Below are positions 1 through 64,000 of a stretch of DNA of 64,000 nucleotides, one piece after another (the stretch's first letter is position 1; the number at the start of each line of letters is the position of its first letter). The stretch is from positions 9,683,501-9,747,500 of the forward strand of contig NZ_CP097263.1 in NCBI RefSeq assembly GCF_028622115.1, read 5' to 3'. Origin of the DNA: Kutzneria chonburiensis (lineage in GTDB: Bacteria > Actinomycetota > Actinomycetes > Mycobacteriales > Pseudonocardiaceae). The notes beneath the pieces are model-generated. The model saw nothing but the letters and a program-made list of their open reading frames with translations, did not search any database and was not told the origin of the DNA. A program made the translations under genes and the position numbers.

Positions 1-2
1 CC

Positions 3-893
3 ACTGGTGCCGTGCTGGAGGCCATCGCCCCCGCCGGCGTCATCGACTCTCGCTTCGCTTCCGCCTTCACCTCGCTCGGCGGCGAGCCCTCTTCGGTCCG
101 CTCCTACCGGGAGTTCCTGTCCCACAAGGCATCCTCCGAGGGTGTGCGGCCCATCGAGATCCTCGCACCGCCCCTCGACGACCGTGCCGCCAACGCCGTC
201 CGCCGGCCGACTTATTGTCCACTATGGACAGGCGACTCCGACTGCTCCGGCTACCTGCCGGTTGCGGGTCGATACCTCCCCTTGGACCGCATCACTTTGC
301 GCCGCTCGGGAAGCCGCATCATCGCCGAGGACCCTTCCGGCACCGTGTTGTGGCCCATGCACCACGCTACCCGAACCCCTGTCGGCCCTTGGGGCTTGGT
401 CGTCACCTTGCTCACCGCCTCCGCGCCACGCGGGCCGTCGATCTCCTTCGGCAACCGGATGGCCGCCTTCCCGGACCGGAACTTCTTGCCGCGGATGGAA
501 ATAGCCGGCGGCCTTGTCCTTTCCGGTCGACACTGGCGGATCCGTGCTCCGCGGTCCTTTCGCGACCTGGTGGCGCTGGATCTTCCACGCTTTGTCTTTG
601 CCCGCAACGGGGGCAAGCCGCGGCCGGTGGACCTGCACAGCCTGGCCGCCGTACGCGACCTGGCCCGGCTGGGCGAGGAGATCGTGGTCGAGGAGATGCT
701 GCCGGACCCGGATCACCTGCCGCTCAAGGACGAGCGCGGTGAACCGGTCGCGGGGCAGCTGCTGGTGCGACTGCCGCACCGACGAGCCACCACCGCGTCG
801 GCGGTGGGGAATCAGGAAGGGGACAGTGGATGGAATCCGTCTTGGCCGTCACCGAACTGGACCGTCTCATCGAGGAACTGGACACCCGGATGA
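3..893 (+). CDS. Lantibiotic dehydratase (LanB), C-terminal part, 5' truncated by window edge
   Basis: The frame is open from the first bases, so the gene begins upstream; 296 residues are visible. The sequence matches the C-terminal portion of the LanB glutamylation domain (Lant_dehydr_N), which uses glutamyl-tRNA to activate Ser/Thr of a precursor peptide before elimination to dehydro-residues. Recognisable stretches are an LDSRF-like 'VIDSRFASAF' near the start, 'APPLDDRAANAVRRP', 'LPRFVFARNG' and 'VVEEMLPDPDHL'. No SpaB_C elimination domain follows, so it must lie upstream of the window or in another gene. The last ~20 codons overlap the precursor gene in another frame. The family assignment is solid; the full architecture cannot be seen. 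Confidence 0.85.
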   Translation, partial: TGAVLEAIAPAGVIDSRFASAFTSLGGEPSSVRSYREFLSHKASSEGVRPIEILAPPLDDRAANAVRRPTYCPLWTGDSDCSGYLPVAGRYLPLDRITLRRSGSRIIAEDPSGTVLWPMHHATRTPVGPWGLVVTLLTASAPRGPSISFGNRMAAFPDRNFLPRMEIAGGLVLSGRHWRIRAPRSFRDLVALDLPRFVFARNGGKPRPVDLHSLAAVRDLARLGEEIVVEEMLPDPDHLPLKDERGEPVAGQLLVRLPHRRATTASAVGNQEGDSGWNPSWPSPNWTVSSRNWTPG

Positions 894-976
894 CCGAGGC
901 CGCCCCGGAGGGCCGGGCGCCGGACTCGGCGATCTGCTCGCTGGTCGGCTGCGACATGAGTCACTGGCACTGCTGA
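830..976 (+). CDS. Class I lanthipeptide precursor peptide (LanA), 48 aa
   Basis: ATG at 830 follows a strong ribosome binding site (GGAAGGGG, 815-822) with 7-nt spacing. The product has an acidic, helix-prone leader (…VTELDRLIEELDTR…), a linker PEGRAPD, and a C-terminal core in which three Ser and three Cys alternate: SAIC, SLVGC, then DM, then SHWHC ending at the stop. Each Ser precedes a Cys at Ser-x2-Cys, Ser-x3-Cys, Ser-x3-Cys spacing, exactly what three non-overlapping lanthionine rings need. It sits between lanB and lanC, overlapping the lanB 3' end by 64 nt and ending just before lanC, so it is probably co-transcribed and co-translated with its modifying enzymes. Leader cleavage site and ring pattern are inferred. 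Confidence 0.8.
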   Translation: MESVLAVTELDRLIEELDTRMTEAAPEGRAPDSAICSLVGCDMSHWHC

Positions 977-1011
977 GTCGGACGCGAGGCACGCCGGAGC
1001 TGGGACCGTGT

Positions 1012-1794
1012 GTGCTCGCGACGCTGCTGGCCGCCTCCGCGGATGGTGACGTGCGAGCCGCGGTGAGGATGGCGGTGCCGCAGTGGCTGGATGCCGCCGT
1101 GCGGCCGATGCGAAGCGTCGGCCTGCACGGCGGCATGACCGGCACGCTGTTCGGACTGGAGCTGCTGAGCGGCCTCCATCCGCCGGTTTCCCGCCTGGCG
1201 CACCGGGTCCGAGGCTGGCTGGGGGAGCGGCGGTTCGAAGAGTTCGATCTGATCGGCGGCACGGTCGGGGCCTGCCTGGCGGGGTGTCGGCAACCGGTCT
1301 GGTTCGAAGGGGAGGACACCGGACTGGCCCATGGGGCCGCCGGTGTGCTCCTTGTGTCGCTGCAGCCGGAGTTGATTTCCTGGCTGCTGAAGCAGTCCTT
1401 TGTGGACCAACAACGGCAGGGTTGGTGCTACGGCATTCCCGGCATCGCCTGGGCGCTGTGGACGGCCGGCGCGCGGACCGAAGCCGTGCGGCTGGTACGC
1501 ATTCTGTGTCAGACCTTCGATCCCGAGCTCAATCTGTACGGTGAGCCGGCCGACCGGCTCGGGATCTGTCACGGTGCCGCGGGTGTGCTGCTCATCGCCG
1601 ACGCCTTCGCCCGCGAAGGCGTGTCGGGGGCGAAGGTGCTCAGTGATCTGATGCAGACGTACCTGGTGGAACGCCTGGATTTGGTGGCAGGGCTGGACGA
1701 CACGCTGCTCCGTGGCGGAAGTGGCGTGCTCGCGGCGTTGCTGACGGTGCGGGGTGCCGACCGGCGCTGGCTCAGATGCCTTGGCCTGCGCTGA
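1012..1794 (+). CDS. lanC: Lanthionine synthetase C-like protein (LanC), compact
   Basis: LanC cyclases are zinc enzymes that add Cys thiols to dehydro-residues made by LanB. Six Gly-rich toroid repeats are visible (GLHGGMTG, LIGGTVG, LAHGAAG, CYGIPG, CHGAAG, LRGGSG). The zinc ligands are present: the Cys of WCYGIPG and the Cys-His pair of CHGAAG. With the GTG start at 1012 the protein is about 260 residues, shorter than the ~400 usual for LanC. No ATG lies between the precursor stop (976) and the first repeat; CTG at 973 (overlapping the precursor stop) is another possible start, and the frame is open far upstream. It ends 3 nt before a converging gene. Confidence 0.8.
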   Translation: MLATLLAASADGDVRAAVRMAVPQWLDAAVRPMRSVGLHGGMTGTLFGLELLSGLHPPVSRLAHRVRGWLGERRFEEFDLIGGTVGACLAGCRQPVWFEGEDTGLAHGAAGVLLVSLQPELISWLLKQSFVDQQRQGWCYGIPGIAWALWTAGARTEAVRLVRILCQTFDPELNLYGEPADRLGICHGAAGVLLIADAFAREGVSGAKVLSDLMQTYLVERLDLVAGLDDTLLRGGSGVLAALLTVRGADRRWLRCLGLR

Positions 1795-1797
1795 CTT

Positions 1798-3186
1798 TCA
1801 GTGCGCGGCGATGAGCTGGAGGGCGGCCAGGCCGACGAGCAGGGCAGGGCCGCGTAGCAGCTGACGGATGAGGTGGACGGGGACGGCGCCGAAGCCGGTT
1901 TCGAAGATGGCGCTGCCGCCGCCGTAGTCCATGGGCGGGCGGGTGGCCATGGCGTAGACCACGAGCACGGCACCGGCGGCGGAGATGACGACGGTGACGG
2001 ACGGGGCCAGCGGCAAGGCGAAGGACGTGAGGGCGCACCACACGATCGCCCCGACGGCGGGCAGCACGAGGTGGATGACCTTGAGGGACGCGTCGGTGCC
2101 GCCAAGGGAACGGCGCAGGGCGGCGGAGCCGGCGATGGTGCGCAGACCGCCGGCGAGGCGGTCGGCGGCGAGGTAAGCGGCCAGCAGCTGCACGGGACCG
2201 ACGGCGATGGGCGGCAGCGACACCGCGGCGAAGAACGGCACGGGCAGCAGAGCTGCCCACACGGCGATGGCGGCGGGATAGCGGCGCAGCCGGGCGACAT
2301 CGGCGAGGACGAAGGCCAAGGCCCGGCTGCCGCGCAGGCGTACGGAACGGACGCGGCCGATGCGGCGGGCCCGGCGCAGCATCAAGGCGGCGGACACAAG
2401 GGACAGGTCCAGCCACGCCGAGGAGACGGCGGCAGCCTGCACGAGATCGGTGCCGGCGGACAACGCGCCCCGGTGCAGCCGCGACAGCGACGTGTACCCG
2501 ACGGCGAGGGCGGCCACCACGAACCCGATTGCGGGCAGCGGGACGCGGTCGATCGGCACGAACAGGGCCGGCACGTCGAGCTGCAACGCCACGACGCCGC
2601 CCATCACCACCGCGACCCCGAGCAACACGCCGAAGCCGATCCGGAACTGCCGGAGCTCCCGGGCACTCCGCTGCGCGCCGGCGGTCAGGGAGGCCAACGC
2701 CACGCCGAACTCGAAGCCGAGCACTCCGGTGACCGGCAGGTTCACCAGCCAAGGCGGGTAGATCGCCGTCAACCCACCGGCCAGCAGCGCCCCGCCGATG
2801 CCGGCGATCACCAGGGTCCGCACGTACGTCGGCAGCAGCGCCGACCGCCGGTCGACCGGACTGGCCAGGATCCACGTCTGAGCGGCCGCACCGGCCCAGA
2901 TCGGCCCGACTGCCAGCAGCGCCTGCCCGAAGGCCGCTACGGCCGCCACAGCCAGCGCCAGGGCCATCCACGACTCCGAGGCGGCGGCGTGCGGGACCGG
3001 CGGCACGGACAGCGCGGGCACCGCTCGGGTCTTGATCACGGCCTCGGTCACCAGCCCGCCGGCCATGCCCACGTACAACGCGGTGTCGGACAGGTCGTAC
3101 AGCCGCCGGAAGAACGACCACGGCTTACGCCGCCGCCGCATGGCCCGCAGCTCGGACCGAACCCGGCCAGCGGTGACCGCAGTCAC
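1798..3186 (-). CDS. DUF6297-like polytopic membrane protein, ABC transporter permease partner
   Basis: A 462-residue hydrophobic protein with roughly ten or more predicted membrane segments, resembling the DUF6297 group found next to a lone ABC ATPase in actinomycetes. The start GTG (3186) overlaps the TGA stop of the upstream ATPase gene, so the two are translationally coupled and probably form one transporter. An Arg-rich N-terminus (MRRRRKPWSFF) precedes the first helix. Position beside the lan genes suggests export of, or self-protection from, the lanthipeptide, but the gene faces lanC, so this is inference. Substrate unknown. Confidence 0.7.
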   Translation of the reverse strand: MTAVTAGRVRSELRAMRRRRKPWSFFRRLYDLSDTALYVGMAGGLVTEAVIKTRAVPALSVPPVPHAAASESWMALALAVAAVAAFGQALLAVGPIWAGAAAQTWILASPVDRRSALLPTYVRTLVIAGIGGALLAGGLTAIYPPWLVNLPVTGVLGFEFGVALASLTAGAQRSARELRQFRIGFGVLLGVAVVMGGVVALQLDVPALFVPIDRVPLPAIGFVVAALAVGYTSLSRLHRGALSAGTDLVQAAAVSSAWLDLSLVSAALMLRRARRIGRVRSVRLRGSRALAFVLADVARLRRYPAAIAVWAALLPVPFFAAVSLPPIAVGPVQLLAAYLAADRLAGGLRTIAGSAALRRSLGGTDASLKVIHLVLPAVGAIVWCALTSFALPLAPSVTVVISAAGAVLVVYAMATRPPMDYGGGSAIFETGFGAVPVHLIRQLLRGPALLVGLAALQLIAAH

Positions 3187-3794
3187 AGCCCAACCTCGAT
3201 GTACACGTCGGCCACGGCCTCGATCAGGTCCGGGTCGTGCGAGGCCATCAGCACCGAGCCGCCGTTGGCCTTCTCGGCGTTCAGCCGTGACGCCAACCAC
3301 GCCCGGCCCTCCACGTCCAGCCGCTGCTCGGGCTCGTCCAGCACCAGCAGCGACCGGGGTCGCACGAAGCACGAGGCCAGCGCCAGCCGCCGACGCTGAC
3401 CGGACGACAGCGTGGCCGGCAGTTGATCGCGCTGCTCGACGATGCCCAGCTCGGCCAGCACCGCCTCGACCACGTCCGGAGACTGGCCGTGGGCCAGGGC
3501 ACACAGCGCCAGGTGCTCGCCGACCGACAGGTCCGGGAAGAAGTCCACGTCGTCCAGCACGCAGGCCATCGCCGCCCGGGTGTCCGGCGACGTCTCCGAC
3601 ACCGGGAAGCCGTTCAGCGTGATCCGCCCGGCGTCCGGCACGTCGGTGCCGGCCACGCAGCGCAGCAGCGTCGTCTTGCCGGACCCGTTGGGCCCCACCA
3701 CCGCCGCGCCCTCGCCCGGCGCCAGCTCGAAACTCAGCTCGTGCAGCACCAGCAGCCCGCTGAAGCCCCGTGTCAGCCCGTCCACCCGCAACAC
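3183..3794 (-). CDS. ABC transporter ATP-binding protein
   Basis: A 203-residue nucleotide-binding subunit with Walker A (GPNGSGKTT), signature (LSSGQRRRLALA), Walker B (LLVLDEP) and a C-terminal H-loop (ASHDPD). It is a single ATPase domain of the CcmA/drug-exporter type, and would energise the coupled membrane protein whose start overlaps its stop codon. Start is GTG 3794 with a G-rich Shine-Dalgarno (GGGGGG) about 5 nt upstream. The transported substrate is unknown; a role in lanthipeptide immunity or export is plausible from position only. Confidence 0.88.
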   Translation of the reverse strand: MLRVDGLTRGFSGLLVLHELSFELAPGEGAAVVGPNGSGKTTLLRCVAGTDVPDAGRITLNGFPVSETSPDTRAAMACVLDDVDFFPDLSVGEHLALCALAHGQSPDVVEAVLAELGIVEQRDQLPATLSSGQRRRLALASCFVRPRSLLVLDEPEQRLDVEGRAWLASRLNAEKANGGSVLMASHDPDLIEAVADVYIEVGL

Positions 3795-3808
3795 TCGAAC
3801 CCCCCGAA

Positions 3809-3894
3809 GATCAAGGGACCGATACTGGCGGTGAACGCACAGGTTGGGCCCCTTACTCGCGTTGAACGAGAGTAAGGGGCCCTTCCTGACACAA
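3809..3894. repeat. Dispersed palindromic repeat, family A, copy 1
   Basis: Contains inverted arms at 3846-3858 and 3870-3882 (GGGCCCCTTACTC and its complement) around an 11-nt loop. Flanks 'GATCAAGGGACCGAT' and 'CCTTCCTGACACAA' recur in the copy at 41133-41217. It lies between the aceE stop and the ABC ATPase start and could act as the aceE terminator. Apparent peptides encoded by such repeats are spurious. Confidence 0.8.
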
Positions 3895-3903
3895 ACAGGC
3901 GGG

Positions 3904-6681
3904 TCAGGCGGCGCCGGAGTCGGTGGTGGAGGGACCCGCGGCCTGCGGGTCGTCCAGCCGGTACCGGCGGGTCGCCTCGACGACCTTGGCGTGGTCGATC
4001 TCGCCGCGACGGGCCAGCGCGGTCAGCACGCCGACCGCGATCGACGGCGCGTCCACCAGGAAGTGGCGGCGGGCCGCCGGCCGCGTGTCGGAGAAGCCGA
4101 AGCCGTCGGTGCCCAGCGACACCATGTCGGTCGGGACCCACGGGCGGATCAGGTCCGGCACCGCGCGCATGTAGTCCGACACCGCGACGACCGGGCCGGC
4201 CGCCTCGGACAGCACCTGCGTCACGTACGGCACGCGGGGCTCGGCCTCGGGGTGCAGCATGTTGTGCCGGTCCACCTCGACGGCGTCACGGCGCAGCTCG
4301 GCCCACGAGGTGGCGGACCACACGTCGGCCTGCACGCCCCACTCCTGCGCCAGCAGCTCCTGCGCCCTGATCGCGTCCGGCATGGTGACGCCGGAGACCA
4401 GGATCTGCGCCCGCGGGCCGGTGGCGCCGGGGGCCGTCTGGTAGCGGTACAGACCGCGCAGCAGGCCCTCGACGTCCAGGTTCTCCGGCTCGGCCGGCTG
4501 CTGCACGGGCTCGTTGTAGATCGTCAGGTAGTAGAAGACGTTCTCCGCGTTGTCGCCGTACATGCGGCGAAGGCCGTCCTTGACGATGTGCGAGATCTCG
4601 AACGCCCAGGCCGGGTCGTAGGCCACCACGGCCGGGTTGGTCGCGGCCAGCAGCAGCGAGTGCCCGTCGGCGTGCTGCAGGCCCTCGCCGGTCAGCGTGG
4701 TGCGGCCGGCGGTGGCGCCGAGCACGAAGCCGCGGGCCATCTGGTCGGCGGCCGCCCACAGGCCGTCGCCGGTCCGCTGGAAGCCGAACATCGAGTAGAA
4801 GATGTAGATCGGGATCATCGGCTCGCCGTGGGTCGAGTACGACGTGCCGACCGCGGTGAACGACGCCGTGGAGCCGGCCTCGTTGATGCCCTCGTGCAGG
4901 ATCTGGCCGTGCTCGCTCTCCTTGTACGCCAGCATCAGCTTGGCGTCCACGGAGGTGTAGAGCTGCCCGTGCGGGTTGTAGATCTTCTGCGACGGGAACA
5001 TGGCGTCCATGCCGAAGGTCCGCGCCTCGTCCGGGATGATCGGCACGATCCGGCCGCCGATCTCCGGGTCCTTGATCAGGTCCTTGATCAGCCGGACGAT
5101 GGCCATGGTGGTGGCCACCTCCTGCTTGCCCGAGCCCCGGCGGATCGTGTCGTAGACCTTGTCGCCCGGCAGCACCAGCGCGGTCGACTTGCCCCGGCGC
5201 TCCGGCACGAAGCCGCCCAGCTGGCGGCGCCGCTCCAGCACGTACTGGATCTCCGGCGAGTCCGGCCCCGGGTGGTAGTACGGCGGCAGGTACGGGTCGC
5301 GCTCGAGGTCGGCGTCGGTGATCGGGATGCGCAGCTCGTCCCGGAAGAGCTTGAGGTCCTCCAGGGTCATCTTCTTCATCTGGTGCGTGGCGTTGCGGCC
5401 GGCGAAGTGCGGGCCGAGGCCGTAGCCCTTGATGGTCTTGGCCAGGATCACCGTCGGCTGGCCGTTGTGCTCGGTGGCCGCCTTGTACGCCGCGTACACC
5501 TTGCGGTAGTCGTGGCCGCCGCGCTTGAGGTTCCAGATGTCCTGGTCGCTCATGGCCGCGACCATGTCCTTGGTCCGCGGGTCGCGGCCGAAGAAGTGCT
5601 CACGGACGTAGGCGCCGTCGTTGGCCTTGTACGTCTGGTAGTCGCCGTCCGGCGTGGTGTTCATCAGGTTGATCAGCGCGCCGTCGCGGTCGCTGTGCAG
5701 CAGCGAGTCCCACTCACGGCCCCACACCACCTTGATGACGTTCCAGCCGGCGCCGCGGAAGAAGGCCTCCAGCTCCTGGATGATCTTGCCGTTGCCCCGG
5801 ACCGGGCCGTCCAGCCGCTGCAGGTTGCAGTTGATCACGAAGGTCAGGTTGTCCAGGCCCTCGTTGGCGGCCACGTGGATCAGGCCGCGCGACTCCGCCT
5901 CGTCCATCTCGCCGTCGCCCAGGAACGCCCACACGTGCTGCTCGGACGTGTCCTTGATGCCGCGGTCGCGCAGGTAGCGGTTGAACCGCGCCTGGTAGAT
6001 CGCGTTCATCGGGCCGAGGCCCATGGACACGGTCGGGAACTCCCAGAAGTCCGGCATCAGCCGCGGGTGCGGGTACGACGGCAGGCCGCCGCCCGGCCCG
6101 GCGTGCGAGTACTCCTGGCGGAAGCCGTCGAGGTGCTCGGCCGACAGCCGGCCCTCGAGGAAGGCGCGGGCGTACATGCCGGGGGAGGCGTGGCCCTGGA
6201 AGTAGACCTGGTCGCCGCCGCCCGGGTGGTCCTTGCCGCGGAAGAACCAGTTGAAGCCGACCTCGTACAGCGTCGCCGAGGAGGCGTAGGTCGAGATGTG
6301 GCCACCGACGCCGACGCCCGGCCGCTGCGCGCGGTGCACGGTCATGGCCGCGTTCCAGCGGATCCAGGCCCGGTAGCGGCGCTCGGTCTCCTCGTCACCG
6401 GGGAACCACGGCTCCTGCTCGGTGGGGATGGTGTTCACATAGTCCGTGCTGGTCAGCGACGGCACGCCCACCCGGCTCTCGCGGGCTCGCTCCAGCAGCC
6501 GCAGCATCAGGTAGCGGGCGCGCTGCTGCCCGGCCCCCTTCAGCACGCCGTCGAAGGACTCAAGCCACTCCGCGGTCTCATCGGGGTCGATGTCCGGGAG
6601 ATGGGCGGCGAGGCCGTCGCGGATGACCCGGACCCGCTCCGGGGTGCTCGCGTTGCCAGCGCCGTTGCTCTGCGGGGCCAA
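3904..6681 (-). CDS. aceE: Pyruvate dehydrogenase E1 component (homodimeric type)
   Basis: A 925-residue thiamine-diphosphate enzyme that decarboxylates pyruvate and reductively acetylates the lipoyl group of E2. The ThDP/Mg motif GDGEMDE is near residues 255-261, followed by [10 protein letters not shown]; length and N-terminal layout match the AceE family used by actinobacteria. The start is TTG 6681, supported by GAGGAG a few nt upstream; no in-frame ATG is nearby. Its partner subunits E2 (41230-42993) and E3 (43048-44418) and the lipoylation genes lipA and lipB lie elsewhere in this window. Transcription runs away from the DUF3052 gene, with a palindromic repeat downstream. Confidence 0.97.
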
Positions 6682-6985
6682 GGGGTCTCCTCGCCTGGTG
6701 TGTCGACTCGTTCACGTCCATCCTCCCTCATTCGGCGCTGGCTGGTCGCCATGTGTCCGTGCTACCGATCGGTAGCCTTCTCGCGCGCGCGTATAGGAGG
6801 TAAGTAGAGCTTGCCTGATGCCCCGAACGGGTGGCAAAGCGGGGTCGTTTCCCTGGACCGTCTTCGGTGTGTCACGGTGTGGGTGGTTGCGCAGGTGGCC
6901 ACCCTCAGTGTTCGCTGTGCGCGACCGGTGTTGAATACAGCTGTGGCGACTGACCCCAGTCGCCCTACTGGCATAGCTTGGAGGA
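6682..6985. other. Divergent intergenic region between aceE and the DUF3052 gene
   Basis: About 300 nt without a credible gene. It must hold the aceE promoter (minus strand) and the DUF3052 promoter. At 6945-6964 there is a perfect 7-bp inverted repeat, GGCGACT-N6-AGTCGCC, overlapping the -35 region of the DUF3052 promoter; it may be an operator. A run of GCGCGC lies near 6780-6790. Nothing else was recognised. Confidence 0.5.
6951..6979 (+). promoter_or_regulatory. Promoter of the DUF3052 gene
   Basis: TGACCC (6951-6956), 17-nt spacer, TAGCTT (6974-6979). The GTG at 6986 is 6 nt beyond the -10, so the transcript may be leaderless; the GGAGGAG at 6980-6986 would then not be transcribed in full. 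Confidence 0.5.
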
Positions 6986-7426
6986 GTGGAAGCCGTGGTG
7001 GCCGCGGGAGACGCTGGCAAGGTCGGCGTCGCCGACAGGCTCGGGATCGAGCCGGACATGGTGGTCCAGGAGATCGGTTGGGACGAGGACGTCGACGACG
7101 ACGTCCGCGCCGCGATCGAGGAACGGATCGGCAGTGACCTGCTCGACGAGGAGTCGGACGAGGTTGTCGATGTCGTGCTGCTGTGGTGGCGGGACAGCGA
7201 CGGCGACCTGGTCGACACGCTGATGGACGTGACCGGGCCGCTGGCCGAGGACGGAGTCATCTGGGTGCTCACCCCGAAGACCGGCCGGCCGGGCTACGTG
7301 GAGCCCAGCGACATCGCCGAGGCGGTGCCGACCGCCGGTCTCGCGCAGACCCTCAACGCGAACGTCGGCGACGACTGGGCCGGCATCAAGCTGGTGTCGC
7401 CGAAGTCGGCCAAGGCCAAGCGCTGA
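6986..7426 (+). CDS. DUF3052 domain-containing protein
   Basis: A small acidic cytoplasmic protein of the DUF3052 family, conserved in actinobacteria, function unknown. It shows the family core 'MVVQEIGWDEDVDDDVR' and a later 'DVVLLWWRDSDGDLVDTLMD', with a Lys-rich C-terminus. Start choice is ambiguous: GTG 6986 fits a leaderless transcript (6 nt after the -10), whereas GTG 6995 has GGAGGAG 8 nt upstream and gives a 143-residue product. It is co-oriented with the peroxiredoxin gene, with a 64-nt gap. Confidence 0.85.
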   Translation: MEAVVAAGDAGKVGVADRLGIEPDMVVQEIGWDEDVDDDVRAAIEERIGSDLLDEESDEVVDVVLLWWRDSDGDLVDTLMDVTGPLAEDGVIWVLTPKTGRPGYVEPSDIAEAVPTAGLAQTLNANVGDDWAGIKLVSPKSAKAKR

Positions 7427-7490
7427 GCCCTCGCCCGGTGGCCTAGGCTTGGTTGCGCAACTGCCGAGCCCACCGGGAGGGAACGCGAGC

Positions 7491-7949
7491 ATGGCGCTGG
7501 AAGTCGGTACCGAGGCCCCCGACTTCACGCTCCGGGACGCCAACAGGGAAGAGGTCGCCCTGTCGTCGTTCCGCGGCGTGAAGAACGTGCTGCTGGTGTT
7601 CTACCCGTTCGCCTTCAGCGGTGTCTGCACCGGCGAGCTCTGCCAGGTGCGCGACGAGCTGGCCGAGTACCAGAACGACGAGGTGCAGGTCCTCGGCGTG
7701 TCCGTGGACACTCCGTTCAGCCTCAAGGCGTGGGCGGAGAAGGAGGGGTACACCTTCCCGCTGCTGTCCGACTTCTGGCCGCACGGCGCGACGGCCCAGG
7801 CCTACGGCGTGTTCAACGACAAGGCCGGCATGGCCCTGCGCGGCACGTTCCTCATCGACAAGCAGGGCGTGATCCGCTTCGCCGAGGCCAACCAGCCGGG
7901 CGAGGCCCGCGACCAGGAGCAGTGGAAGCGCGCGCTGAAGGCGCTCTGA
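7491..7949 (+). CDS. Peroxiredoxin, AhpE type
   Basis: A 152-residue thiol peroxidase of the one-Cys AhpE class, which reduces hydroperoxides or peroxynitrite in the cytoplasm. The thioredoxin fold begins APDFTLRD; the peroxidatic Cys is in FSGVCTGELC. Length matches M. tuberculosis AhpE (about 153 aa). ATG 7491 is chosen over an upstream start in the same frame because GGGAGGGAA lies at the right distance. It is followed by a strong bidirectional hairpin that separates it from the tRNA gene on the other strand. Confidence 0.92.
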   Translation: MALEVGTEAPDFTLRDANREEVALSSFRGVKNVLLVFYPFAFSGVCTGELCQVRDELAEYQNDEVQVLGVSVDTPFSLKAWAEKEGYTFPLLSDFWPHGATAQAYGVFNDKAGMALRGTFLIDKQGVIRFAEANQPGEARDQEQWKRALKAL

Positions 7950-7959
7950 CATGTGACAG

Positions 7960-7996
7960 ACGACACCCGGACCGACTTCGTCGGTCCGGGTGTCGT
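7960..7996. terminator. Bidirectional hairpin terminator with UUCG-type loop
   Basis: A perfect 16-bp stem (7960-7975 with 7981-7996) closed by CTTCG. It lies between the converging peroxiredoxin gene and tRNA-Val, so it can terminate both. Confidence 0.8.
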
Positions 7997-8010
7997 CGTG
8001 TTCACACCTG

Positions 8011-8082
8011 TGGGCACAGCAGGTTTCGAACCTGCGACCCCCGCCTTGTAAGGGCGGTGCTCTACCCCTGAGCTATGCGCCC
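8011..8082 (-). tRNA. tRNA-Val (anticodon TAC)
   Basis: A full cloverleaf can be drawn on the minus strand: acceptor GGGCGCA pairing with TGTGCCC plus discriminator A, D-arm GCTC…GAGC, anticodon arm CCGCC-CTTACAA-GGCGG with anticodon TAC, and a T-arm containing GGTTCGAA. It is 72 nt long. CCA is not encoded. It stands alone, next to a strong terminator. Confidence 0.93.
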
Positions 8083-8179
8083 GTGATCACAGAAAATCCT
8101 ACACGGTCTGTCACAGGTCCTTGCCCAGGCCTGTCTTAGCTCCCGACACACCGTCGGCTGCTGAGACGAGGTTTTCCCG

Positions 8180-9202
8180 ATGGACACGTTGGACGATCTC
8201 CGCCGCCATCTCCAGTGGGCGATCGAGCTGGAGCACTCGACGATCCCGCCCTACCTGTGTGCGCTGTACTCGGTCGATCCGGGGCGCAATCCCGAGGTGG
8301 TCGAAGTCGTGGGCAGCGTCTTCATCGAGGAGATGCTGCACCTGGCGCTGGCCGCCAACCTGCTGAACGCGGTGGGCGGGCAGCCGCGGATCGACGATCC
8401 GGCGCTGCTGCCGGCGTACCCGCATCCGCTGCCGCACAGCGACGGCAAGGTGCAGGTGCACCTGGACCCGTTCGGCCCGGAGGCGCTGGAGCTGTTCCTG
8501 AACATCGAGCGCCCGGCGTCGGCCGATGCCGCACCGCAGACGGATCATTACGGCACGATCGGCCAGTTCTACGCGGCGATCGAGGCCGGCCTGCGCTCGT
8601 TGTGCGAGCGGCTGGGCGAGGACGCCGTCTTCACCGGCGACCCGGCGCGCCAGGTCGGCGAGATGCACTTCCGCGGCGGTTCCGGCGGGGTTTTCCCGGT
8701 GACCGGCCTGAAGTCGGCGTTGGCGGCGTTGGCCGAGATCGTCGAGCAGGGCGAGGGTGCGGCGCGGACCGAGGTGTGGGACGGCGAGCTCGACGTCTTC
8801 CACCCTGACCGTGAGGAGGTCGCGCACTACTACCGGTTCCAGGAGCTCAAGCACGGTCGGCGCTACCAGGCCGGCGACACCCCGCAGACCGGTCCGACCG
8901 GCGACGTGATCGCCATCGACTACTCGGCCGTGCAGCCCATGCGCCGCAACCCTCGTAGCGCCGACCATCCCGAGGACAGCCCGATCCGGGCCGCCCAGCA
9001 GGAGTTCAACAACGCCTACTGCCTGCTGCTGTACCTGCTGCACGAGGCTTTCAACGGCACCCCGTCGCAGATGGGCGCGGCCGTGCACCACATGTACGTG
9101 ATCAAGTCGCAGGCCCAGCAGCTGATGGCGATGCCGACGGGGGACGGGAAAACCACCGCCGGCCCGACCTTCGAGTACGTGCCGCCGGAGCAGCGGCCCT
9201 AA
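8180..9202 (+). CDS. Ferritin-like domain protein (VioB/RebD C-terminal type)
   Basis: A 340-residue soluble protein of the ferritin-like family that forms the iron-binding part of VioB/RebD iminophenylpyruvate dimer synthases and also occurs alone. The start 'LDDLRRHLQWAIELEHSTIPPYLCALY' carries the first E..H helix, 'VFIEEMLHLALAANLLNAVGG' the second (EEMLH), and later helices include 'AQQEFNNAYCLLLYLLHEAF'. Neighbours do not form an indole pathway, so the substrate is unknown. Its TAA stop overlaps the stop of the convergent P450 gene. RBS: GACGAGG upstream of ATG 8180. Confidence 0.8.
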   Translation: MDTLDDLRRHLQWAIELEHSTIPPYLCALYSVDPGRNPEVVEVVGSVFIEEMLHLALAANLLNAVGGQPRIDDPALLPAYPHPLPHSDGKVQVHLDPFGPEALELFLNIERPASADAAPQTDHYGTIGQFYAAIEAGLRSLCERLGEDAVFTGDPARQVGEMHFRGGSGGVFPVTGLKSALAALAEIVEQGEGAARTEVWDGELDVFHPDREEVAHYYRFQELKHGRRYQAGDTPQTGPTGDVIAIDYSAVQPMRRNPRSADHPEDSPIRAAQQEFNNAYCLLLYLLHEAFNGTPSQMGAAVHHMYVIKSQAQQLMAMPTGDGKTTAGPTFEYVPPEQRP

Positions 9203-10389
9203 CCCAGCAGCACCGGCAGTTCCCGGTGGCCGTTGGACAGGAATGACCGCATCGGCCGCAGCTCCTCCTGCGGCACAGCGAGTGTCAGCCCGGGGAAGCG
9301 GGTGAACAGCGCCTCCAACGCGATGGTCGCTTCCATCCGCGCCAGCGGGGCGCCGAGGCAGTGGTGCACGCCGTGGCCGAACGAGACGTGCTGCTTGATG
9401 TCACGGGCGAGGTCGAACTCGTCGGCGGTCGGACCGAAGGCGGCGGGGTCACGCCCGGCGGCGGCGTAGGCGGCGAGAATGGCGTCACCGCGGGGAATCA
9501 CGACGTCGCCGAGGTCGATGTCCTCGACGGCGTAGCGCAGTGGCAGGTAGGGCACGGGTGCCTGCCAGCGCAGGGTTTCCTCGACGACGTCGGCCCACGA
9601 CCGTCCGCCGGCCAGCACCGCCGCGAGCTGGGCGGGATGCGTGAGCAGCGCGGTGATGGCCTGGTCGATGAGGTTGACGGTGGTCTCGTGCCCGGCGGTC
9701 AGCAGCAGGATCAGCGTGTCGACGACCTCGGCGTCGGTGAGCGCCGGATAGCGGTCCGACGAGGCCTGGATGATCGCCGTGGTCAGGTCGTCGCCGGGCC
9801 GGGATCGCTTGTCCGCGGCCAACTCCGTGAAGATGCGGTACATGTCCTCGGCGCTGGCCGCGGCCTCGGCCGGCGACCGGGTGGTGTCGAAGACGGAGTC
9901 CACCACCCGGCGCAGGTCGTCCCGCCGGTCCTCGGCCACGCCGAACAGCTGGCAGATCACCTCGACCGGCAGCCGGTAGGCGTACTCGGCGCGCAGGTCC
10001 GAGCCGGGAGTGAGCTCGTCGAGCAGGCCGTCGGTGAGGCGCTCGAGCCACGGCCGCAGCTCGGCCGTCCGCCGCGCGGTGAAGCCGGCGGCCACCAGCG
10101 ACCGCAGTCGCTGGTGGTCCCGGCCGTAGGCGGTGAACATGTTCCGCACCGACACCCAGATCCGCAGCGGCCAGTCCGCGGCGATCTCCCCGGCCCGCCA
10201 GGCCGCCCAGTGCAGCTCGGGATCCTTGGAGATCCGGGGATCGAGCAGCAACGCCTTCAGCGTCGCCAGGTGCGGCACGGCCCAGGCCCGCACGCCGCCG
10301 GGTAGCTCGACCGGCACCGCGGAACCGCTGTCCCGCAACCGTTTGCCCTCGCCCTGGATGTCCGCGCCGTCGACGTCGAGTACATGCAT
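9199..10389 (-). CDS. Cytochrome P450 (class I bacterial)
   Basis: A 396-residue soluble P450. Hallmarks in order: I-helix LLTAGHETT with oxygen-activating Thr, K-helix EETLRW (ExxR), and the heme loop FGHGVHHCLGAPLAR with the thiolate Cys. The start ATG 10389 (MHVLDVDGAD) gives normal family length. No ferredoxin gene is adjacent; the nearest is at 27235. It converges on the ferritin-like gene with overlapping stop codons. Substrate unknown. Confidence 0.9.
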   Translation of the reverse strand: MHVLDVDGADIQGEGKRLRDSGSAVPVELPGGVRAWAVPHLATLKALLLDPRISKDPELHWAAWRAGEIAADWPLRIWVSVRNMFTAYGRDHQRLRSLVAAGFTARRTAELRPWLERLTDGLLDELTPGSDLRAEYAYRLPVEVICQLFGVAEDRRDDLRRVVDSVFDTTRSPAEAAASAEDMYRIFTELAADKRSRPGDDLTTAIIQASSDRYPALTDAEVVDTLILLLTAGHETTVNLIDQAITALLTHPAQLAAVLAGGRSWADVVEETLRWQAPVPYLPLRYAVEDIDLGDVVIPRGDAILAAYAAAGRDPAAFGPTADEFDLARDIKQHVSFGHGVHHCLGAPLARMEATIALEALFTRFPGLTLAVPQEELRPMRSFLSNGHRELPVLLG

Positions 10390-10457
10390 GCCGCCATGCT
10401 GCCCCGCGCGATCGGCGCCGACATCGGCCGTGCGACTACGAAATCTGAGCCGTCCGG

Positions 10458-11351
10458 TCAGGCCTTGGCCATGATCAGGTCGGCCAGCGCGGTCTGACCG
10501 GCCTTGTTCAGGTGCAGCACGGCATCCGGCCCCTCCTGGCCCGGCGCCAGCGCGTCGAAGCCGCGGTAGAACGGCGTTCCGGCCTGGCACAGCGAATGCC
10601 CGGCGAAGGTGCTGTTGAGGTGCACGGAATCGGCGGCGTACTCGCTGACGAAGGCCGTGTCGATGCCGCCGAGGTGAGCCCGGTAGGCCGTGTCCTGCAA
10701 CGTCTTGTTCAGCTTGCTGGCCAGCGCGTTGCCCTCGGTCCGCTCCTGCGCGCTGAACACCGAGGCGTCGCAGATCGGGTCCAGCTTGCCGTCGGCGTTG
10801 GCGTCCGGCGACAGCTGGCTGCCGTAGGCCGACAGCACGATCTTGGCGTGCGGGCTGCGGGCATGGATGTCCTGCAACAGCTGGCCGACGTTCTTGGCCA
10901 TGTCCGGCAACTTCGCCGTGATGGCCTGTGTCGGCGCGCCCGAGCAGTCGGCCTGGATGCACAGACCGCCGTAGGCGGCGTAGCCGATGTCGTTGGTGCC
11001 GATGGTCAGCAGCACCACGTTGGTGTCGACCTGCAAGGCGTCCAGCTGCGGGCCCTGGCCGAGGAAGTCCTTGTACAGGTCGGAAGTGGCCGCGCCGCTG
11101 CAGGTCACGTTGGTGAACTGCACGCTGGTGCCACGGGCCCGCACCCGGGCCACGATCTGCTCGGAGTAGGAGTTGTTGCTACGCCAGCAATTGCCCTCGG
11201 TGCCGGGCTGGTAGTCGCCGGCCCCGGTGCCGGACGCGTACGAGTCGCCCATGGCGACGACGTGCAGCAGGCCGATGTCGGCCGACGCGGCCGGGGCCAG
11301 TGCCGTGATCGCGGCGAACGCGGCCAGGGCCGCGATGGGAAGTCGCTTCAC
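10458..11351 (-). CDS. Secreted SGNH/GDSL-family hydrolase
   Basis: A 297-residue esterase or lipase-like enzyme. The N-terminus from GTG 11351 (VKRLPIAALAAF…ASA) is a Sec signal peptide; a GGAG ribosome binding site lies 5-6 nt upstream, which argues against the longer form. Block I is MGDSYASGTG (nucleophile Ser), block III is TIGTNDIG (Asn), and the C-terminal catalytic Asp/His are in DAVLHLNKAG. Several Cys suggest disulfides outside the cell. Likely acts on extracellular esters or lipids; substrate not predictable. Confidence 0.88.
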   Translation of the reverse strand: MKRLPIAALAAFAAITALAPAASADIGLLHVVAMGDSYASGTGAGDYQPGTEGNCWRSNNSYSEQIVARVRARGTSVQFTNVTCSGAATSDLYKDFLGQGPQLDALQVDTNVVLLTIGTNDIGYAAYGGLCIQADCSGAPTQAITAKLPDMAKNVGQLLQDIHARSPHAKIVLSAYGSQLSPDANADGKLDPICDASVFSAQERTEGNALASKLNKTLQDTAYRAHLGGIDTAFVSEYAADSVHLNSTFAGHSLCQAGTPFYRGFDALAPGQEGPDAVLHLNKAGQTALADLIMAKA

Positions 11352-11447
11352 CTTCGCTCCAGTGCTCGAAACGGGTGGACCGCCCGGCGACGTCGGCCCC
11401 ATGCACGCCATCGCCAAACGATCACCACCGTACCGGGCGGAAGCGAG

Positions 11448-12413
11448 TCACACCCCCGAAACGGCCGAACTCCCGGGATTCACGGCCCCGACCGACGCGT
11501 ACACAGTGGCCTGTTCCAGCGCACGAACCCGCGGCAGCACCTCGTGGCAGAACGCCGGCATCCCGTCGCCATGGCCCAGGAACTGGCTGACGCCGGCCCG
11601 GCGGTACTCCATGATCGCCGCGGCCAGCTCGTCGGGTGTGCCGACCAGGGCCAGCCCGAGCGGACCCAGGAACGGCATCGCCCCGGTCCACAGATACGGC
11701 CGGGGCCAGTGGTCGGCGTCCTCGGCCGGCGACGCGCACCAGCCGCCGGTCAGCGCCACCGCCTCGGCGGTCAGCAGTCGGAAGCGTTCCCGCACCGCGT
11801 AGACGTTCTCGCCGGCGATCTCGGTCAGCGCGTGCGCGGCGGCCACCGCCTCGGCCCGGGTTCGCCGGCACACCACGGAGAACAGCAGTCCGACCTCGCG
11901 GCCGGCGGCGCGCACCCGTCTCCCGCGCCCGGCCACCACGGCAGGCTCGGCAGCGAGGAGCAGCAACACGTCGCCGTGTCGGACCGCGAGATCGGACGCC
12001 GGGCCCGAACTCCCGCTGAAATACAGTTCGGGCCGATCCAGTTGGACGGGAATTCGCCGATCCCGCCACAACGCGTCGCACACCGACCAGAACTCGTCGT
12101 GTGCCCGGAAATCACTGTCGTACGGACAGGTTCCGAGCACACTCACCCGCCCGTCGGTGACCGATGAGAGCGTGTTCACCTGTCTGACCAGATGGATCGG
12201 AGACTGCATGTCGGTACGGGGGCAGATCATGAATCCGATGGCCTTCGTGGCCGCCGAGAGGTGGGCCGCCAGTGCTATACCGTCCGGCCGATGGAATGCC
12301 GACGGCAGCAGCATGCGGTCGATGCCGCCGTCCTCGGCCGAACGGCAGAATTCCACCGGATCGCCTTCGGCCGGCAGCATCCAGTGGAACCGCGTCGGCG
12401 TGAGCACGGCCAT
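11448..12413 (-). CDS. LLM-class flavin-dependent monooxygenase (SsuD-like)
   Basis: A 321-residue TIM-barrel enzyme of the luciferase-like family that uses reduced flavin. It starts TPTRFHWMLPAEGD and includes 'GIALAAHLSAATKAIGFMICPRTDMQSPIHLVRQVNTLSSVTDGR', typical of alkanesulfonate monooxygenase-like members, and a C-terminal 'LVGTPDELAAAIMEYRRAGVSQFL'. ATG 12413 is preferred over GTG 12419, two codons upstream, because a GGGGGTGG stretch then sits at ribosome-binding distance. Its substrate is unknown. It is transcribed away from the double-LuxR regulator across a 300-nt promoter region, so the regulator may control it. Confidence 0.8.
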   Translation of the reverse strand: MAVLTPTRFHWMLPAEGDPVEFCRSAEDGGIDRMLLPSAFHRPDGIALAAHLSAATKAIGFMICPRTDMQSPIHLVRQVNTLSSVTDGRVSVLGTCPYDSDFRAHDEFWSVCDALWRDRRIPVQLDRPELYFSGSSGPASDLAVRHGDVLLLLAAEPAVVAGRGRRVRAAGREVGLLFSVVCRRTRAEAVAAAHALTEIAGENVYAVRERFRLLTAEAVALTGGWCASPAEDADHWPRPYLWTGAMPFLGPLGLALVGTPDELAAAIMEYRRAGVSQFLGHGDGMPAFCHEVLPRVRALEQATVYASVGAVNPGSSAVSGV

Positions 12414-12419
12414 CGCCAC

Positions 12420-12744
12420 CCCCAGGAGGTCCGGTAGTCGAATGCTAGGTCGGGCCGGTCTGCCCCGGTATGGCGTGTTCTCCCTAGTACGCGGTTGACG
12501 TGAAGGCGTGGCGGCTGCACCGTTGGCAGGAATGCTCTGACCCGTTCGTGCCAGTCCGTTCGATGTTATCGACGGCTGCGGTGAACAAATACCTAGGTAA
12601 TCGTCAGTCTAATTGTTGCCGGTTGCACGCACCGCTGCCATACTCGGCCGCCGTCGAGTGGATTCTCGTTGACCGCCACCAACGTGCCACATGATGCACC
12701 CCTTTCTCGGTAAATAGCGGATGGACCCTACGAAGAGGTGCCCG
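12420..12744. other. Divergent promoter region, relatively AT-rich
   Basis: About 325 nt without a convincing gene between the LLM enzyme (minus) and the small ORF/LuxR regulator (plus). It contains a 10-bp palindrome TACCTAGGTA at 12590-12599; its core ACCTAGGT recurs at 13076-13083 inside the regulator gene. Base composition is lower in GC than the surroundings. Confidence 0.4.
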
Positions 12745-12912
12745 ATGCAATCGATTTCATCCGATGACTTCGGGATCTCGACACTGGTCTGGACGCCCGC
12801 ACTGCTGGTGCTTTTGGTCGTATTGACCGGCCACTGCCGCGGGTGTTTTCTGCGTTTACCTCGTCGGGGGCGGCGGAGGGAGAATCGGCAATGCTTGCAC
12901 ATCCCCAGGTGA
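12745..12912 (+). CDS. Small hypothetical membrane peptide, 55 aa (doubtful)
   Basis: ATG 12745 has GAAGAGG upstream. The product begins MQSISSDDFGIS, then one hydrophobic segment of about 18 residues ending LTGHCRGCF, then a basic tail rich in Arg. It overlaps the start of the LuxR regulator by 22 nt in another frame. It could be a small membrane protein, a secreted peptide made as part of a signalling pair, or noise. No family was recognised. Confidence 0.3.
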   Translation: MQSISSDDFGISTLVWTPALLVLLVVLTGHCRGCFLRLPRRGRRRENRQCLHIPR

Positions 12913-14132
12913 ACGTCGTCCTCCAGCATCAGAACCGGCTGGTCAGAGAACTGCTGGCGACGCACCTGACCCGGGAGCCGGGCATCGCACTGGCCGGCAC
13001 CGTGGCCTCGGCGCCGGAACTGGTCCAGCTGTGCCACCTGTGCCGGCCGGACGTGGCCGTCTTCGAGGCGGACACACCTAGGTGGAGCAACGAGCGGCTG
13101 GTGTCGCTGCTGCTGGAGCCCGGCCGCCGGCTCCGCATGGTCGGCGTGCACGAGGTGCTGCCGGCGGCGTACGTTATCCGCGCCTACGAGTCGGGCATCA
13201 GCGCGCTGGTGTCCTACACCCGCGGCCTGGACGCGCTGGTCGCGGCGATCAAGGTGCCGTCGGCCGCGGTCGAGATAACCCGGCTGGACAAGGGAACCCG
13301 GCAGGCGCTGACCACTCGTGAACTCGAGGTGCTGTATCTGATCAGTGCCGGCTACGCGCCGCGGCAGGTCGCCTACGAGCTCGGCATCAGCCTGCACACC
13401 GTGGAACACCACAAGCAGCGCATCTTCGCCAAGCTGGACGTGCACAACCAGGCCCACGCGGCGGCGAGCGCGACTCGGCTCGGGCTGATGGCCTCGGTGA
13501 TCGAGCTGCCCCGGCAGAAGGGCGGGCAGCTGCGGGACCTGCTGCGGGTGTGCGTCACCGGGCGCACCGCCGGCTGCCTGATCGCCGACCGGGTGCGGCG
13601 GATCCTCGGCGAGCACGACATTCCCGTGGTCGCCGAGGACGAGCAGGGCGTGGCCACCGTGCTGATCGACCCGGAACCCGAGGACTGGCAGGCGGTTGTG
13701 GTCAACCGCTCGGTGCCGATCGTGGTGGCCAGCCGGAAACTACCGCACCAATACGTCCTGGAAGCGCTTTCCGGCGGTGTCACCGTGCTGCCGGCGACCC
13801 GGGTCGACGGCTTGATCGTGCCGGCCGTGCACGCGGCCAGCCAGGGACATCTCATGGTGGACGCGGCCCATTCCCGGTCCGTGCTCGGCGGTGCTCGCGG
13901 GGCCGACCGGACGTGGTGGCGCTGGCAGCTGTCGCTGACCCGGCGGGAACAGGAGATCATCGCGTCCATCGGCCGTGGCCACTCGGCCAAGCAGACCGCC
14001 CGCCTGCTCGGGATTTCCGTGCGCACCGTGGAAAACCTGCAGAGCAGCCTGTTCCGCAAACTCGGTGTGCACAGCAAGGCGGCGGCACTGGCCGCGGCCC
14101 AGGATCTCGGACTGCTGGAGGAGCCTAGCTGA
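12891..14132 (+). CDS. Regulator with two tandem receiver-like/LuxR HTH units
   Basis: A 413-residue protein made of two similar halves. Each half has an alpha/beta receiver-like region followed by a LuxR/NarL helix-turn-helix. The first HTH is 'LTTRELEVLYLISAGYAPRQ…GISLHTVEHHKQRIFAKL', the second (near the C-terminus) 'LTRREQEIIASIGRGHSAKQ…GISVRTVENLQSSLFRKL'. The receiver-like parts lack a clear acidic pocket, so control by phosphorylation is unlikely. ATG 12891 is chosen because GGAGGGAGA lies 7 nt upstream. Two DNA-binding domains in one chain could bind paired sites without dimerising. Its 3' end overlaps the convergent lipoprotein gene by 8 nt. Confidence 0.85.
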   Translation: MLAHPQVNVVLQHQNRLVRELLATHLTREPGIALAGTVASAPELVQLCHLCRPDVAVFEADTPRWSNERLVSLLLEPGRRLRMVGVHEVLPAAYVIRAYESGISALVSYTRGLDALVAAIKVPSAAVEITRLDKGTRQALTTRELEVLYLISAGYAPRQVAYELGISLHTVEHHKQRIFAKLDVHNQAHAAASATRLGLMASVIELPRQKGGQLRDLLRVCVTGRTAGCLIADRVRRILGEHDIPVVAEDEQGVATVLIDPEPEDWQAVVVNRSVPIVVASRKLPHQYVLEALSGGVTVLPATRVDGLIVPAVHAASQGHLMVDAAHSRSVLGGARGADRTWWRWQLSLTRREQEIIASIGRGHSAKQTARLLGISVRTVENLQSSLFRKLGVHSKAAALAAAQDLGLLEEPS

Positions 14133-14721
14133 GCCGGAACGACGAGAGTTGGCAGTCGTGGTCGACCTGACTGAACTGATCCTGGTTCAGGCGCTGGGTC
14201 ACGCCGTCGTCATAGGTCCAGCCCGAGCCGAACGGATCGGTGGCGTGCACCTGCGCGCCGTGGCTGGTCAGGCAGGTCATGTAGGCGTGATACTGGTCCA
14301 GATAGTGAGGATTCCTCGACTGGTCCAGTTCCGGCGGCTGCAACGGAAGCTTGTTCCGGCACGCCTTCGTGGCGTTGACCGAGGCCGGGCTGGTGTCCTG
14401 CATGTCCGGGTTGTCGGCCCCGGCGCCGCCGCCGGGCGCGCCCGGCCCGGCGTGCTGGTCGGTGCCGTCACCGCGCAGCATCACATGCCCGTTGTCCTTG
14501 AGGCACACGTTGTAGTTGTGCCAGGCCGCGTTGACATCCGCCTGGGAGCTGTCCATCCTCAGCTGCGGCCGCTCCGCGTTGTCCGAAGTGGACGGTGAGC
14601 TGGTCGCCGTGCCGTTGTTCGCGGTCGTCAGCGAGGCGACCTGTTGCGACTGGGGCTGACTTCCGCACGCGGCCAGCGTGAACGCGGCGACCGTGGCACC
14701 GGCGTAGACCGTGAACCTCAT
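14125..14721 (-). CDS. Putative lipoprotein
   Basis: A 198-residue exported protein with signal peptide MRFTVYAGATVAAFTLAAC, where LAAC is the lipobox, so it should be anchored to the outer face of the membrane by a diacylglyceryl Cys. After a Ser/Thr/Gln-rich linker the mature part has paired motifs 'HNYNVCLKDNGH' and 'HAYMTCLTSHGA' with four further-spaced Cys, suggesting a small disulfide-bonded domain. Function unknown; no assigned family recognised. The start ATG 14721 is preferred over ATG 14733 because GGTGG precedes it. Confidence 0.75.
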   Translation of the reverse strand: MRFTVYAGATVAAFTLAACGSQPQSQQVASLTTANNGTATSSPSTSDNAERPQLRMDSSQADVNAAWHNYNVCLKDNGHVMLRGDGTDQHAGPGAPGGGAGADNPDMQDTSPASVNATKACRNKLPLQPPELDQSRNPHYLDQYHAYMTCLTSHGAQVHATDPFGSGWTYDDGVTQRLNQDQFSQVDHDCQLSSFRLS

Positions 14722-14756
14722 GGCCGCCACCATCGCAGCCAAATGTGTGGAACCTG

Positions 14757-15686
14757 TCAGCGAGTTGTGCTGCCACGGAAAGCGGTGCGGTAGGCGGTCG
14801 GCGTGGTCGCCGACTCGCGGGCCAGGTGCAGCCGCAGGTTGGCCGCCGTGCCGAGGCCGCAGCGCCGGGCGATCTCGTCGATCGGCAGACCGGTCGCCTC
14901 CAGCAGCCGGCGGGCCTCCAGCAGGCGCTGCGCGGTGAGCCAGCGTAGCGGCGTCAGGCCGGTCTCGGCGCGGAAGTGCCGGGCGAAAGTCCTTGGCGCG
15001 TAACCGGCATGGCGGGCCATGTCGTCCACAGTGGTCGGTTCGTGCATGCGTTCGACCACCCAGGCGCAGGTGTCGGCCAGGCCGGCGCCGTCCGGGATGG
15101 GCCGGTCGACGAACTGGGCCTGGCCGCCGGACCGGTGCGGGGCGACGACCATGCGGCGGGCGACCCGAGCAGCGTGGTCGGCGCCGTGATCGGTGCGGTA
15201 CAGATGCAGGCAGAGGTCGATCGCCGCGGCCACGCCGGCGCTGGTCAGTACCTCGCCTTCGTCGACGTACAGCACGTCCGGGCGGACGTCGATCTTCGGG
15301 AAGCGGGCGGCGAGCTCGTCGGCGTCCCGCCAGTGCGTGGTCGCCGTGCGGCCGTCCAGCCGGCCGGCCGCGGCCAGCGCGAACGCCCCCGTGCAGACCG
15401 AGACCATGCGGCCGGTGGCTTCGCGGAGGGCGTCGAGTACCGGTTCGGGCGGGGCGTCCAGGGGGAAGAATCCCGGCACGATGACCGTGTCGGCGCTGGT
15501 CAGGGCGTCGAGGCCGGCCGTGGCCGTGATGGTGAAGCCGGTGGTCGTCGGCACCGGGCCGGGGCGTTCGGCGCAGACCGTGAACTCGTAGCGGTCCTGT
15601 TCGTCGCGGTGCCCGAAGATCTGCGCCGGCACGGACAGGTCGAAGGCGACCACGTCCGGCAGGGCCAGCGCGACGATCCGGTGCAT
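14757..15686 (-). CDS. GlxA-family transcriptional regulator (DJ-1/PfpI + AraC HTH)
   Basis: A 309-residue regulator. Residues ~1-170 form a DJ-1/PfpI amidotransferase-like ligand domain (VCTGAFALAAAGRLDGRTATTHW), and the C-terminal ~100 residues an AraC/XylS double HTH (TTVDDMARHAGYAPRTFARHFRAETGLTPLRWLTAQRLLEARRLLE). Such proteins sense small molecules and often control an adjacent DJ-1 enzyme. The divergent gene at 15758 encodes just such an enzyme, across a 71-nt gap that would hold both promoters. The start ATG 15686 follows a -10 by 6 nt, suggesting a leaderless transcript. Confidence 0.9.
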   Translation of the reverse strand: MHRIVALALPDVVAFDLSVPAQIFGHRDEQDRYEFTVCAERPGPVPTTTGFTITATAGLDALTSADTVIVPGFFPLDAPPEPVLDALREATGRMVSVCTGAFALAAAGRLDGRTATTHWRDADELAARFPKIDVRPDVLYVDEGEVLTSAGVAAAIDLCLHLYRTDHGADHAARVARRMVVAPHRSGGQAQFVDRPIPDGAGLADTCAWVVERMHEPTTVDDMARHAGYAPRTFARHFRAETGLTPLRWLTAQRLLEARRLLEATGLPIDEIARRCGLGTAANLRLHLARESATTPTAYRTAFRGSTTR

Positions 15687-15692
15687 GGCAGA

Positions 15693-15698
15693 ATCCTA
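15693..15698 (-). promoter_or_regulatory. -10 element of the GlxA-family regulator gene
   Basis: TAGGAT on the minus strand, 6 nt before ATG 15686, consistent with leaderless transcription. Confidence 0.5.
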
Positions 15699-15757
15699 GC
15701 GAAGTAGGGCAGTCCTGCCACTCGTTCGGTCGGGTCCTCGCTGCGAGGGTGAGGGGC

Positions 15758-16432
15758 ATGGACATCGGCTCGCTCGTCTTCGACGACATGGACCAGATCG
15801 ACTTCACCGGCCCGTTCGAGGTGCTGTCCCGCCTGCCGGGCTCGACCTACCGTGTCTACGGCCTCACCGGGGCGCCGGTGCGTGACGTGCGCGGATTGAC
15901 GATCACACCCGACGCCGCGATTGCCGACGCGCCCGCACTCGACGTGCTGCACGTGCCCGGCGGGCGCGGCATCGACGTACTGATGGAGAACGAGGAAGTG
16001 TTGGCCTGGCTGCGAAAGCAGAGCGGCAACGTGGTGCTGTCGGTGTGCACCGGTGCCCTGCTGCTCGGCGCGGCCGGGCTGCTGGCCGGCCGCCGGGCCA
16101 CCACGCACTGGGCGTCGCACCACCTGCTGGCCGAATTCGGGGCCGAGGCCGTCGACCAGCGGGTCGTGGTCGACGGCGACTGGATCTTCGCCGCCGGCGT
16201 GACGTCCGGCATCGACGGTGCTTTGACGCTGGCCGCCCGGCTGTGCGGAGACGAAGTGGCGCAAGGACTTCAGCTGTACATGGAGTACGCGCCGGAGCCG
16301 CCGTTCCAGGCCGGGACGCCGGCCACCGCGCCGGCGGCCGTGCTGGCCCGGGCGCGGGCCGATATGGCACCGGTCACGGAGCGGCGGTTGGCGGTGATTG
16401 GCCGGATAGTGTCGGGGCATGCTCAGCCTTGA
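15758..16432 (+). CDS. DJ-1/PfpI family protein, isonitrile-hydratase-like
   Basis: A 224-residue DJ-1 fold enzyme. The nucleophile Cys is in LSVCTGALLLGAAGLL, followed by RRATTHWASHHLL. The opening 'IGSLVFDDMDQIDFTGPFEVLSRL' is close to isocyanide hydratase (InhA), which converts isonitriles to N-formamides; other DJ-1 activities cannot be excluded. The ATG at 15758 is preferred over GTG 15749 because G-rich sequence immediately upstream can serve as a ribosome binding site. It is divergent from a GlxA-type regulator and overlaps the following gene by 14 nt. Confidence 0.85.
   Translation: MDIGSLVFDDMDQIDFTGPFEVLSRLPGSTYRVYGLTGAPVRDVRGLTITPDAAIADAPALDVLHVPGGRGIDVLMENEEVLAWLRKQSGNVVLSVCTGALLLGAAGLLAGRRATTHWASHHLLAEFGAEAVDQRVVVDGDWIFAAGVTSGIDGALTLAARLCGDEVAQGLQLYMEYAPEPPFQAGTPATAPAAVLARARADMAPVTERRLAVIGRIVSGHAQP
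16407..16412 (+). promoter_or_regulatory. -10 element within the DJ-1 gene for the dehydratase gene
   Basis: TAGTGT lies 6 nt before ATG 16419, suggesting an internal, leaderless promoter for the threonine dehydratase-like gene in addition to read-through. Confidence 0.4.
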
Positions 16433-17360
16433 CGATGTCCAGGACGCGGCGGCCCGGCTGAAGGGAATCGCCCACCGCACGCCGGTGGTGCGGTCCCGTA
16501 CGCTCGACGGGCGGGCCGGCGCCGAGGTCTTCCTCAAGTGCGAGAACTTCCAGCGCATCGGGGCGTTCAAGTTCCGCGGCGCCTACAACGCTGTGTCCCG
16601 GCTGGCTCCGGAGCAGCTGGCGCGGGGCGTCGCCGCCTACTCGTCCGGCAACCACGCCCAGGCCGTCGCCCTGTCGGCTCGGGAATTCCGCAGCACCGCG
16701 GTGATCGTGATGCCCGAGGACACGCCCCAGTCCAAAGTGGACGCCACTCGCGGTTACGGCGCGGAGATCGTCACCTATGACCGCTACACCGGCGACCGGG
16801 TGGCGATCGGCAATGCCTTGGCGCAAGAGCGCGGTCTGGCGTTGATTCCGCCGTACGAGCACCCGCACGTGATGGCCGGGCAGGGCACCGCCGCGCTGGA
16901 GTTGATCGAGGAGTCCGGCTCCTTCGACACGCTCGTCGTGCCCATCGGCGGCGGCGGACTGATCGCCGGCAGCGCCACCGCAGCCAAGGGGCTCGACCGT
17001 CGGATCCGGGTGGTGGGCGTGGAACCCGAGTTCGGCAACGACACCAAGCTGTCGCTGGCCGCGGGGCACCGGGTGTCAGTGCCGGTGCCCCGGACCATCG
17101 CCGACGGCCAGGCCGCCGACACTCCTGGCGAGCTGACCTTCGCCGTGAACCAGCGGTTGGTCGACGACATCGTCCTCGTCACCGACGACGAGATCCGCGC
17201 CGCCATGCGGTTCGCCTTCGAGCGCCTGAAGATCGTGCTCGAGCCCAGCGGCGCGTCGTCACTGGCGGCCGTGCTGCGGGGCGATTTCACCGGCCGGGTC
17301 GGGGTGATCCTGTCCGGCGGCAACGTCAGCCCCGAGCGGTTCGCCGAGCTGCTCGGCTAG
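16419..17360 (+). CDS. PLP-dependent threonine/serine dehydratase family enzyme
   Basis: A 313-residue fold-type II PLP enzyme. The Schiff-base Lys is in GAFKFRGA, the substrate loop is SSGNHAQ, and the phosphate-binding loop is GGGGLIAG. It lacks the C-terminal ACT domain of biosynthetic IlvA, so it is the short catabolic type (threonine ammonia-lyase, serine racemase or hydroxyaspartate dehydratase); these cannot be separated by eye. It overlaps the DJ-1 gene by 14 nt and converges with the secreted repeat protein, overlapping it by 4 nt. Confidence 0.88.
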   Translation: MLSLDDVQDAAARLKGIAHRTPVVRSRTLDGRAGAEVFLKCENFQRIGAFKFRGAYNAVSRLAPEQLARGVAAYSSGNHAQAVALSAREFRSTAVIVMPEDTPQSKVDATRGYGAEIVTYDRYTGDRVAIGNALAQERGLALIPPYEHPHVMAGQGTAALELIEESGSFDTLVVPIGGGGLIAGSATAAKGLDRRIRVVGVEPEFGNDTKLSLAAGHRVSVPVPRTIADGQAADTPGELTFAVNQRLVDDIVLVTDDEIRAAMRFAFERLKIVLEPSGASSLAAVLRGDFTGRVGVILSGGNVSPERFAELLG

Positions 17361-18127
17361 CAGCCGACGCCGCCCGGCTGAAGCCAGGCAAAGGCGGCGA
17401 ACCGCTGGCCCGGCACGTCCGATTCGGTGAAGTAGCCGCCGAACATCTGCGTGCTCTGCAGGCGGTTGGCGAAGTAGAGCGTGTAGGTCTGTGTCACGCC
17501 GCCGAAGCTGAGCGGTCGCACGAAGGTCAGCGTGTGCGTGGTGGCATCCCAGGTGCGCTGGGCGATCGGCTCGGTGCGGCCGAGTTCGTCGTAGCGCAGC
17601 GTGATCTCCGGGACCTGGCATGAGGTGAACTGCACGACCATGCGGCCGGTCCAGCCGTTGCCGTTGAAGCCGTAGCCGCCGACCAGGCCGTCCGGCAGGG
17701 AGTCGTCGGCCTTGAGCGACTTCAGCCGTGGCGTGCCCAGCGGCAGATAGTCCTTGGCGTACACGCCGTAGCTCTGCCCCGGCACGTCGCTCTGGGTGAA
17801 GAACCCGCCGAACACCGGGGAGTTCGCCTTGTGGTCGCCCAGGTAGAGCGTGTACGTCTGGCTGTTGTTCCAGGCCAGCGGGCGGGTGATCGTCAGCGTC
17901 CGGCCCGACCAGCTGCCGCTGAGCCGTTCGTCACGGCCCAGTTCGTTGTAGTGCATGGTCACCGCCGGCGCGCCCGAGGCCGAGTTCGACACGACAAGTG
18001 TGCCCGCCCAACCGTTTCCGTTGAACGCGTAGCTGCCGTCGATTGTGGACGTGGCGGCCGACGCGGGCACGCCGACCGCCACGATGGCGACCGTCGCGGC
18101 GGCGACGGCCAGGGTTTTCAGGGACAT
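17357..18127 (-). CDS. Secreted protein with two tandem beta-rich repeats
   Basis: A 256-residue protein with a Sec signal peptide (MSLKTLAVAAATVAIVAVGVPASAA). The mature part is an internal duplication of a ~105-residue unit. Unit 1 has 'YAFNGNGWAGTLVVS … LGRDERLSG … QTYTLYLGD … VFGGFFTQSDVPGQSYG'; unit 2 has 'YGFNGNGWTGRMVVQ … LGRTEPIAQ … QTYTLYFAN … MFGGYFTESDVPGQRFA'. The pattern of alternating hydrophobic residues suggests all-beta extracellular domains. No named family recognised. It ends QPGGVGC with a terminal Cys. Divergent from the GH95 gene. Confidence 0.8.
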   Translation of the reverse strand: MSLKTLAVAAATVAIVAVGVPASAATSTIDGSYAFNGNGWAGTLVVSNSASGAPAVTMHYNELGRDERLSGSWSGRTLTITRPLAWNNSQTYTLYLGDHKANSPVFGGFFTQSDVPGQSYGVYAKDYLPLGTPRLKSLKADDSLPDGLVGGYGFNGNGWTGRMVVQFTSCQVPEITLRYDELGRTEPIAQRTWDATTHTLTFVRPLSFGGVTQTYTLYFANRLQSTQMFGGYFTESDVPGQRFAAFAWLQPGGVGC

Positions 18128-18451
18128 GCCGGCATCTTCGCCATCGGCGGTGGCCCCGGCAATGTCCCTAGGTGCAGACCTTTTCTTGCACCACAACAGT
18201 TTTGTGTCGGCGACACCCGGCCGAGCGCGGGGGCCGGGTGTCGCTCGGTTTCGACGCTACGCCGAACGGCCCACCGTGCACCCCGATGCCGACCGACCGG
18301 CGGAACGCTTCTGCCTGAACGGACGCCGGCGCAGCCGCGCGTCGGACAGAACCGGCCGGCGGCCCGGCCAAATTTATTAGGCATTATTGACATTCATCCG
18401 ATGTTTGGCCAGGCTGCGGGGCGACACCCGGATCGCTTCAGGAGGTCGACG
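18128..18451. other. Divergent promoter region between the secreted repeat protein and GH95 genes
   Basis: 324 nt with no gene recognised. The stretch 18369-18400 is AT-rich for this genome. A candidate promoter for GH95 is TTGACA at 18387-18392, 17-nt spacer, CAGGCT at 18410-18415. Confidence 0.5.
18387..18415 (+). promoter_or_regulatory. Candidate promoter of the GH95 gene
   Basis: A perfect -35 TTGACA (18387-18392) and CAGGCT (18410-18415) at 17-nt spacing. The GGAGGT ribosome binding site (18441-18446) and ATG follow. Confidence 0.5.
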
Positions 18452-20800
18452 ATGACCGAGTCAGCTGGCCACACCCGGCGGGACGCGCTCCGCCTCGGCG
18501 GCGCTTTGGGCGTAGCTGCCGCGATGACGGGCCTGCGGCCGTTCACCGCGCAAGCCGACCCGGTCCGTCCGGCGGACGCTCACGTGGTGTCCGACACCGA
18601 CGCCACGGCGCTCTGGTACCCGGCGCCGGCCGAAGAAGGTCGGATCATCGAGCAGGGCCTGCCGGTCGGCAACGGCCGGCTCGGCGGCCTCGTCGGCGGC
18701 GACCCGGGCAGCGACTTCGTCTACCTGAGCGACATCACGCTCTGGGCCGGCGATGTGAACGACGTAGTACAGGACGACGGCCAGCTGAACTACGACTCGG
18801 TGCATTTCGGCAGCTACAGCCAACTGGCCAGAGTCGGCGTCGACATCCCCGCGCACGCCCTGTCGGCGGTCAAGGACTACCGGCGGCGGCTGGACCTGAG
18901 CAACGGCGTCGTGACCGCGAGCTACACGTACAAGGGCGCGCACTACCGGCGCGAGGTGTACAGCAGCCACCCCGACGACGTGCTGGTGATCCGTCTGACC
19001 CAGACCGGCGGCGGCAGCTACACCGGCTCCGTGTCGCTGGCCGGCACCCACGGCGAGACCACGACCGGCTCTGGTGGCGCGATCTCCTTCGCCGGCACGC
19101 TCGGCAACGGCCTCAAGTACGCCACGGTTGTCACGGCCAGCGCCAAGGGTGGCAGCGTTTCCTTGCAGGGCAACAAGGTTGCGTTCTCCGGCTGTGGCGA
19201 GGTGCTGATCGTCGTGAGCGGCGGCACCAACTACGCCGCCACGCCCGCGACCGCTTTCAAGGACGCCGCCGTCGACCCGCTCACCATCGCCCGGCAGAAG
19301 GCGTCCAAGGCCGCCGGCGTGGCCGGCGGCGTGTTGCTGGACACGCATGTCGCCGACTACCAGGCGTTGTACAACCGGATGACTGTCGACTTGGGACGGT
19401 CGTCCTCGCAGCAGCGGTCCCTGGACACGTGGGCCCGGCTGTGGCAGCGCGGCGGCCCGCACGCCGATCCCGACCCGGAGTTGGAGGCCATGTACCTCCA
19501 GTTCGGCCGGTACCTGGTGATCTCCGGTTCGCGGGACAGCCTGCCGTTGAACCTTCAGGGTCTGTGGGTGTCCAACAACAACCCGGACTGGTACGCCGAC
19601 TACCACACCGACATCAACGTCCAGATGAACTACTGGCTGCCCGACCGTGCCGGCCTTTCCCAGTGCTTCAACGCTTTCGCCGACTACTGCGTGTCCCAGC
19701 TTTCATCGTGGACGGCCACCACGCAGAAGGCGTTCAACGACTCCCGCAACCGTTTCCGCAACAGCAGTGGCAAGATCGCCGGTTGGGCGGTGGCCTTCTC
19801 CACGAACCCGTACGGCGGCAGCGGCTGGTGGTGGCACCCGTCCGGCAATGCCTGGCTGTGCAACAACCTTTGGCAGCACTACGAGTTCACCCAGGACAAG
19901 GCGTACCTGACCAAGATCTACCCGTTGCTCAAGGGGGCCGTGCAGTTCTGGGAGGCGCGGCTGATCGAGAAGGACGGCAAGCTCTACGACGACCATGACT
20001 GGTCGCCCGAGCAGGGGCCGCAGGACGGCATCGGCAACACGTACTCGCAGGAGTTGGCCTGGGACCTGTTCACCCACTATGAGGCGGCCACTGCCGTCCT
20101 CGGTCAGGACCAGGATTACGCTCGCGCCATTATTGCCATGCGGGACAAGCTTTATCTGCCTGTTGTCAGCCCGAAGACCGGGTGGCTGGAGGAGTGGATG
20201 TCGCCGGACAACCTGGGCGACACCAAGCACCGGCATCTGTCGCCGTTGATCGGTTTCTTCCCCGGCGACCGGATTCGGGTCGAGAGCAGCCCCAAGGAGA
20301 TCATCGACGGCGTCCGCAACCTGCTGACCGCTCGCGGCACGCAGAGCTTCGGCTGGGCCTGCGCGTGGCGATCGGCTTGCTGGGCCCATCTGCGTAACGC
20401 CGACAAGGCGTACCAGATGTTGCTCACCGTGATGACGCCGTCCGTCAACTTCGGCAACGGCAGCGCCCCCAACCTGTTCGACATGTACTCCTTCGGCGAG
20501 CGCACGACCTTCCAGATCGACGCCAACTTCGGCGCGCCCACCGCCATGCTGGAGATGCTCGTCCAGTCCCGCCCCGGCCAGATCGACCTGCTGCCGGCGC
20601 TACCCGCCGCGTGGGCCCGGTCCGGCCGCGTCACCGGCATCGGCGTCCGCGGCGGTTTCACCCTCGACCTCGAGTGGCGTAGCGGCAGGGTCACCGGCTT
20701 GACCCTGCACAGCGTCGGCGGCACCAGCACCGTCGTGAAGTCCGGCACTTGGCAGCGCGCGATCACCATGGCCGCCAACACTTCGCAGAAGGTGATCTAG
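18452..20800 (+). CDS. Glycoside hydrolase family 95 protein, Tat-exported
   Basis: A 782-residue enzyme resembling GH95 (alpha-L-fucosidase/galactosidase). The N-terminus carries a twin-arginine signal (HTRRDALRLGGALG). The GH95 N-terminal beta domain starts 'LWYPAPAEEGRIIEQGLPVGNGRLGG', with 'YLSDITLWAGD'; the catalytic (alpha/alpha)6 barrel includes 'GLWVSNNNPDWYADYHTDINVQMNYW', 'WSPEQGPQDGIGNTYSQELAWDLF' and 'FQIDANFGAPTAMLEMLVQS'. Likely releases fucose or galactose from extracellular glycans. The ATG at 18452 has GGAGGT 5 nt upstream. A strong terminator follows. Confidence 0.93.
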   Translation: MTESAGHTRRDALRLGGALGVAAAMTGLRPFTAQADPVRPADAHVVSDTDATALWYPAPAEEGRIIEQGLPVGNGRLGGLVGGDPGSDFVYLSDITLWAGDVNDVVQDDGQLNYDSVHFGSYSQLARVGVDIPAHALSAVKDYRRRLDLSNGVVTASYTYKGAHYRREVYSSHPDDVLVIRLTQTGGGSYTGSVSLAGTHGETTTGSGGAISFAGTLGNGLKYATVVTASAKGGSVSLQGNKVAFSGCGEVLIVVSGGTNYAATPATAFKDAAVDPLTIARQKASKAAGVAGGVLLDTHVADYQALYNRMTVDLGRSSSQQRSLDTWARLWQRGGPHADPDPELEAMYLQFGRYLVISGSRDSLPLNLQGLWVSNNNPDWYADYHTDINVQMNYWLPDRAGLSQCFNAFADYCVSQLSSWTATTQKAFNDSRNRFRNSSGKIAGWAVAFSTNPYGGSGWWWHPSGNAWLCNNLWQHYEFTQDKAYLTKIYPLLKGAVQFWEARLIEKDGKLYDDHDWSPEQGPQDGIGNTYSQELAWDLFTHYEAATAVLGQDQDYARAIIAMRDKLYLPVVSPKTGWLEEWMSPDNLGDTKHRHLSPLIGFFPGDRIRVESSPKEIIDGVRNLLTARGTQSFGWACAWRSACWAHLRNADKAYQMLLTVMTPSVNFGNGSAPNLFDMYSFGERTTFQIDANFGAPTAMLEMLVQSRPGQIDLLPALPAAWARSGRVTGIGVRGGFTLDLEWRSGRVTGLTLHSVGGTSTVVKSGTWQRAITMAANTSQKVI

Positions 20801-20814
20801 GCACGCACAACAGC

Positions 20815-20857
20815 AGGCGAGTGGCCGGGCGGGATCTCACCGCCCGGCCACTCGCCT
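20815..20857 (+). terminator. Rho-independent terminator after GH95
   Basis: An 18-bp perfect stem (20815-20832 with 20840-20857), 7-nt loop, followed by GTTCTTTT. Confidence 0.85.
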
Positions 20858-20916
20858 GTTCTTTTCGATCTCTGGCCGTTCGGCTTTCCGTCACGGTACG
20901 ACGCGGTGCCGACCGT

Positions 20917-20963
20917 TGTCAGGATGCCTTGACAACCATGGGGCGTGTCAGGCTAACCTGACA
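20917..20963. promoter_or_regulatory. Twin inverted-repeat operator and leaderless promoter of the HTH/Clp-N pair
   Basis: Two 18-bp sites, 20917-20934 and 20946-20963, share the form TGTCAGG-N4-C[C/T]TGACA; the second is a perfect inverted repeat. Each is followed by ACCATG. The first contains TTGACA (20929-20934) and the second TAACCT (20954-20959), a plausible -35/-10 with 19-nt spacing. The start codon at 20967 is 7 nt after the -10. Repressor binding to either site would block the promoter. Confidence 0.7.
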
Positions 20964-20966
20964 ACC

Positions 20967-21209
20967 ATGACGGAGCAGAGCACGCCGGCCGAGCTGGCCG
21001 GGCAGATCACCAACAAGGACCCGGCCATCGGGCTGAGGGCGGTCGTGGCGCTGCGGCGGCTGTTGGAAGAACTTGAGCGGCTGCACGTGGACAGTGCCCG
21101 TGAACAAGGCTGGTCCTGGCAGGACATCGCCACTGCGCTCGCGGTCAGTCGCCAATCCGTGCACGAGAAGCACGCCAACCGCCGCAAGGCGCAGTACAAG
21201 GAGGCCTGA
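20967..21209 (+). CDS. Small helix-turn-helix protein
   Basis: An 80-residue protein with an N-terminal helical segment (ELAGQITNKDPAIGLRAVVALRRLLEELERLHVDSAREQGWSWQDIA) and a Myb/sigma-70-region-4-like HTH (WSWQDIATALAVSRQSVHEKH). It is coupled to a Clp N-terminal domain gene 1 nt downstream, a pairing common in actinomycetes. It probably represses its own operon through the two inverted repeats that carry its promoter. The ATG is at or within 1 nt of the predicted transcription start. Confidence 0.85.
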   Translation: MTEQSTPAELAGQITNKDPAIGLRAVVALRRLLEELERLHVDSAREQGWSWQDIATALAVSRQSVHEKHANRRKAQYKEA

Positions 21210-21210
21210 C

Positions 21211-21792
21211 GTGTTCGAGAAGTTCACCGACCCCGCCAAGCGCGTGCTGGTGCTGGCCCAAGACGAGGCCATGGCCCAAGGACACGACTACATCGGCACG
21301 GAGCACGTGCTGGTCGGACTGGCCGACATGCCGGGCACCATCGCCGGCAGTGTGTTGCGGGACAGCGGGGTAACGGTCAAAGCGTTACGGGCCGAGATTG
21401 CTGACGTGCTGGTGGCCAGCGGAGTGCAGCCGGTCGGCGCGCAGGGTGCCACGGAGGCGCTGGCGGCGATCGGGATCGACGTGGAGGAGATCCGCCGCCG
21501 TGCCGACGAGACGTTCGGCCCCGGCAAGTTCCACTTCCCGCGGCCGCCGTTCACCCCGCGGGCCAAGAAGGCGTTGGAGCACACGCTCCGGCAGATGGCC
21601 GAGCTGCACAGCGACACGATCGGCCCGGAGCACCTGCTGCTCGGCATTCTCGCCGAAGCGGAGCGGCCGGACGAGGACCGTGACGGCGGCAGCGGTGCGG
21701 CGGTCGAAGGGGTCGGCGTGAAGGTGCTCCGCAACCTCGGCATTGACGTCGACGCGCTGCGACCGGCCGTGCTGGCGCGCATGACGGGGTGA
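21211..21792 (+). CDS. Clp N-terminal domain protein (ClpC-N-like, no ATPase)
   Basis: A 193-residue protein made of two Clp_N repeats, 'FTDPAKRVLVLAQDEAMAQGHDYIGTEHVLVGL' and 'FTPRAKKALEHTLRQMAELHSDTIGPEHLLLGIL', and no AAA+ module. Stand-alone Clp-N proteins may act as adaptors or substrates for ClpC. GTG 21211 has AAGGAGG (21198-21204) placed at the end of the upstream HTH gene, indicating coupled translation. Confidence 0.87.
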   Translation: MFEKFTDPAKRVLVLAQDEAMAQGHDYIGTEHVLVGLADMPGTIAGSVLRDSGVTVKALRAEIADVLVASGVQPVGAQGATEALAAIGIDVEEIRRRADETFGPGKFHFPRPPFTPRAKKALEHTLRQMAELHSDTIGPEHLLLGILAEAERPDEDRDGGSGAAVEGVGVKVLRNLGIDVDALRPAVLARMTG

Positions 21793-21844
21793 ACCGTTCG
21801 CGCCTCCCGTCCGTCGTGGTGGGCGGACAGGGAGGAGTGTTCCG

Positions 21845-22555
21845 GTGGGCGCAACCAAGACCAGGGACGCTGTGGCGGCGGCACGCGGAGTGGCCGACGG
21901 GCGGCGCAACCTGCTGCTCGTCGCGGCCGTGGTGGTGATCGCCGCCGCGATCATCGGCGGCGTGGTCGTCACGCACGCGATGGCCGACGAGCCACAGGCC
22001 GGCGGGGCCTATCCGACCGTCGTGCAGGCAGACGGCACGGTCGTGGCCGGCAGCGCCAATGCCAAGGCCACGCTGGACGTGTACGAGGACTTCCTCTGCC
22101 CGTACTGCAAGCACAACCTGGAAGACCCGTACGGCAAGGACATGGCCAAGGCCATCACGGCCGGCCAACTCCGGGTCAACTACCACGTGCTCGACCTGCT
22201 CGACAACGAGACCACGCCGGCCGGCTACTCGCTCCGGGCCGGCAACGCCGCCCTCGCGGCGGCCAAGGCCGGTCGGTTCGCCGAGTTCCACGCCGCGCTG
22301 TACGAGCAGCAGCCGACCGAGGGGCAGTCCGGCTACACCGACGACCAGCTGGTGGACATCGGCCGCAAAGCGGGCATCACCGGCCAGCAGTTCGCCGACG
22401 AGGTCAAGGCCGGCACCTTCGACGCCGAGGTGCACGGCCAGACCGACAAGGCCCGCGACTCGGTGAACTTCAAGGGCACGCCCACGGTCCTCAACGGCGA
22501 CAACCAGGTCGACATCAGCAAGGCCGGCTGGCTGGGCCAGCTCACCGGCGCCTGA
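21845..22555 (+). CDS. Membrane-anchored DsbA-family thioredoxin-like protein
   Basis: A 236-residue protein with a cytoplasmic N-terminus, one membrane anchor (LLLVAAVVVIAAAIIGGVVV) and an extracytoplasmic DsbA-like domain (thioredoxin_4). The redox motif is CPYC in YEDFLCPYCKHNLE, and the cis-Pro loop is KGTPTVL. Probably oxidises or isomerises disulfides in exported proteins such as the Cys-containing hydrolases nearby. GTG 21845 follows GGGAGGAG at a suitable distance. A degenerate palindromic repeat follows. Confidence 0.88.
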   Translation: MGATKTRDAVAAARGVADGRRNLLLVAAVVVIAAAIIGGVVVTHAMADEPQAGGAYPTVVQADGTVVAGSANAKATLDVYEDFLCPYCKHNLEDPYGKDMAKAITAGQLRVNYHVLDLLDNETTPAGYSLRAGNAALAAAKAGRFAEFHAALYEQQPTEGQSGYTDDQLVDIGRKAGITGQQFADEVKAGTFDAEVHGQTDKARDSVNFKGTPTVLNGDNQVDISKAGWLGQLTGA

Positions 22556-22613
22556 TCCACTGCACGTGCACCGGCCGCCCCCACCATCCGGCCCGCACCA
22601 GCAAGATCAACGC

Positions 22614-22656
22614 GCCATTCCTCCACTCCGAGTGCTGGAAAGCCCCTTTCCAAACA
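22614..22656. repeat. Dispersed palindromic repeat, family B, degenerate copy
   Basis: CATTCCTCCACTCCGAGTG, then TGGAAAGCCCCTTTCCAAAC, resembles the right half of the perfect 53-nt palindrome at 63176-63228 and shares the central ACTCCGAGT. The left arm is largely lost. Confidence 0.6.
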
Positions 22657-22700
22657 AAAAAGCTTGACACGGCGAGGCTGCTTGTGGTGGCGGAATATGG

Positions 22701-22732
22701 CGTAGGGCCGGGCATTGCTGCCCGGCCCTGCG
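22701..22732 (-). terminator. Terminator hairpin after GH9
   Basis: A 14-bp stem (22701-22714 with 22719-22732, one G-U) and 4-nt loop directly downstream of the GH9 stop. Confidence 0.65.
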
Positions 22733-22736
22733 TCCG

Positions 22737-24566
22737 CTAACCGATCGCGGCGGCGTAGAGGAACCATGTCGAGTGCGGCAGCCACTGCTCCAGCCACCGC
22801 CAGTCGGTGTTGGGCCCGGTGAACGCCTCGCCCGGATCCCAGGCCAGGCCACGGCCGTCGTCGGACTTGCCGGTGATGCCGTTGACGATGCCGCCGGCCG
22901 AACGCAGCCAACGCCACGAGCCGACCTTCTGCCCGTCCGCGTACTCCAGGTACAGCGGCTGGTCGCGGCCGGTGCCCTCCAGCATGCACACGTCGAACGG
23001 GTTCACGCCGACGATCCAGTTGAGCTGGTCCTGCGCGTACGCCCGGAGATTCGCCGCGAACGACCCCGTATAGAAACCGGCGGCCAGCCGAGCGGCCGAG
23101 GCCATCGACGCCAGCCGGGCGTTTTCGCCCTGCCACCACGCGTCGTCGGTGCGCGGCGTGACGTTGTGCGGGAAGAAATAGCCGCTGTACCGCGTGCCCT
23201 TTCCGTCCTGCACCAGCTGCCGCGCGTAGCCGAACGGATTGGGCACCTCGCCGGTCACGTTCAGCTCGAACTGCATGGCCCGCCGCACCACGTCGAGCAC
23301 CTTCGCCTTCTGGACATCAGTGGCGATGTCCAGGTACGTCAGCAGACTGACCACCGGCAGGCCGGCGTCGGACGGGTGGAAGAACGGGCGGTCGGCGTCG
23401 TCGGCCCGCCAGTAGTCGTGATATCCCTGCCACGACACGAGCCGCGCGCACAAACTCGCCGCACGTGCGTCGGCCACCGTCCGGTACGAGTCCTTCTTGG
23501 TGGCCTTGAACAACTCGGTCGCGGCCAGCAGCACGTTGAAGTCGTCGAGGATGTTCTCCTTGCCGTCATTCAGCAACGACACGTTGTTGACGACCAGATA
23601 GGCGAAAGCGTCTTCCGCGGCGGCAAGATAGTCGGCTGACGAGTAGTCGCCGGACACCGGATACGTGCTGGACCGCGCCAGCGCGGCGATGGCCAGCCCG
23701 CCGCCTTCACGGAAGTCGACCTGCCGGGTGCTCAGGCTGCGCTGGGTCGGGTCGGCGCCGAGGTCGTCGGCCTCGGGCTGGCTGACCGAGCTGTAGAACG
23801 AGCCGCCCTTGGGGTGCACGCGGGTCAGGTAGTCGGCCCCGAACAGCGCCTCGTCCTGGATCCAGCCCAGCACCCCGACCAGGTCGGTGTTGTTCCGCCG
23901 GGCCAGCTGGTCGTGGGTGGCGGCCAGCGCCCACGCGGTGAGCGGGATGGACAGCGTGTTGAAGTACGACAGGTTGGACAGCTGGGTGAAGTGCTTGCCC
24001 CAGTCGGCCGCCGCGTCGTACCAGCCGCCGCTGGCGTCGAAGGTGCCGCCGGACTTCAGCGGCAGCTTGCGGTCGGCCTTGTCGTACTGGCCGGAGCTGC
24101 GGGAGTCCTTGAAGTAGTGCACGAGGTGCGACATCGTGCGCCGCTCCAGCACGTTCGGCTCGATCCAGAACGGCTGCGAGCGGCCGCCGTCCACGGTGAC
24201 CACGTACTGGCCGACGCGGGTGAACGAGGTCAGGTCGGCGACCCAGTAGTAGCCGGGCACGGCCGGCACCTGGTCGGCCAGCCAGTCCTTGACCGGCCCG
24301 ATGTACTTCGCCAACCCGCCGGACACGGTCTTGCCGGTGGCGTTGTCGATCACCTGGTACGCCTTGGGTGCGGGCGATGCCTTGCCGGCGGCGATCACCA
24401 CACGCTTGCTGGCCGTCGGCTCGTAGCCGACGTTGTTGGCCAACACCAAGGGTTTAGGGCCGGCGTCGAAGCCTGGCGACGGTAGGGCGGCCGAGCCGGC
24501 GACGGCGGCGGTGCCGAGGAGGAAGCGGCGGCGGGTGGGTGACTGCTCCGATGCGGACTCAGACAT
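22737..24566 (-). CDS. Glycoside hydrolase family 9-like protein, Tat-exported
   Basis: A 609-residue protein with a twin-arginine signal (SPTRRRFLLGTAAVAG). An N-terminal Ig-like CelD_N domain (LANNVGYEPTASKRVVI) precedes a GH9-type (alpha/alpha)6 barrel. The family motif normally GWYDAGDYGKY reads GGWYDAAADWGKH, and the usual C-terminal NE motif is represented only by WLEQW, so substrate or activity may differ from ordinary endoglucanases. Conserved structure includes 'NWIVGVNPFDVCMLEG' near the C-terminus. An AAGGAGG ribosome binding site lies upstream of ATG 24566. Confidence 0.82.
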   Translation of the reverse strand: MSESASEQSPTRRRFLLGTAAVAGSAALPSPGFDAGPKPLVLANNVGYEPTASKRVVIAAGKASPAPKAYQVIDNATGKTVSGGLAKYIGPVKDWLADQVPAVPGYYWVADLTSFTRVGQYVVTVDGGRSQPFWIEPNVLERRTMSHLVHYFKDSRSSGQYDKADRKLPLKSGGTFDASGGWYDAAADWGKHFTQLSNLSYFNTLSIPLTAWALAATHDQLARRNNTDLVGVLGWIQDEALFGADYLTRVHPKGGSFYSSVSQPEADDLGADPTQRSLSTRQVDFREGGGLAIAALARSSTYPVSGDYSSADYLAAAEDAFAYLVVNNVSLLNDGKENILDDFNVLLAATELFKATKKDSYRTVADARAASLCARLVSWQGYHDYWRADDADRPFFHPSDAGLPVVSLLTYLDIATDVQKAKVLDVVRRAMQFELNVTGEVPNPFGYARQLVQDGKGTRYSGYFFPHNVTPRTDDAWWQGENARLASMASAARLAAGFYTGSFAANLRAYAQDQLNWIVGVNPFDVCMLEGTGRDQPLYLEYADGQKVGSWRWLRSAGGIVNGITGKSDDGRGLAWDPGEAFTGPNTDWRWLEQWLPHSTWFLYAAAIG

Positions 24567-24681
24567 TATTAGTAAACCTCCTTAACAATTGGTCACCCTA
24601 GGTGTCGACCCGGTGACGGTCAAGGAAATGCCCACAGCGCGGGCTCAGCTGGTCCACAGCTCGGCGGCGCAGTGTGGAGCC

Positions 24682-24870
24682 ATGAACGCTCGGGAGCAGG
24701 GGATTCGCAGCGCCGCCGTGATCACCGCGGCGCTCGCGCTGGTCGGCGTCGGCGGTGCGGTGGCGGTGGCCGCCGTGGTCAGCCACTCCGACCAGACCAA
24801 GACCACGTCGACCTCGGACAGCCAGCTGTCGACCGGCACGGAGCCGATGGCCAGAACGGGGGGATCGTGA
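24682..24870 (+). CDS. Small membrane protein of the redox cassette
   Basis: 62 residues: a short cytoplasmic N-terminus, one hydrophobic helix (SAAVITAALALVGVGGAVAVAAVV), and a Ser/Thr-rich tail. It may be a remnant or small analogue of the FMN-binding membrane protein usually found with ApbE, but no FMN_bind domain is present. Its stop codon overlaps the GTG of apbE (GTGA), so it is part of the operon. Function unknown. Confidence 0.65.
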   Translation: MNAREQGIRSAAVITAALALVGVGGAVAVAAVVSHSDQTKTTSTSDSQLSTGTEPMARTGGS

Positions 24871-25738
24871 AGGCCGAGGAATGGCCGGTCTGGGGCACCA
24901 CGGCCCGGGTTGTCGTCACGGAGCCGTCGACGCTGCCGGCCGCGCGGGTGCTGATCGAGTCGATGCTGTCCGAAATCGACCTGGCATGCAGCCGTTTCCG
25001 CCCGGACTCGGAGCTGATGGCGGCCGGTCGCAGCAGCGGTCCCGTGCAGGTCAGCCCGCTGCTGGCGACGCTGGTGGAGGTGGCGCTGCGGGCGGCCGAG
25101 GACAGCGACGGGGCGGTGGATCCGACCGTGGGCAACGCGTTGTGCGCCCTCGGCTACGACCGTGATCTGTCCATAGTGGACGTAGATGGTCTCGCTGTCA
25201 CCGTGAAGATTGCCGGTTGGCGCAGCGTCACGTTGTCCGGCAATACCTTGACGTTGCCGAAGGACACGGTGCTGGATCTCGGTGCGACGGCCAAGGCGTT
25301 CGCCGCCGACTGCTGCGCCCGGCTGGTGGCCGATGCGCTCGACACGGGCGTGCTGGTCAGCCTCGGCGGTGACATCGCCACCGCCGGACCTGCACCCCAC
25401 GGCTGGCAGGTGCTGGTGCAGGACCGTGACGACGACCCGTCCTGCGTGGTGACGATGCCGGCCGGCAAGGCGATCGCGACGTCCAGCACCCGCAGTCGCC
25501 AGTGGCGGCGCGGCGATCGCCTGCTGCACCACATCCTCGACCCCGAACCTGTCAACCAGCGCCACGAATGTGGCGCTGCGTCACGGTTGTCGCCGACAAC
25601 TGCACCGACGCCAACACGCTCACCACGGCCGCGCTGGTCAACGGCAATCAGGCGCTCACGATGCTCCGCGAGCACAACGTGCCGGCCCGGCTGGTCGCCG
25701 CCGACGGATCGGTCCGAACCCTGGGCGGCTGGCCGTGA
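24867..25738 (+). pseudogene. apbE: FAD:protein FMN transferase (ApbE), 1-nt frameshift
   Basis: ApbE attaches FMN covalently to Thr of exported flavoproteins. The first ~226 codons (WGTTARVVVTEPS…, …LDLGATAKAFAADCCARLV…LVSLGGDIATAGP) read in one frame to about 25545; the conserved continuation 'RMWRCVTVVADNCTDANTLTTAALVNG' lies in another frame and ends at 25738. Adding one C to the CCCC run near 25545-25550 restores DPRT-like sequence and a single 290-residue frame. The total length of 872 nt is one short of a multiple of three, which fits a single-base loss. Either a sequencing error or a recent mutation. Confidence 0.85.
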
Positions 25739-26240
25739 TCTGGTACATCGCCCGCGGCGCCGGCGTGATGGCGCTGGTCCTGCTCACGGTCTCGCTCACG
25801 CTGGGAATCGCCACCAGGCAAGGGAAACCCTGGCCGGGCTGCCGCGGTTCGCCATCGCCACCGTGCACCGCAACGCCAGCCTGATCGGGCTCGGCCTGGT
25901 CCTGGTGCACGTCCTGACCCTGCTGTTCGACTCCTACGCCGACCTCAACCCGATCGACCTGCTGGTCCCGTTCGTCGGCTCCTACCAGCCGTTCTGGCTC
26001 GGTCTCGGCACGCTGGCCTTCGACCTGCTGCTGATCGTGCTGGTCACCAGCCTGAACCGGGCCCGGCTCGGCCTGCGGACCTGGCGGGCCATCCACTGGG
26101 CCGCCTACGCGATCTGGCCGATCGCCCTCGCGCACGCCCTCGGCACCGGCACCGACGCCGCGCAGGTGTGGATGGGCGTGCTGGCCGTGGCCTGCACCAC
26201 CACCGTTGCCACCGCCGTGACCTGGAGGTTCGTCACATGA
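25735..26240 (+). pseudogene. Ferric-reductase-like transmembrane protein, 1-nt frameshift
   Basis: A heme-binding-type membrane protein with about five helices: 'IWYIARGAGVMALVLLTVSLTLGI' in the first frame, then from about 25830 'LAGLPRFAIATVHRNASLIGLGLVLVHVLTLLFDSY' and further helices in a second frame, including His residues (TVHRNAS, LVHVL, AIHWAAY, LAHAL) that could bind heme. The break is at GGGAAACCC near 25822-25832; one extra A restores the frame, and the 506-nt length is one short of a multiple of three. Its GTG start overlaps the apbE stop and its stop overlaps the next ATG, so the operon is otherwise intact. Confidence 0.82.
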
Positions 26241-27238
26241 GGCCCCTGCTCGACGCCGCCGCGCGGGACGAGGACGAGCACATCGCCCGCAACGGCCCGC
26301 TGCCCTGGCCGCGAACGCCCGGCGTGCTCATCGGGGCCCTGCAAGAAGCCGGGTTGACCGGTCGTGGCGGCGCGAACTTCCCGACCTGGCGCAAGCTGGC
26401 CCGCACCGCGGTCACCGACCGGCCGGTGGTCATCGCCAACGCCGCCGAGGGCGAACCGTTCAGCCGTAAGGACAAAGTGCTGCTCCAACAGTGCCGACAC
26501 CTTGTGCTGGACGGCCTGCAACTGACCGCGGAAGCCGTCGGCGCGAGCCGGGTCTACCTCTACGGTGCCGTTGTCCCGCAACGGAAATCCGACCGCTACC
26601 CGCTCACGTGCCTAGCCGCGCCAGATGCCTTCACCGCCGGCGAATCATCGGCTGTCATGGCCGCCGTCAACGGACGCACACCGTTGCCGACCGGCGAAAG
26701 CCGCGACGACATGCTGGTGCAGAACGTCGAGACGCTGGCCCGCATCGCGCAGATCGCCCGCTACGGCCCGAGGTGGTTCCGCCGACACGACACGTTCCTG
26801 GCCACCGTTTCCGGTGCGGTGCAACGACCCGGCGTTTACGAGGTCGAGAAGAACGTGGCCGTGCAACGGCTTCTGGACCTGGCCGGTGCGGGCGAGACGA
26901 GGGCCGTGCTGGTCGGCGGCTACCACGGCACCTGGCTGACGCCGCGAGACGTGATCACGGATCCGGGCGCCGGTGTGGCGATTGCCTTGTCGGCCAACGA
27001 AAGCGGGCTGGCCAAGACCACGGAGATCGTCAACTACCTGGCGTCGCAGAGCACCCGGCGGTGTGGGCCCTGCCGCTTCGGCCTGCCGGCGCTGGCCGAA
27101 GCGCTGGCCGCACGCCGTATGGACCAGGTCTACCGGCTCGTCGGGCTGGTCGACGGCCGCGGCGCCTGCCATCACCCGGACGGCACGGCCCGGCTCGTCA
27201 GAAGCGCGCTGACCGCATTCGCGGGGGAGTACCGATGA
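26237..27238 (+). CDS. NuoF/RnfC-like SLBB and 4Fe-4S domain protein
   Basis: A 333-residue flavo-iron-sulfur protein resembling the 51-kDa NADH dehydrogenase subunit. Visible parts: GRGGANFPTWRK (NADH/FMN-binding start), NAAEGEPFSRKDKVLL, an SLBB-like region (TVSGAVQRPGVYEVEKN), and a C-terminal iron-sulfur motif with Cys in RRCGPCRFGLPAL plus a later Cys (GACHH). It likely passes electrons from NAD(P)H to the neighbouring ferredoxin or the membrane heme protein. It starts at an ATGA overlap and ends at another 4-nt overlap with the ferredoxin gene. Confidence 0.82.
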   Translation: MRPLLDAAARDEDEHIARNGPLPWPRTPGVLIGALQEAGLTGRGGANFPTWRKLARTAVTDRPVVIANAAEGEPFSRKDKVLLQQCRHLVLDGLQLTAEAVGASRVYLYGAVVPQRKSDRYPLTCLAAPDAFTAGESSAVMAAVNGRTPLPTGESRDDMLVQNVETLARIAQIARYGPRWFRRHDTFLATVSGAVQRPGVYEVEKNVAVQRLLDLAGAGETRAVLVGGYHGTWLTPRDVITDPGAGVAIALSANESGLAKTTEIVNYLASQSTRRCGPCRFGLPALAEALAARRMDQVYRLVGLVDGRGACHHPDGTARLVRSALTAFAGEYR

Positions 27239-27504
27239 ATGAGCTGCACATCAACTGGATCGCCTGCGACGGCCGCGGATTGTGCGCGGAACTGCTGCCG
27301 GAATTGATCTCCACCGATCCCTGGGGCTATCCGCTGATCACCGATGCGACCGTCCCGGATCACCTCGAGGAACACGCGAGGCGGGCGGCACGGCTGTGCC
27401 CCCGCCTCGCGATCAGCCTGAAAGCCGTCAGTCCACCAGCACCGGCAGCTCGTCCACACCGTACACAATGGACACCTGCCGGTACGCCAGCTCCTCGGGG
27501 CTGA
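27235..27504 (+). CDS. Ferredoxin (3Fe-4S type, three Cys)
   Basis: 89 residues. Cys ligands are in WIACDGRGLC and RLCPRLAI, the pattern of small actinomycete [3Fe-4S]/[4Fe-4S] ferredoxins with one ligand missing. The core ends near residue 64; the last ~25 residues (Pro/Ala-rich) are antisense to the 3' end of the convergent P450 and may be a read-through extension. Could serve the NuoF-like protein or a P450. The 4-nt overlap with the upstream gene shows it belongs to the redox operon. Confidence 0.78.
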   Translation: MNELHINWIACDGRGLCAELLPELISTDPWGYPLITDATVPDHLEEHARRAARLCPRLAISLKAVSPPAPAARPHRTQWTPAGTPAPRG

Positions 27505-28723
27505 CCGCCAGCCGCAGCCTCGGGAATCGGCGCACCAGCGCCGGATAGGCGATGCGCAGCTCCATCTTGGCCAGCTCGGCCCCGATGCAGCGGTGGATGC
27601 CGTGCCCGAAGGCCAGGTGCGAGGACGAGGTCGGCCGGTCCGGGTCGAAGTCCTCCATGTTCGGGCCGAGCACGGCGTCCCGGTTGGCCCCGGACAGCGA
27701 GCAGATCACCACGTCGCCGGCCTTGATCTCCTGGCCGCCCAGCACCATGTCCTTGCGGGCGAAGCGCGGGAACGCCACCTGCACCACGGTCAGCAGCCGC
27801 AGCAGCTCCTCGACGAAGGCGTTGATCGACTCGTCGTCGGTGCGCAGCCGCTCGAACGCCGCCGGGTCCTGGAGCAGCACGATGGTGCCCAGGGCCAGCA
27901 TCGACGTGGTGGTCTCGAAACCGCCGGTCAGCAGGCCGTCGGCGATGCTGGCCAGCTCATCGTCGTCGATGGTGTCGCCGTGCTCCTTGATGATCTGGCC
28001 GAGCAGGTCGTCGCCCGGGTTCTTGCGCTGCTTGGCCACCACACCGCGCAGGTACACCAGCGACTCGGAGATCGCGCCGAGCGAGGCGCTGGCCCCGCCG
28101 AACAGGTCGAAGCGGGCCGCGCCGAGGCGCTGGAAGTCGTCGCGGTCCTCGTAGTCGACGCCGAGCAGCTCGCAGATGGTCAGGCACGGGATCGGCAGCG
28201 CGAAGGCCTGCATGAGGTCGACCGGGCCGTCCTCGGCCTCACGCTCGATGGTGTCCAGCGTGTCGGCCACGATGCGCTCGATGCGCGGCGTGAGCCGGCT
28301 CAGCCGGCGGATGGTGAATTCCGGCGTGAGCACCTTGCGCAGCTTTGTGTGCAGCGGCGGGTCGGAGAAACCGAGACCGCCCGGATTCTGCTCGGCGGTG
28401 ATGCCGAAACTGCCGGTGAGATTGGCGAAGTCGTTGCTGAAGTTGTCGGCCGAGCCGAGCACGGCTCGGGACTCCTCGTAGCCGGTGACCAGCCAGGCCC
28501 GGAAGCCAAGGGGCAGCTTGAGCCGGGTGACCGGCTCGGACTCGCGCTGCCGGCGCATGTCGTCGACCGGGTGGACACCCTCGCGCTCGAGCGGCATGAG
28601 GGCGGAATCGGGAATGAAGGGGATACGCGACAGATCGAATCCGTCCTGCCCTGTCCTCGCCATCTGCCTGCGCACGATCCACGACGTAATGCGTGAGGTA
28701 ATGCGCGAGCCGAGCTTCATCAT
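27428..28723 (-). CDS. Cytochrome P450
   Basis: A 431-residue P450. I-helix GLLTGGFETTTSM, ExxR as EELLR, heme loop FGHGIHRCIGAELAKME with the proximal Cys. The N-terminus (MMKLGSRITSRITSWIVRRQM) is basic and amphipathic. ATG 28723 is chosen because a -10 TATCTT (28730-28735) lies 6 nt upstream. The 3' end runs into the convergent ferredoxin gene (77-nt overlap), a possible redox partner by position. Substrate unknown. Confidence 0.9.
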   Translation of the reverse strand: MMKLGSRITSRITSWIVRRQMARTGQDGFDLSRIPFIPDSALMPLEREGVHPVDDMRRQRESEPVTRLKLPLGFRAWLVTGYEESRAVLGSADNFSNDFANLTGSFGITAEQNPGGLGFSDPPLHTKLRKVLTPEFTIRRLSRLTPRIERIVADTLDTIEREAEDGPVDLMQAFALPIPCLTICELLGVDYEDRDDFQRLGAARFDLFGGASASLGAISESLVYLRGVVAKQRKNPGDDLLGQIIKEHGDTIDDDELASIADGLLTGGFETTTSMLALGTIVLLQDPAAFERLRTDDESINAFVEELLRLLTVVQVAFPRFARKDMVLGGQEIKAGDVVICSLSGANRDAVLGPNMEDFDPDRPTSSSHLAFGHGIHRCIGAELAKMELRIAYPALVRRFPRLRLAVSPEELAYRQVSIVYGVDELPVLVD

Positions 28724-28729
28724 GAATTC

Positions 28730-28735
28730 AAGATA
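28730..28735 (-). promoter_or_regulatory. -10 element of the P450 gene
   Basis: TATCTT on the minus strand, 6 nt before ATG 28723; leaderless transcript likely. Confidence 0.5.
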
Positions 28736-29029
28736 CCAGTCGGCTCCTGAGGGTCGTCCCAGCATTCGGCCAACCGACACGAGGTGGTCACCCGGCCGTC
28801 ACGGCGGCCGGTGCCCGCGCGCGCTCTCGTGAGCGGTGCCGGGTCACTTGAAATCCGGGTAGTGCACGCTTCGGTTCACGCCTGGACCGTGTCGTTACCT
28901 GATCGCGTCCCGGTGGAAATTGTCGAGCACACCTCGGATCCACAGTGGATCTGCCGATCGGGTCAAGGGGCTTGAGCCGATCATGCTTCCCAACTAGCCT
29001 CTGCCCACTCGATCGGTCAAGGGGGTCGC

Positions 29030-29410
29030 ATGAGTGGGCAGGAGCCGGGAAATCGGCCGCCCTGGTACGTGTTCGTGTTGGCAGCGCTGGGAATCGTTCT
29101 CGTGCTGTCCGCGATCATCGGCTTCGGGCCGCGCACGTCCAGTGCGCCGCTGCGGACCTCGGAACCGGTCCCGCAGCCGTATCGCGGGCCGGATCCGGTC
29201 ACGTCGACGACGTTGCTGGGCGACGCCACCTCCGTGACGGTCACCACCACGACCAGCGCCGCCCCGGCGCGGGCCGTGGCTCCCGTCACGAAGCCGACGT
29301 CGACCACGACCACCGCGACCACCGTCACCACCACGTTTGTCCTTCCCCAACCGGGATATCCGACGTACTGCTGCAACGGCGGCGACTGGGGTGGCCATCA
29401 TCACCGGTGA
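29030..29410 (+). CDS. Small single-pass membrane protein with Thr-rich tail
   Basis: 126 residues: short hydrophilic start, one helix (VFVLAALGIVLVLSAIIGF), then an extracytoplasmic Pro/Thr-rich low-complexity region and a Cys-Cys pair near the C-terminus (TYCCNGGDW) ending in His. AAGGGGG precedes ATG 29030. No family recognised; it may be a cell-surface protein. Confidence 0.65.
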   Translation: MSGQEPGNRPPWYVFVLAALGIVLVLSAIIGFGPRTSSAPLRTSEPVPQPYRGPDPVTSTTLLGDATSVTVTTTTSAAPARAVAPVTKPTSTTTTATTVTTTFVLPQPGYPTYCCNGGDWGGHHHR

Positions 29411-29797
29411 CCGCGCCGCCGCCGATCCACGGATCGGCCGGGACCAAACGACTGCCGCGGAGAGGGGTCCGTGACGCCGCGGTGACGAGCTGCCGGCACG
29501 ATCCCTTGCTCATGTCGGGTGTCGGCCGGCGGTGACGCCGAATACCGTCGACACGGATGGCCGGTGGCGTGGCAAGCGCTTGCCGGCGCGGTGCTTCGGC
29601 TCATCTGTCCGAGTCGTCGGACCCGTCCCGGCTCGACCTTGCCACTGGAGTGGTGACCGTTTCGCGGCCGCGGTGATCCCCGTGAACGTGGAGCGATGCG
29701 TGTCGGTTTTGTGCGGTCGTGGCGCATAGTTCACGCTCCGTCGCGAATCGACTTCATAACGTCTGTCGTCGGAGGTCCGCTGTGGACCGAACGGAAG
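29411..29797. other. Gene-less stretch
   Basis: Nearly 390 nt between the small membrane protein and the M48 protease. Short open frames exist but none has a credible start, ribosome binding site or family similarity. The distal end carries the protease promoter. Nothing else seen. Confidence 0.5.
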
Positions 29798-29803
29798 TAC
29801 GCT
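29798..29803 (+). promoter_or_regulatory. -10 element of the M48 protease gene
   Basis: TACGCT, 6 nt before GTG 29810; supports this start and leaderless transcription. Confidence 0.45.
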
Positions 29804-29809
29804 GCGCAC

Positions 29810-30619
29810 GTGTCTTCGGTGGAGGGGCAGCCGGTTCCGGCTGACGAACAGGTGGTCGGCTCCGTGCTGCCCAGGGACCGAGACCTCGTCCGGTGGCTGG
29901 CGTCGGTCGGCGGCTGCTACCTCGCGGCCGCGCTGTTGCTGGTGCTGCTGGCCGGCGAGGACGCCTTGCGGGTGCTGGGATATGTCGTCGACGTGCCGAT
30001 GGCCGTGCTGGCCGCCGCCGTCCTGATCCGGGTGGCCCGGTTACGCCAGTTGCAGCGGCGGACCCGGCTGCGGCCGGCCCTGCTGGCGCCCCAGCTGGCG
30101 GCCGGGATAGCGCTTGCCGGGATCCCCGATGTGCGAGTCCGCGTCGGCTCCCGCGCGGTCGGCCGCTCCTACCGCGCCGGCCGGCACGGGGTGGTGCTGC
30201 TCAATGACGGCATGCTCGACCGCATCCCGCTGGCCACCACTTTTGTCGTCGCGCACGAGCTCGCGCACCTCGCCCGGCACGACACCCTGCGGCAGACCGT
30301 CGTCGCCGTGTACCTGCTCACCATCTCGGCGCTGTCACTGTGGGTGTTGCCCTGGCCGGCGGCCGCCGTGATCGCGTGCATCGCGCTCACACTCGCCGTG
30401 ACCTACACCTGGACGCGTGAACTCGACTGCGACCGGATCGCCTCCCGCTGCGCCGGGCAGCGCTCCGGCGTCGCCGCGATGGACGCCTTCACCAAGTGGC
30501 GTTCGCGCAACCCGCTGACGCGGCTGTGGGGCGCGTTCAGCCATCCGCCGTTGTCCTTGCGGCGCAACGCCGTGCTCGACCCCGAGCGGATGACCGGCTG
30601 GTTCGGCCCCAAGGACTGA
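29810..30619 (+). CDS. M48-family membrane metalloprotease (BlaR1/HtpX-like)
   Basis: A 269-residue integral membrane protease. Two helices near the N-terminus (LASVGGCYLAAALLLVLLAG, and the YVVDVPMAVLAAAVLIRVA region), then the zinc site VVAHELAHLARHD (HExxH) and a third ligand in TRELDCDRIAS, with two helices between. Proteins of this size often pair with a BlaI/MecI repressor, but none is present next to it, so it may be a stand-alone protease. GTG 29810 is chosen from the -10 placement. Confidence 0.85.
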   Translation: MSSVEGQPVPADEQVVGSVLPRDRDLVRWLASVGGCYLAAALLLVLLAGEDALRVLGYVVDVPMAVLAAAVLIRVARLRQLQRRTRLRPALLAPQLAAGIALAGIPDVRVRVGSRAVGRSYRAGRHGVVLLNDGMLDRIPLATTFVVAHELAHLARHDTLRQTVVAVYLLTISALSLWVLPWPAAAVIACIALTLAVTYTWTRELDCDRIASRCAGQRSGVAAMDAFTKWRSRNPLTRLWGAFSHPPLSLRRNAVLDPERMTGWFGPKD

Positions 30620-30724
30620 CCGATCTGCCCCATCGAGCCTGGCGGGGCCCGTGCGCCCCGGCGCAGTATCGAGACGCGGGCCGCCGTTGTTGTGGCGGGA
30701 GCAGCAACGGCGGCTCCTGATGGT

Positions 30725-30730
30725 CATACT
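30725..30730 (+). promoter_or_regulatory. -10 element of the saccharopine dehydrogenase-like gene
   Basis: CATACT, 6 nt before ATG 30737; the transcript is probably leaderless. Confidence 0.45.
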
Positions 30731-30736
30731 CGGTGC

Positions 30737-31771
30737 ATGTGGATGGTCTACGGCGCCAACGGCTACACCGGACGGCTCATCGCCCAGCTCGCCGGGCAGC
30801 GCGGCGAACGCCCCGTGCTGGCCGGGCGGTCGGCCGAGAAGCTCGAGCCGCTCGCCCGTGAGTTCGGGCTCGAGCACCGGGCCGTGCCCTTGGACGACCA
30901 GGACCGGCTGTGCGAGGCCCTCGGCGACGTCGATGCCGTCGTGCACTGCGCCGGGCCGTTCTCCGTGACCTCCGAGCCGATGGTCGACGCCTGCCTGGCC
31001 ACCGGCACCCACTACGTCGACATCACCGGCGAGATCGACGTTTTCGAGCGGATCTTCGCCCGTGACGGCGAGGCTCAGCGTGCCGGTGTCGTCCTGCTGC
31101 CCGGCGCCGGCTTCGACGTCGTGCCCACCGACGGCGTCGCCGCCCTGCTCGCGCGGGAGCTCCCCGACGCCGTCGAGCTCGAGTTGGCCTTCCTGGCCGG
31201 TGGCGGCATGAGTCCCGGCACCATGAAGACCACCGTCGAGGGCATCACCACCGGTGGCCGCGCCCGGGTCGACGGCTCCTTGGTCACCGTTCCCGTCGGG
31301 CACCGCAGCCGGGTCGCCGAGTTCGCCTCACGTCCCCGTCGCGTCGGCTCCGTGCCGTGGGGCGATCTCAGCACCGCCTTCCGCTCCACCGGCATTCCCA
31401 CCATCACCACCTACACCACGGTTCCCGAGTTCGCCGCCACCGCCCAGAGCCTGCTGGCCCCGATCCTCCGCAGCCCCGCCGCCCAGCAGTTCGCCCAGCG
31501 CCTCGCCGGCTTCATCCCCGGTCCCTCCGAGCGCACCCGCACCTCCAGCCGCTGCGAAGTCTGGGGCGCCGTCCGCAACGCCGCCGGCCGTCAGCTCTCC
31601 ATGACCCTCACCGGCCCCAACCCGTACCTCCTCACTGCCGACTCCGCCCTCCGCGCCGCGCTGAAGCTCGTCGCCGGTGAAGCCAAGCCCGGCGCCCACA
31701 CCCCTTCCACCGCCTTCGGCGCGGAGTTCGTGACAGAGTTGGACGGTGTCGAGCTCAGCCCCATCGGATAA
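30737..31771 (+). CDS. Saccharopine dehydrogenase-like NAD(P)-binding protein
   Basis: A 344-residue Rossmann enzyme of the saccharopine reductase-like group. The N-terminal GANGYTGRLIA is the dinucleotide loop (GxxGxxG), followed by VLAGRSAEKL; 'AVVHCAGPFSV' and 'THYVDITGE' are typical. The family is widespread in mycobacteria and related genera with ill-defined lipid or dehydrogenase roles. ATG 30737 or 30743 are both possible; the first fits the -10. It overlaps the following decayed gene by 26 nt. Confidence 0.83.
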   Translation: MWMVYGANGYTGRLIAQLAGQRGERPVLAGRSAEKLEPLAREFGLEHRAVPLDDQDRLCEALGDVDAVVHCAGPFSVTSEPMVDACLATGTHYVDITGEIDVFERIFARDGEAQRAGVVLLPGAGFDVVPTDGVAALLARELPDAVELELAFLAGGGMSPGTMKTTVEGITTGGRARVDGSLVTVPVGHRSRVAEFASRPRRVGSVPWGDLSTAFRSTGIPTITTYTTVPEFAATAQSLLAPILRSPAAQQFAQRLAGFIPGPSERTRTSSRCEVWGAVRNAAGRQLSMTLTGPNPYLLTADSALRAALKLVAGEAKPGAHTPSTAFGAEFVTELDGVELSPIG

Positions 31772-32814
31772 GCCCGGAACCGCCATTGCCGTGATCCGCG
31801 GTGGGGAGGTCATCCACCAGGAGTGCTCGGGCTTCGCGGACCTCGAGTGGCGGCAACCCGTCGCGGCGGACACCGTGTTCCCGGTGGCGTCGATCACCAA
31901 GTCGTTCACGGCATTGGTCGTGCAGCACTTGATCGATCTCGACACCACGATCGGCGAATATCTGCCGGACTATCCGGTGCCGGGCCGGGACGTGACGATC
32001 CGGCAGCTGCTCAACCACACCTCGGGCCTTCCCGAACAGATGCTGATCCCCGAGTTCGAAGAGCGGCGCTTCCTGTCCCACACCAGCGACGAGGCCCTGG
32101 CCTTCTTCACCGGCCTGCCCCTCAATTTCACGCCCGGCTCGCGATACGCGTACAGCAACACCGGGTATTGGCTGCTGGGCCTGATCATCGAGGCCGTCAC
32201 CGGCTCGCCCTACGGCGACGTCGTCGCCGAGCACGTGCTGCGGCCGGCGCCCTGCTCAGCACCCTCGACGACATGGTGCGGTACGACCGGTTTCTCAAGG
32301 GACACGAGTTCGACCTCGCCTCACGGTCCCCGGGGTCCTGACCTCGGGCCGAGCCACCAGGTACGGCTTTGGCTGGGTGCTCGGCGACTACCGGGGCGCC
32401 CGGTACGCGGCGCACTCCGGTGGCCTGGACGGGTTCTCCGACCTCTACGTCCGGTTCCCCGACGAGGACTTCAGCATCATCCTGCTCGGCAACCACAAGG
32501 GCCTTGCCATCTACCAGGTGGTGCTGGACCTGGCCGAGAAGTTCCTGGGTCGGCCGGCGCCGGTCGTGCCGCCGGCGGGGCCGATGCCACTCGAACTGGC
32601 CGGCGCCTACCGTGTCGACGACAGTGTCGCCGAGCTCACCGCCGAGGGCGACGGCCTCACGTTCACGTTCGGCCGCAAGGTTCGCCACCCGCTGCGTCGC
32701 CTGGACGAGACCACCCTCATCTGCGCGGACGACCCCGACGTCCGGCTACTTCTGCACGAGGACGGCGGCCTCACCGTCGACCAGCCGTTCTACACATTCA
32801 CCGGCTACCGCTGA
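31746..32814 (+). pseudogene. Serine beta-lactamase-fold hydrolase, disrupted
   Basis: Pieces of one class C beta-lactamase-like protein occur in three frames. Frame 1 (to about 32250) has the nucleophile motif ASITKSFTAL (SxxK), LNHTSGLPEQ and YSNTGYWLLG (YxN). Frame 2 (about 32240-32341) has 'AGALLSTLDDMVRYDRFL' and then a stop. Frame 3 (about 32315-32814) has 'RYGFGWVLGDYRG…HSGGLDGFS' to a normal C-terminus. The junction between LRP and AAGALLST lacks the 60-80 residues usual there, so an out-of-frame internal deletion plus a second shift have destroyed the gene. It starts inside the 3' end of the upstream gene. Confidence 0.8.
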
Positions 32815-32828
32815 CCCATCACAAGTGC

Positions 32829-32876
32829 GTGAAGGGGCTTTCCCGCACTCGGAGTGCGGGAAAGCCCCCTTCACGA
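32829..32876. repeat. Dispersed palindromic repeat, family B
   Basis: A near-perfect palindrome: CGTGAAGGGGCTTTCCCGC, central ACTCGGAGT, and the complement with one extra C. It lies between two converging gene ends (the beta-lactamase remnant and lipA) and could terminate both. Confidence 0.75.
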
Positions 32877-32884
32877 CGTGAGTT

Positions 32885-33892
32885 CTAGCGGGGTGCCAGC
32901 AGGGTGCTGGCTTCCTGGGCGGCGGAGCCGGCCTGGAGCAGGTGCTCCAGGTTGGCCGGCAGCTGCTCGCCGCGCTTGTGCACGGCGGTGGCGTACAGCC
33001 GGCCGGCACGGTAGGAGGAGCGGACCAGCGGCCCGGCCATCACGCCGGAGAAGCCGATCTTCTCGGCGTCGGCCGAGTGGGCCACGAACTCCTCGGGCTT
33101 GACCCAGCGCTCGATCGGGTGGTGGCGGACGCTGGGCCGCAGGTACTGGGTGATGGTGATGATCTCGCAGCCGGCCTCGTGCAGGTCGTGCAGCGCCTCG
33201 GTCACCTCCTCCGGCGTCTCGCCCATGCCCAGGATGAGGTTGGACTTGGTGACCAGCCCGGCCTCACGGGCCTTGGTGATCACCTCGAGGGACCGCTCGT
33301 AGCGGAACGCGGGCCGGATGCGCTTGAAGATGCGCGGCACGGTCTCGAGGTTGTGCGCGAGCACCTCGGGCCGGGACGAGAAGACCTCGGCCAGCTGGTC
33401 GGGCTCGGCGTTGAAGTCGGGGATCAGCAGCTCGACGCCGGTCCCGGGGTTCATGGCGTGGATCTGCCGCACGGTCTCGGCGTACAGCCAGGCCCCGCCG
33501 TCGGGCAGGTCGTCGCGGGCGACACCGGTCACCGTGGAGTAGCGCAGCCCCATCGCCTGCACGGACTCCGCCACCCGGCGCGGCTCCTCGCGGTCGAACT
33601 CGGCCGGCTTGCCGGTGTCGATCTGGCAGAAGTCGCAGCGCCGGGTGCACTGGTCGCCACCGATCAGGAAGGTGGCCTCCCGGTCTTCCCAGCACTCGTA
33701 GATGTTGGGACAGCCGGCTTCCTCGCACACGGTGTGCAGGCCCTCGCGGCGGACCAGCCCCTTGAGCTCCTGGTACTCGGGACCCATGCGGGCCCGGGTC
33801 TTGATCCAGGACGGCTTCTTCTCGATAGGGGTCTGGCTGTTGCGCACTTCGAGTCGCAGCAGCTTGCGGCCCTCGGGGACGACCTCTGTCAC
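32885..33892 (-). CDS. lipA: Lipoyl synthase
   Basis: A 335-residue radical SAM enzyme that inserts two sulfurs into octanoyl-lysine on E2-type lipoyl domains. The auxiliary cluster motif is [12 protein letters not shown] and the radical SAM motif CTRRCDFC; it ends with the conserved RSSYRAG. It acts after LipB (39413-40144) on the lipoyl domains of the E2 encoded at 41230-42993. GTG 33892 is 6 nt after a -10, so the mRNA is probably leaderless. Confidence 0.97.
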
Positions 33893-33898
33893 ACGCTC

Positions 33899-33904
33899 AC
33901 CTTA
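33899..33904 (-). promoter_or_regulatory. -10 element of lipA
   Basis: TAAGGT on the minus strand, 6 nt before GTG 33892. Confidence 0.5.
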
Positions 33905-33928
33905 CGCTTCGACCCCACGTGGCCGGGG

Positions 33929-34369
33929 TCACGCAGCGGCGGGCACCCGGCCACGCAGCAGCGCGGCGAAAGCGCCGCCGACCCGCTCGAGAACCTCGTT
34001 GGGCTCGGTGAACTCGGCCAGCCCCGCGGCCAGCGCGAGCATCCGGTGCTCACGGGCGACCGCGTCGGCCAGCACGCCGTTCGAGTTCTCGTCGAGCAAA
34101 CGCCTGAGAGCGGGGTTGTCCGCGACGGCGCGGCGCCACGCGGCGGAGACGGCGTCGACCCGGTCGCGCTCGGTGTCCGACAGCGCCAGCCCGATGCGGG
34201 CGGTCAGCGCGCGGGTCCACTTGTGGTCCAGCGCGAGCAGCAGCTCGTCGGTGTCGGCGAACACGGCGGCAGCGTCGGGCACCTGGGTGAAGGCGGCCTC
34301 GATCGTGCCGGTGGTGGCCAGTACGGCGTCGATGACGTCCCGGCGACGGTAGTAGTCGTTCCAGCTCAT
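33929..34369 (-). CDS. Hypothetical helical protein divergent from a TetR regulator
   Basis: 146 residues, predicted all-helical, starting MSWNDYYRRRDVIDAVLATTG and containing 'LLALDHKWTRALTARIGLAL' and 'DAVSAAWRRAVADNPALRRLLDENS'. ATG 34369 has GGAGGT 6 nt upstream. It diverges from a TetR gene over a region full of palindromes, so it is the likely target of that regulator. No family with known function recognised. Confidence 0.7.
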   Translation of the reverse strand: MSWNDYYRRRDVIDAVLATTGTIEAAFTQVPDAAAVFADTDELLLALDHKWTRALTARIGLALSDTERDRVDAVSAAWRRAVADNPALRRLLDENSNGVLADAVAREHRMLALAAGLAEFTEPNEVLERVGGAFAALLRGRVPAAA

Positions 34370-34390
34370 CGTCGTACCTCCGGTCTTCGG

Positions 34391-34447
34391 CATACTCGCG
34401 GTATGTCCGACACGACGACCATACCACGGGTACGTACCGGCGGTATG
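34391..34447. promoter_or_regulatory. Palindromic operator region for the TetR regulator
   Basis: CATAC-N5-GTATG at 34391-34405, and a 28-bp symmetric element at 34420-34447 with outer arms CATACC/GGTATG around the perfect core GGTACGTACC (34429-34438). Both lie in the 95-nt divergent gap and overlap where the TetR promoter's -35 should be. Confidence 0.6.
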
Positions 34448-34451
34448 TGGA

Positions 34452-34457
34452 TACAGT
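34452..34457 (+). promoter_or_regulatory. -10 element of the TetR gene
   Basis: TACAGT, 7 nt before GTG 34465; no Shine-Dalgarno is present, so the start was set from this. Confidence 0.45.
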
Positions 34458-34464
34458 TGTGAGC

Positions 34465-35130
34465 GTGGCGACAGCGCGGTCGAGACGACTCGAATACTCG
34501 GAATCCACCAGGGACGCCCTGGTGGACAGTGCTGTCGAGCTGTTCACCAAACGGGGCTACGCCGGCACCTCGCTCGACGAGGTGGCCAAGCGCGCCCGCG
34601 TCACGAAAGGCGCGCTCTACCACCACTTCAGCGGCAAGCAGGCGCTGTTCGAGGCGGCCTTCGACATCGTCGAGACGAAGGCGATGCGCCGCCTCGGCGA
34701 GATCGTCAGCGGCCCCGGCCACCCATGGGAGACCGCCATGGCCGGCCTGCGGGCCTACGTGCGGGTCTGCCTCGATCCGGCGTTCCAGCGCATCGTGGTG
34801 CACGAGGGTCCGGTGGTGATGGGGTGGGCCCGCTGGCGTGAAGCCGAGGAGCACTACAGCTTCGGTGTGATCCGCGCTTCGGTGCAGGCGCTGGTCGAGT
34901 CGGGCGAGATCGAGGAGATGCCGGTCGACGTCATGTCCCGGCTGCTCTACGGCGCGCTGTCGGCGGGCGCCAGCATGATCGCCGGCGCCGCCGACCCGCG
35001 CAAGGCCAGTGAGGAAGTGGCCTGGTCGATCACGAGGGTGGTCAGCGGACTGCGCCGACCGGCAGCAGCAGGTGCTGGCGCGCCGTCGGCGGAACCGGCC
35101 GATCGACTGTCACGGCGTCGTCGCCACTAG
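34465..35130 (+). CDS. TetR-family transcriptional regulator
   Basis: A 221-residue repressor. The N-terminal HTH reads 'RDALVDSAVELFTKRGYAGTSLDEVAKRARVTKGALYHHFSGKQALFEA'; the C-terminal domain resembles the TetR_C group that includes 'VHEGPVVMGWARWREAEEHY'. It likely binds the palindromes in its own promoter and controls the divergent gene at 33929. The last ~30 codons overlap the convergent LysR gene by 89 nt and encode an Ala/Arg-rich tail, which may not be functional. Confidence 0.88.
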   Translation: MATARSRRLEYSESTRDALVDSAVELFTKRGYAGTSLDEVAKRARVTKGALYHHFSGKQALFEAAFDIVETKAMRRLGEIVSGPGHPWETAMAGLRAYVRVCLDPAFQRIVVHEGPVVMGWARWREAEEHYSFGVIRASVQALVESGEIEEMPVDVMSRLLYGALSAGASMIAGAADPRKASEEVAWSITRVVSGLRRPAAAGAGAPSAEPADRLSRRRRH

Positions 35131-35962
35131 CCAGCAGCGCGGCCAACAGGGCGCCGGCCGCGGCATTGGACCGCTCCGGGTGCGCGAGCATGAGCTCCCA
35201 CGCCGGCGTCTCGCCCTGCAACTCCACGAACCGCACCCCGGCCCGGCCGCGGGCCGTGGTCCGCGGCAGCACTGCTACCGCGAGCCCGGCCGCGACGACG
35301 TCCAGCATGGTCTGCACGTCGTCGGCGTGGAACGTGACCTTGCCACCGAACTCGTTGCCGCCGCCGGGGAACTCCACCAGCGTCTCGGCCCGGAGCTCGG
35401 CCAGGCCGACCGTGTTGCGTTGGGCGAACCGGTGGTCGGGCCCGCAGGCCACCACCGGCCGTTCCGGCCGTACCGGCGCGACGGTCACGCCGTCACCGCC
35501 GGCCAGGCGGTTCGCCGACGCCAGCACCAGGGCCAGGTCCAGCCGCCCGTCCCGGACCTGGTCGAGCAGCCGAGCCGAGGAATCGTGGCCGAGCACCACC
35601 TCCACATCGGGGTGGGCCCGGTGGAAGCGGCCCAGCGCGGCCATCAGGTGACCATGGTCGACAGCCCGGGACAGGCCGACGCTGACCCGGCCGCGCAGAC
35701 CGCCCTGCACGGCGGCGACGGCCTCGCGGGCGGCGGTCACCGTGCTCAGCGCGCGGCGGGCCTCCACCAGCAGGGCCCGGCCGGCGTCGGTCATGCGGAC
35801 CTGGCGCTTGTCCCGCACGAACAGCTGGGCGCCGAGCTCGCGCTCGAGCGTCTGGATCGATGCGGAAAGGCTGGACTGCGCGATGTGCAGTCTGCGTGCG
35901 GCCCTGGTGAAGTGGCACTCCTCCGCTACGGCGACAAAGTGCGTCAACTGGCGCAACTCCAT
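35042..35962 (-). CDS. LysR-family transcriptional regulator
   Basis: A 306-residue activator. The winged HTH is at the N-terminus (MELRQLTHFVAVAEECHFTRAARRLHIAQSSLSASIQTLERELGAQLFVR), then a periplasmic-binding-like effector domain. Divergent from an LLM oxidoreductase gene across 150 nt, a usual arrangement for a LysR protein controlling its neighbour. Its 3' end overlaps the end of the TetR gene. Confidence 0.92.
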   Translation of the reverse strand: MELRQLTHFVAVAEECHFTRAARRLHIAQSSLSASIQTLERELGAQLFVRDKRQVRMTDAGRALLVEARRALSTVTAAREAVAAVQGGLRGRVSVGLSRAVDHGHLMAALGRFHRAHPDVEVVLGHDSSARLLDQVRDGRLDLALVLASANRLAGGDGVTVAPVRPERPVVACGPDHRFAQRNTVGLAELRAETLVEFPGGGNEFGGKVTFHADDVQTMLDVVAAGLAVAVLPRTTARGRAGVRFVELQGETPAWELMLAHPERSNAAAGALLAALLASGDDAVTVDRPVPPTARQHLLLPVGAVR

Positions 35963-36100
35963 GCTGATCACCCGGTTCTCGGCGGTATTTGGTTGGCAAC
36001 AGCACGCGGCGTCACCGATGACCCTATGTCCGTGACGGGGGGCGCGGGCAACGTCTGACGGATTCATTAGTGCCGAACGGCCCAACTGGCGGCCGGTGGT

Positions 36101-36106
36101 TACGTT
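36101..36106 (+). promoter_or_regulatory. -10 element of the LLM oxidoreductase gene
   Basis: TACGTT, 6 nt before GTG 36113; decides between the two nearby GTG codons. Confidence 0.45.
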
Positions 36107-36112
36107 GTGCTG

Positions 36113-37051
36113 GTGGACTTTCGGATCTTCACCGAGCCCCAGCAAGGGGCGACCTATACCGACCTGCTCCGGGTGGCCCGCGCCGCCGAGGACGCCGGCT
36201 ATGACGCCTTTTTCCGTTCCGACCACTATCTGAAGATGGGTTCGGCCGACGGCCTGCCCGGCCCGACCGACGCCTGGATCACGCTGGCCGGTCTGGCCCG
36301 CGAGACCTCCCGGCTGCGACTGGGCACGCTGATGAGCCCGATCACCTTCCGTCACCCGGGCCCGCTGGCCATCTCGGTCGCGCAGGTCGACCAGATGTCC
36401 GGCGGCCGGGTCGAGCTGGGCATCGGCAGCGGCTGGTTCGAGGCCGAGCACACCGCGTACGGGATCCCGTTCCCGGGCCTGGCCGAGCGCTTCGACCAGT
36501 ACGAGGAGCAGGTGGAGATCATCGCCGGCCTCTGGGGCACGCCGGCCGGGCAGACCTACTCGTTCGCCGGCAAGCACTACCAGCTGACCGACTCGCCGGC
36601 GCTGCCCAAGCCCGTGCAGAGTCCGCGTCCGCCGATCCTGATCGGCGGCCACGGCGCCAGGCGGACGCCGCGGCTGGCCGCGAAGTTCGCCGACGAGTTC
36701 AACATCGGGTTTTCCTCGATCGCCGATTCGGCCGCCCAGTTCGACCGCGTCCGGGCCGCCTGCCAGGTCATCGGCCGTGACCCGGGTTCGATCACCATGT
36801 CGGTGGCGCATCCCGTGGTCGTCGGCCGTGACGACGCCGAGGTCGCGCGTCGTGCCGCCGCCATCGGCCGTGACGTCGAGGAGCTGAAGGTCAACGGCTT
36901 CTGCGGCACCCCGGCCGAGGTGGTGGACCGCGTCGGCGCCTGGCACGAGGGCACCGGCACCAACCGGATCTACCTCCAGGTGCTGGACCTGTCCGACCTG
37001 GCGCACCTCGATCTGTTCGCTGCCGAGGTCGCGGCCAAGTGGCCGAAGTGA
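36113..37051 (+). CDS. LLM-class F420-dependent oxidoreductase
   Basis: A 312-residue TIM-barrel enzyme. 'DFRIFTEPQQGATYTDLLRVARAAEDAGYDAFFRSDHYLKMG' and 'GRVELGIGSGWFEAEHTAYGIPFP' are typical of actinobacterial F420-dependent LLM proteins; the C-terminal 'GFCGTPAEVVDRVGAWHEGTGTNRIYLQVLDL' fits the same group. Substrate unknown. Probably controlled by the divergent LysR protein. It overlaps the next gene by 13 nt. Confidence 0.87.
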   Translation: MDFRIFTEPQQGATYTDLLRVARAAEDAGYDAFFRSDHYLKMGSADGLPGPTDAWITLAGLARETSRLRLGTLMSPITFRHPGPLAISVAQVDQMSGGRVELGIGSGWFEAEHTAYGIPFPGLAERFDQYEEQVEIIAGLWGTPAGQTYSFAGKHYQLTDSPALPKPVQSPRPPILIGGHGARRTPRLAAKFADEFNIGFSSIADSAAQFDRVRAACQVIGRDPGSITMSVAHPVVVGRDDAEVARRAAAIGRDVEELKVNGFCGTPAEVVDRVGAWHEGTGTNRIYLQVLDLSDLAHLDLFAAEVAAKWPK

Positions 37052-37842
37052 CCTCAGCCGGCGTGACCGTACTTCTGCTGCACGGGCTCGGCGGCGATCG
37101 TCGTGGCCTGCGGGAACTGGCCGATGCGCTCGACGGTGTCGACGTCATCGTGCCGGACCTGCCGGGCTACGGCGCGTCGCCGCCGTTGGCCGTGCCGCAC
37201 ACGTTGGAGAACTACGCCGCCGAGATCGAGCGCCTGCGCCTGTCCCTGGGCTTGGACCGTTTCGTGCTCGCCGGCCACTCCCTGGGCGCGTCCATCTCGC
37301 TCGTCTACGCAGCGCGCTACGGGGCCGCCCTCGACGGCTTGTGCCTGTTCAACCCGGTCTCGGAGGCCACGGGCCTGACCGCGTGGCTCGGCAAGCTCTA
37401 CTACCGCATCGGCGCTTGGCTGCCCGAACGTGCGGCGCGCTTCTGGCTGTGCAGCAAACCTGCTGTCTACCTCGCCGACGCGTTCGTCATCGTCACCAAG
37501 GACAAGGCCCGGCGGCGGTGGATTCTCGACATGGATTACGAGAACTATCGCAACGCCAGCGTGCGGGCCATGACGGAAGCGTTCCTGAGCTACTTCGACA
37601 CCAAGTTCGCCGACCTGGCCGCGCAGGTCACCGTGCCGACCGTGCTCGTGACCGGCACTCGCGACGGCATCGCCCCGGTCGACGCCGTAGCCGAGCTCGC
37701 GAACAGGCTCGGAGACGCGTCACTGGTCGTGGAACCAGGTGCTGGTCACCTGTACCCCGCCGAGGAACCGGCTCGCGCGGCGGCTCACCTGAGCCAATTT
37801 CTCCGCGAGTCCCGCGCTCCGGCACCCCGAACTACGGATTGA
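37039..37842 (+). CDS. Alpha/beta hydrolase
   Basis: A 267-residue hydrolase. Oxyanion strand LLLHGLGGDRRG, nucleophile elbow AGHSLGAS (Ser), acid in TGTRDGIAP, and catalytic His in PGAGHLYPAEEP. GTG 37039 has GAGGT at 9-nt spacing and overlaps the LLM gene; GTG 37048 (4-nt overlap) is an alternative. Likely works with the LLM enzyme in the degradation or modification of a small organic compound; substrate unknown. Confidence 0.85.
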   Translation: MAEVTSAGVTVLLLHGLGGDRRGLRELADALDGVDVIVPDLPGYGASPPLAVPHTLENYAAEIERLRLSLGLDRFVLAGHSLGASISLVYAARYGAALDGLCLFNPVSEATGLTAWLGKLYYRIGAWLPERAARFWLCSKPAVYLADAFVIVTKDKARRRWILDMDYENYRNASVRAMTEAFLSYFDTKFADLAAQVTVPTVLVTGTRDGIAPVDAVAELANRLGDASLVVEPGAGHLYPAEEPARAAAHLSQFLRESRAPAPRTTD

Positions 37843-37848
37843 TGCAGG

Positions 37849-38316
37849 TCAGCGAAGCTGTCCGGCGACATCGGACGCGGCGGTGAGCATCACCAGCAGC
37901 GGAATGACGGCCGTCGGCGGCACCTGGTAGCTGCCGCGGCTGTCCTGCTCCACGACCTTGGCCGCGACCAGCGACTTGAGGTGGTGGTAGAGCTGGCCGG
38001 TGGAGCGCAGCCCGGCGGCCTCCGACAGGGCCGGCGCGGGCTGCGCGCCATTGGCGATGAGGTGCCGGACGATCGCCGCACGCACCGGATGGCCCAGCGC
38101 GGCGAGCACGTCCACGCGCGGGCCGTCCGGCAGTTGCAGCGTCCCCGCCGCGCCGAACCGGATCTGCCACGACAACGGACCGCCGAACTCCACCTCGCCC
38201 TGATAGCCGACGATGCCGGCGGCCACGGGGTCGGGTACCGCGGCCTTGCCTTCGAGGGCGGCGACGCGGCGTTCGAGATCGGCGATCCGATCGTCGTAGT
38301 CAGACACGGTCGTCAA
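37849..38316 (-). CDS. Winged-helix (ArsR-like) regulator with N-terminal coiled coil
   Basis: 155 residues. The N-terminus (YDDRIADLERRVAALEGK) is a short coiled coil; the central wHTH is 'LGHPVRAAIVRHLIANGAQPAPALSEAAGLRSTGQLYHHLKSLVAAKVVEQDSRGSY'. No Cys metal site. TTG 38316 overlaps the stop of the beta-lactamase-like gene (TTGA); GTG 38307 is an alternative start. Co-transcribed with that enzyme, so it may regulate it, possibly via the palindrome at 39364-39379. Confidence 0.78.
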   Translation of the reverse strand: MTTVSDYDDRIADLERRVAALEGKAAVPDPVAAGIVGYQGEVEFGGPLSWQIRFGAAGTLQLPDGPRVDVLAALGHPVRAAIVRHLIANGAQPAPALSEAAGLRSTGQLYHHLKSLVAAKVVEQDSRGSYQVPPTAVIPLLVMLTAASDVAGQLR

Positions 38317-39344
38317 GCATGCACGACGTCACGCGCGACCCGCTGCCAGGTCACCGGGTCGCGCAGCATGCCAAGCACGACCTGGACGAAGTAGTCGACC
38401 TGGCCGTCGTGCAGGGTGAGGTAGTCGGCCAATGGCAGCCCCGTCGCCAGCACCGCGGTCGTGGCGATGGTGCCGTCCGCGCGGCGCAGCGAGAGGCCGA
38501 AGTTGAGCACGCCCGGCAGCTCTCCACCCTTGAAGCCGATACCCAGCTCGCCGGGCAGCAGTGCCCCGGCCAACAGCTGCTCCAGGTAGCGCCGCCCCGG
38601 GATGCGGCCGGTCGCGATGGATCGGTGCAGTGCGGCCACGTCCAGGGCGGTGCCGCGGTGTGTGGTCGGTGTCCAGGCCAACTGTGCTTGCGGGGTCGGC
38701 AGCTCGGCCAGCTTCGCCAGCGCCGCCTGCTTGAACGATGCGTCGGACAGGAACCGCGCGGACAGCTCTTCGCTGGTCCCTGGCCACCAGAGTCGGAGCA
38801 TGTCGCCCAGCTCGGTCGCCATCTCGGCGTTCGGCCACCCACCGCATGCGGCGGTCCGGCGCAGCGCCGGCACACCGAGCAGATCGCGGAGGTAGTCGGC
38901 GGCCGCGTTGTCGCTCTCCATGATCGCGGCCTGTACCACCCAGTCCAGCGGCACCAACTGGTCGGGATCGGTGGCTCGGCGGCCGTCGTTCGGGATGTTC
39001 AGCCTGGTGAGCGCGGCCGGGTGCGCGCCGCCGTCCAGACCGGGCAGGTAGGGCGCCTCCCAGTCGCGGATCTTGATCTGGCGCTGCGGGCTGATGCCGC
39101 TGCCGGCGAACGTCGCCGCGTGGATCGCCTTGTACGCCGAGGCCATCGGCACCTGGTGATTGGGCCGCAGTGCCAACCGTCGTCCCCGGCCGTCGTCGGC
39201 GTACAGGCTGACGTGGTCACGGCGCTGCGCCAGCCACTGGACCCAGTCGGTGGTCGGCGCGTCGGCCATGGCCCGGGCCGGCGTGAGCAGCGGCACCGCC
39301 GCGACGGCCGCGGCACCGGCTAACAAGCTTCTCCTGGACAGCAT
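38313..39344 (-). CDS. Class A beta-lactamase-like serine hydrolase, exported
   Basis: A 343-residue protein with a Tat-like signal (LSRRSLLAGAAAVAAVPLL). The beta-lactamase fold motifs are SAYK (SxxK nucleophile), ESDN (SDN), and a C-terminal FKGGE at the KTG position, with KGG in place of KTG. Such proteins may be true beta-lactamases or peptidoglycan/ester hydrolases; the altered third motif makes antibiotic resistance uncertain. A regulator gene follows in the same transcript, and a hairpin covers its ribosome binding site. Confidence 0.82.
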   Translation of the reverse strand: MLSRRSLLAGAAAVAAVPLLTPARAMADAPTTDWVQWLAQRRDHVSLYADDGRGRRLALRPNHQVPMASAYKAIHAATFAGSGISPQRQIKIRDWEAPYLPGLDGGAHPAALTRLNIPNDGRRATDPDQLVPLDWVVQAAIMESDNAAADYLRDLLGVPALRRTAACGGWPNAEMATELGDMLRLWWPGTSEELSARFLSDASFKQAALAKLAELPTPQAQLAWTPTTHRGTALDVAALHRSIATGRIPGRRYLEQLLAGALLPGELGIGFKGGELPGVLNFGLSLRRADGTIATTAVLATGLPLADYLTLHDGQVDYFVQVVLGMLRDPVTWQRVARDVVHA

Positions 39345-39348
39345 GAAG

Positions 39349-39396
39349 CCCCCTCTTCCGTTTTTCCGTAGTTACGGAATATCAGAGAAGAGGGGG
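39349..39396 (-). promoter_or_regulatory. Hairpin and palindrome upstream of the beta-lactamase-like gene
   Basis: Ten-bp arms CCCCCTCTTC (39349-39358 on plus) and its complement (39387-39396) enclose a 16-bp palindrome TTCCGTA-GT-TACGGAA (39364-39379). On the minus strand the proximal arm contains the GAGGGGG ribosome binding site just before the ATG, so folding would hide it. It may also end lipB transcription. The inner palindrome is a candidate repressor site. Confidence 0.55.
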
Positions 39397-39412
39397 TGGC
39401 GTCAGCTGTTGG

Positions 39413-40144
39413 CTACGAAGACAGGGAGAAGGTCACGCCGGCGGCGGAAGGGGCGCTGCGCTGGATGTCGCGGACGGTCACCGGCAGCGTGCCATCGACG
39501 GCGGCCAGCACGGCCGCCTGGACCAGGGGCTGCACCTCGGCGACTGTGACGTCACGGCCCAGTTCGGCGCTCAGCGAGGTGACGCCGGCGTCGCGGATGC
39601 CGCACGGGATGATCTTGCCGAAGGCGCCGAGGTCGGCGTTGCAGTTGATCTCCAGGCCGTGCATGGTGACGCCGCGCTGCACCCGGATGCCGATGGCGGC
39701 GATCTTGCGCTCGGGGCGGTCGCCGTCGGCGGCCAGCCACACGCCGCTGCGGCCCTCGACCCGGCCGGTGGCCACGCCGAGCTGGTCGCACACGTGGATC
39801 AGGGCCTGCTCGATGCGCCGCACGTAGTCGACGACGTCGACCGGGTCGCTGAGCTTGACGATGGGGTAGCCGACCAGCTGGCCCGGGCCGTGCCACGTGA
39901 TCTTGCCGCCGCGGTCGACGTCGATCACCGGGGTGCCGTCCTGCGGCCGGTCCTCGGGCTCGGTGCGCTTGCCGGCGGTGTAGACCGACGGGTGCTCCAG
40001 CAGCAGCAACGTGTCCGGACCGGTGCCGTCTGCGCGGGCGGCCAGCAGCTCCCGCTGGAGCTCCCAGGCCTCCGCGTAGTCGATGGTGCCCAGCGGCCGC
40101 ACCTGCACGGGATCGGCCGTGGCGCGGCAGGAAATGGTCGTCAC
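39413..40144 (-). CDS. lipB: Lipoyl(octanoyl) transferase
   Basis: A 243-residue enzyme that moves octanoate from acyl carrier protein to the lipoyl-domain Lys. Conserved blocks: [60 protein letters not shown] with Lys/Cys catalytic pair (Lys of KIAAIG, Cys of IIPCGI). Works upstream of LipA. GTG 40144 follows a -10 by 6 nt. Confidence 0.97.
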
Positions 40145-40150
40145 ACAGCG

Positions 40151-40156
40151 ACTTTA
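40151..40156 (-). promoter_or_regulatory. -10 element of lipB
   Basis: TAAAGT on the minus strand, 6 nt before GTG 40144; this promoter overlaps the end of the upstream epimerase gene. Confidence 0.5.
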
Positions 40157-41050
40157 CGCCCGCTGGCCCAGCACTTCCGGAAGGGCTGTGGCCAGCGTCT
40201 CGTGCTGGAACCGGAAGCCGTGTGTCAGCAGCGCCCTCGGCGTCGCACGCTGGCCGATCAGCACGCCTTCGTCGGCAAACTCGCCCAGCACGGCCCGCAG
40301 CGCGAAGCCCGGCACCGTCCACGGCGTCGGCCGGCCCATCGCCTCGCCCAGCGTCCTGGTCAGCTCGGCGTTGGTCAGCTGCTCCGGCGCGCACAGATTG
40401 ACCGGGCCCGAGATGTCCTCGTGTTCCAGCACGAACCGGATCGCCGCCAGCTCGTCGTCCAGCGAGATCCACGGCCAGTACTGACTGCCGTCGCCCAGCT
40501 TGCCGCCCAGCATGAACTGCACCAACGGCTTCAGCTTGCCCAGCAGGCCGCCCGACTCGGCGAACACCAGGCCGGTGCGCAGCAACACCACCCGGGCCCC
40601 GGCGTCGGCCGCCGGCCGGGTCGCCGACTCCCACTCGTGCACCAGGTCGGCCAGGAACCCCTGGCCCTTCGGTCCCGACTCGTCGACCTCACGATCACCG
40701 GTGTCGCCGTAGTAGCCGACCGCCGATGCGTTCACCAGCACCGGGATCTTGTGCTCAGCCACCGCCGCTGCCAGCACTTCCGTCGGCTCCACCCGGGAGT
40801 CCAGCAGGGTCTGCTTGCGGGCCTGGCTCCAGCGCTTGTCGCCGATGCCCGCCCCGCACAGGTTGAGCACCGCGTCCACGCCGTCCAGCGTGCCGTCCTG
40901 GATCCGGCCGGCCGGCGGGTCCCAGCTGCGCTCGTCCCGCGCCGCCGCCGGACGGCGCACCAGGCGCAGCACCTCGTGTCCGGCGTGCCGCAGCACCGGG
41001 AGCAGGGCGGAACCGATCAAGCCGGACGACCCGGCGACCACGACGCGCAT
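40154..41050 (-). CDS. TIGR01777-family epimerase/SDR protein
   Basis: A 298-residue extended-SDR protein. The NAD(P) loop is GSSGLIGSALL, and the TIGR01777 signature is visible in 'LNLCGAGIGDKRWSQARKQTLLDSR' and 'NASAVGYYGDTGD' (YxxxK region modified). The homologue next to dlaT and lipB in M. tuberculosis is Rv2216, so position is conserved; biochemical role is not established. ATG 41050. Confidence 0.9.
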   Translation of the reverse strand: MRVVVAGSSGLIGSALLPVLRHAGHEVLRLVRRPAAARDERSWDPPAGRIQDGTLDGVDAVLNLCGAGIGDKRWSQARKQTLLDSRVEPTEVLAAAVAEHKIPVLVNASAVGYYGDTGDREVDESGPKGQGFLADLVHEWESATRPAADAGARVVLLRTGLVFAESGGLLGKLKPLVQFMLGGKLGDGSQYWPWISLDDELAAIRFVLEHEDISGPVNLCAPEQLTNAELTRTLGEAMGRPTPWTVPGFALRAVLGEFADEGVLIGQRATPRALLTHGFRFQHETLATALPEVLGQRA

Positions 41051-41132
41051 GCCCAGATCGTCCCTCGCGGACCGATCCGCCGCAGCACCGGGGGTATTCC
41101 CGAGACGGGGGCACGGGCAACGCGCCCCCCTT

Positions 41133-41217
41133 GATCAAGGGACCGATCCTGGCCTTGAACGTCAGGAAGGGCCCCTTACTGACGTTGAACGTCAGTAAGG
41201 GGCCCTTCCTGACACAA
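41133..41217. repeat. Dispersed palindromic repeat, family A, copy 2
   Basis: Contains a perfect 53-nt palindrome (41161-41213, 26-nt arms and one central base) built on GTCAGGAAGGGCCCC and complement. Flanks match copy 1 at 3809-3894. It lies between the E2 gene stop and the epimerase start and probably terminates the E2 transcript. Confidence 0.85.
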
Positions 41218-41229
41218 GGGCGGGGTGGA

Positions 41230-42993
41230 TCAGAGGCCGAGGTCGGCCTCGAAGGCACCCTCTTCCAGGCGGTGCTTGATCGTGGTGAGGAAGCGGGCCG
41301 CGTCCGCGCCGTCGACGAGGCGGTGGTCGTAGGACAGGGCCAGGTACACCATGGACCGGATGGCGATGGTGTCGCCGCCGGCCTCGTCGGCCACCACGAC
41401 CGGGCGCTTCACGACCGCGCCGGTGCCGAGCATGCCGACCTGCGGCTGGTTCAGGATCGGCGTGTCGAACAGGGCGCCACGGCTGCCGGTGTTGGTCAGC
41501 GTGAAGGTGCCGCCCGACAGCTCGTCCGGCTTGATCTTGTTGTTGCGGGTGCGCTCGGCAAGGTCGGCGATCTTGCGGGCGATGCCGGCGATGTTGAGGT
41601 CACCGGCGTTGTGGATCACCGGCACCATCAGGCCGCGCGGTGCGTCCACGGCGATGCCCAGGTGCTCGGCGCCGTGGTAGGTGACCTCCATCGTCTCGTC
41701 GTTGATGGAGGCGTTGACCTGCGGGTGCTGCTTGAGCGCCTCGACCGCCGCCTTGGCGAAGAACGGCAGGAACGACAGCTTCACGCCCTCGCGCGCCTCG
41801 AAGCCGCGCTTGGCCCGGTCGCGCAGCCGCGCGATACGGGTGATGTCGACCTCGATCACGGTGGTGAGCTGCGCGGAGATCTGCAGCGACTCCACCATGC
41901 GCTTGGCGATGGTCTGCCGGATCCGCGGCATCTTCTGCGTGGTGCCACGCAGCGCCTGGGCCTCGGGCGACGGCGCGGCCGACACGGCGGCCGGGGCCGA
42001 CGGGGCGGCAGCAGCCGGGGCAGCGGCGGCCGGCGCCGGGGCGGGGGCCTTCTTGGCCTCCACGGCGGCGAGCACGTCCTGCTTGCGGATGCGGCCACCG
42101 ACACCGGTGCCCTGCAACGAGTTCAGGTCGATGCCGTTCTCCGACGCCAGCTTGCGCACCAGCGGCGTCACGTACGGCGAGCCGTTCGCGTCGTCCGAGG
42201 AAGAAGCCTGCGCCTGAGGAGCCGGCGCGGCCGGAGCCGCCGGGGCGGGCGCGGGTGCGGCGGGCGCGGGAGCCTGGGCCACGGGGGCCGGTGCGGCCGG
42301 AGCCGGAGCCGGAGCCGGGGCCGCCGGAGCGGCAGGCGCGGGAGCGGGGGCGGGGGCAGCAGCCGGGGCCGCCGCGCCGTCACCGATCACGGCCAGCTTG
42401 CCGCCGACCTCGACGGTGGCGTCCTCGCCGGCCGAGATCTCCAGCAGCGTGCCGGCGACCGGCGACGGGATCTCGGTGTCGACCTTGTCGGTGGACACCT
42501 CCAGCAGCGGCTCGTCCACCTCGACCTTGTCGCCGACCTGCTTGAGCCAGCGGGTGACCGTGCCCTCGGTGACGCTCTCGCCGAGCGCCGGCATGGTGAT
42601 CTCGGTGCCCTGGGCCGGACCGGCGGCCGGGGCCGGGGCCTCGGCCTGCGGCGCCGGGGCGGCGGCCGGGGCCTGCGCCTGGGCCGGCTCGGGCTCCGGC
42701 GCGGCGGCCGGCTGCTCCTGCGCCGGGGCGGGGGTCGACGGGGCCGACGCGCCGTTGCCGTCGCCGATCACGGCGAGCTCGGCGCCGACCTCGACGGTCT
42801 CGTCCTCCTTGACGACGATGCGCGTCAGCACACCGGCGGCCGGCGACGGGATCTCGGTGTCGACCTTGTCGGTGGAGACCTCCAGCAAGGGCTCGTCGAC
42901 CTCGACCCGCTCACCCTCCTGCTTGAGCCAGCGGGTGACGGTGCCCTCCGTGACACTCTCGCCGAGTGCCGGCATCTGGACGGAGAAGGCCAT
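41230..42993 (-). CDS. sucB: Dihydrolipoamide acyltransferase E2 with two lipoyl domains
   Basis: 587 residues: lipoyl domain 1 (~1-75) and lipoyl domain 2 (~120-195), each with the target Lys in [11 protein letters not shown]; long Ala/Pro linkers; a peripheral subunit-binding domain ([24 protein letters not shown]); and the catalytic domain with active-site [15 protein letters not shown] (His, Asp). Usually annotated SucB, but in actinobacteria the homologue (DlaT) is the pyruvate dehydrogenase E2, so it should accept acetyl groups from AceE. GAGGAG precedes ATG 42993. It is followed upstream by lpdA in the same direction with a 54-nt gap. Confidence 0.95.
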
Positions 42994-43047
42994 GGGTTAG
43001 TGACTCCTCGTGCTCGTTGCTCGCGTGGCTGACTATGTGCCGACGGG

Positions 43048-44418
43048 TCAGCCGTGCACGTGCAGCGGCTTGCCGGCCAGGGCGAGGAACGCCTCGCCGA
43101 GGGCTTCTGTCTGGGTGGGGTGGGCGTGGATCAACGGGGCGATGTCCTCCGGGAACGCCTCCCAGTTGTAGATCAGCTGGGCCTCGCCGATCAGCTCGCC
43201 GACGCGCTCGCCGACGAGGGTGACGCCGACGACCGGGCCGTCCGGGGCCTTGACCAGCTTGACGCCGCCGCTGGTCTTGAGGATCTGGCTCTTGCCGTTG
43301 CCGGCGAGGCTGTAGACGTAGGTGGTGGCCGAGCCGTACTTCTCCTTGGCCGCGGCCTCGGTCAGGCCGACCGAGGCGACCTCGGGGTTGCAGTACGTCA
43401 CGCGCGGGATGCCGGCCTCGTCGATGACCCGGGGGTTCTGCCCGGCGATGTCCTCGGCGACGAAGATGCCCTGCTGGAAACCGCGGTGGGCCAGCTGAAG
43501 GCCGGGCACGATGTCGCCGACCGCGTAGACGCCGGGCAGGTTGGTGCGCAGCCGCTCGTCGGTGATCACGAAGCCGCGCTCCATGCGGACGCCGGCCTCC
43601 TCGTAGCCGTGGCCCGCGGTGTTCGGGCCGCGGCCGACCGCGACCAGCAGCAGGTCGGCGTCCAGCACGTCGCCGTTCTCCAGGCTGACCGAGACGCCCG
43701 AGTCGTTCTGGGTGGCGCCGGTGAACTTCACGCCCGTCTTGAACTTGATGCCGCGCTTGCGGAAGGCGCGTTCCAGCTGCTTGGAGGCCCACTCGTCCTC
43801 GGCCGGCACCAGGCGCGGCAGGGCCTCGACGATGGTCACGTCGGCGCCGAAGGAGCTCCACACGCTGGCGAACTCGACGCCGATGACGCCGCCGCCGAGC
43901 ACGACGACCTTCTCCGGGATCCAGTCCAGGTTCAGCGCCTGGTCGCTGGTGATGACCCGGCCGGTGATCTCGAGGCCGGGCAGGCTGCGGGCGTAGGAGC
44001 CGGTGGCCAGCACCACGTTCTTGCCGGTGTAGCGGTTGCCGTCGACGACCACCGTGTTCGGGCCCTGGAACGTGCCGGCGCCCTCGACCAGCGTGACCTT
44101 GTTGGCCTTGACCAGGCCCTGAAGGCCCTTGTAGAGGCCGCTGATCACGCCGTCCTTGTAGGAGTTCACGCCCGGCATGTCGATGCCCTCGAGCGAGCTC
44201 TTCACGCCGAACTTGTCACCCTCGCGGGCCGCGTCGGCGACCTCCGCCGCGTGCAGCAGGGCCTTGGTCGGGATGCAGCCGCGGTGCAGGCAGGTGCCCC
44301 CCAGCTTGTCCTTCTCGACCAGGATGACGGACAGGCCGAGCTCGGCCGCGCGGAAGGCGCAGGCGTAGCCGCCCGAGCCGCCGCCCAGGATCACAAGGTC
44401 GGCGGAGGTGTCGGTCAC
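43048..44418 (-). CDS. lpdA: Dihydrolipoyl dehydrogenase (E3)
   Basis: A 456-residue FAD disulfide reductase that reoxidises dihydrolipoyl-E2 with NAD. FAD loop VILGGGSGGYACA, redox disulfide GGTCLHRGCIPTK (Cys-x4-Cys), NAD loop VVLGGGVIGVEFASVW, second FAD motif GVYAVGDI, and the catalytic His/Glu in HAHPTQTEALGE. GTG 44418 has GAGGAG 6 nt upstream, which excludes the longer form. Operon with the E2 gene. Confidence 0.96.
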   Translation of the reverse strand: MTDTSADLVILGGGSGGYACAFRAAELGLSVILVEKDKLGGTCLHRGCIPTKALLHAAEVADAAREGDKFGVKSSLEGIDMPGVNSYKDGVISGLYKGLQGLVKANKVTLVEGAGTFQGPNTVVVDGNRYTGKNVVLATGSYARSLPGLEITGRVITSDQALNLDWIPEKVVVLGGGVIGVEFASVWSSFGADVTIVEALPRLVPAEDEWASKQLERAFRKRGIKFKTGVKFTGATQNDSGVSVSLENGDVLDADLLLVAVGRGPNTAGHGYEEAGVRMERGFVITDERLRTNLPGVYAVGDIVPGLQLAHRGFQQGIFVAEDIAGQNPRVIDEAGIPRVTYCNPEVASVGLTEAAAKEKYGSATTYVYSLAGNGKSQILKTSGGVKLVKAPDGPVVGVTLVGERVGELIGEAQLIYNWEAFPEDIAPLIHAHPTQTEALGEAFLALAGKPLHVHG

Positions 44419-44617
44419 GGGATCTCCTCGACTGGCAACAGTGGCAATTCGTGGTCTGCGGGTCACTCGCGCGTGTACGCGCGCGTCAACTGTGGCCATC
44501 TTGTCACTTCGCCGTCGCGGCTGCCCTGACCGGGGGAGGGATCGAGCGGGTTTCACACCCTTCGACCACCGGTCCTGGCACGATTGAGGCAGACGTGCGA
44601 TACGGGAGGAGGCGTCC

Positions 44618-44956
44618 GTGGGCTTGTTCGATCGTTTTCGCAGGACCAGGCGTCCGGGCGTGACCCGCGGTTCGACCTCGCACGACACCTCCCACCTGGA
44701 GTCCTGGACCGCTGGGCACCGGGGTGTGGAGGCGTTCGTGGAGCCGCGGACCACGGTGACGGAAACCACTGTGGTGTTGGTCGCTCATGACGGCGAGTGG
44801 ACCCGTCGGCGCATCGACGGCGAGCAGGGCGCGTTCCGGCTCGGCCGCAAACTCGGCATCCCGGTGTACGAGGTCAGCAAGGTCGGTTACCCCAAGCGCA
44901 TGCGCGAGTACACCGCGCGCCAGCGGGCCCGGTCGCGGCGTCAGACCACCGACTGA
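44618..44956 (+). CDS. Conserved actinobacterial small protein
   Basis: 112 residues, basic and soluble, starting MGLFDRFRRTRR and with a core 'RTTVTETTVVLVAHDGEWTRRRIDGEQGAFRLGRKLGIPVYEVSKVGYPKRMREY'. GTG 44618 has a strong GGGAGGAGG 6 nt upstream. Sometimes annotated 'oxidoreductase' in related genomes without evidence. Overlaps the convergent OsmC gene by 16 nt. Function unknown. Confidence 0.8.
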   Translation: MGLFDRFRRTRRPGVTRGSTSHDTSHLESWTAGHRGVEAFVEPRTTVTETTVVLVAHDGEWTRRRIDGEQGAFRLGRKLGIPVYEVSKVGYPKRMREYTARQRARSRRQTTD

Positions 44957-45375
44957 ACCGTCACCGGGAAATTGACCGAGTTGGCGATGAAGCACAGGTG
45001 ATGGGCTCGCTCGTGCAGCTCGGCCAGCTGGTCGTGACCACTGTGGACGGTCACCTCCGGCCGTAGCGTCACGTCGGTGAAGCGGCCGCCGCCGTCTTCC
45101 GCCATCGTGCCGGTCGCGCGGTCGCGGTAGTCCGTGACCACGATGCCCGCCTCCGCCGCCAGGTGCAGGAACCACAGCATGTGGCACTGGGACAGCGAGG
45201 CCACCAGCAGTTCCTCGGGGTTGTAGCGATCCCGGTCGCCGCGGAATGCCGGGTCCGCCGAGCCCGGCAGCACCGGCTTGCCTTCGACCGCGACCTCGTG
45301 CGCCCGCGAGTAGTCCCGGTAGCCCGTCGTCGCCCCGTGCCAGCTGACTTCCACCTCGTACCCGTGTGTCCGCAT
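44941..45375 (-). CDS. OsmC-family protein
   Basis: 144 residues of the OsmC/Ohr peroxidase fold. The sequence includes 'YNPEELLVASLSQCHMLWFLHLAAEAGI' with the first Cys; the second Cys is in 'AHHLCFIANSVNFPV', giving the two-Cys site that reduces organic hydroperoxides. ATG 45375 (MRTHGYEVEV) is chosen because a -10 TATACA lies 6 nt before it. Confidence 0.88.
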   Translation of the reverse strand: MRTHGYEVEVSWHGATTGYRDYSRAHEVAVEGKPVLPGSADPAFRGDRDRYNPEELLVASLSQCHMLWFLHLAAEAGIVVTDYRDRATGTMAEDGGGRFTDVTLRPEVTVHSGHDQLAELHERAHHLCFIANSVNFPVTVQSVV

Positions 45376-45381
45376 ACGCCT

Positions 45382-45387
45382 TGTATA
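45382..45387 (-). promoter_or_regulatory. -10 element of the OsmC gene
   Basis: TATACA on the minus strand, 6 nt before ATG 45375; decides the start. Confidence 0.5.
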
Positions 45388-45445
45388 CACGCAACCGGGG
45401 GTTGGTGGACACGTCTTTCCGGTAGATCAAATCGAGGGGGAGACG

Positions 45446-46000
45446 TTGAGTCAGTCGTTGTCGGCCGAGCGCGTCGAGGCCGAGCGGATCGTGCTGCGCA
45501 AGACGATCGAGGCGGACCGGGAGCGGCTCATCGAGCTGCGCACCGACCCCGAGGTCGGGGCTTACATCGGCGGTCACCAGGACCGTGCCGCCGTCGAGCG
45601 GCGCATCGCCGAGGTCGGCATGATCAAGCTGGGTGATGTCCCAGGCCTGTTCATCATCGCCGACCGGGACACGGATCTTTTCCTCGGCACCATGCAGCTC
45701 ATGCCTCGGGCCGCCGACCGGCCCGGCCACCTCAGCGAGGCCGGGGAAGAGCTGGAGATCGGCTACCTGCTGCACCGCTCCGCTTGGGGCGCCGGCTACG
45801 CCTTCGAGGCCGCCACCGCCATCCTCCGCGCCGGCGCCGCCGAGCTTCCCGACCAGCCCGTCATCCTCGTCACCCAGTCCGCCAACACCCGCTCCCGCCG
45901 CCTCGCCGACCGCCTCGGCTTCCGGTTCGTGCGGACCTTCCACGCCTACGACGCCGAGCAGACCCTCTCCGCCGCCGACCTCCATTCCTTCAAACCCTGA
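45446..46000 (+). CDS. GNAT-family N-acetyltransferase
   Basis: 184 residues. The acetyl-CoA-binding region is 'LEIGYLLHRSAWGAGYAFEAATAIL', followed by 'VTQSANTRSRRLADRLGFRFV', typical of RimJ/RimL-like GNAT proteins. TTG 45446 has GGGGGAG upstream. The acceptor (protein, antibiotic or metabolite) is unknown. Its TGA forms part of the downstream terminator stem. Confidence 0.85.
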   Translation: MSQSLSAERVEAERIVLRKTIEADRERLIELRTDPEVGAYIGGHQDRAAVERRIAEVGMIKLGDVPGLFIIADRDTDLFLGTMQLMPRAADRPGHLSEAGEELEIGYLLHRSAWGAGYAFEAATAILRAGAAELPDQPVILVTQSANTRSRRLADRLGFRFVRTFHAYDAEQTLSAADLHSFKP

Positions 46001-46031
46001 CGCCCCGCCCGGTAAGCCGGGCGGGGCGTCA
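45998..46031. terminator. Bidirectional terminator between GNAT and pepA genes
   Basis: A 15-bp perfect stem (45998-46012 with 46017-46031), TAAG loop; the first arm includes the GNAT stop codon. Confidence 0.75.
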
Positions 46032-46043
46032 GCCGAAGAAGCC

Positions 46044-47528
46044 TCAGTCGTTGGCGGCGATGTCCGCCAACACGGCGGCGATCGTCCGGACCGGAACGCC
46101 GGTGCCGCCCTTGGTCGTGTAGCCGAAAGCCCCGCCGGAGTTGTATGCCGGCCCGGCGACGTCGATGTGCGCCCACGGCAGCTCGGACGGCACGAAGTCG
46201 CGGAGGAACAGGGCCGCGGCGAGCATGCCGCCGAAGCGGTGGCCGGTGATGTTGGCCAGGTCGGCGAGCCGCGAGTCGAGGTCGGACCGCAGCTCCTCGG
46301 GCATGGGCATGGCCCAGCTGGCCTCGCCGACGGCGTTGGCGATCCCGGTGACCCGGTCGCGGAACTCGTCGGTGCCCATGACGCCGGCGGTCCGCTTGCC
46401 GAGGGCGACGAGCTGAGCACCGGTCAAGGTGGCGGTGTCGATGAGGTAGTCGGGGTTGTCCTCGCACGCCCGCACGATGGCGTCGGCCAGGATGAGCCGG
46501 CCCTCGGCGTCGGTGTTGAGCACCTCGACGGTCTTGCCGCCGTACATGGTCAGCACGTCACCGGGCCGGTAAGCGTCGCCGGACGGCATGTTCTCGGCCA
46601 TCGGCACGGTGGCGACGACCTCGAGCGGGTACTTGAGCTTGGCGGCGAGCACGACGCTGGCGACGACCGCGGCCGCACCACCCATGTCGGAGCTCATCTC
46701 CTCCATGCCGCCGGCCGGCTTGATCGAGATGCCGCCGGTGTCGAAGGTGATGCCCTTGCCGACCAGAGCGATCTTCTTGCGCGCCTTGGGACCCTTGTAC
46801 GACAGGCGAACCAGCCGCGGCTGCCGGGTGGAGCCGCCGCCGACGCCGAGGATGCCGCCGTAGCCGCCCTTGCGCAGTGCCTTCTCGTCGAGCACCTCGA
46901 CCTCGATGCCGTTGGCCTCGGCCAGCGCGACGGCCCGCTCGGCGAACGACCCGGGGTACAGCACGTTGGGCGGCGTGTTGACGAGGTCACGGGTGATGGC
47001 GACGCACTCGGCGATGGCGGTGTGCGCCTTCAACGCCGCCTTGTGCTCCTTGACGGTGCCGTCGGCCGGCGTGGCGAACTCGATACGGGCCAGGGTGGCC
47101 TCGCCGGCCTCCGACTTGTACTCGGTGAAGGTGTACCCGCCGAGCAGCGTGCCCTCGACGGCCGCGCCGAGGTCCACAGCGGACAGCGTGCTCGCGGCCT
47201 TCTTGGCCTTGCCGAGCGCACGGGCCGAGGCGCCGGCGGCGCGGCGAACCTGCTCGGTGCCGTAGCCGGGCTTGCCGAGGCCGACGGCGATCAGCAGCGG
47301 GGCGGCCAGCTTGCCGCCGGTCGGCACCTTCACGACCTCCTCGGCCTTGCCGGTGGCGCCGAGCACGCCGAGCAGTTCCGGCAGCCCGCCGGAGAAAGCG
47401 GCGGCGACGGCGTCCGCACCGGGCGCCAGCTCCAGGCCGTCGGGGCCCTGGACGGTGCCGACGACGACAACGTCCACGGCCAGAGCGACCAGGTCGCTGT
47501 CGGTCAGTGCTAGCTTCGGCGCGGTCAC
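46044..47528 (-). CDS. pepA: Leucyl aminopeptidase (M17)
   Basis: A 494-residue metallopeptidase. N-terminal regulatory domain, then the catalytic domain with the signature NTDAEGRL, '[15 protein letters not shown]' (metal-binding Lys/Asp), '[10 protein letters not shown]' and '[13 protein letters not shown]'. Removes N-terminal residues from peptides in the cytoplasm. Syntenic with pepB in M. tuberculosis, near dlaT. GTG 47528 has GAGGAG 7 nt upstream, which excludes a longer form. Confidence 0.95.
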
Positions 47529-47671
47529 TTTTGGCTCCTCGACTCCTGCTGCGGTGATGATGTGAAAACCGATGCTAACCACCCCATCGTGAGCGTCGCT
47601 AACTACCTCACCGCGAGCGTCATTCGACAGGTGGCTGCCGATCACGCGGCGCATCTGGGAAGGTGGGCAGC

Positions 47672-48883
47672 GTGACGAGCACGCTGCGCCGGCAGCTTCC
47701 GGCGGCCGACACCATCGCGCTCGGTGTCGGCGGGATGCTCGGCGCCGGCGTGTTCGCGGCTTTCGGCCCCGCGTCGGCCATCGCCGGCACGTACGCACTG
47801 ATCGGCGTTGTGCTCGCGGCGCTGCTCGCGGCGTGCAGCGCCTTCTCCACGGCCGATCAGGCGCGGGCTTTTCCCGGCGACGGCGCCGGATACCGCTACA
47901 CCGCGCAGTTGCTCGGGGCGTGGCCCGGTCGGATGGCCGGCAGTGCATCCATCGCCGGCCGGCTGGCCGCCGCGGCCGCGATCGCCGGTACGTTCGGCGC
48001 CTACGTCACGCCTCAGCGGCCATTGTTCGGCGCGCTGGGTGTCCTCGCCGTCGCGACCGCGCTGGACGTCGTCGGATTTCGGCTCAACCGCAAGCTGAAC
48101 TGGGCGGTCGTGGCCATTGTGGCCGTCTCACTGGGACTGGTCGTCGCGACCTGCCTTTCCGTGCCGCCGCCCCCGATCACCAACGCCCCCGACGCCGATC
48201 AGCCCCTCGGGCTGCTGACCTCGGCCGGCATCCTGGTGTTCGCGTTCCTCGGCTTCGAGCGGATCACCGCGCCCGGCCCGGACGAGCCCAGCTTCACCGC
48301 CCGCCGGCTGCACCTGGCCATCCCGGTGTCCCTGGTGCTCGTGCTCGGCGGCTACCTCGTCGTCGGCTACGCCGCGTTCCGGCAGCTCGGGCCGACCCGC
48401 CTGGCCCTGTCGCCCGCGCCGCTGATCGACGCCGTGACCTCGGCCGACGGCCAGTGGATCGTGCCGTTGGTCACGGCCGGCGCCGCCGTCGCGACGGTCG
48501 CCGCGCTGCTCGGCGTGCTCTCCGGCGCCCGACGGACCGTGACGACGGTGGCCGGGTCCAACGACCTGCCCCACGCCTTCCGGGACGACCGCGTCGCCGG
48601 CTGGACCGGCGGTGCCGTCGCGGCGATCCTGGCCGTCGCGCTGACGCCGTCGGTGGCGATCGGCTTCGCCGCCTGCGCGATGCTGGCCTACTACGCCTTC
48701 ACCAACGCCTCGGCCCGGATCCTGCTCAAGGAGGACCGGACCTGGCCGATGCGGACGGCCTGTTTCGGCCTGGGACTGTCCGTTCTGTACGGCATGACCA
48801 TGCCACCCTTCCTCCTGGCGGCGACGATCGCGGTCGTGCTGCTCGGATCTGTCGGCATGTCTCTGTACCGTCGGACGGTGTGA
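47672..48883 (+). CDS. APC-superfamily amino acid permease
   Basis: 403 residues with about 11-12 membrane segments. The first helix is '[18 protein letters not shown]' (unwound substrate loop GxGxGxF-like), characteristic of APC transporters. Likely imports or exchanges amino acids. GTG 47672 follows GGAAGG. Its stop overlaps the next gene's GTG (GTGA), indicating co-translation. Confidence 0.85.
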
Positions 48884-49512
48884 CGAACGTATCGGCGACC
48901 TGGGCCCCGGGAACGACCGCGCTGCTGCGCTTCCGCCGTCTCGACGGCACTCTCGGCCAGGTGCATCCGCTGAGCGTGCTGTCCGACGACGGGCGGGCGC
49001 TGGTCGGCTGGCTGCCCGCGGACACGCCGATCGTCGGCACCAGGGTGGTCGGCGGCCGCAGTCCCCGTGACGTGCCGATGGCCGAGCGGTTCACGCTGGC
49101 CCGGGAGCGCTTCCCGCACGTCTGGCACAGCTCGGCCAACCTGCGGCTGGTCGAGGAGGACCGCTGGTCGAGCACCTGGTGGTTCTTCAGCCGGGACTGG
49201 GAGTTCCAGGGCTGGTACGTGAACCTGGAGATCCCGATGGGCCGTACCGCGTCCACTGTGGACCGGGTGGACGGCGCGCTGGACGTGGCGATCGCGCCGG
49301 ACCGCAGCTGGGAGTGGAAGGACGAGGACGAGGCCGACGAGTGCGTGCGGGTCGGCCGGCTGTCGGCCGGGCAGCTGGCCCAGCTGCGGGCCGAAGGGGA
49401 GCGGATGATCGCGTTGGCCGAGGCCGGCCGCTTCCCGTTCGACGGCACCTGGACCGACTTCCGCCCCGACCCGTCCTGGCCGCGGCCGACGCTGCCGGCC
49501 GGCGACTACTGA
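48880..49512 (+). CDS. DUF402 domain protein
   Basis: 210 residues. Core 'WWFFSRDWEFQGWYVNLEIPMGR' and 'DGALDVAIAPDRSWEWKDEDEADECVRVG' match the DUF402/FomD-like family, beta-barrel proteins that include nucleotide hydrolases acting on nucleoside di/triphosphates. Co-translated with the permease via GTGA overlap. Precise substrate unknown. Confidence 0.85.
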   Translation: MTNVSATWAPGTTALLRFRRLDGTLGQVHPLSVLSDDGRALVGWLPADTPIVGTRVVGGRSPRDVPMAERFTLARERFPHVWHSSANLRLVEEDRWSSTWWFFSRDWEFQGWYVNLEIPMGRTASTVDRVDGALDVAIAPDRSWEWKDEDEADECVRVGRLSAGQLAQLRAEGERMIALAEAGRFPFDGTWTDFRPDPSWPRPTLPAGDY

Positions 49513-49609
49513 TCGGCCGCTGGCCTGCGACTACTCTCCGGCACAAGGATCCCCGAAAGTTGGACGTCCGATCTTTGGGACTGCGATTTTCTGACCGGTG
49601 AGTAGGCGT

Positions 49610-49615
49610 TAACCT
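49610..49615 (+). promoter_or_regulatory. -10 element of ilvE
   Basis: TAACCT, 7 nt before ATG 49623; no Shine-Dalgarno present. Confidence 0.5.
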
Positions 49616-49622
49616 AAGGTCC

Positions 49623-50723
49623 ATGACGCCAGGCACCCACTTCAGCCATGTCCCGCACCCGGCACCGGCGACCCCGGAGCGGGTAGCGCAGGTACTGGCT
49701 TCGCCGGGCTTCGGACAGCACTTCACCGACAACATGGTGACGATTCGCTGGAACTCGGAGCAGGGCTGGCACGACGCGACCGTGCAGCCCTACCAGTCGC
49801 TGGAGCTCGATCCGGCGGCGATGGTGCTGCACTACGGGCAGGCGATCTTCGAAGGGCTGAAGGTCTACCGCCAGCCCGACGGCTCGCTGAAGTCCTTCCG
49901 GCCGGAGGCCAACGCCGAGCGGTTCCGCTCGTCGGCCCGCCGGCTGGCCATGCCCGAGCTCCCGGACGACCTCTTCCTGGGGTCCATCCAGGAGCTGCTC
50001 GCGGTCGACGGCCGCTGGGTGCCCGAGCGGGCCGAGGAGTCGCTGTACCTGCGGCCCTTCATGATCTCCGTGGAGAAGGGCCTTGGCGTGCGCCCGGCCA
50101 AGGAGTACCTGTACGTGCTGATCGCCTCGCCGGCCGGCTCGTACTTCAGTGGCGGCCTCAAGCCGGTGAGCGTGTGGCTGTGCACCGAGTTCGTGCGGGC
50201 CGCCCCCGGCGGCACCGGCACGGCCAAGTGCGCCGGCAACTACGCGGCCTCCCTTCAGGCCCAGGCCCAGGCGGCCGAGCAGGGCTGCGACCAGGTCGTC
50301 TGGCTGGACGCCATGGAGCGGCACTGGGTCGAGGAGATGGGCGGCATGAACCTGTTCTTCGTGTTCGGCTCCGGGGCCGACGCGAAGGTGGTCACGCCGG
50401 AGCTGTCCGGCTCGCTGCTGCCCGGCATCACCCGTGACTCCATCCTCCAGGTCGCGGCCGATCTCGGCTACGCGGTCGAGGAGCGGCGGGTGTCCACCGA
50501 GGAGTGGGAGAAGAAGGTCGGGACCGGCGAGCTGACCGAGGTGTTCGCCTGCGGCACGGCCGCCGTGATCACGCCGGTCGGTCGGGCCAAGCACGCCCAG
50601 GGCGAGTTCCTGGTCAACGGCGGCAATGCCGGCGAGGTCTCGATGCGGCTGCGCGAGACGCTCACCGGCATCCAGCACGGCTCGGCCGCCGACACCCACG
50701 GCTGGATGCGCACCTTCGCCTGA
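49623..50723 (+). CDS. ilvE: Branched-chain amino acid aminotransferase
   Basis: A 366-residue fold-type IV PLP enzyme that makes or degrades Leu, Ile and Val. The start '[12 protein letters not shown]' and '[21 protein letters not shown]' are family-typical; the PLP Lys is in [12 protein letters not shown]; the end is 'GDAADTHGW'-like ([13 protein letters not shown]). Equivalent to M. tuberculosis Rv2210c, retaining neighbourhood with cobT/cobS. Strong terminator downstream. Confidence 0.97.
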
Positions 50724-50746
50724 TCACACAAGGGAAAGCTCTCTAG

Positions 50747-50780
50747 ATGCCCGTGAGATCCACCCGGATCTCACGGGCAT
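50747..50780 (+). terminator. Terminator after ilvE
   Basis: A 15-bp perfect stem (50747-50761 with 50766-50780), ACCC loop, followed by TTCTTCCCC. Confidence 0.85.
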
Positions 50781-50908
50781 TTCTTCCCCATAAGTAGTGA
50801 CCGACCGGGCTCCCCCGCAGGCGCCCGGCGGTCCCCTCAGCCGTCGGCCACCGCGTGTCGAGCACGCATTGTCACCGTCTTCGACGATAGAGAGGTCGGC
50901 CGGGGGAT

Positions 50909-50943
50909 TGCAATACTCTGCACACTATGTGCATTATATTGCA
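50909..50943. promoter_or_regulatory. Nested palindromic operator of the XRE/ImmA cassette
   Basis: A symmetric 35-bp element. Outer arms TGCAATA (50909-50915) and TATTGCA (50937-50943) and inner arms TGCACA (50919-50924) and TGTGCA (50928-50933) share one centre at 50926. The four TGCA boxes start at 50909, 50919, 50930 and 50940, about one helical turn apart, as expected for two dimers or a tetramer on one DNA face. A -10 candidate TAGGGT at 50951-50956 would place the -35 inside the element. Confidence 0.75.
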
Positions 50944-50983
50944 CGTCGCGTAGGGTGATCCCGAACTGACTGGGGAGTGACGG

Positions 50984-51469
50984 ATGGCCACTGACCACGG
51001 TGCCGCGTCCGGAGCCGACGGTGTGGACGATCGCCTGAACGTCACCCGATCGGCCGTGGGCGAGCGGCTGCGCTACATCCGGGAGCACCACCCGGAGGGC
51101 GCCTTGACGCGGGCCGAGCTGGCCGAGCGGTCGGGTGTCTCCATGCGCACCATCGCCGCGCTCGAGTCGGCCGAGGGCGCCAACGTGCAGGTGGACACCC
51201 TGGTCAAGCTGACCCACAGCCTGGGCATCCGCCGGGTCGCCTACCTGCTCGACCCCGAGGTGTTCACCCAGGTCAACCAGGAGCTGGCGCTGTCACGACA
51301 GCTCCGCGAGGCCCGCGACGCCGGCGTGGAGGCCGTCCTGCTGCGCAACTCCACCGGTGTCTCCGATGACGCCGCCAGCACCCTGAACAACCTGCTCGAC
51401 GCCATCGTCGGCGCCGCGCGGCAGGCCAAGGGCAAGCTGCGGGGCGACACACCCGGTGATCCGTCGTGA
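50984..51469 (+). CDS. XRE-family repressor of the ImmA cassette
   Basis: A 161-residue regulator. HTH_3 near the N-terminus: 'VGERLRYIREHHPEGALTRAELAERSGVSMRTIAALESAEGANVQVDTLVKLTHSLGI'. The C-terminal part 'RQLREARDAGVEAVLLRNSTGVSDDAASTLNNLLDAI' is probably for oligomerisation and may be cleaved by the adjacent ImmA protease. GGGGAG precedes ATG 50984. It overlaps immA by 4 nt. Likely binds the nested palindrome at 50909-50943 and represses its own operon. Confidence 0.9.
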   Translation: MATDHGAASGADGVDDRLNVTRSAVGERLRYIREHHPEGALTRAELAERSGVSMRTIAALESAEGANVQVDTLVKLTHSLGIRRVAYLLDPEVFTQVNQELALSRQLREARDAGVEAVLLRNSTGVSDDAASTLNNLLDAIVGAARQAKGKLRGDTPGDPS

Positions 51470-52026
51470 TGGTGGCGCGGTGGAGTCGTCGCCAGGTGTC
51501 CGGCTCGCTGCGCAAGCGCTGCTCGGCCGAGCTGGCGCAGCTGGACCTCAAGGCCGGTGCGGAGATCCAGGACGTGATCGACCAGGTCGGACGGCAGCGC
51601 GGCCGGCCGGTCCGGCTGGTGCCGTTCGACCTGCCGGTGGCCGCGCCCGAGGGTTTCCTGATCGCCACCAGCGACGAGGACTTCATCGTCTTCGAGCGCC
51701 GGGCCGTGCCGCTCTACCAGCGGCAGATCGTGCTGCACGAGGTCGCGCACCTGTTGTTCGCGCACGAGACCGAGACCGTGCTGGCCGAGGACGCCATCGC
51801 CATGATGATGCCCTCGCTGGACCCGGGGCTGGTCAAGCGCGTGCTCGGCCGTGAGCACACCAACAGCGTGGCCGAACAGGAGGCGGAACTGCTCGCCTCG
51901 ATGATGGGACAGCGGATCAGCCCGTGGAGCCCGGACCGGTCGTGGGACGTGGTGCCGGAGGACCGTGAGCTGGTCGAACGCCTCGTGCGCGCACTGGGGC
52001 GCGCCGATCACCCTGGGACGAGATGA
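51466..52026 (+). CDS. ImmA/IrrE-family metalloprotease
   Basis: A 186-residue zinc protease. Active site LHEVAHLLFAHE (HExxH plus a downstream Glu). ImmA/IrrE proteins cleave and inactivate XRE repressors (ImmR in ICEBs1, DdrO in Deinococcus), a role that fits its XRE neighbour. GTG 51466 overlaps the repressor stop (GTGA) and its own stop overlaps the next ATG (ATGA), so expression is stoichiometrically coupled. Confidence 0.92.
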   Translation: MMVARWSRRQVSGSLRKRCSAELAQLDLKAGAEIQDVIDQVGRQRGRPVRLVPFDLPVAAPEGFLIATSDEDFIVFERRAVPLYQRQIVLHEVAHLLFAHETETVLAEDAIAMMMPSLDPGLVKRVLGREHTNSVAEQEAELLASMMGQRISPWSPDRSWDVVPEDRELVERLVRALGRADHPGTR

Positions 52027-53210
52027 ACGCCTACCTGTATCCGGCCTGCGCGATCGTGGTCGGCATCGTCACGCTGCTCAAACTGCCGTCGCTGTGGACC
52101 CGCCGGACTCCGACACACGTGGCGCTGTGGCTGGTGTTCGCCGGCACCACCGTGCTGTTCACCATTTCCTCGCCGACGGTGTGGCCTCGCGTGAGCGCGG
52201 CGATCGGCATCACCAACATCTCCGGGCTGATCACCCAGGGGCTGGTCATCGTGCTCGCGGCGCTCCAGCAGGTGTTGGTGCTGCTGTGGGTGCACGACAG
52301 CCCTACCGCGTGGCGCAAGCTCCGCGTGCGGCTGTCGCTGTTCGCCCTGGTGCTGGTGGCGATGTCCGTGTTGTTCTTCGTGAGCATGGCTCGCGGCGAG
52401 AACCCCAACGACTTCGCGCTGGCCAAGGCCGGACAGTTCCCGTACTACCTCACCGTTTACGTCGTGTCGTTCTGTGTCGCGCAGGGCAGCACGCTGCGGA
52501 TCTGCCTCCAGTGCGCCCGCCGGGTCACCGATACCTGGCTGCGCCGCGGCTTGTTGCTGACCGCCGCGGGTTGTTCGGCCGACTTCGTCTACGCCGCCGG
52601 GCGGCTGGGCGACATCGTCGCCGCTGCCTTCGGATCCTCCGGGGTGGCTTGGGAGCCGGTCGTGCAGATCGCCGCCGTGACCAGTGCCGTGTTGCGGCCC
52701 ATCGCGTGGACGATTCCTTCGTGGGGCCACCATTTGACCGACTTCTGGGCGTGGGTCGGCCGGTTGTTCGCGTTGCGCCTGTTGGCTCCTTTGCACGCTC
52801 GGATCGTCGCCGTCGTGCCGGAGGTTCGGCTGCCGCTGGAGCCCGGCACTCCGGCCGACACGCGTCTGTACCGGATGCTCATCGAGATCCGTGACGGTCA
52901 GCGGGCGTTACAACCGTGGATGAGTCCCGCCGTCTCCGAGGACGCCTCTTCCCGTTGCCAGGCCGCCGGTTTGAGTCCTGACGCGGCCGCCGCCGTCATC
53001 GAGGCCGCCCAACTCCGCGTCGCCGTCTCCGCGGTCGCCGCCGGGGCCGCCAAGCGGGATGCCGTCGTCGCCACCGTCGCCGAGCCGTCCGACCTCGCCG
53101 GCGAGTTGGCGCACCAGAAGGCCGTGGCTCGGGCCTTCCGCCGGTCGCCTATAGTCGACGTCGTGGCTCGGGAGGAGCAGAACCGTTCCGCGGAAAGGGA
53201 AATCGCGTGA
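52023..53210 (+). CDS. MAB_1171c-family seven-helix membrane protein
   Basis: 395 residues: seven predicted membrane helices in the first ~240 residues (e.g. 'YPACAIVVGIVTLLKLP', 'HVALWLVFAGTTVLFTI', 'GLVIVLAALQQVLVLLWV', 'LSLFALVLVAMSVLFFV'), then a cytoplasmic ~150-residue helical region. Resembles the MAB_1171c group, named putative transporter without evidence. With a repressor and its protease it is more plausibly a receptor that turns on ImmA; inference only. Coupled by ATGA and GTGA overlaps on either side. Confidence 0.8.
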   Translation: MNAYLYPACAIVVGIVTLLKLPSLWTRRTPTHVALWLVFAGTTVLFTISSPTVWPRVSAAIGITNISGLITQGLVIVLAALQQVLVLLWVHDSPTAWRKLRVRLSLFALVLVAMSVLFFVSMARGENPNDFALAKAGQFPYYLTVYVVSFCVAQGSTLRICLQCARRVTDTWLRRGLLLTAAGCSADFVYAAGRLGDIVAAAFGSSGVAWEPVVQIAAVTSAVLRPIAWTIPSWGHHLTDFWAWVGRLFALRLLAPLHARIVAVVPEVRLPLEPGTPADTRLYRMLIEIRDGQRALQPWMSPAVSEDASSRCQAAGLSPDAAAAVIEAAQLRVAVSAVAAGAAKRDAVVATVAEPSDLAGELAHQKAVARAFRRSPIVDVVAREEQNRSAEREIA

Positions 53211-54361
53211 GTGACCAGCCGGCGGCCCCGTTCGACGCCGCCTACTTCGCCGATCCTTACGCCTTCCACTCCCGCCTCCGCGACGCCGCTAGGGTGCACC
53301 ACTTCATCACCCCCGACGGCTCTCCCGCGTGGGTCGTTCCCCGTGCCTCCGACGTCGCCGAGCTGTTCGGCGACGCCCGTCTTTCCTTGGACAAGGCCAA
53401 TTCCCGTACCGGCTATGCCGGCTTCTCGCTGCCGCCCGAGCTCGACGCCAACATGATGAACATGGACGGCGCCGACCACCAGCGCCTGCGCCGCATCGTG
53501 TCCAAGTCCTTCACCGCGCGGCGCGTGGAGGAGATGGCTGCCGGCATTCGCGCCGTAGCTTCAGACCTCGCCGACCGTCTTTCCGGCGAGGCCGACCTCG
53601 TCGCCGACTACGCCGCCCCGCTCCCGCTCGCCGTCATCGGCGACCTGCTCGGCGTTCCCGCCGAGGACCGTGTCGCCTTCGCCGGGTGGACGTCCGCCAT
53701 GTTCGCCCCGGCCCATCCCCGCGACGCCGCCAACGGCATCGTCGCCATGCAGAAGTTCCTGCTCGACCTCGTCGACTCCCGGCGCTCCGAGCCCGGCGAC
53801 GACCTGCTGTCCGCGCTCATCCAGGCCCGTGACGAGCAGGACCGGATGAGCGAGAACGAGCTTGTCTCCCTGGCGTTCCTGCTTCTGCTGGCCGGTGTGG
53901 AGAACGTCGGGCACGTCATCGCCGCCGGTGTTCTCACGCTGCTCGAGCACCCTTCGGCCGTCGCCGACCCGTCCGACGTCGTCGAGGAGCTGCTGCGCCT
54001 CGCCGTCCCCGCCCACTTCGCCATCCGCCGCTTTGCCCTCGAGGACATCCGTATCGGCGACGTCACCATTCCCGCCGGCGACACCGTCCTGCTCGGCATG
54101 GCCTCCGCCAACCGCGACCCCTCGCGTTTCCCCGCCCCCGACGTCTTCGATCCCACCCGTGACCGCCAGCACTTCACCTTCGGCCACGGCGTCCACTACT
54201 GCCTCGGCGCCCCCTTGGCCCGCCTCGAGATCCGCATCGCCCTGGACGCCCTCTTCACACGCTTCCCCGACCTCCGCCTGGCCGTCCCCGCCGCCGACCT
54301 CCCGTGGCGCGCCTCTTTCCGCTCCCACGCCCTCAAGGCACTGCCCGTGGTCCTCACTTGA
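53207..54361 (+). CDS. Cytochrome P450 of the XRE/ImmA cassette
   Basis: A 384-residue P450. ExxR as EELLR, heme loop FTFGHGVHYCLGAPLAR with the Cys ligand. The I-helix reads LLLAGVENVGHV: the usual AG[D/E]xT Thr is replaced, so O2 activation may differ or the enzyme may catalyse a non-monooxygenase reaction. Start GTG 53207 overlaps the membrane protein stop. It is the last gene of the cassette and could make or destroy the ligand sensed by the membrane protein. It overlaps the convergent LCP gene by 8 nt. Confidence 0.9.
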   Translation: MSDQPAAPFDAAYFADPYAFHSRLRDAARVHHFITPDGSPAWVVPRASDVAELFGDARLSLDKANSRTGYAGFSLPPELDANMMNMDGADHQRLRRIVSKSFTARRVEEMAAGIRAVASDLADRLSGEADLVADYAAPLPLAVIGDLLGVPAEDRVAFAGWTSAMFAPAHPRDAANGIVAMQKFLLDLVDSRRSEPGDDLLSALIQARDEQDRMSENELVSLAFLLLLAGVENVGHVIAAGVLTLLEHPSAVADPSDVVEELLRLAVPAHFAIRRFALEDIRIGDVTIPAGDTVLLGMASANRDPSRFPAPDVFDPTRDRQHFTFGHGVHYCLGAPLARLEIRIALDALFTRFPDLRLAVPAADLPWRASFRSHALKALPVVLT

Positions 54362-55865
54362 CGCAGGGAACACTCCCGCCCTGCAAGGCATCCATCGGCC
54401 CGGCAGTGCTGCTCGACGTCGAAGTGCTGGACGACGAGGTCGGCGGCGCAGCGCTGGTCGAGGTTCCGGTGGTCGACGTCGGGGTGGTCAAGGCGGGCAT
54501 GGAGAAGTCGGTGCCGACGACCACCCGCACAGCCCCGGCGGGGACGGTGGAGCCGGTCTCGACGTCGTCGATGCCGAGGAGGTCGGCGACGGCGTTGGCG
54601 GCGTCGGCGCCGCCGGGACCGTAATAGACGGTGCTGCGCGAGAGGAGGGACGGACCGGTGATGGGGCTGCCCTTGGTCGCGCCCTTGGCGGCGAGGACGG
54701 TCAACAGCTGGGCGGCGAGACCGGACTGCGTCCCGGAATTGACCACGTCGACCTTGGCGGCGGGCAGGGTGACGGGCGGCAGGGGAGTGGACTTGTCGCC
54801 GATGAGGTCGTGCACCATGGTCCGGATCTGGTTGAGGTCGACGAAGTTGACGTCGTCCTCGCCGACCTTGCCGAAGGACTTGATCGGCAACGTGACATAG
54901 GTGACACCGCCGCCGACGAGACCGGCGGACTGCTGGATGAAGCCCATGAGGTCGAAGCCGCTGTCGAAGACCAGGTCCTGTTTCGCGGCGTCGACGAGGG
55001 CGGACAAGGTGGTGGGGTCGGCGAGTGTGCCGGCGCTCTTGAGCTGGTGGGAGGCGGAGGCCAAGAAGGCCTGCTGACGGCGTTCGCGGTCGAGGTCGGT
55101 GAAGTTCAACTCGGGGTGCACGTAGTCACGGCGCTGCCGGACGAAAGCGAGCGCCTGGGCGGCGTTGAGCTGCTGCTCGCCCTTGACGAAATTGGCCCCG
55201 GAGAAGGAATCCTGGGTCGGCCCCTGCAAGCACACGGTGACGGTGCCGAGGGCCTTGGCCAGGTCGTAGAAGCCGATCAGGGTGACCTCGACGAAGTGGT
55301 CGATGGGAATCCCGCCGAGGAAAGCTCGCACGTCGTCGACGGTCTGCTTGCGACCGGCCTCACGGCCCTCGTGCTCCAACCGCGACCGGTCGGTCACGCC
55401 CTGCTTGACCAACTCCTGCTGCTTGGCGTCCTTGGCCAGCCCGTAACCCTCCTTGATCTTCTCCTTGGCGATGCCGTCGGGCGCGCCGACCAGCGCGGCG
55501 TAGTCGTCACGGGGAACGGAGATCAACGTGGCCTTGCTGCCGTCGTTGGGCACGTGCAACACCATCATCACGTTGGTGTTGTAGCCGCCCTTGCTGTCGT
55601 CGCCGGCATGCAGCTGGTCGTAGACGTCCTGCGGCAGCGCATTGCCGTTCTGGTCGAGCCTGCTGTCCAGACCCATGATCAGGATGTTGGTCGCGCCGTC
55701 CTTGGACTTCGGCTCGTCGCCGCTGAGTACGGACGAGGTGCTCAGGCCGGTGCTGAAGTCGTGGTAGAAGGTCCACACGTAGCCGGTCAGCCCCAGGACC
55801 AGCAAGGACACCATGCCCAACGCGGTGCGCCCGACGATCAGGGGCCATCGCTGCTTGCGAGCCAT
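54354..55865 (-). CDS. LytR-CpsA-Psr (LCP) family cell-wall ligase
   Basis: 503 residues: short cytoplasmic N-terminus, one membrane helix (ALGMVSLLVLGLTGYVWTFY), an LCP domain (NILIMGLDSRLD … MMVLHVPNDGSKATLISVPRD … RQRRDYVHPELNFTDLDRERRQQAFL) that transfers undecaprenyl-linked polymers to peptidoglycan, and a C-terminal LytR_C domain (VVNSGTQSGLAAQLLTVLAAKG). Ends in a Ser/Thr-rich tail. GGAG precedes ATG 55865. Confidence 0.93.
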   Translation of the reverse strand: MARKQRWPLIVGRTALGMVSLLVLGLTGYVWTFYHDFSTGLSTSSVLSGDEPKSKDGATNILIMGLDSRLDQNGNALPQDVYDQLHAGDDSKGGYNTNVMMVLHVPNDGSKATLISVPRDDYAALVGAPDGIAKEKIKEGYGLAKDAKQQELVKQGVTDRSRLEHEGREAGRKQTVDDVRAFLGGIPIDHFVEVTLIGFYDLAKALGTVTVCLQGPTQDSFSGANFVKGEQQLNAAQALAFVRQRRDYVHPELNFTDLDRERRQQAFLASASHQLKSAGTLADPTTLSALVDAAKQDLVFDSGFDLMGFIQQSAGLVGGGVTYVTLPIKSFGKVGEDDVNFVDLNQIRTMVHDLIGDKSTPLPPVTLPAAKVDVVNSGTQSGLAAQLLTVLAAKGATKGSPITGPSLLSRSTVYYGPGGADAANAVADLLGIDDVETGSTVPAGAVRVVVGTDFSMPALTTPTSTTGTSTSAAPPTSSSSTSTSSSTAGPMDALQGGSVPCVK

Positions 55866-55937
55866 TCACGCACTCCACGCCAGTTCGGGGACAACACCTG
55901 TCCCTTGACGCCGAACGGCGGCGTGCGGTTGCAACTG

Positions 55938-56668
55938 TTAGAAGGCGCACACCACCAGCACGACGGTGGTGGCGAGTTCGCACGCGGCGCCGAGGACGTC
56001 GCCGGTGATGCCGCCGAAGCGACGGCGGGTGTGACGGATCAGCAGCAGCACCAGGCCCACGGCCAGCAACACACCGGCGGGACCGAGCCAAGGCCGGGCG
56101 GGGACGGCGAAAACGGAGCCGGCCAGCGCGACGACCGTCCACAAGAGAGGGACGGCAAGAACCTGAGTGCCGGCAACCAAAGCGCCGAGGCCCTCGGGCC
56201 GAGCCGCCGGTACGGAACGCAGGCAGCACCACGTGAAGGCGACCCGTCCGCAGAACACGGCCACCACCACGGCAACCCACGACTCGACGCCGAAGCACAC
56301 GGCCTGAAGTCCAAGTCCGACAACAAGAACAACCACGGCGAACGGCCCGGCCCCGCCGGACTTCATGACCTCCAGGGCTCGCTCAGGCGGCCCGTAGCAG
56401 CCCAGACCGTCGGCGGTATCGGCCAGACCGTCGAGGTGCATGCCCCGGGTCAGCAAGGCCAACAACCCGACGGTCAACAAACCGGCCACCAGCGGGGAGC
56501 GCCCAGAACCACTGCGCCCCAAGACAAAGCGGCGGCCAACGCGCCCAACAGCACGCCGACGAGAGGAGTCAGCGAGATAGCACGGGCGGCGACTCGCCGG
56601 TCGACGGCGGACGGCCCGGGAACGGGCAGGACCGTCAGCCACGACACGGCGAGCCGAAGCCCGGACAC
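55938..56668 (-). pseudogene. cobS: Adenosylcobinamide-GDP ribazoletransferase (CobS), 1-nt frameshift
   Basis: CobS joins adenosyl-GDP-cobinamide with alpha-ribazole in the last steps of B12 synthesis. The N-terminus (RLAVSWLTVLPVPGP, then ALSWGAVVLG) reads in one frame from GTG 56668; the rest (SPLVAGLLTVGLLALLTRGMHLDGLADTADGLG … GDVLGA) is in another and ends at 55938. One G added to the GGG run near 56505 joins them. Total length 731 nt is one short of a multiple of three. Membrane helices are otherwise intact and neighbours cobT and cobU are complete, so sequencing error is likely. Confidence 0.88.
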
Positions 56669-56670
56669 AG

Positions 56671-57741
56671 TTACGACGGCGTGCTCGCGGTGTCCTCGGA
56701 CCGGCCGGAAACACCGGCGTCGCCGAAGGTCGCCATGTCGGTGAGGATCCGCGCGGCCATGGTGATCAACGGCAGCGCGGCGGCCGCCCCGGATCCCTCG
56801 CCCAGCCGCATGTTGAGGTCGATGATCGGCGTCAAACCCAAGTGCCCCAACACAAACCCGTGGGCTGGCTCGACCGAGCGGTGGCCGGCGACCCACCAGT
56901 GCCGCGCCCCGGGTGCGAGGTCCTCGGCGACCATGGCGGCGGCCCCGACCACCAGACCGTCGAGCACCACCGGCGTGCGGCGAACGGCGGCCTGCGCGAG
57001 GAAACCGGCCATGGCGGCCAGGTCCGCACCGCCGACCGTACGGAGCAGGGCCAGCGGATCGCCGGTGACCTTGCGGGCCCGGCGCAGCGCGTCCCGGATC
57101 GCGGCGGTCTTGCGCATCCACGCGGCGTCGTCGATACCGGTGCCCCGGCCGACCACGGCCACCGGCTCCTCGCCGGTCAGCGCGGCCACGATCACCGCCG
57201 ACGGCGTGGTGTTGCCGATGCCCATGTCGCCGGCGATCAGCAGATCCGCGCCGCCGTCGACCTCCTCGTCGGCGATGGCCCGACCGGCCTCGACGGCCCG
57301 GCGCGCCTCGTCCTCGGTGAGGGCGTCCTCACGGTCGATGGACCCGGACGACCGCCGGACCTTGTACCGGCTGACCTGCTCGGGCGTGTCGGCGTCGACC
57401 GCCATGTCCACCACGCGCACGGTCGCCCCGGCCACCGCGGACAGCACGTTGATCGCCGCGCCGCCGGTCATGAAGTTGGCCACCATCTGCCCGGTCACCT
57501 CGGGCGGGAAGGCCGACACGCCGTGACGCGCGACGCCGTGGTCGCCGGCGAACACCACGACCCGGGACCGGGTGAACGGCCGCGGCGGGCACTTGCCCTG
57601 GCACGAGGCGATCCACACACCGAGCTCCTCCAGCCGGCCCAGCGAGCCGGCCGGCTTGGTCAGCCGCTCGTGCCGGGCGGCCGCCTCGCGCCGTGCCTCC
57701 ACGTCCGGCGGTTGGACGGCGGGGAACTCGATGCTCGTCAC
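56671..57741 (-). CDS. cobT: Nicotinate-nucleotide-dimethylbenzimidazole phosphoribosyltransferase
   Basis: A 356-residue enzyme that makes alpha-ribazole-phosphate for the lower ligand of cobalamin. Typical stretches: '[21 protein letters not shown]', '[19 protein letters not shown]', '[20 protein letters not shown]' and C-terminal '[18 protein letters not shown]' with the catalytic Glu. GTG 57741 has AAAGGA upstream. It is followed 2 nt later by cobS. Confidence 0.96.
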
Positions 57742-57753
57742 CAGAAGGTCCTT

Positions 57754-58266
57754 TCACTTCAGCCGGATAGGCAGCCCGGCGACGAGCAGCAGCACCTCGT
57801 CGCACACCTGGGCCAGCCCGGCGTTCAGGGAGCCCAGTTCGTCGCGGAACAGCCTGCCAGAGCGGGTCGCGGGCACGACGCCCAACCCGACCTCGGCCGA
57901 CACCAGTACCAGCGGGTCCACGCGTCGTGACACCGCGTCGATCACAGCGTCACAGCGGGACCGGGCCAGATCGACGGGACCCTCCCACGCACCGGTGTCG
58001 TCCAGCACACCGGTCAGCCACGTGGCGAGGTCGTCGACCAACACCGTGCCCGGGACCGCAAGCGCCGCCGGCAGGTCGGAAGTCTCCAGCGTGGACCACT
58101 CCGGCGGCCGCCGGGCCACGTGCGCGGCGATGCGGGCCTGCCAGTCGGTGTCGGACGGATCGCGCCGGCCGGTCGCCACGTAGGTGACCGCCCCGGTCAC
58201 CAGACCTTCGGCGTGGGCCGACTTGCCCGAGCGGGCGCCGCCGAGCACCAGAGTCCGTGACGTCAC
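57754..58266 (-). CDS. cobU: Adenosylcobinamide kinase / adenosylcobinamide-phosphate guanylyltransferase
   Basis: A 170-residue bifunctional enzyme giving the GDP-activated cobinamide used by CobS. P-loop LGGARSGKS, 'VTYVATGRRDPSDTDWQARIAAHVARRPPEWSTLET' and VLVDDLATWLTG are typical. Gene order cobU-cobT-cobS in one direction. GTG 58266 lies 7 nt after a -10, with no leader. Confidence 0.95.
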   Translation of the reverse strand: MTSRTLVLGGARSGKSAHAEGLVTGAVTYVATGRRDPSDTDWQARIAAHVARRPPEWSTLETSDLPAALAVPGTVLVDDLATWLTGVLDDTGAWEGPVDLARSRCDAVIDAVSRRVDPLVLVSAEVGLGVVPATRSGRLFRDELGSLNAGLAQVCDEVLLLVAGLPIRLK

Positions 58267-58273
58267 GGCCGGG

Positions 58274-58283
58274 ACGTTACCTT
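58274..58283. promoter_or_regulatory. Overlapping divergent -10 elements of cobU and the 64-aa gene
   Basis: Minus-strand TAACGT (58274-58279) lies 7 nt before GTG 58266; plus-strand TACCTT (58278-58283) lies 6 nt before ATG 58290. The two start codons are only 23 bp apart and the -10 boxes overlap by 2 bp. Confidence 0.55.
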
Positions 58284-58289
58284 CTGCCC

Positions 58290-58484
58290 ATGGCGCTGCG
58301 ATGGCACTACCAGGACGACGACGGCATCGACGTCACCGGCCCGGACCTGGCCTTTGACGACCAGGCCGCCGCCGAGGACTGGCTCAGCGCCACCTGGACC
58401 GATCTCGCCGAGATCGACATCACCCAGGTCACGCTGCTCGACGGCGACGAGGTCGTCTACGGCCCGATGAGCCTGAAGCCCTGA
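58290..58484 (+). CDS. Small conserved acidic protein
   Basis: 64 residues, acidic and soluble: 'MALRWHYQDDDGIDVTGPDLAFDDQAAAEDWLSATWTDLAE' followed by 'VTLLDGDEVVYGPMSL'. Small proteins like this occur in many actinomycetes without assigned function. The ATG is at the predicted transcription start. Codon use is normal for the genome. Confidence 0.75.
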   Translation: MALRWHYQDDDGIDVTGPDLAFDDQAAAEDWLSATWTDLAEIDITQVTLLDGDEVVYGPMSLKP

Positions 58485-58514
58485 GACTCTTAGCCACTCA
58501 CGTGGGGCGGCGGC

Positions 58515-59501
58515 TCACGGAGTCTGCGTCAGCATGGGGTTGGTGCGGACGTGGCCCTCGAGGACCTTGTCGATCTGCTCCATGACCGACGCGTCCAGCT
58601 TCACGCCGACGGCCTTGACGTTCTCGCGGACCTGCTCGGGACGGCTGGCGCCGATGATGGCCGAGGCCACGTTGGGGTTCTGCAGCACCCAGGCCACGGC
58701 CAGCTGAGCCAGGGAGAGGTCGACCGACTCGGCGATCGGCTTGAGCGCCTGCACCTTCTCCAGCAGCTCGTCGAGCAGGAACCGGGAGATGAAGCCCTTG
58801 CCCCGCTCGTCGGTGGCCCGCGAGCCCTCCGGCACCGGCTGGCCCGGCCGGTACTTGCCGGTGAGCACACCCTGCGCGATCGGCGAGAACACGATCTGGG
58901 AGATGCCCTCCCGCTCGCTGGTCGGCACGATCTGCGGCTCGATGACCCGGTGCAGCATGTTGTACTGCGGCTGGTTGGAGATGAACGGCACCTTCAGCTC
59001 GCGGGCGATGGCCGCGCCGCGGGTGAGCTGGTCGGCGGTCCACTCCGAGACGCCGATGTAGAGGGCCTTGCCCTGGCGCACGATGTCGGCGAAGGCCAGG
59101 AAGGTCTCCTCGAGCGGCACCGTCCGGTCGAACCGGTGCGCCTGGTAGACGTCGACGTAGTCGGTGCCGAGCCGGCGCAGCGAGCCGTTGATCGACTCGA
59201 GGATGTGCTTGCGGCCGAGGCCGTGGTCGTTGGGGCCGCCGGGGCCGGTCGGCCAGAAGACCTTGGTCAGGATCTCCAGGCTCTCGCGGCGCTGCCCCTT
59301 GAGGGCGTCGCCCAGCACCGACTCGGCCTTGGTGTTGGCGTACACGTCGGCGGTGTCGAAGGTGGTGATGCCGGCGTCGAGGGCGGCGTGCACGCACTCG
59401 ACGGCCTGATCCTGCTCGATCTGGGAGCCGTGGGTGATCCAGTTGCCGTACGAGATCTCACTGACCGACAGGCCGCTGCGGCCGAGGCGACGAAACTCCA
59501 T
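58515..59501 (-). CDS. Aldo/keto reductase
   Basis: A 328-residue TIM-barrel NADPH-dependent reductase. Opening 'MEFRRLGRSGLSVSEISYGNW', catalytic Asp/Tyr in 'FDTADVYANTKAES', Lys in 'LEILTKVFW', and 'QPQYNMLHR'; it resembles the voltage-gated potassium channel beta-subunit group. Reduces carbonyl compounds; natural substrate unknown. ATG 59501 follows a -10 by 7 nt. Confidence 0.92.
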   Translation of the reverse strand: MEFRRLGRSGLSVSEISYGNWITHGSQIEQDQAVECVHAALDAGITTFDTADVYANTKAESVLGDALKGQRRESLEILTKVFWPTGPGGPNDHGLGRKHILESINGSLRRLGTDYVDVYQAHRFDRTVPLEETFLAFADIVRQGKALYIGVSEWTADQLTRGAAIARELKVPFISNQPQYNMLHRVIEPQIVPTSEREGISQIVFSPIAQGVLTGKYRPGQPVPEGSRATDERGKGFISRFLLDELLEKVQALKPIAESVDLSLAQLAVAWVLQNPNVASAIIGASRPEQVRENVKAVGVKLDASVMEQIDKVLEGHVRTNPMLTQTP

Positions 59502-59508
59502 GGTCCGC

Positions 59509-59514
59509 AGCCTA
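59509..59514 (-). promoter_or_regulatory. -10 element of the aldo/keto reductase gene
   Basis: TAGGCT on the minus strand, 7 nt before ATG 59501. Confidence 0.5.
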
Positions 59515-59553
59515 ACCCCGGTTAGTTAGAACAGCTAATGACCTGGAGCGGCT

Positions 59554-60225
59554 TCAGGCCTCGACGGTCTCGCCCGGACGGACCCGCGGCCGCGGCACCC
59601 GCAGCTTGCGGACCTGGCTGGCCCGGGTGAACGTGTACCAGATGATGCCGGCGGTGCGGACGTTCTCCTTGGGGAACTTGGTCCGCGCCATGCGGGTGGC
59701 CAGCCGGCCCAGCATGATCGCCTCGACCACCATGGCCAGCAGGAACACCAGACAGGCCAGCATGACGTACTCCTGCACCGGCAGCGTCGGCACCGCGATC
59801 TGCAGGAAGTACGAGGCCAGCACCAGGATGGCCAGCGGCATGAACAGGCCCATCAGGTTGCGCCGGGAGTCGATCACGTCCCGCACGAACGCCTTGACCG
59901 GGCCGCGGTCCTTGGGCATGAGGTAGCGCTCGTCGCCGGACATCATCTTCTCGCGGCGCTCGCGCTGCTCGGCGTTGCGCTCCTCGCGCGTCAGCTTGGG
60001 CTGGTTGGCCCGCACCTCGCGGGACCGCTTGTACGCCTCGCGCTGGGTGCGGGGCGGCGGGGGCACCGGACCACGGCGGCGGCCCTCGGCCTCGACCCGC
60101 TTCGGCGTCGCGCGGCCCTTGCGCGCGGTCTGGCCCTTGCCCAGCTCCGAGCCCGGATCGATGTCCACCGCCCCGTTCTCGGTTGCGGTGTCGTCGTCGG
60201 CTGAGTTGCGGCGCAAGAACCTCAC
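59554..60225 (-). CDS. DUF3043 membrane protein
   Basis: 223 residues. A charged, Arg/Lys-rich cytoplasmic half (PGSELGKGQTARKGRATPKRVEAEGRRRG … REERNAEQRERREKMMSGDERYL) precedes two membrane helices (LMGLFMPLAILVLASYFLQ and EYVMLACLVFLLAMVVEAI) and a basic tail. Conserved in actinobacteria at this position (Rv2206 in M. tuberculosis); function unknown. GTG 60225 follows a -10 by 6 nt. Confidence 0.9.
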   Translation of the reverse strand: MRFLRRNSADDDTATENGAVDIDPGSELGKGQTARKGRATPKRVEAEGRRRGPVPPPPRTQREAYKRSREVRANQPKLTREERNAEQRERREKMMSGDERYLMPKDRGPVKAFVRDVIDSRRNLMGLFMPLAILVLASYFLQIAVPTLPVQEYVMLACLVFLLAMVVEAIMLGRLATRMARTKFPKENVRTAGIIWYTFTRASQVRKLRVPRPRVRPGETVEA

Positions 60226-60231
60226 GTCACC

Positions 60232-60260
60232 AGGGTAAGCCAGGACGCCAGAGGTAGTTT
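60232..60260. promoter_or_regulatory. Divergent leaderless promoters of DUF3043 and glycerate kinase genes
   Basis: Minus-strand TACCCT (60232-60237) 6 nt before GTG 60225, and plus-strand TAGTTT (60255-60260) 7 nt before ATG 60268; the intergenic gap is 42 bp. Confidence 0.5.
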
Positions 60261-60267
60261 CAGCGCC

Positions 60268-61365
60268 ATGCGCGTACTCGTCGCACCAGACTGCTTCGGC
60301 GGCACGCTCACCGCTCTCGAGGCGGCCGAGGCCGTCGCGACCGGCTGGCGCCGCACCGCGCCGGCCGACGAACTGCTGCTGCGTCCGCTGGCCGACGGCG
60401 GCCCGGGCTTTGTCGAGGTGCTGCACGGCGCCCTCGGCGGCGATATCCACGAAGTCCGCGTGACGGGACCGCTCGGTCAGACCGTGACGGCGCGATGGCT
60501 CGCGCACGACGGCACCGCGTACATCGAGTCGGCGCAGGCGTGCGGTCTGCACCTGACCGATCGCCGCGATCCCGAGCGCTCCACCACGTACGGCGTCGGC
60601 GAGCTCATCGCCGACGCCCGCAGGGCCGGGATGGCCAAAGCCGTCGTCGGGCTCGGGGGCTCCGGCACGACCGACGGCGGCGCGGGCATGATCCGGGCCC
60701 TCGGCGGGCACGTGACCGATGACACAGGGGCGCCGATCGGGCCCGGCGGGACGGATCTCACACGGGCCGACAAGGTCGTGCTGCCGGACGTCGGCATCGC
60801 CCTCGTCGCGGCGTCCGACGTCGAGAATCCGCTGCTCGGCCGGCACGGCGCGGCCCGCACGTTCGGCCCGCAGAAGGGGGCCGACGCCGACGCCGTCGAG
60901 CGGCTGGAGGCGGGCCTGACACGGTGGGCCGAGGTGCTCGGACCGGACGTCCGGGACCGGCCGGGAGCCGGTGCGGCCGGCGGTCTCGGGGCCGGTCTGT
61001 TGGCCGTCGGCGCCGCGTTCGAGTCGGGATCGGCCCTGGTCAGGACATTGACGCGGCTGGACGAGGCGTTGGACCAGGCCGACCTGGCGATCACCGGCGA
61101 AGGCAGCTTCGACTGGCAGTCGCTGCGCGGCAAGCTGATCACCGCGGTGGCCGCCGGCGCGGCCGAGCGAGGCATTGCGTGCCTGGTGCTGGCCGGGCAG
61201 GTCAGCGTCGGTCGACGGGAGGCCGGCGCAGTCGGCGTCGAGCAGTCGTACGCGGTGGCCGAGCACGCCGGCTCGGTGGCCGCCGCGATGGCCGACCCGG
61301 CCGGCACGCTGGCCGCGCTCGCGGCGGACGTCGCCGGCCAGTGGTCTCGGGCAAATGGGCGCTGA
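60268..61365 (+). CDS. Glycerate kinase
   Basis: A 365-residue GK-family enzyme that phosphorylates glycerate. 'RVLVAPDCFGGTLTALEAAEAVATGWRR' (with Cys/Gly where DSFKGT is usual), 'PLADGGPGFVEVL', 'VGLGGSGTTDGGAGMIRALG' and 'AAGGLGAGLLAVGAAFESG' are family blocks. Equivalent in position to Rv2205c. The start ATG 60268 matches the predicted transcription start. Confidence 0.92.
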   Translation: MRVLVAPDCFGGTLTALEAAEAVATGWRRTAPADELLLRPLADGGPGFVEVLHGALGGDIHEVRVTGPLGQTVTARWLAHDGTAYIESAQACGLHLTDRRDPERSTTYGVGELIADARRAGMAKAVVGLGGSGTTDGGAGMIRALGGHVTDDTGAPIGPGGTDLTRADKVVLPDVGIALVAASDVENPLLGRHGAARTFGPQKGADADAVERLEAGLTRWAEVLGPDVRDRPGAGAAGGLGAGLLAVGAAFESGSALVRTLTRLDEALDQADLAITGEGSFDWQSLRGKLITAVAAGAAERGIACLVLAGQVSVGRREAGAVGVEQSYAVAEHAGSVAAAMADPAGTLAALAADVAGQWSRANGR

Positions 61366-61456
61366 CCTGTCCTACCATGGTGGGCAGGAATGAACGCCGA
61401 CCCGTCTTGCGTTGGACGTTCCAGGACCGACATACGCAGGACGTCGAGGGAGAGCC

Positions 61457-61834
61457 ATGACCGTCCAGGACACCGCCTCGCAGGGCGCGCAGGCCGAGGA
61501 GCAGACGACACACGGCGTCGAGCTCACCGCCACGGCCGCCAGCAAGGCCAAGGCGCTGCTCGACCAGGAGGGGCGCGATGACATGCACCTGCGCATCGCC
61601 GTCCAGCCCGGTGGCTGTGCGGGTCTGCGCTACCAGCTGTTCTTCGACGAGCGCAGCCTCGACGGCGACCTGCTCCGTGACTTCGGCGGCCTCAAGGTCG
61701 CGGTGGACCGGATGAGCGCGCCGTACCTCCAGGGCGCCACGATCGACTTCGTGGACACCATCGAGAAGCAGGGTTTCACCATCGACAACCCGAACGCGGG
61801 CGGCTCGTGCGCCTGCGGCGACTCGTTCCACTGA
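61457..61834 (+). CDS. erpA: Iron-sulfur cluster insertion protein (HesB/ErpA type)
   Basis: 125 residues of the A-type carrier family. The three cluster-binding Cys are in 'QPGGCAGLRYQL' and the C-terminal GGSCACGDSF. Delivers [Fe-S] clusters, for example to LipA-type or respiratory enzymes. GAGGG precedes ATG 61457. Matches the Rv2204c position. The N-terminal ~20 residues are a poorly conserved extension. Confidence 0.94.
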   Translation: MTVQDTASQGAQAEEQTTHGVELTATAASKAKALLDQEGRDDMHLRIAVQPGGCAGLRYQLFFDERSLDGDLLRDFGGLKVAVDRMSAPYLQGATIDFVDTIEKQGFTIDNPNAGGSCACGDSFH

Positions 61835-61847
61835 GCGAAGCCCGAAC

Positions 61848-61888
61848 AGCGAGAAGGGCCGCCCCGGCATGCGGGGCGGCCCTTCTCG
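61848..61888. terminator. Bidirectional terminator after erpA
   Basis: An 18-bp stem built on AGCGAGAAGGGCCGCCCC and its complement, with a GCATGC loop, between the converging erpA and the 55-aa gene. Confidence 0.8.
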
Positions 61889-61891
61889 CTG

Positions 61892-62059
61892 TCAGTAGTC
61901 GTCCAGGCCGCTGACCTGCGCGGCGCACGCCTCGTCGACCCGCCACGGCGCGGCCTGGCGGGGAGTGGGCAGCGGACGGGTCAGCTGCCGCAGCGCGCCC
62001 GGGATGTCGGCGCAGTCGTCGATCAGCTGGTCCAGCGAAACGGGCTCAGGAGCGGTCAC
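61892..62059 (-). CDS. Small conserved hypothetical protein, 55 aa
   Basis: From GTG 62059 the product starts VTAPEPVSLDQLIDDCADIPGALRQL and ends 'DEACAAQVSGLDDY'. The start lies 6 nt after a -10 TACGGT (62066-62071), which excludes the longer version from 62086. No family function known. It lies divergent from the PfkB kinase gene. Confidence 0.65.
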   Translation of the reverse strand: MTAPEPVSLDQLIDDCADIPGALRQLTRPLPTPRQAAPWRVDEACAAQVSGLDDY

Positions 62060-62065
62060 TTCACG

Positions 62066-62071
62066 ACCGTA
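62066..62071 (-). promoter_or_regulatory. -10 element of the 55-aa gene
   Basis: TACGGT on the minus strand, 6 nt before GTG 62059; decides the start. Confidence 0.45.
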
Positions 62072-62178
62072 GTTCGAGGGACGCATGACCGGTATCCGTT
62101 ACCAATCGGTAGTCTTTCGAACTCGGAGCATGTCCACCCGACCGGGTGGCCCACCAGTGAAGATCGGGGAGAAACACA

Positions 62179-63156
62179 GTGCCCGTCGCTGTCATCGGCA
62201 GTATCGCCGCCGACCATCTGATGCACTTTCCCGGCCGATTCACCGAGCAGTTGGTCGCCGAGCGGCTTGACCGCGTTTCGCTGAGCTTCCTCGTGGACGA
62301 CCTGGTGGTCCGCCGGGGCGGGGTCGGCGCCAACATCGCCTTCGGCATGGGCGTGCTCGGTCAGCAGCCGATCCTGGGCGGCGCCGTCGGCAAGGACTTC
62401 GACGACTACCGCGCGTGGCTGGAGCGCCATGGCGTGGACTGCCGCTCGGTCTACGTGTCCGAGCTCAAGCACACCGCCCGGTTCATGTGCACCACCGACG
62501 ACGACATGAACCAGATCGCCTCGTTCTACACCGGCGCGATGGCCGAGACCGGCATGGTCGAGATCGGCGCGCTGGCCGACCGGGTCGGCGGCGTCGACCT
62601 GGTGCTGCTCAGCCCGACCGACCCGGACGCGATGATCCAGCACGCCGACGAGTGCCGGCAGCGCGGCCTGGCCTTCGCCGTCGACCCGTCGCAGCAGCTG
62701 GCCCGCATGGACGGCGACCAGGTGCGCCGGTTCGTGGCCGGCGCCAAGTACCTGTTCAGCAACGACTACGAGTGGGGCCTCGTCCTGCAGAAGACCGGCT
62801 GGTCCGAGGCGGACGTGCTGGAGCAGGTGGAGATGCGCGTCACCACGCTGGGCGAGAAGGGCGTGGAGATCGTCGGCCGCGAGGTCGGCTCGCTCCAGGT
62901 GCCGGCCGTGCCCGAGCTGGCCAAGGTCGACCCCACCGGCGTCGGCGACGGCTTCCGCGCCGGCTTCCTCTCGGCCGTGTGCAGCGGCCTCGGCCTCGAG
63001 CGCGCCGCCCAGCTCGGCGCCCTGGTCGCCGTGCACGTGCTGGAGGTCAACGGCCCGCAGGAGTGGTCCTTCGACCGCACCACCGCCCTCGGCCGCTTCT
63101 CCGACGCCTTCGGCCCCGAGGCCGCCGCCGAGATCGCCGCCATCCTCCCCGCCTGA
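62179..63156 (+). CDS. PfkB-family carbohydrate/adenosine kinase
   Basis: A 325-residue ribokinase-fold kinase. 'VAVIGSIAADHLMHFPGRF' at the start, 'RRGGVGANIAFGMGVLG' (sugar site), and the PfkB signature 'VDPTGVGDGFRAGFL' with the catalytic Asp. Positional equivalent of M. tuberculosis Rv2202c (adenosine kinase AdoK/CbhK), which phosphorylates adenosine. GTG 62179 has GGGGAG 7 nt upstream. Confidence 0.93.
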   Translation: MPVAVIGSIAADHLMHFPGRFTEQLVAERLDRVSLSFLVDDLVVRRGGVGANIAFGMGVLGQQPILGGAVGKDFDDYRAWLERHGVDCRSVYVSELKHTARFMCTTDDDMNQIASFYTGAMAETGMVEIGALADRVGGVDLVLLSPTDPDAMIQHADECRQRGLAFAVDPSQQLARMDGDQVRRFVAGAKYLFSNDYEWGLVLQKTGWSEADVLEQVEMRVTTLGEKGVEIVGREVGSLQVPAVPELAKVDPTGVGDGFRAGFLSAVCSGLGLERAAQLGALVAVHVLEVNGPQEWSFDRTTALGRFSDAFGPEAAAEIAAILPA

Positions 63157-63175
63157 CCCCGGCCCCGGCCCCAAC

Positions 63176-63228
63176 GTTTGGAAAGGACCATTCCTCTACT
63201 CCGAGTAGAGGAATGGTCCTTTCCAAAC
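63176..63228. repeat. Dispersed palindromic repeat, family B, perfect copy
   Basis: 53-nt perfect palindrome: 26-nt arms (GTTTGGAAAGGACCATTCCT…) and one central base within ACTCCGAGT. It lies between the converging kinase and asnB genes, so it may terminate both. Confidence 0.85.
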
Positions 63229-63244
63229 ATCTAAGCCTTGACAA

Positions 63245-64000
63245 TTAGAGGCGGACGGGGTACTGGGGCTCGGGGATCTGGGGGCGGATGCGGCCCTCGG
63301 TGAAGATGCCGTGCCAGATCATGAACATCAGCAGCGCCCAGATGCGGCGGCTGTGGTCCATGCCGCCGGTCCGGTGCTCCTCGATCATGGCCAGCACCGC
63401 CTGCTTGTCGATCAGGTGGTCGGTCTGCGACTGGCGCACGATGTCCAGCGCCCAGGGGTGCATCTCCTCGCGCAGCCAGTGCCGGATCGGCACCGGGAAG
63501 CCCAGCTTGCGCCGGTTGATCACGTGCGCCGGGATGATGTCGGCGATGGCCCGCCGCAGCGCGTACTTGGTGGTCTCGCGGGTGATCTTCTGCTCCATCG
63601 GCACCTGCGAGGCGATCTTGAACACCTCGTGGTCCAGGAACGGCACCCGCAGCTCCAGCGAGTTGGCCATGGTCATCTTGTCGGCCTTGACCAGGATGTC
63701 GCCGCGCAGCCAGGTGAACAGGTCCACGTGCTGCATCCGGCTCACCGGGTCCCAGTCCACCGACTCGCGGTAGGGCTTGGCCGTGGCGTCGGCGTGCGTC
63801 ACCGACGAGCTGTACGTCCGCAGCACGGACCGCAGCTGGTCGTCACGGAAGATGCGCGCGTTGCCGTAGTAGCGCTGCTCCAGCGTCAGCGCGCCGCGGC
63901 GCAGCAGGTCCTTGCCTCGCACACCCTCGGGGATACGGGTGGAGACCCGGCCCATAGCCTTGCGCAGCGCGCCGGGCACCTTCTCGAACGGCGCCAGCGA
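63245..64000 (-). CDS. asnB: Asparagine synthase (glutamine-hydrolysing), C-terminal part, truncated by window edge
   Basis: 251 residues of the ATP-dependent synthetase domain are visible, the gene continuing past the window end. Diagnostic stretches: 'DLFTWLRGDILVKADKMTMANSLELRVPFLDHEVFKIASQVP', 'LRRAIADIIPAHVINRRKLGFPVPIRHWL'. Positional equivalent of Rv2201 asnB. The N-terminal glutaminase domain is beyond the window. Confidence 0.93.
   Translation of the reverse strand, partial: SLAPFEKVPGALRKAMGRVSTRIPEGVRGKDLLRRGALTLEQRYYGNARIFRDDQLRSVLRTYSSSVTHADATAKPYRESVDWDPVSRMQHVDLFTWLRGDILVKADKMTMANSLELRVPFLDHEVFKIASQVPMEQKITRETTKYALRRAIADIIPAHVINRRKLGFPVPIRHWLREEMHPWALDIVRQSQTDHLIDKQAVLAMIEEHRTGGMDHSRRIWALLMFMIWHGIFTEGRIRPQIPEPQYPVRL

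Follow-up and report, generated by a model that had tools for sequence, protein, structure and literature searches.

Positions 830 to 976 of the window, by which we mean the whole stretch of 64,000 nucleotides analysed here from the chromosome of the soil actinomycete Kutzneria chonburiensis, are very probably a real and conserved precursor gene (lanA) of a class I lanthipeptide, as judged from sequence. With high confidence, we assign the encoded peptide as the LanA of a class I system of the SapT-type split-LanB family. The cluster is a divergent branch of this family, since its gene order, its leader motif and the lyase residues Lys63 and Leu112 match those of Streptomyces clusters whose precursors are like that of SapT, a surfactant peptide. 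The split-LanB/SapT kind is already known, and the novelty lies in the core, which is Ser-only, with three predicted non-overlapping rings and an aromatic W-x-C end. On the chromosome, which comprises 10,411,187 bases in strain SMC256T, lanA lies at 9,684,330–9,684,476; the genome report, in the part available, states that antiSMASH reports class I lanthipeptide regions in this genome and that BAGEL finds class II and one other bacteriocin (PMC10232511).

Table 1. Features of the lanthipeptide locus and its neighbours. Positions are those of the window unless marked L007, a 17 kb stretch that includes the DNA upstream of the window (window position = L007 position minus 15,000).
Feature	Position	Strand	Evidence and remarks
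lanA, 48-aa precursor peptide plus stop, ATG start	830–976	+	sequence, homology, profiles, conservation
Shine-Dalgarno-like AGGAAGGGG	814–822	+	7 nt 5' of the lanA ATG
Leader (about codons 1–32) and core (about codons 33–48); approximate boundary, putative cleavage site	within 830–976	+	
Predicted core SAIC-SLVGC-DM-SHWHC	926–973	+	sequence and alignment
Lyase (glutamate lyase half of the split LanB), 252 aa	L007: 13018–13776, upstream of the window	+	PF14028, E = 4.1e-14
lanB (glutamyl-transferase half), 706 aa, ATG at L007 13773	L007: 13773–15893; 3' part = window 1–893	+	PF04738, E = 3.2e-10 (obtained on the longer open frame)
lanC, cyclase	1012–1794	+	PF05147, E = 7.8e-11; start uncertain
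DUF6297 protein, possible ABC permease	1798–3168	−	PF19814, E = 2.3e-71; start uncertain, frame open to 3504
ABC ATPase adjoining the DUF6297 gene	3183–3794	−	PF00005, E = 4.8e-30

The translated peptide is MESVLAVTELDRLIEELDTRMTEAAPEGRAPDSAICSLVGCDMSHWHC. Its core contains Ser at 33, 37 and 44 and Cys at 36, 41 and 48, in alternation, and no Thr within the predicted core; the predicted rings are S33–C36, S37–C41 and S44–C48, a topology in which none would overlap another. A preliminary description of this DNA had proposed a 48-codon frame with a ribosome-binding site, an acidic leader, a core with exactly three Ser alternating with three Cys, and a 64-nt overlap with lanB; the coordinates, the ATG and AGGAAGGGG were all as proposed, the make-up of leader and core agreed with the sequence, and the lanB frame indeed ends at 893, so that 64 nt are shared. 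The Shine-Dalgarno-like sequence was unchanged across the five close Kutzneria loci inspected. The gene named lanB in that description does belong to the LanB family, but it is the glutamyl-transferase half only, the lyase half being a separate gene upstream of the window.

The evidence that carries the assignment is homology. By a crude core test (at least three Cys and at least three Ser/Thr within the last 20 residues), 11 of the 299 window ORFs of 30–80 aa pass, lanA included, and the Ser/Cys make-up is therefore weak evidence. A profile built from seven non-Kutzneria precursors, searched against 527 small ORFs of the window, gave lanA at E = 7.1e-13 and the next ORF at 0.64; a profile of five SapT-type Streptomyces precursors, the alignment of which to the window ORF spans the leader only, gave lanA at E = 2.7e-4 and the next at 0.83. 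As lanA was the sole significant match in both searches, a chance ORF was ruled out. The possibility of a different precursor upstream of lanB was also rejected, since neither profile matches any of the 141 small ORFs of L007 apart from lanA.

Conservation within the genus points in the same direction. Over four Kutzneria species the nucleotide identity is 92.5% for lanA and 80.3% for each of lanB and lanC, which makes lanA the conservation peak of the lanB–lanC stretch (the lyase gene being left out of this comparison); the 40 nt directly 5' of lanA are as conserved as lanA itself (92.5%). Our promoter scan found no sigma-70-like site, and the scan for terminator-like sites returned two, where 0.9 were expected.

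Relatives of the gene were found outside the genus as well. With the 48-aa peptide as the query, 14 of 297 genomes of the host's family, its own included, matched at E<=0.01. By tblastn, all 13 of the relatives' loci retrieved carry the lyase and a LanB, which is 39–83% identical to that of the window, and 12 carry LanC; the exception is Actinokineospora fastidiosa, where apparent LanC remnants are spread over the frames and the core is without a regular Ser/Cys pattern. A profile of 20 precursors matched 21 of 390 family genomes at E<=0.001, two of 396 across the phylum (the host's own included), and 11 of 295 in the genus to which genome G665 belongs; some precursors there are identical to those of named Streptomyces loci, and we therefore take the genus as Streptomyces. 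LanB and LanC matches lay inside 1.5 kb at 23 of the 26 precursor loci inspected, some of which the earlier searches had already given. A separate search of contigs with a LanB alignment gave a different list, also of 26 loci. As the relatives keep the ORF, its position, the leader and Ser/Cys cores, and no other precursor was seen 5' of lanB, the earlier view that the gene between these two enzyme genes, lanB and lanC, encodes a lanthipeptide precursor holds. The WH before the last Cys, which had been called distinctive, turned out to be a family trait, with Trp two to three residues before the C-terminal Cys in 11 of 13 aligned precursors. The lanA/lanB overlap is real yet lost its standing as a special feature: it measures 64 nt here and likewise in each of the three congeners compared, and seven of 15 other loci have overlaps of 4–217 nt (four Streptomyces loci have 4 nt, S. 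rimosus has 88 nt and the two Nonomuraea loci have 111 and 217 nt), the remaining eight having a gap between the two genes.

The gene order is lyase, lanB, lanA, lanC, so that a LanB-type glutamyl transferase and an elimination domain, the two activities that characterise class I, are both encoded alongside lanA. The lyase gene and lanB share 4 nt. The lanB start lies 1,228 nt before the window, and the last 21 lanB codons, which overlie lanA, have no recognisable conservation in distant relatives. Similarity of lanC to other LanCs begins at about 961, and the first in-frame ATG, GTG or TTG past lanA is GTG 1012. The aligned part of LanC is about 45–95 residues shorter than in its non-congeneric and K. 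viridogrisea homologues; the enzyme keeps its zinc ligands and looks intact. In the PDB, sequence searches with single LanB or lyase queries and a search with the LanB profile each returned nothing at E<=0.1.

The lyase carries the residues by which SapT-type lyases are recognised. K63 takes the position of the NisB Tyr and L112 that of NisB Arg826, in the register that follows from a profile alignment with MibB and MadB and from aligning 23 further lyases; in SapT-type lyases, according to the available parts of PMC9011353 and PMC9486935, these positions hold Lys and a hydrophobic residue, and the accessible text of PMC9890492 attributes a net syn-elimination to SptBb. Among the 24 aligned lyases, Lys63 is present in 21, Leu112 in 20 and both in 17, including all six Streptomyces rows; the exceptions at Lys63 are two Kutzneria orphan lyases, which have Gly, and one truncated row. 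A His, H231 (FHWNR), is conserved in the window lyase and the Streptomyces rows and may or may not match the catalytic His of NisB, which the part of the SapT literature at hand describes as missing in SptBb. A mixed syn/anti signature, with Arg or Lys at 112 and Lys63 kept, was observed in Actinokineospora fastidiosa, two Actinophytocola and a Saccharothrix MAG (L040–L043).

The gene, its conservation, the order of the operon, the enzyme families, their predicted folds and the catalytic residues are results of the analysis; from these we infer the chemistry, the pattern of rings, the site of leader cleavage, the route of export and the role of the product. LanB would bind the leader helix (consensus E-L-x-E-L-D-x-L-I-x-x-L-D/E-x-R) and glutamylate Ser33, Ser37 and Ser44 from glutamyl-tRNA, and the stand-alone lyase, with the Lys/Leu signature of syn-acting lyases, would eliminate glutamate and so leave three dehydroalanines, to which LanC, a short zinc cyclase, could then join Cys36, Cys41 and Cys48, forming three small lanthionine rings. 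A protease gene at some other place in the genome may serve to cut off the leader, as has been proposed for SapT, and export would perhaps proceed via the neighbouring DUF6297/ABC pair.

Three other readings of the locus were weighed. In the one that dispenses with lanA, LanC is longer, starting at GTG 826, and the 48 codons are open by accident. The lanC frame is indeed open from this GTG through all of lanA, here as in four congeners, and shares the ribosome-binding site with lanA; the +1 frame scores close behind the lanA frame in pairwise comparison with three of four distant relatives; codon-position and synonymous/non-synonymous counts inside Kutzneria involve too few changes to separate the frames. 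Against this, the lanA frame is the top of the nine frame pairs for all four distant relatives, once by 78 to 76 only, the relatives have lanA as a separate ORF 5' of lanC in the homologous frame, and the profile match to lanA is strong, which makes an accidental frame extremely improbable. The same open frame has a practical consequence, because an automatic caller could plausibly assign a 322-aa LanC from GTG 826 and skip lanA; gene finders would plausibly miss the gene for this reason.

That the cluster is a decaying relic, with the peptide still translated, its modification lost, and the lanB/lanA overlap and short LanC as steps of decay, is unlikely in our judgement. One congener (G087) bears, if its assembly is right, the marks of a cluster in the course of loss: a TAG interrupts the lanA core, lanB is spread over two frames and the DUF6297 gene is missing. 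The third-position GC of the window cluster (about 0.8) is lower than that of most neighbouring genes. The LanB tree (25 rows), moreover, which is to be read with the long branches of its outer groups and the odd composition of the window row in mind, unites the four window-type genes of Kutzneria in a single clade with a long stem (0.6); the sister of this clade comprises K. viridogrisea, a Kutzneria MAG and the orphan Kutzneria LanB, and the remaining rows, from other Pseudonocardiaceae, Streptomyces and Nonomuraea, lie outside both. However, lanA, lanB and lanC are open and the catalytic residues of the enzymes retained in four Kutzneria species, lanA is conserved above its neighbours, LanC is predicted by structure modelling to fold as a cyclase, and lanA/lanB overlaps are seen elsewhere in the family's clusters. 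A product other than a three-ring lanthipeptide, arising by dehydration only or belonging to another split-LanB class such as the thiopeptides, is quite unlikely. Split LanBs are common in thiopeptide pathways, according to the available part of PMC9011353, and solved folds that resemble the modelled lyase include pyridine synthases. On the other hand, the cluster has no YcaO, and the thiopeptide version is unlikely because the two YcaO genes of the genome both lie more than 0.6 Mb away. As to a [4+2] pyridine synthase, a single SpaB_C-type gene was seen in the operon, and its modelled product is closer to LanB elimination domains than to pyridine synthases.

Returning to the preferred reading, a SapT-type class I precursor, the closest comparison is with six Streptomyces loci (L050–L053, L056, L057) that share the lyase–LanB–LanA–LanC order and have SapT-like cores, which we take to be of SapT type from the described features of SapT and from its sequence. 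The leaders are homologous, with ELTELDTLISDLEERIT in the Streptomyces loci and AVTELDRLIEELDTRMT in the window peptide. Compared with the Streptomyces clusters, that of K. chonburiensis has a shorter LanC and a LanB that is 32–36% identical to theirs, and its core, unlike the SapT-like cores, is without a long hydrophobic run. The spt cluster of Streptomyces lavenduligriseus Tu901, as far as the available text of PMC9011353 and PMC9890492 describes it, likewise combines a split dehydratase (lyase and glutamyl transferase) with LanC and has in common with Kutzneria the Lys-for-Tyr and Leu-for-Arg lyase; a protease gene is absent from spt, and none was recognised in the Kutzneria operon. In SapT, by the same partial accounts (PMC9011353, PMC9890492), there are one Lan and three MeLan, and the first modified Thr is position 35 of SptA, with no Cys up to position 37. 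The K. chonburiensis core, by contrast, is Ser-only and polar/aromatic; it ends in W-x-C and lacks both Thr and a hydrophobic tail, and therefore no MeLan would be expected, including the D-allo-L-methyllanthionine of SapT.

The split-LanB clusters of Amycolatopsis, Actinokineospora, Actinophytocola and Saccharothrix share gene order and leader with Kutzneria, often have Trp just before the C-terminal Cys, and include Ser-only SLLLCS cores. They differ in core sequence and ring spacing, and at the six loci measured lanB and lanA are separated by 25–70 nt with no overlap. Within Kutzneria, the K. viridogrisea precursor core has one Thr. The available part of PMC9486935 describes a lyase with the syn signature in coi, as in Kutzneria; unlike Kutzneria, the class I clusters coi and olv have a full-length LanB and a methyltransferase, the extra lyase of coi being fused to the latter. 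Nisin-type class I systems also have a full-length LanB, and their FxLD leader motif is absent from the K. chonburiensis peptide. No transporter, protease or immunity gene was recognised inside the lyase–lanB–lanA–lanC operon. Neither the branch nor its cores were found in the open-licence papers searched.

K. chonburiensis has a further split LanB, an orphan lyase and glutamyl-transferase pair at about 5,441,850–5,445,263 (L081, 3850–7264). At this locus no lanA, sought by tblastn and profile, and no lanC were detected, and no convincing short ORF follows the orphan lanB. The pair is syntenic in five Kutzneria genomes, that of K. chonburiensis included, and is framed by the genes that also flank the complete cluster of K. 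viridogrisea; the two full-length orphan lyases aligned have Gly at the Lys63 position. Between species, the orphan LanB is about 91–94% identical, against 78–83% for that of the window cluster.

The DUF6297 gene beside the window cluster is convergent with lanC and occurs in four of seven Kutzneria genomes, exactly those in which the window-type cluster is intact. Among the 13 loci of relatives, two have an ABC ATPase like that of the window after lanC; a Pfam scan of two partner proteins encoded downstream gave no match and hence no DUF6297. These data are suggestive only, and it is possible that the DUF6297/ABC pair is an exporter or immunity partner of the lanthipeptide. In G087, a short-chain dehydrogenase gene adjoins lanC in place of the pair.

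In the portion of the literature covered, SapT is the only product described for a split LanB with a syn-acting lyase. The present locus indicates that the SapT-type leader and enzymes also serve an unrelated set of cores in Pseudonocardiaceae, and it offers a clean test of a syn-acting lyase on Ser-only substrates. The leader profile locates such precursors in the family and in the inferred Streptomyces genus, at the frequencies given above. None of the 20 precursors matched the NCBIfam models or the Pfam lanthipeptide models at E<=0.1, and pipelines that rely on such models can therefore overlook them; one Pfam match, to MYRF_ICA (E = 2.6e-4, under the model's cut-off), was set aside as a similarity of the coiled leader. 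As a speculation to which we give a low probability, the syn-type lyase may have been kept, its active-site residues unaltered, on a Thr-free substrate, the Pseudonocardiaceae branch may be a separate, non-surfactant class of small peptides with mostly Ser-only cores and a terminal aromatic W-x-C ring, possibly for metal binding or signalling, and the two split dehydratases of Kutzneria (that of the window and the orphan at 5.44 Mb) may cooperate in trans. If the lyase does act on a Thr-free substrate, the stereochemical outcome typical of the SapT lyase cannot show.

Two further observations concern the organisation of precursor genes in these genomes. ORFs at three loci (L106, L107 and L110, in G047 and G001) have the same leader motif with no LanB or LanC match within 1.5 kb, and are possibly unlinked precursors modified in trans. 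At other loci (L101/L104, L103/L105 and L049) two or more precursors stand in tandem, with leaders that resemble one another and cores that differ.
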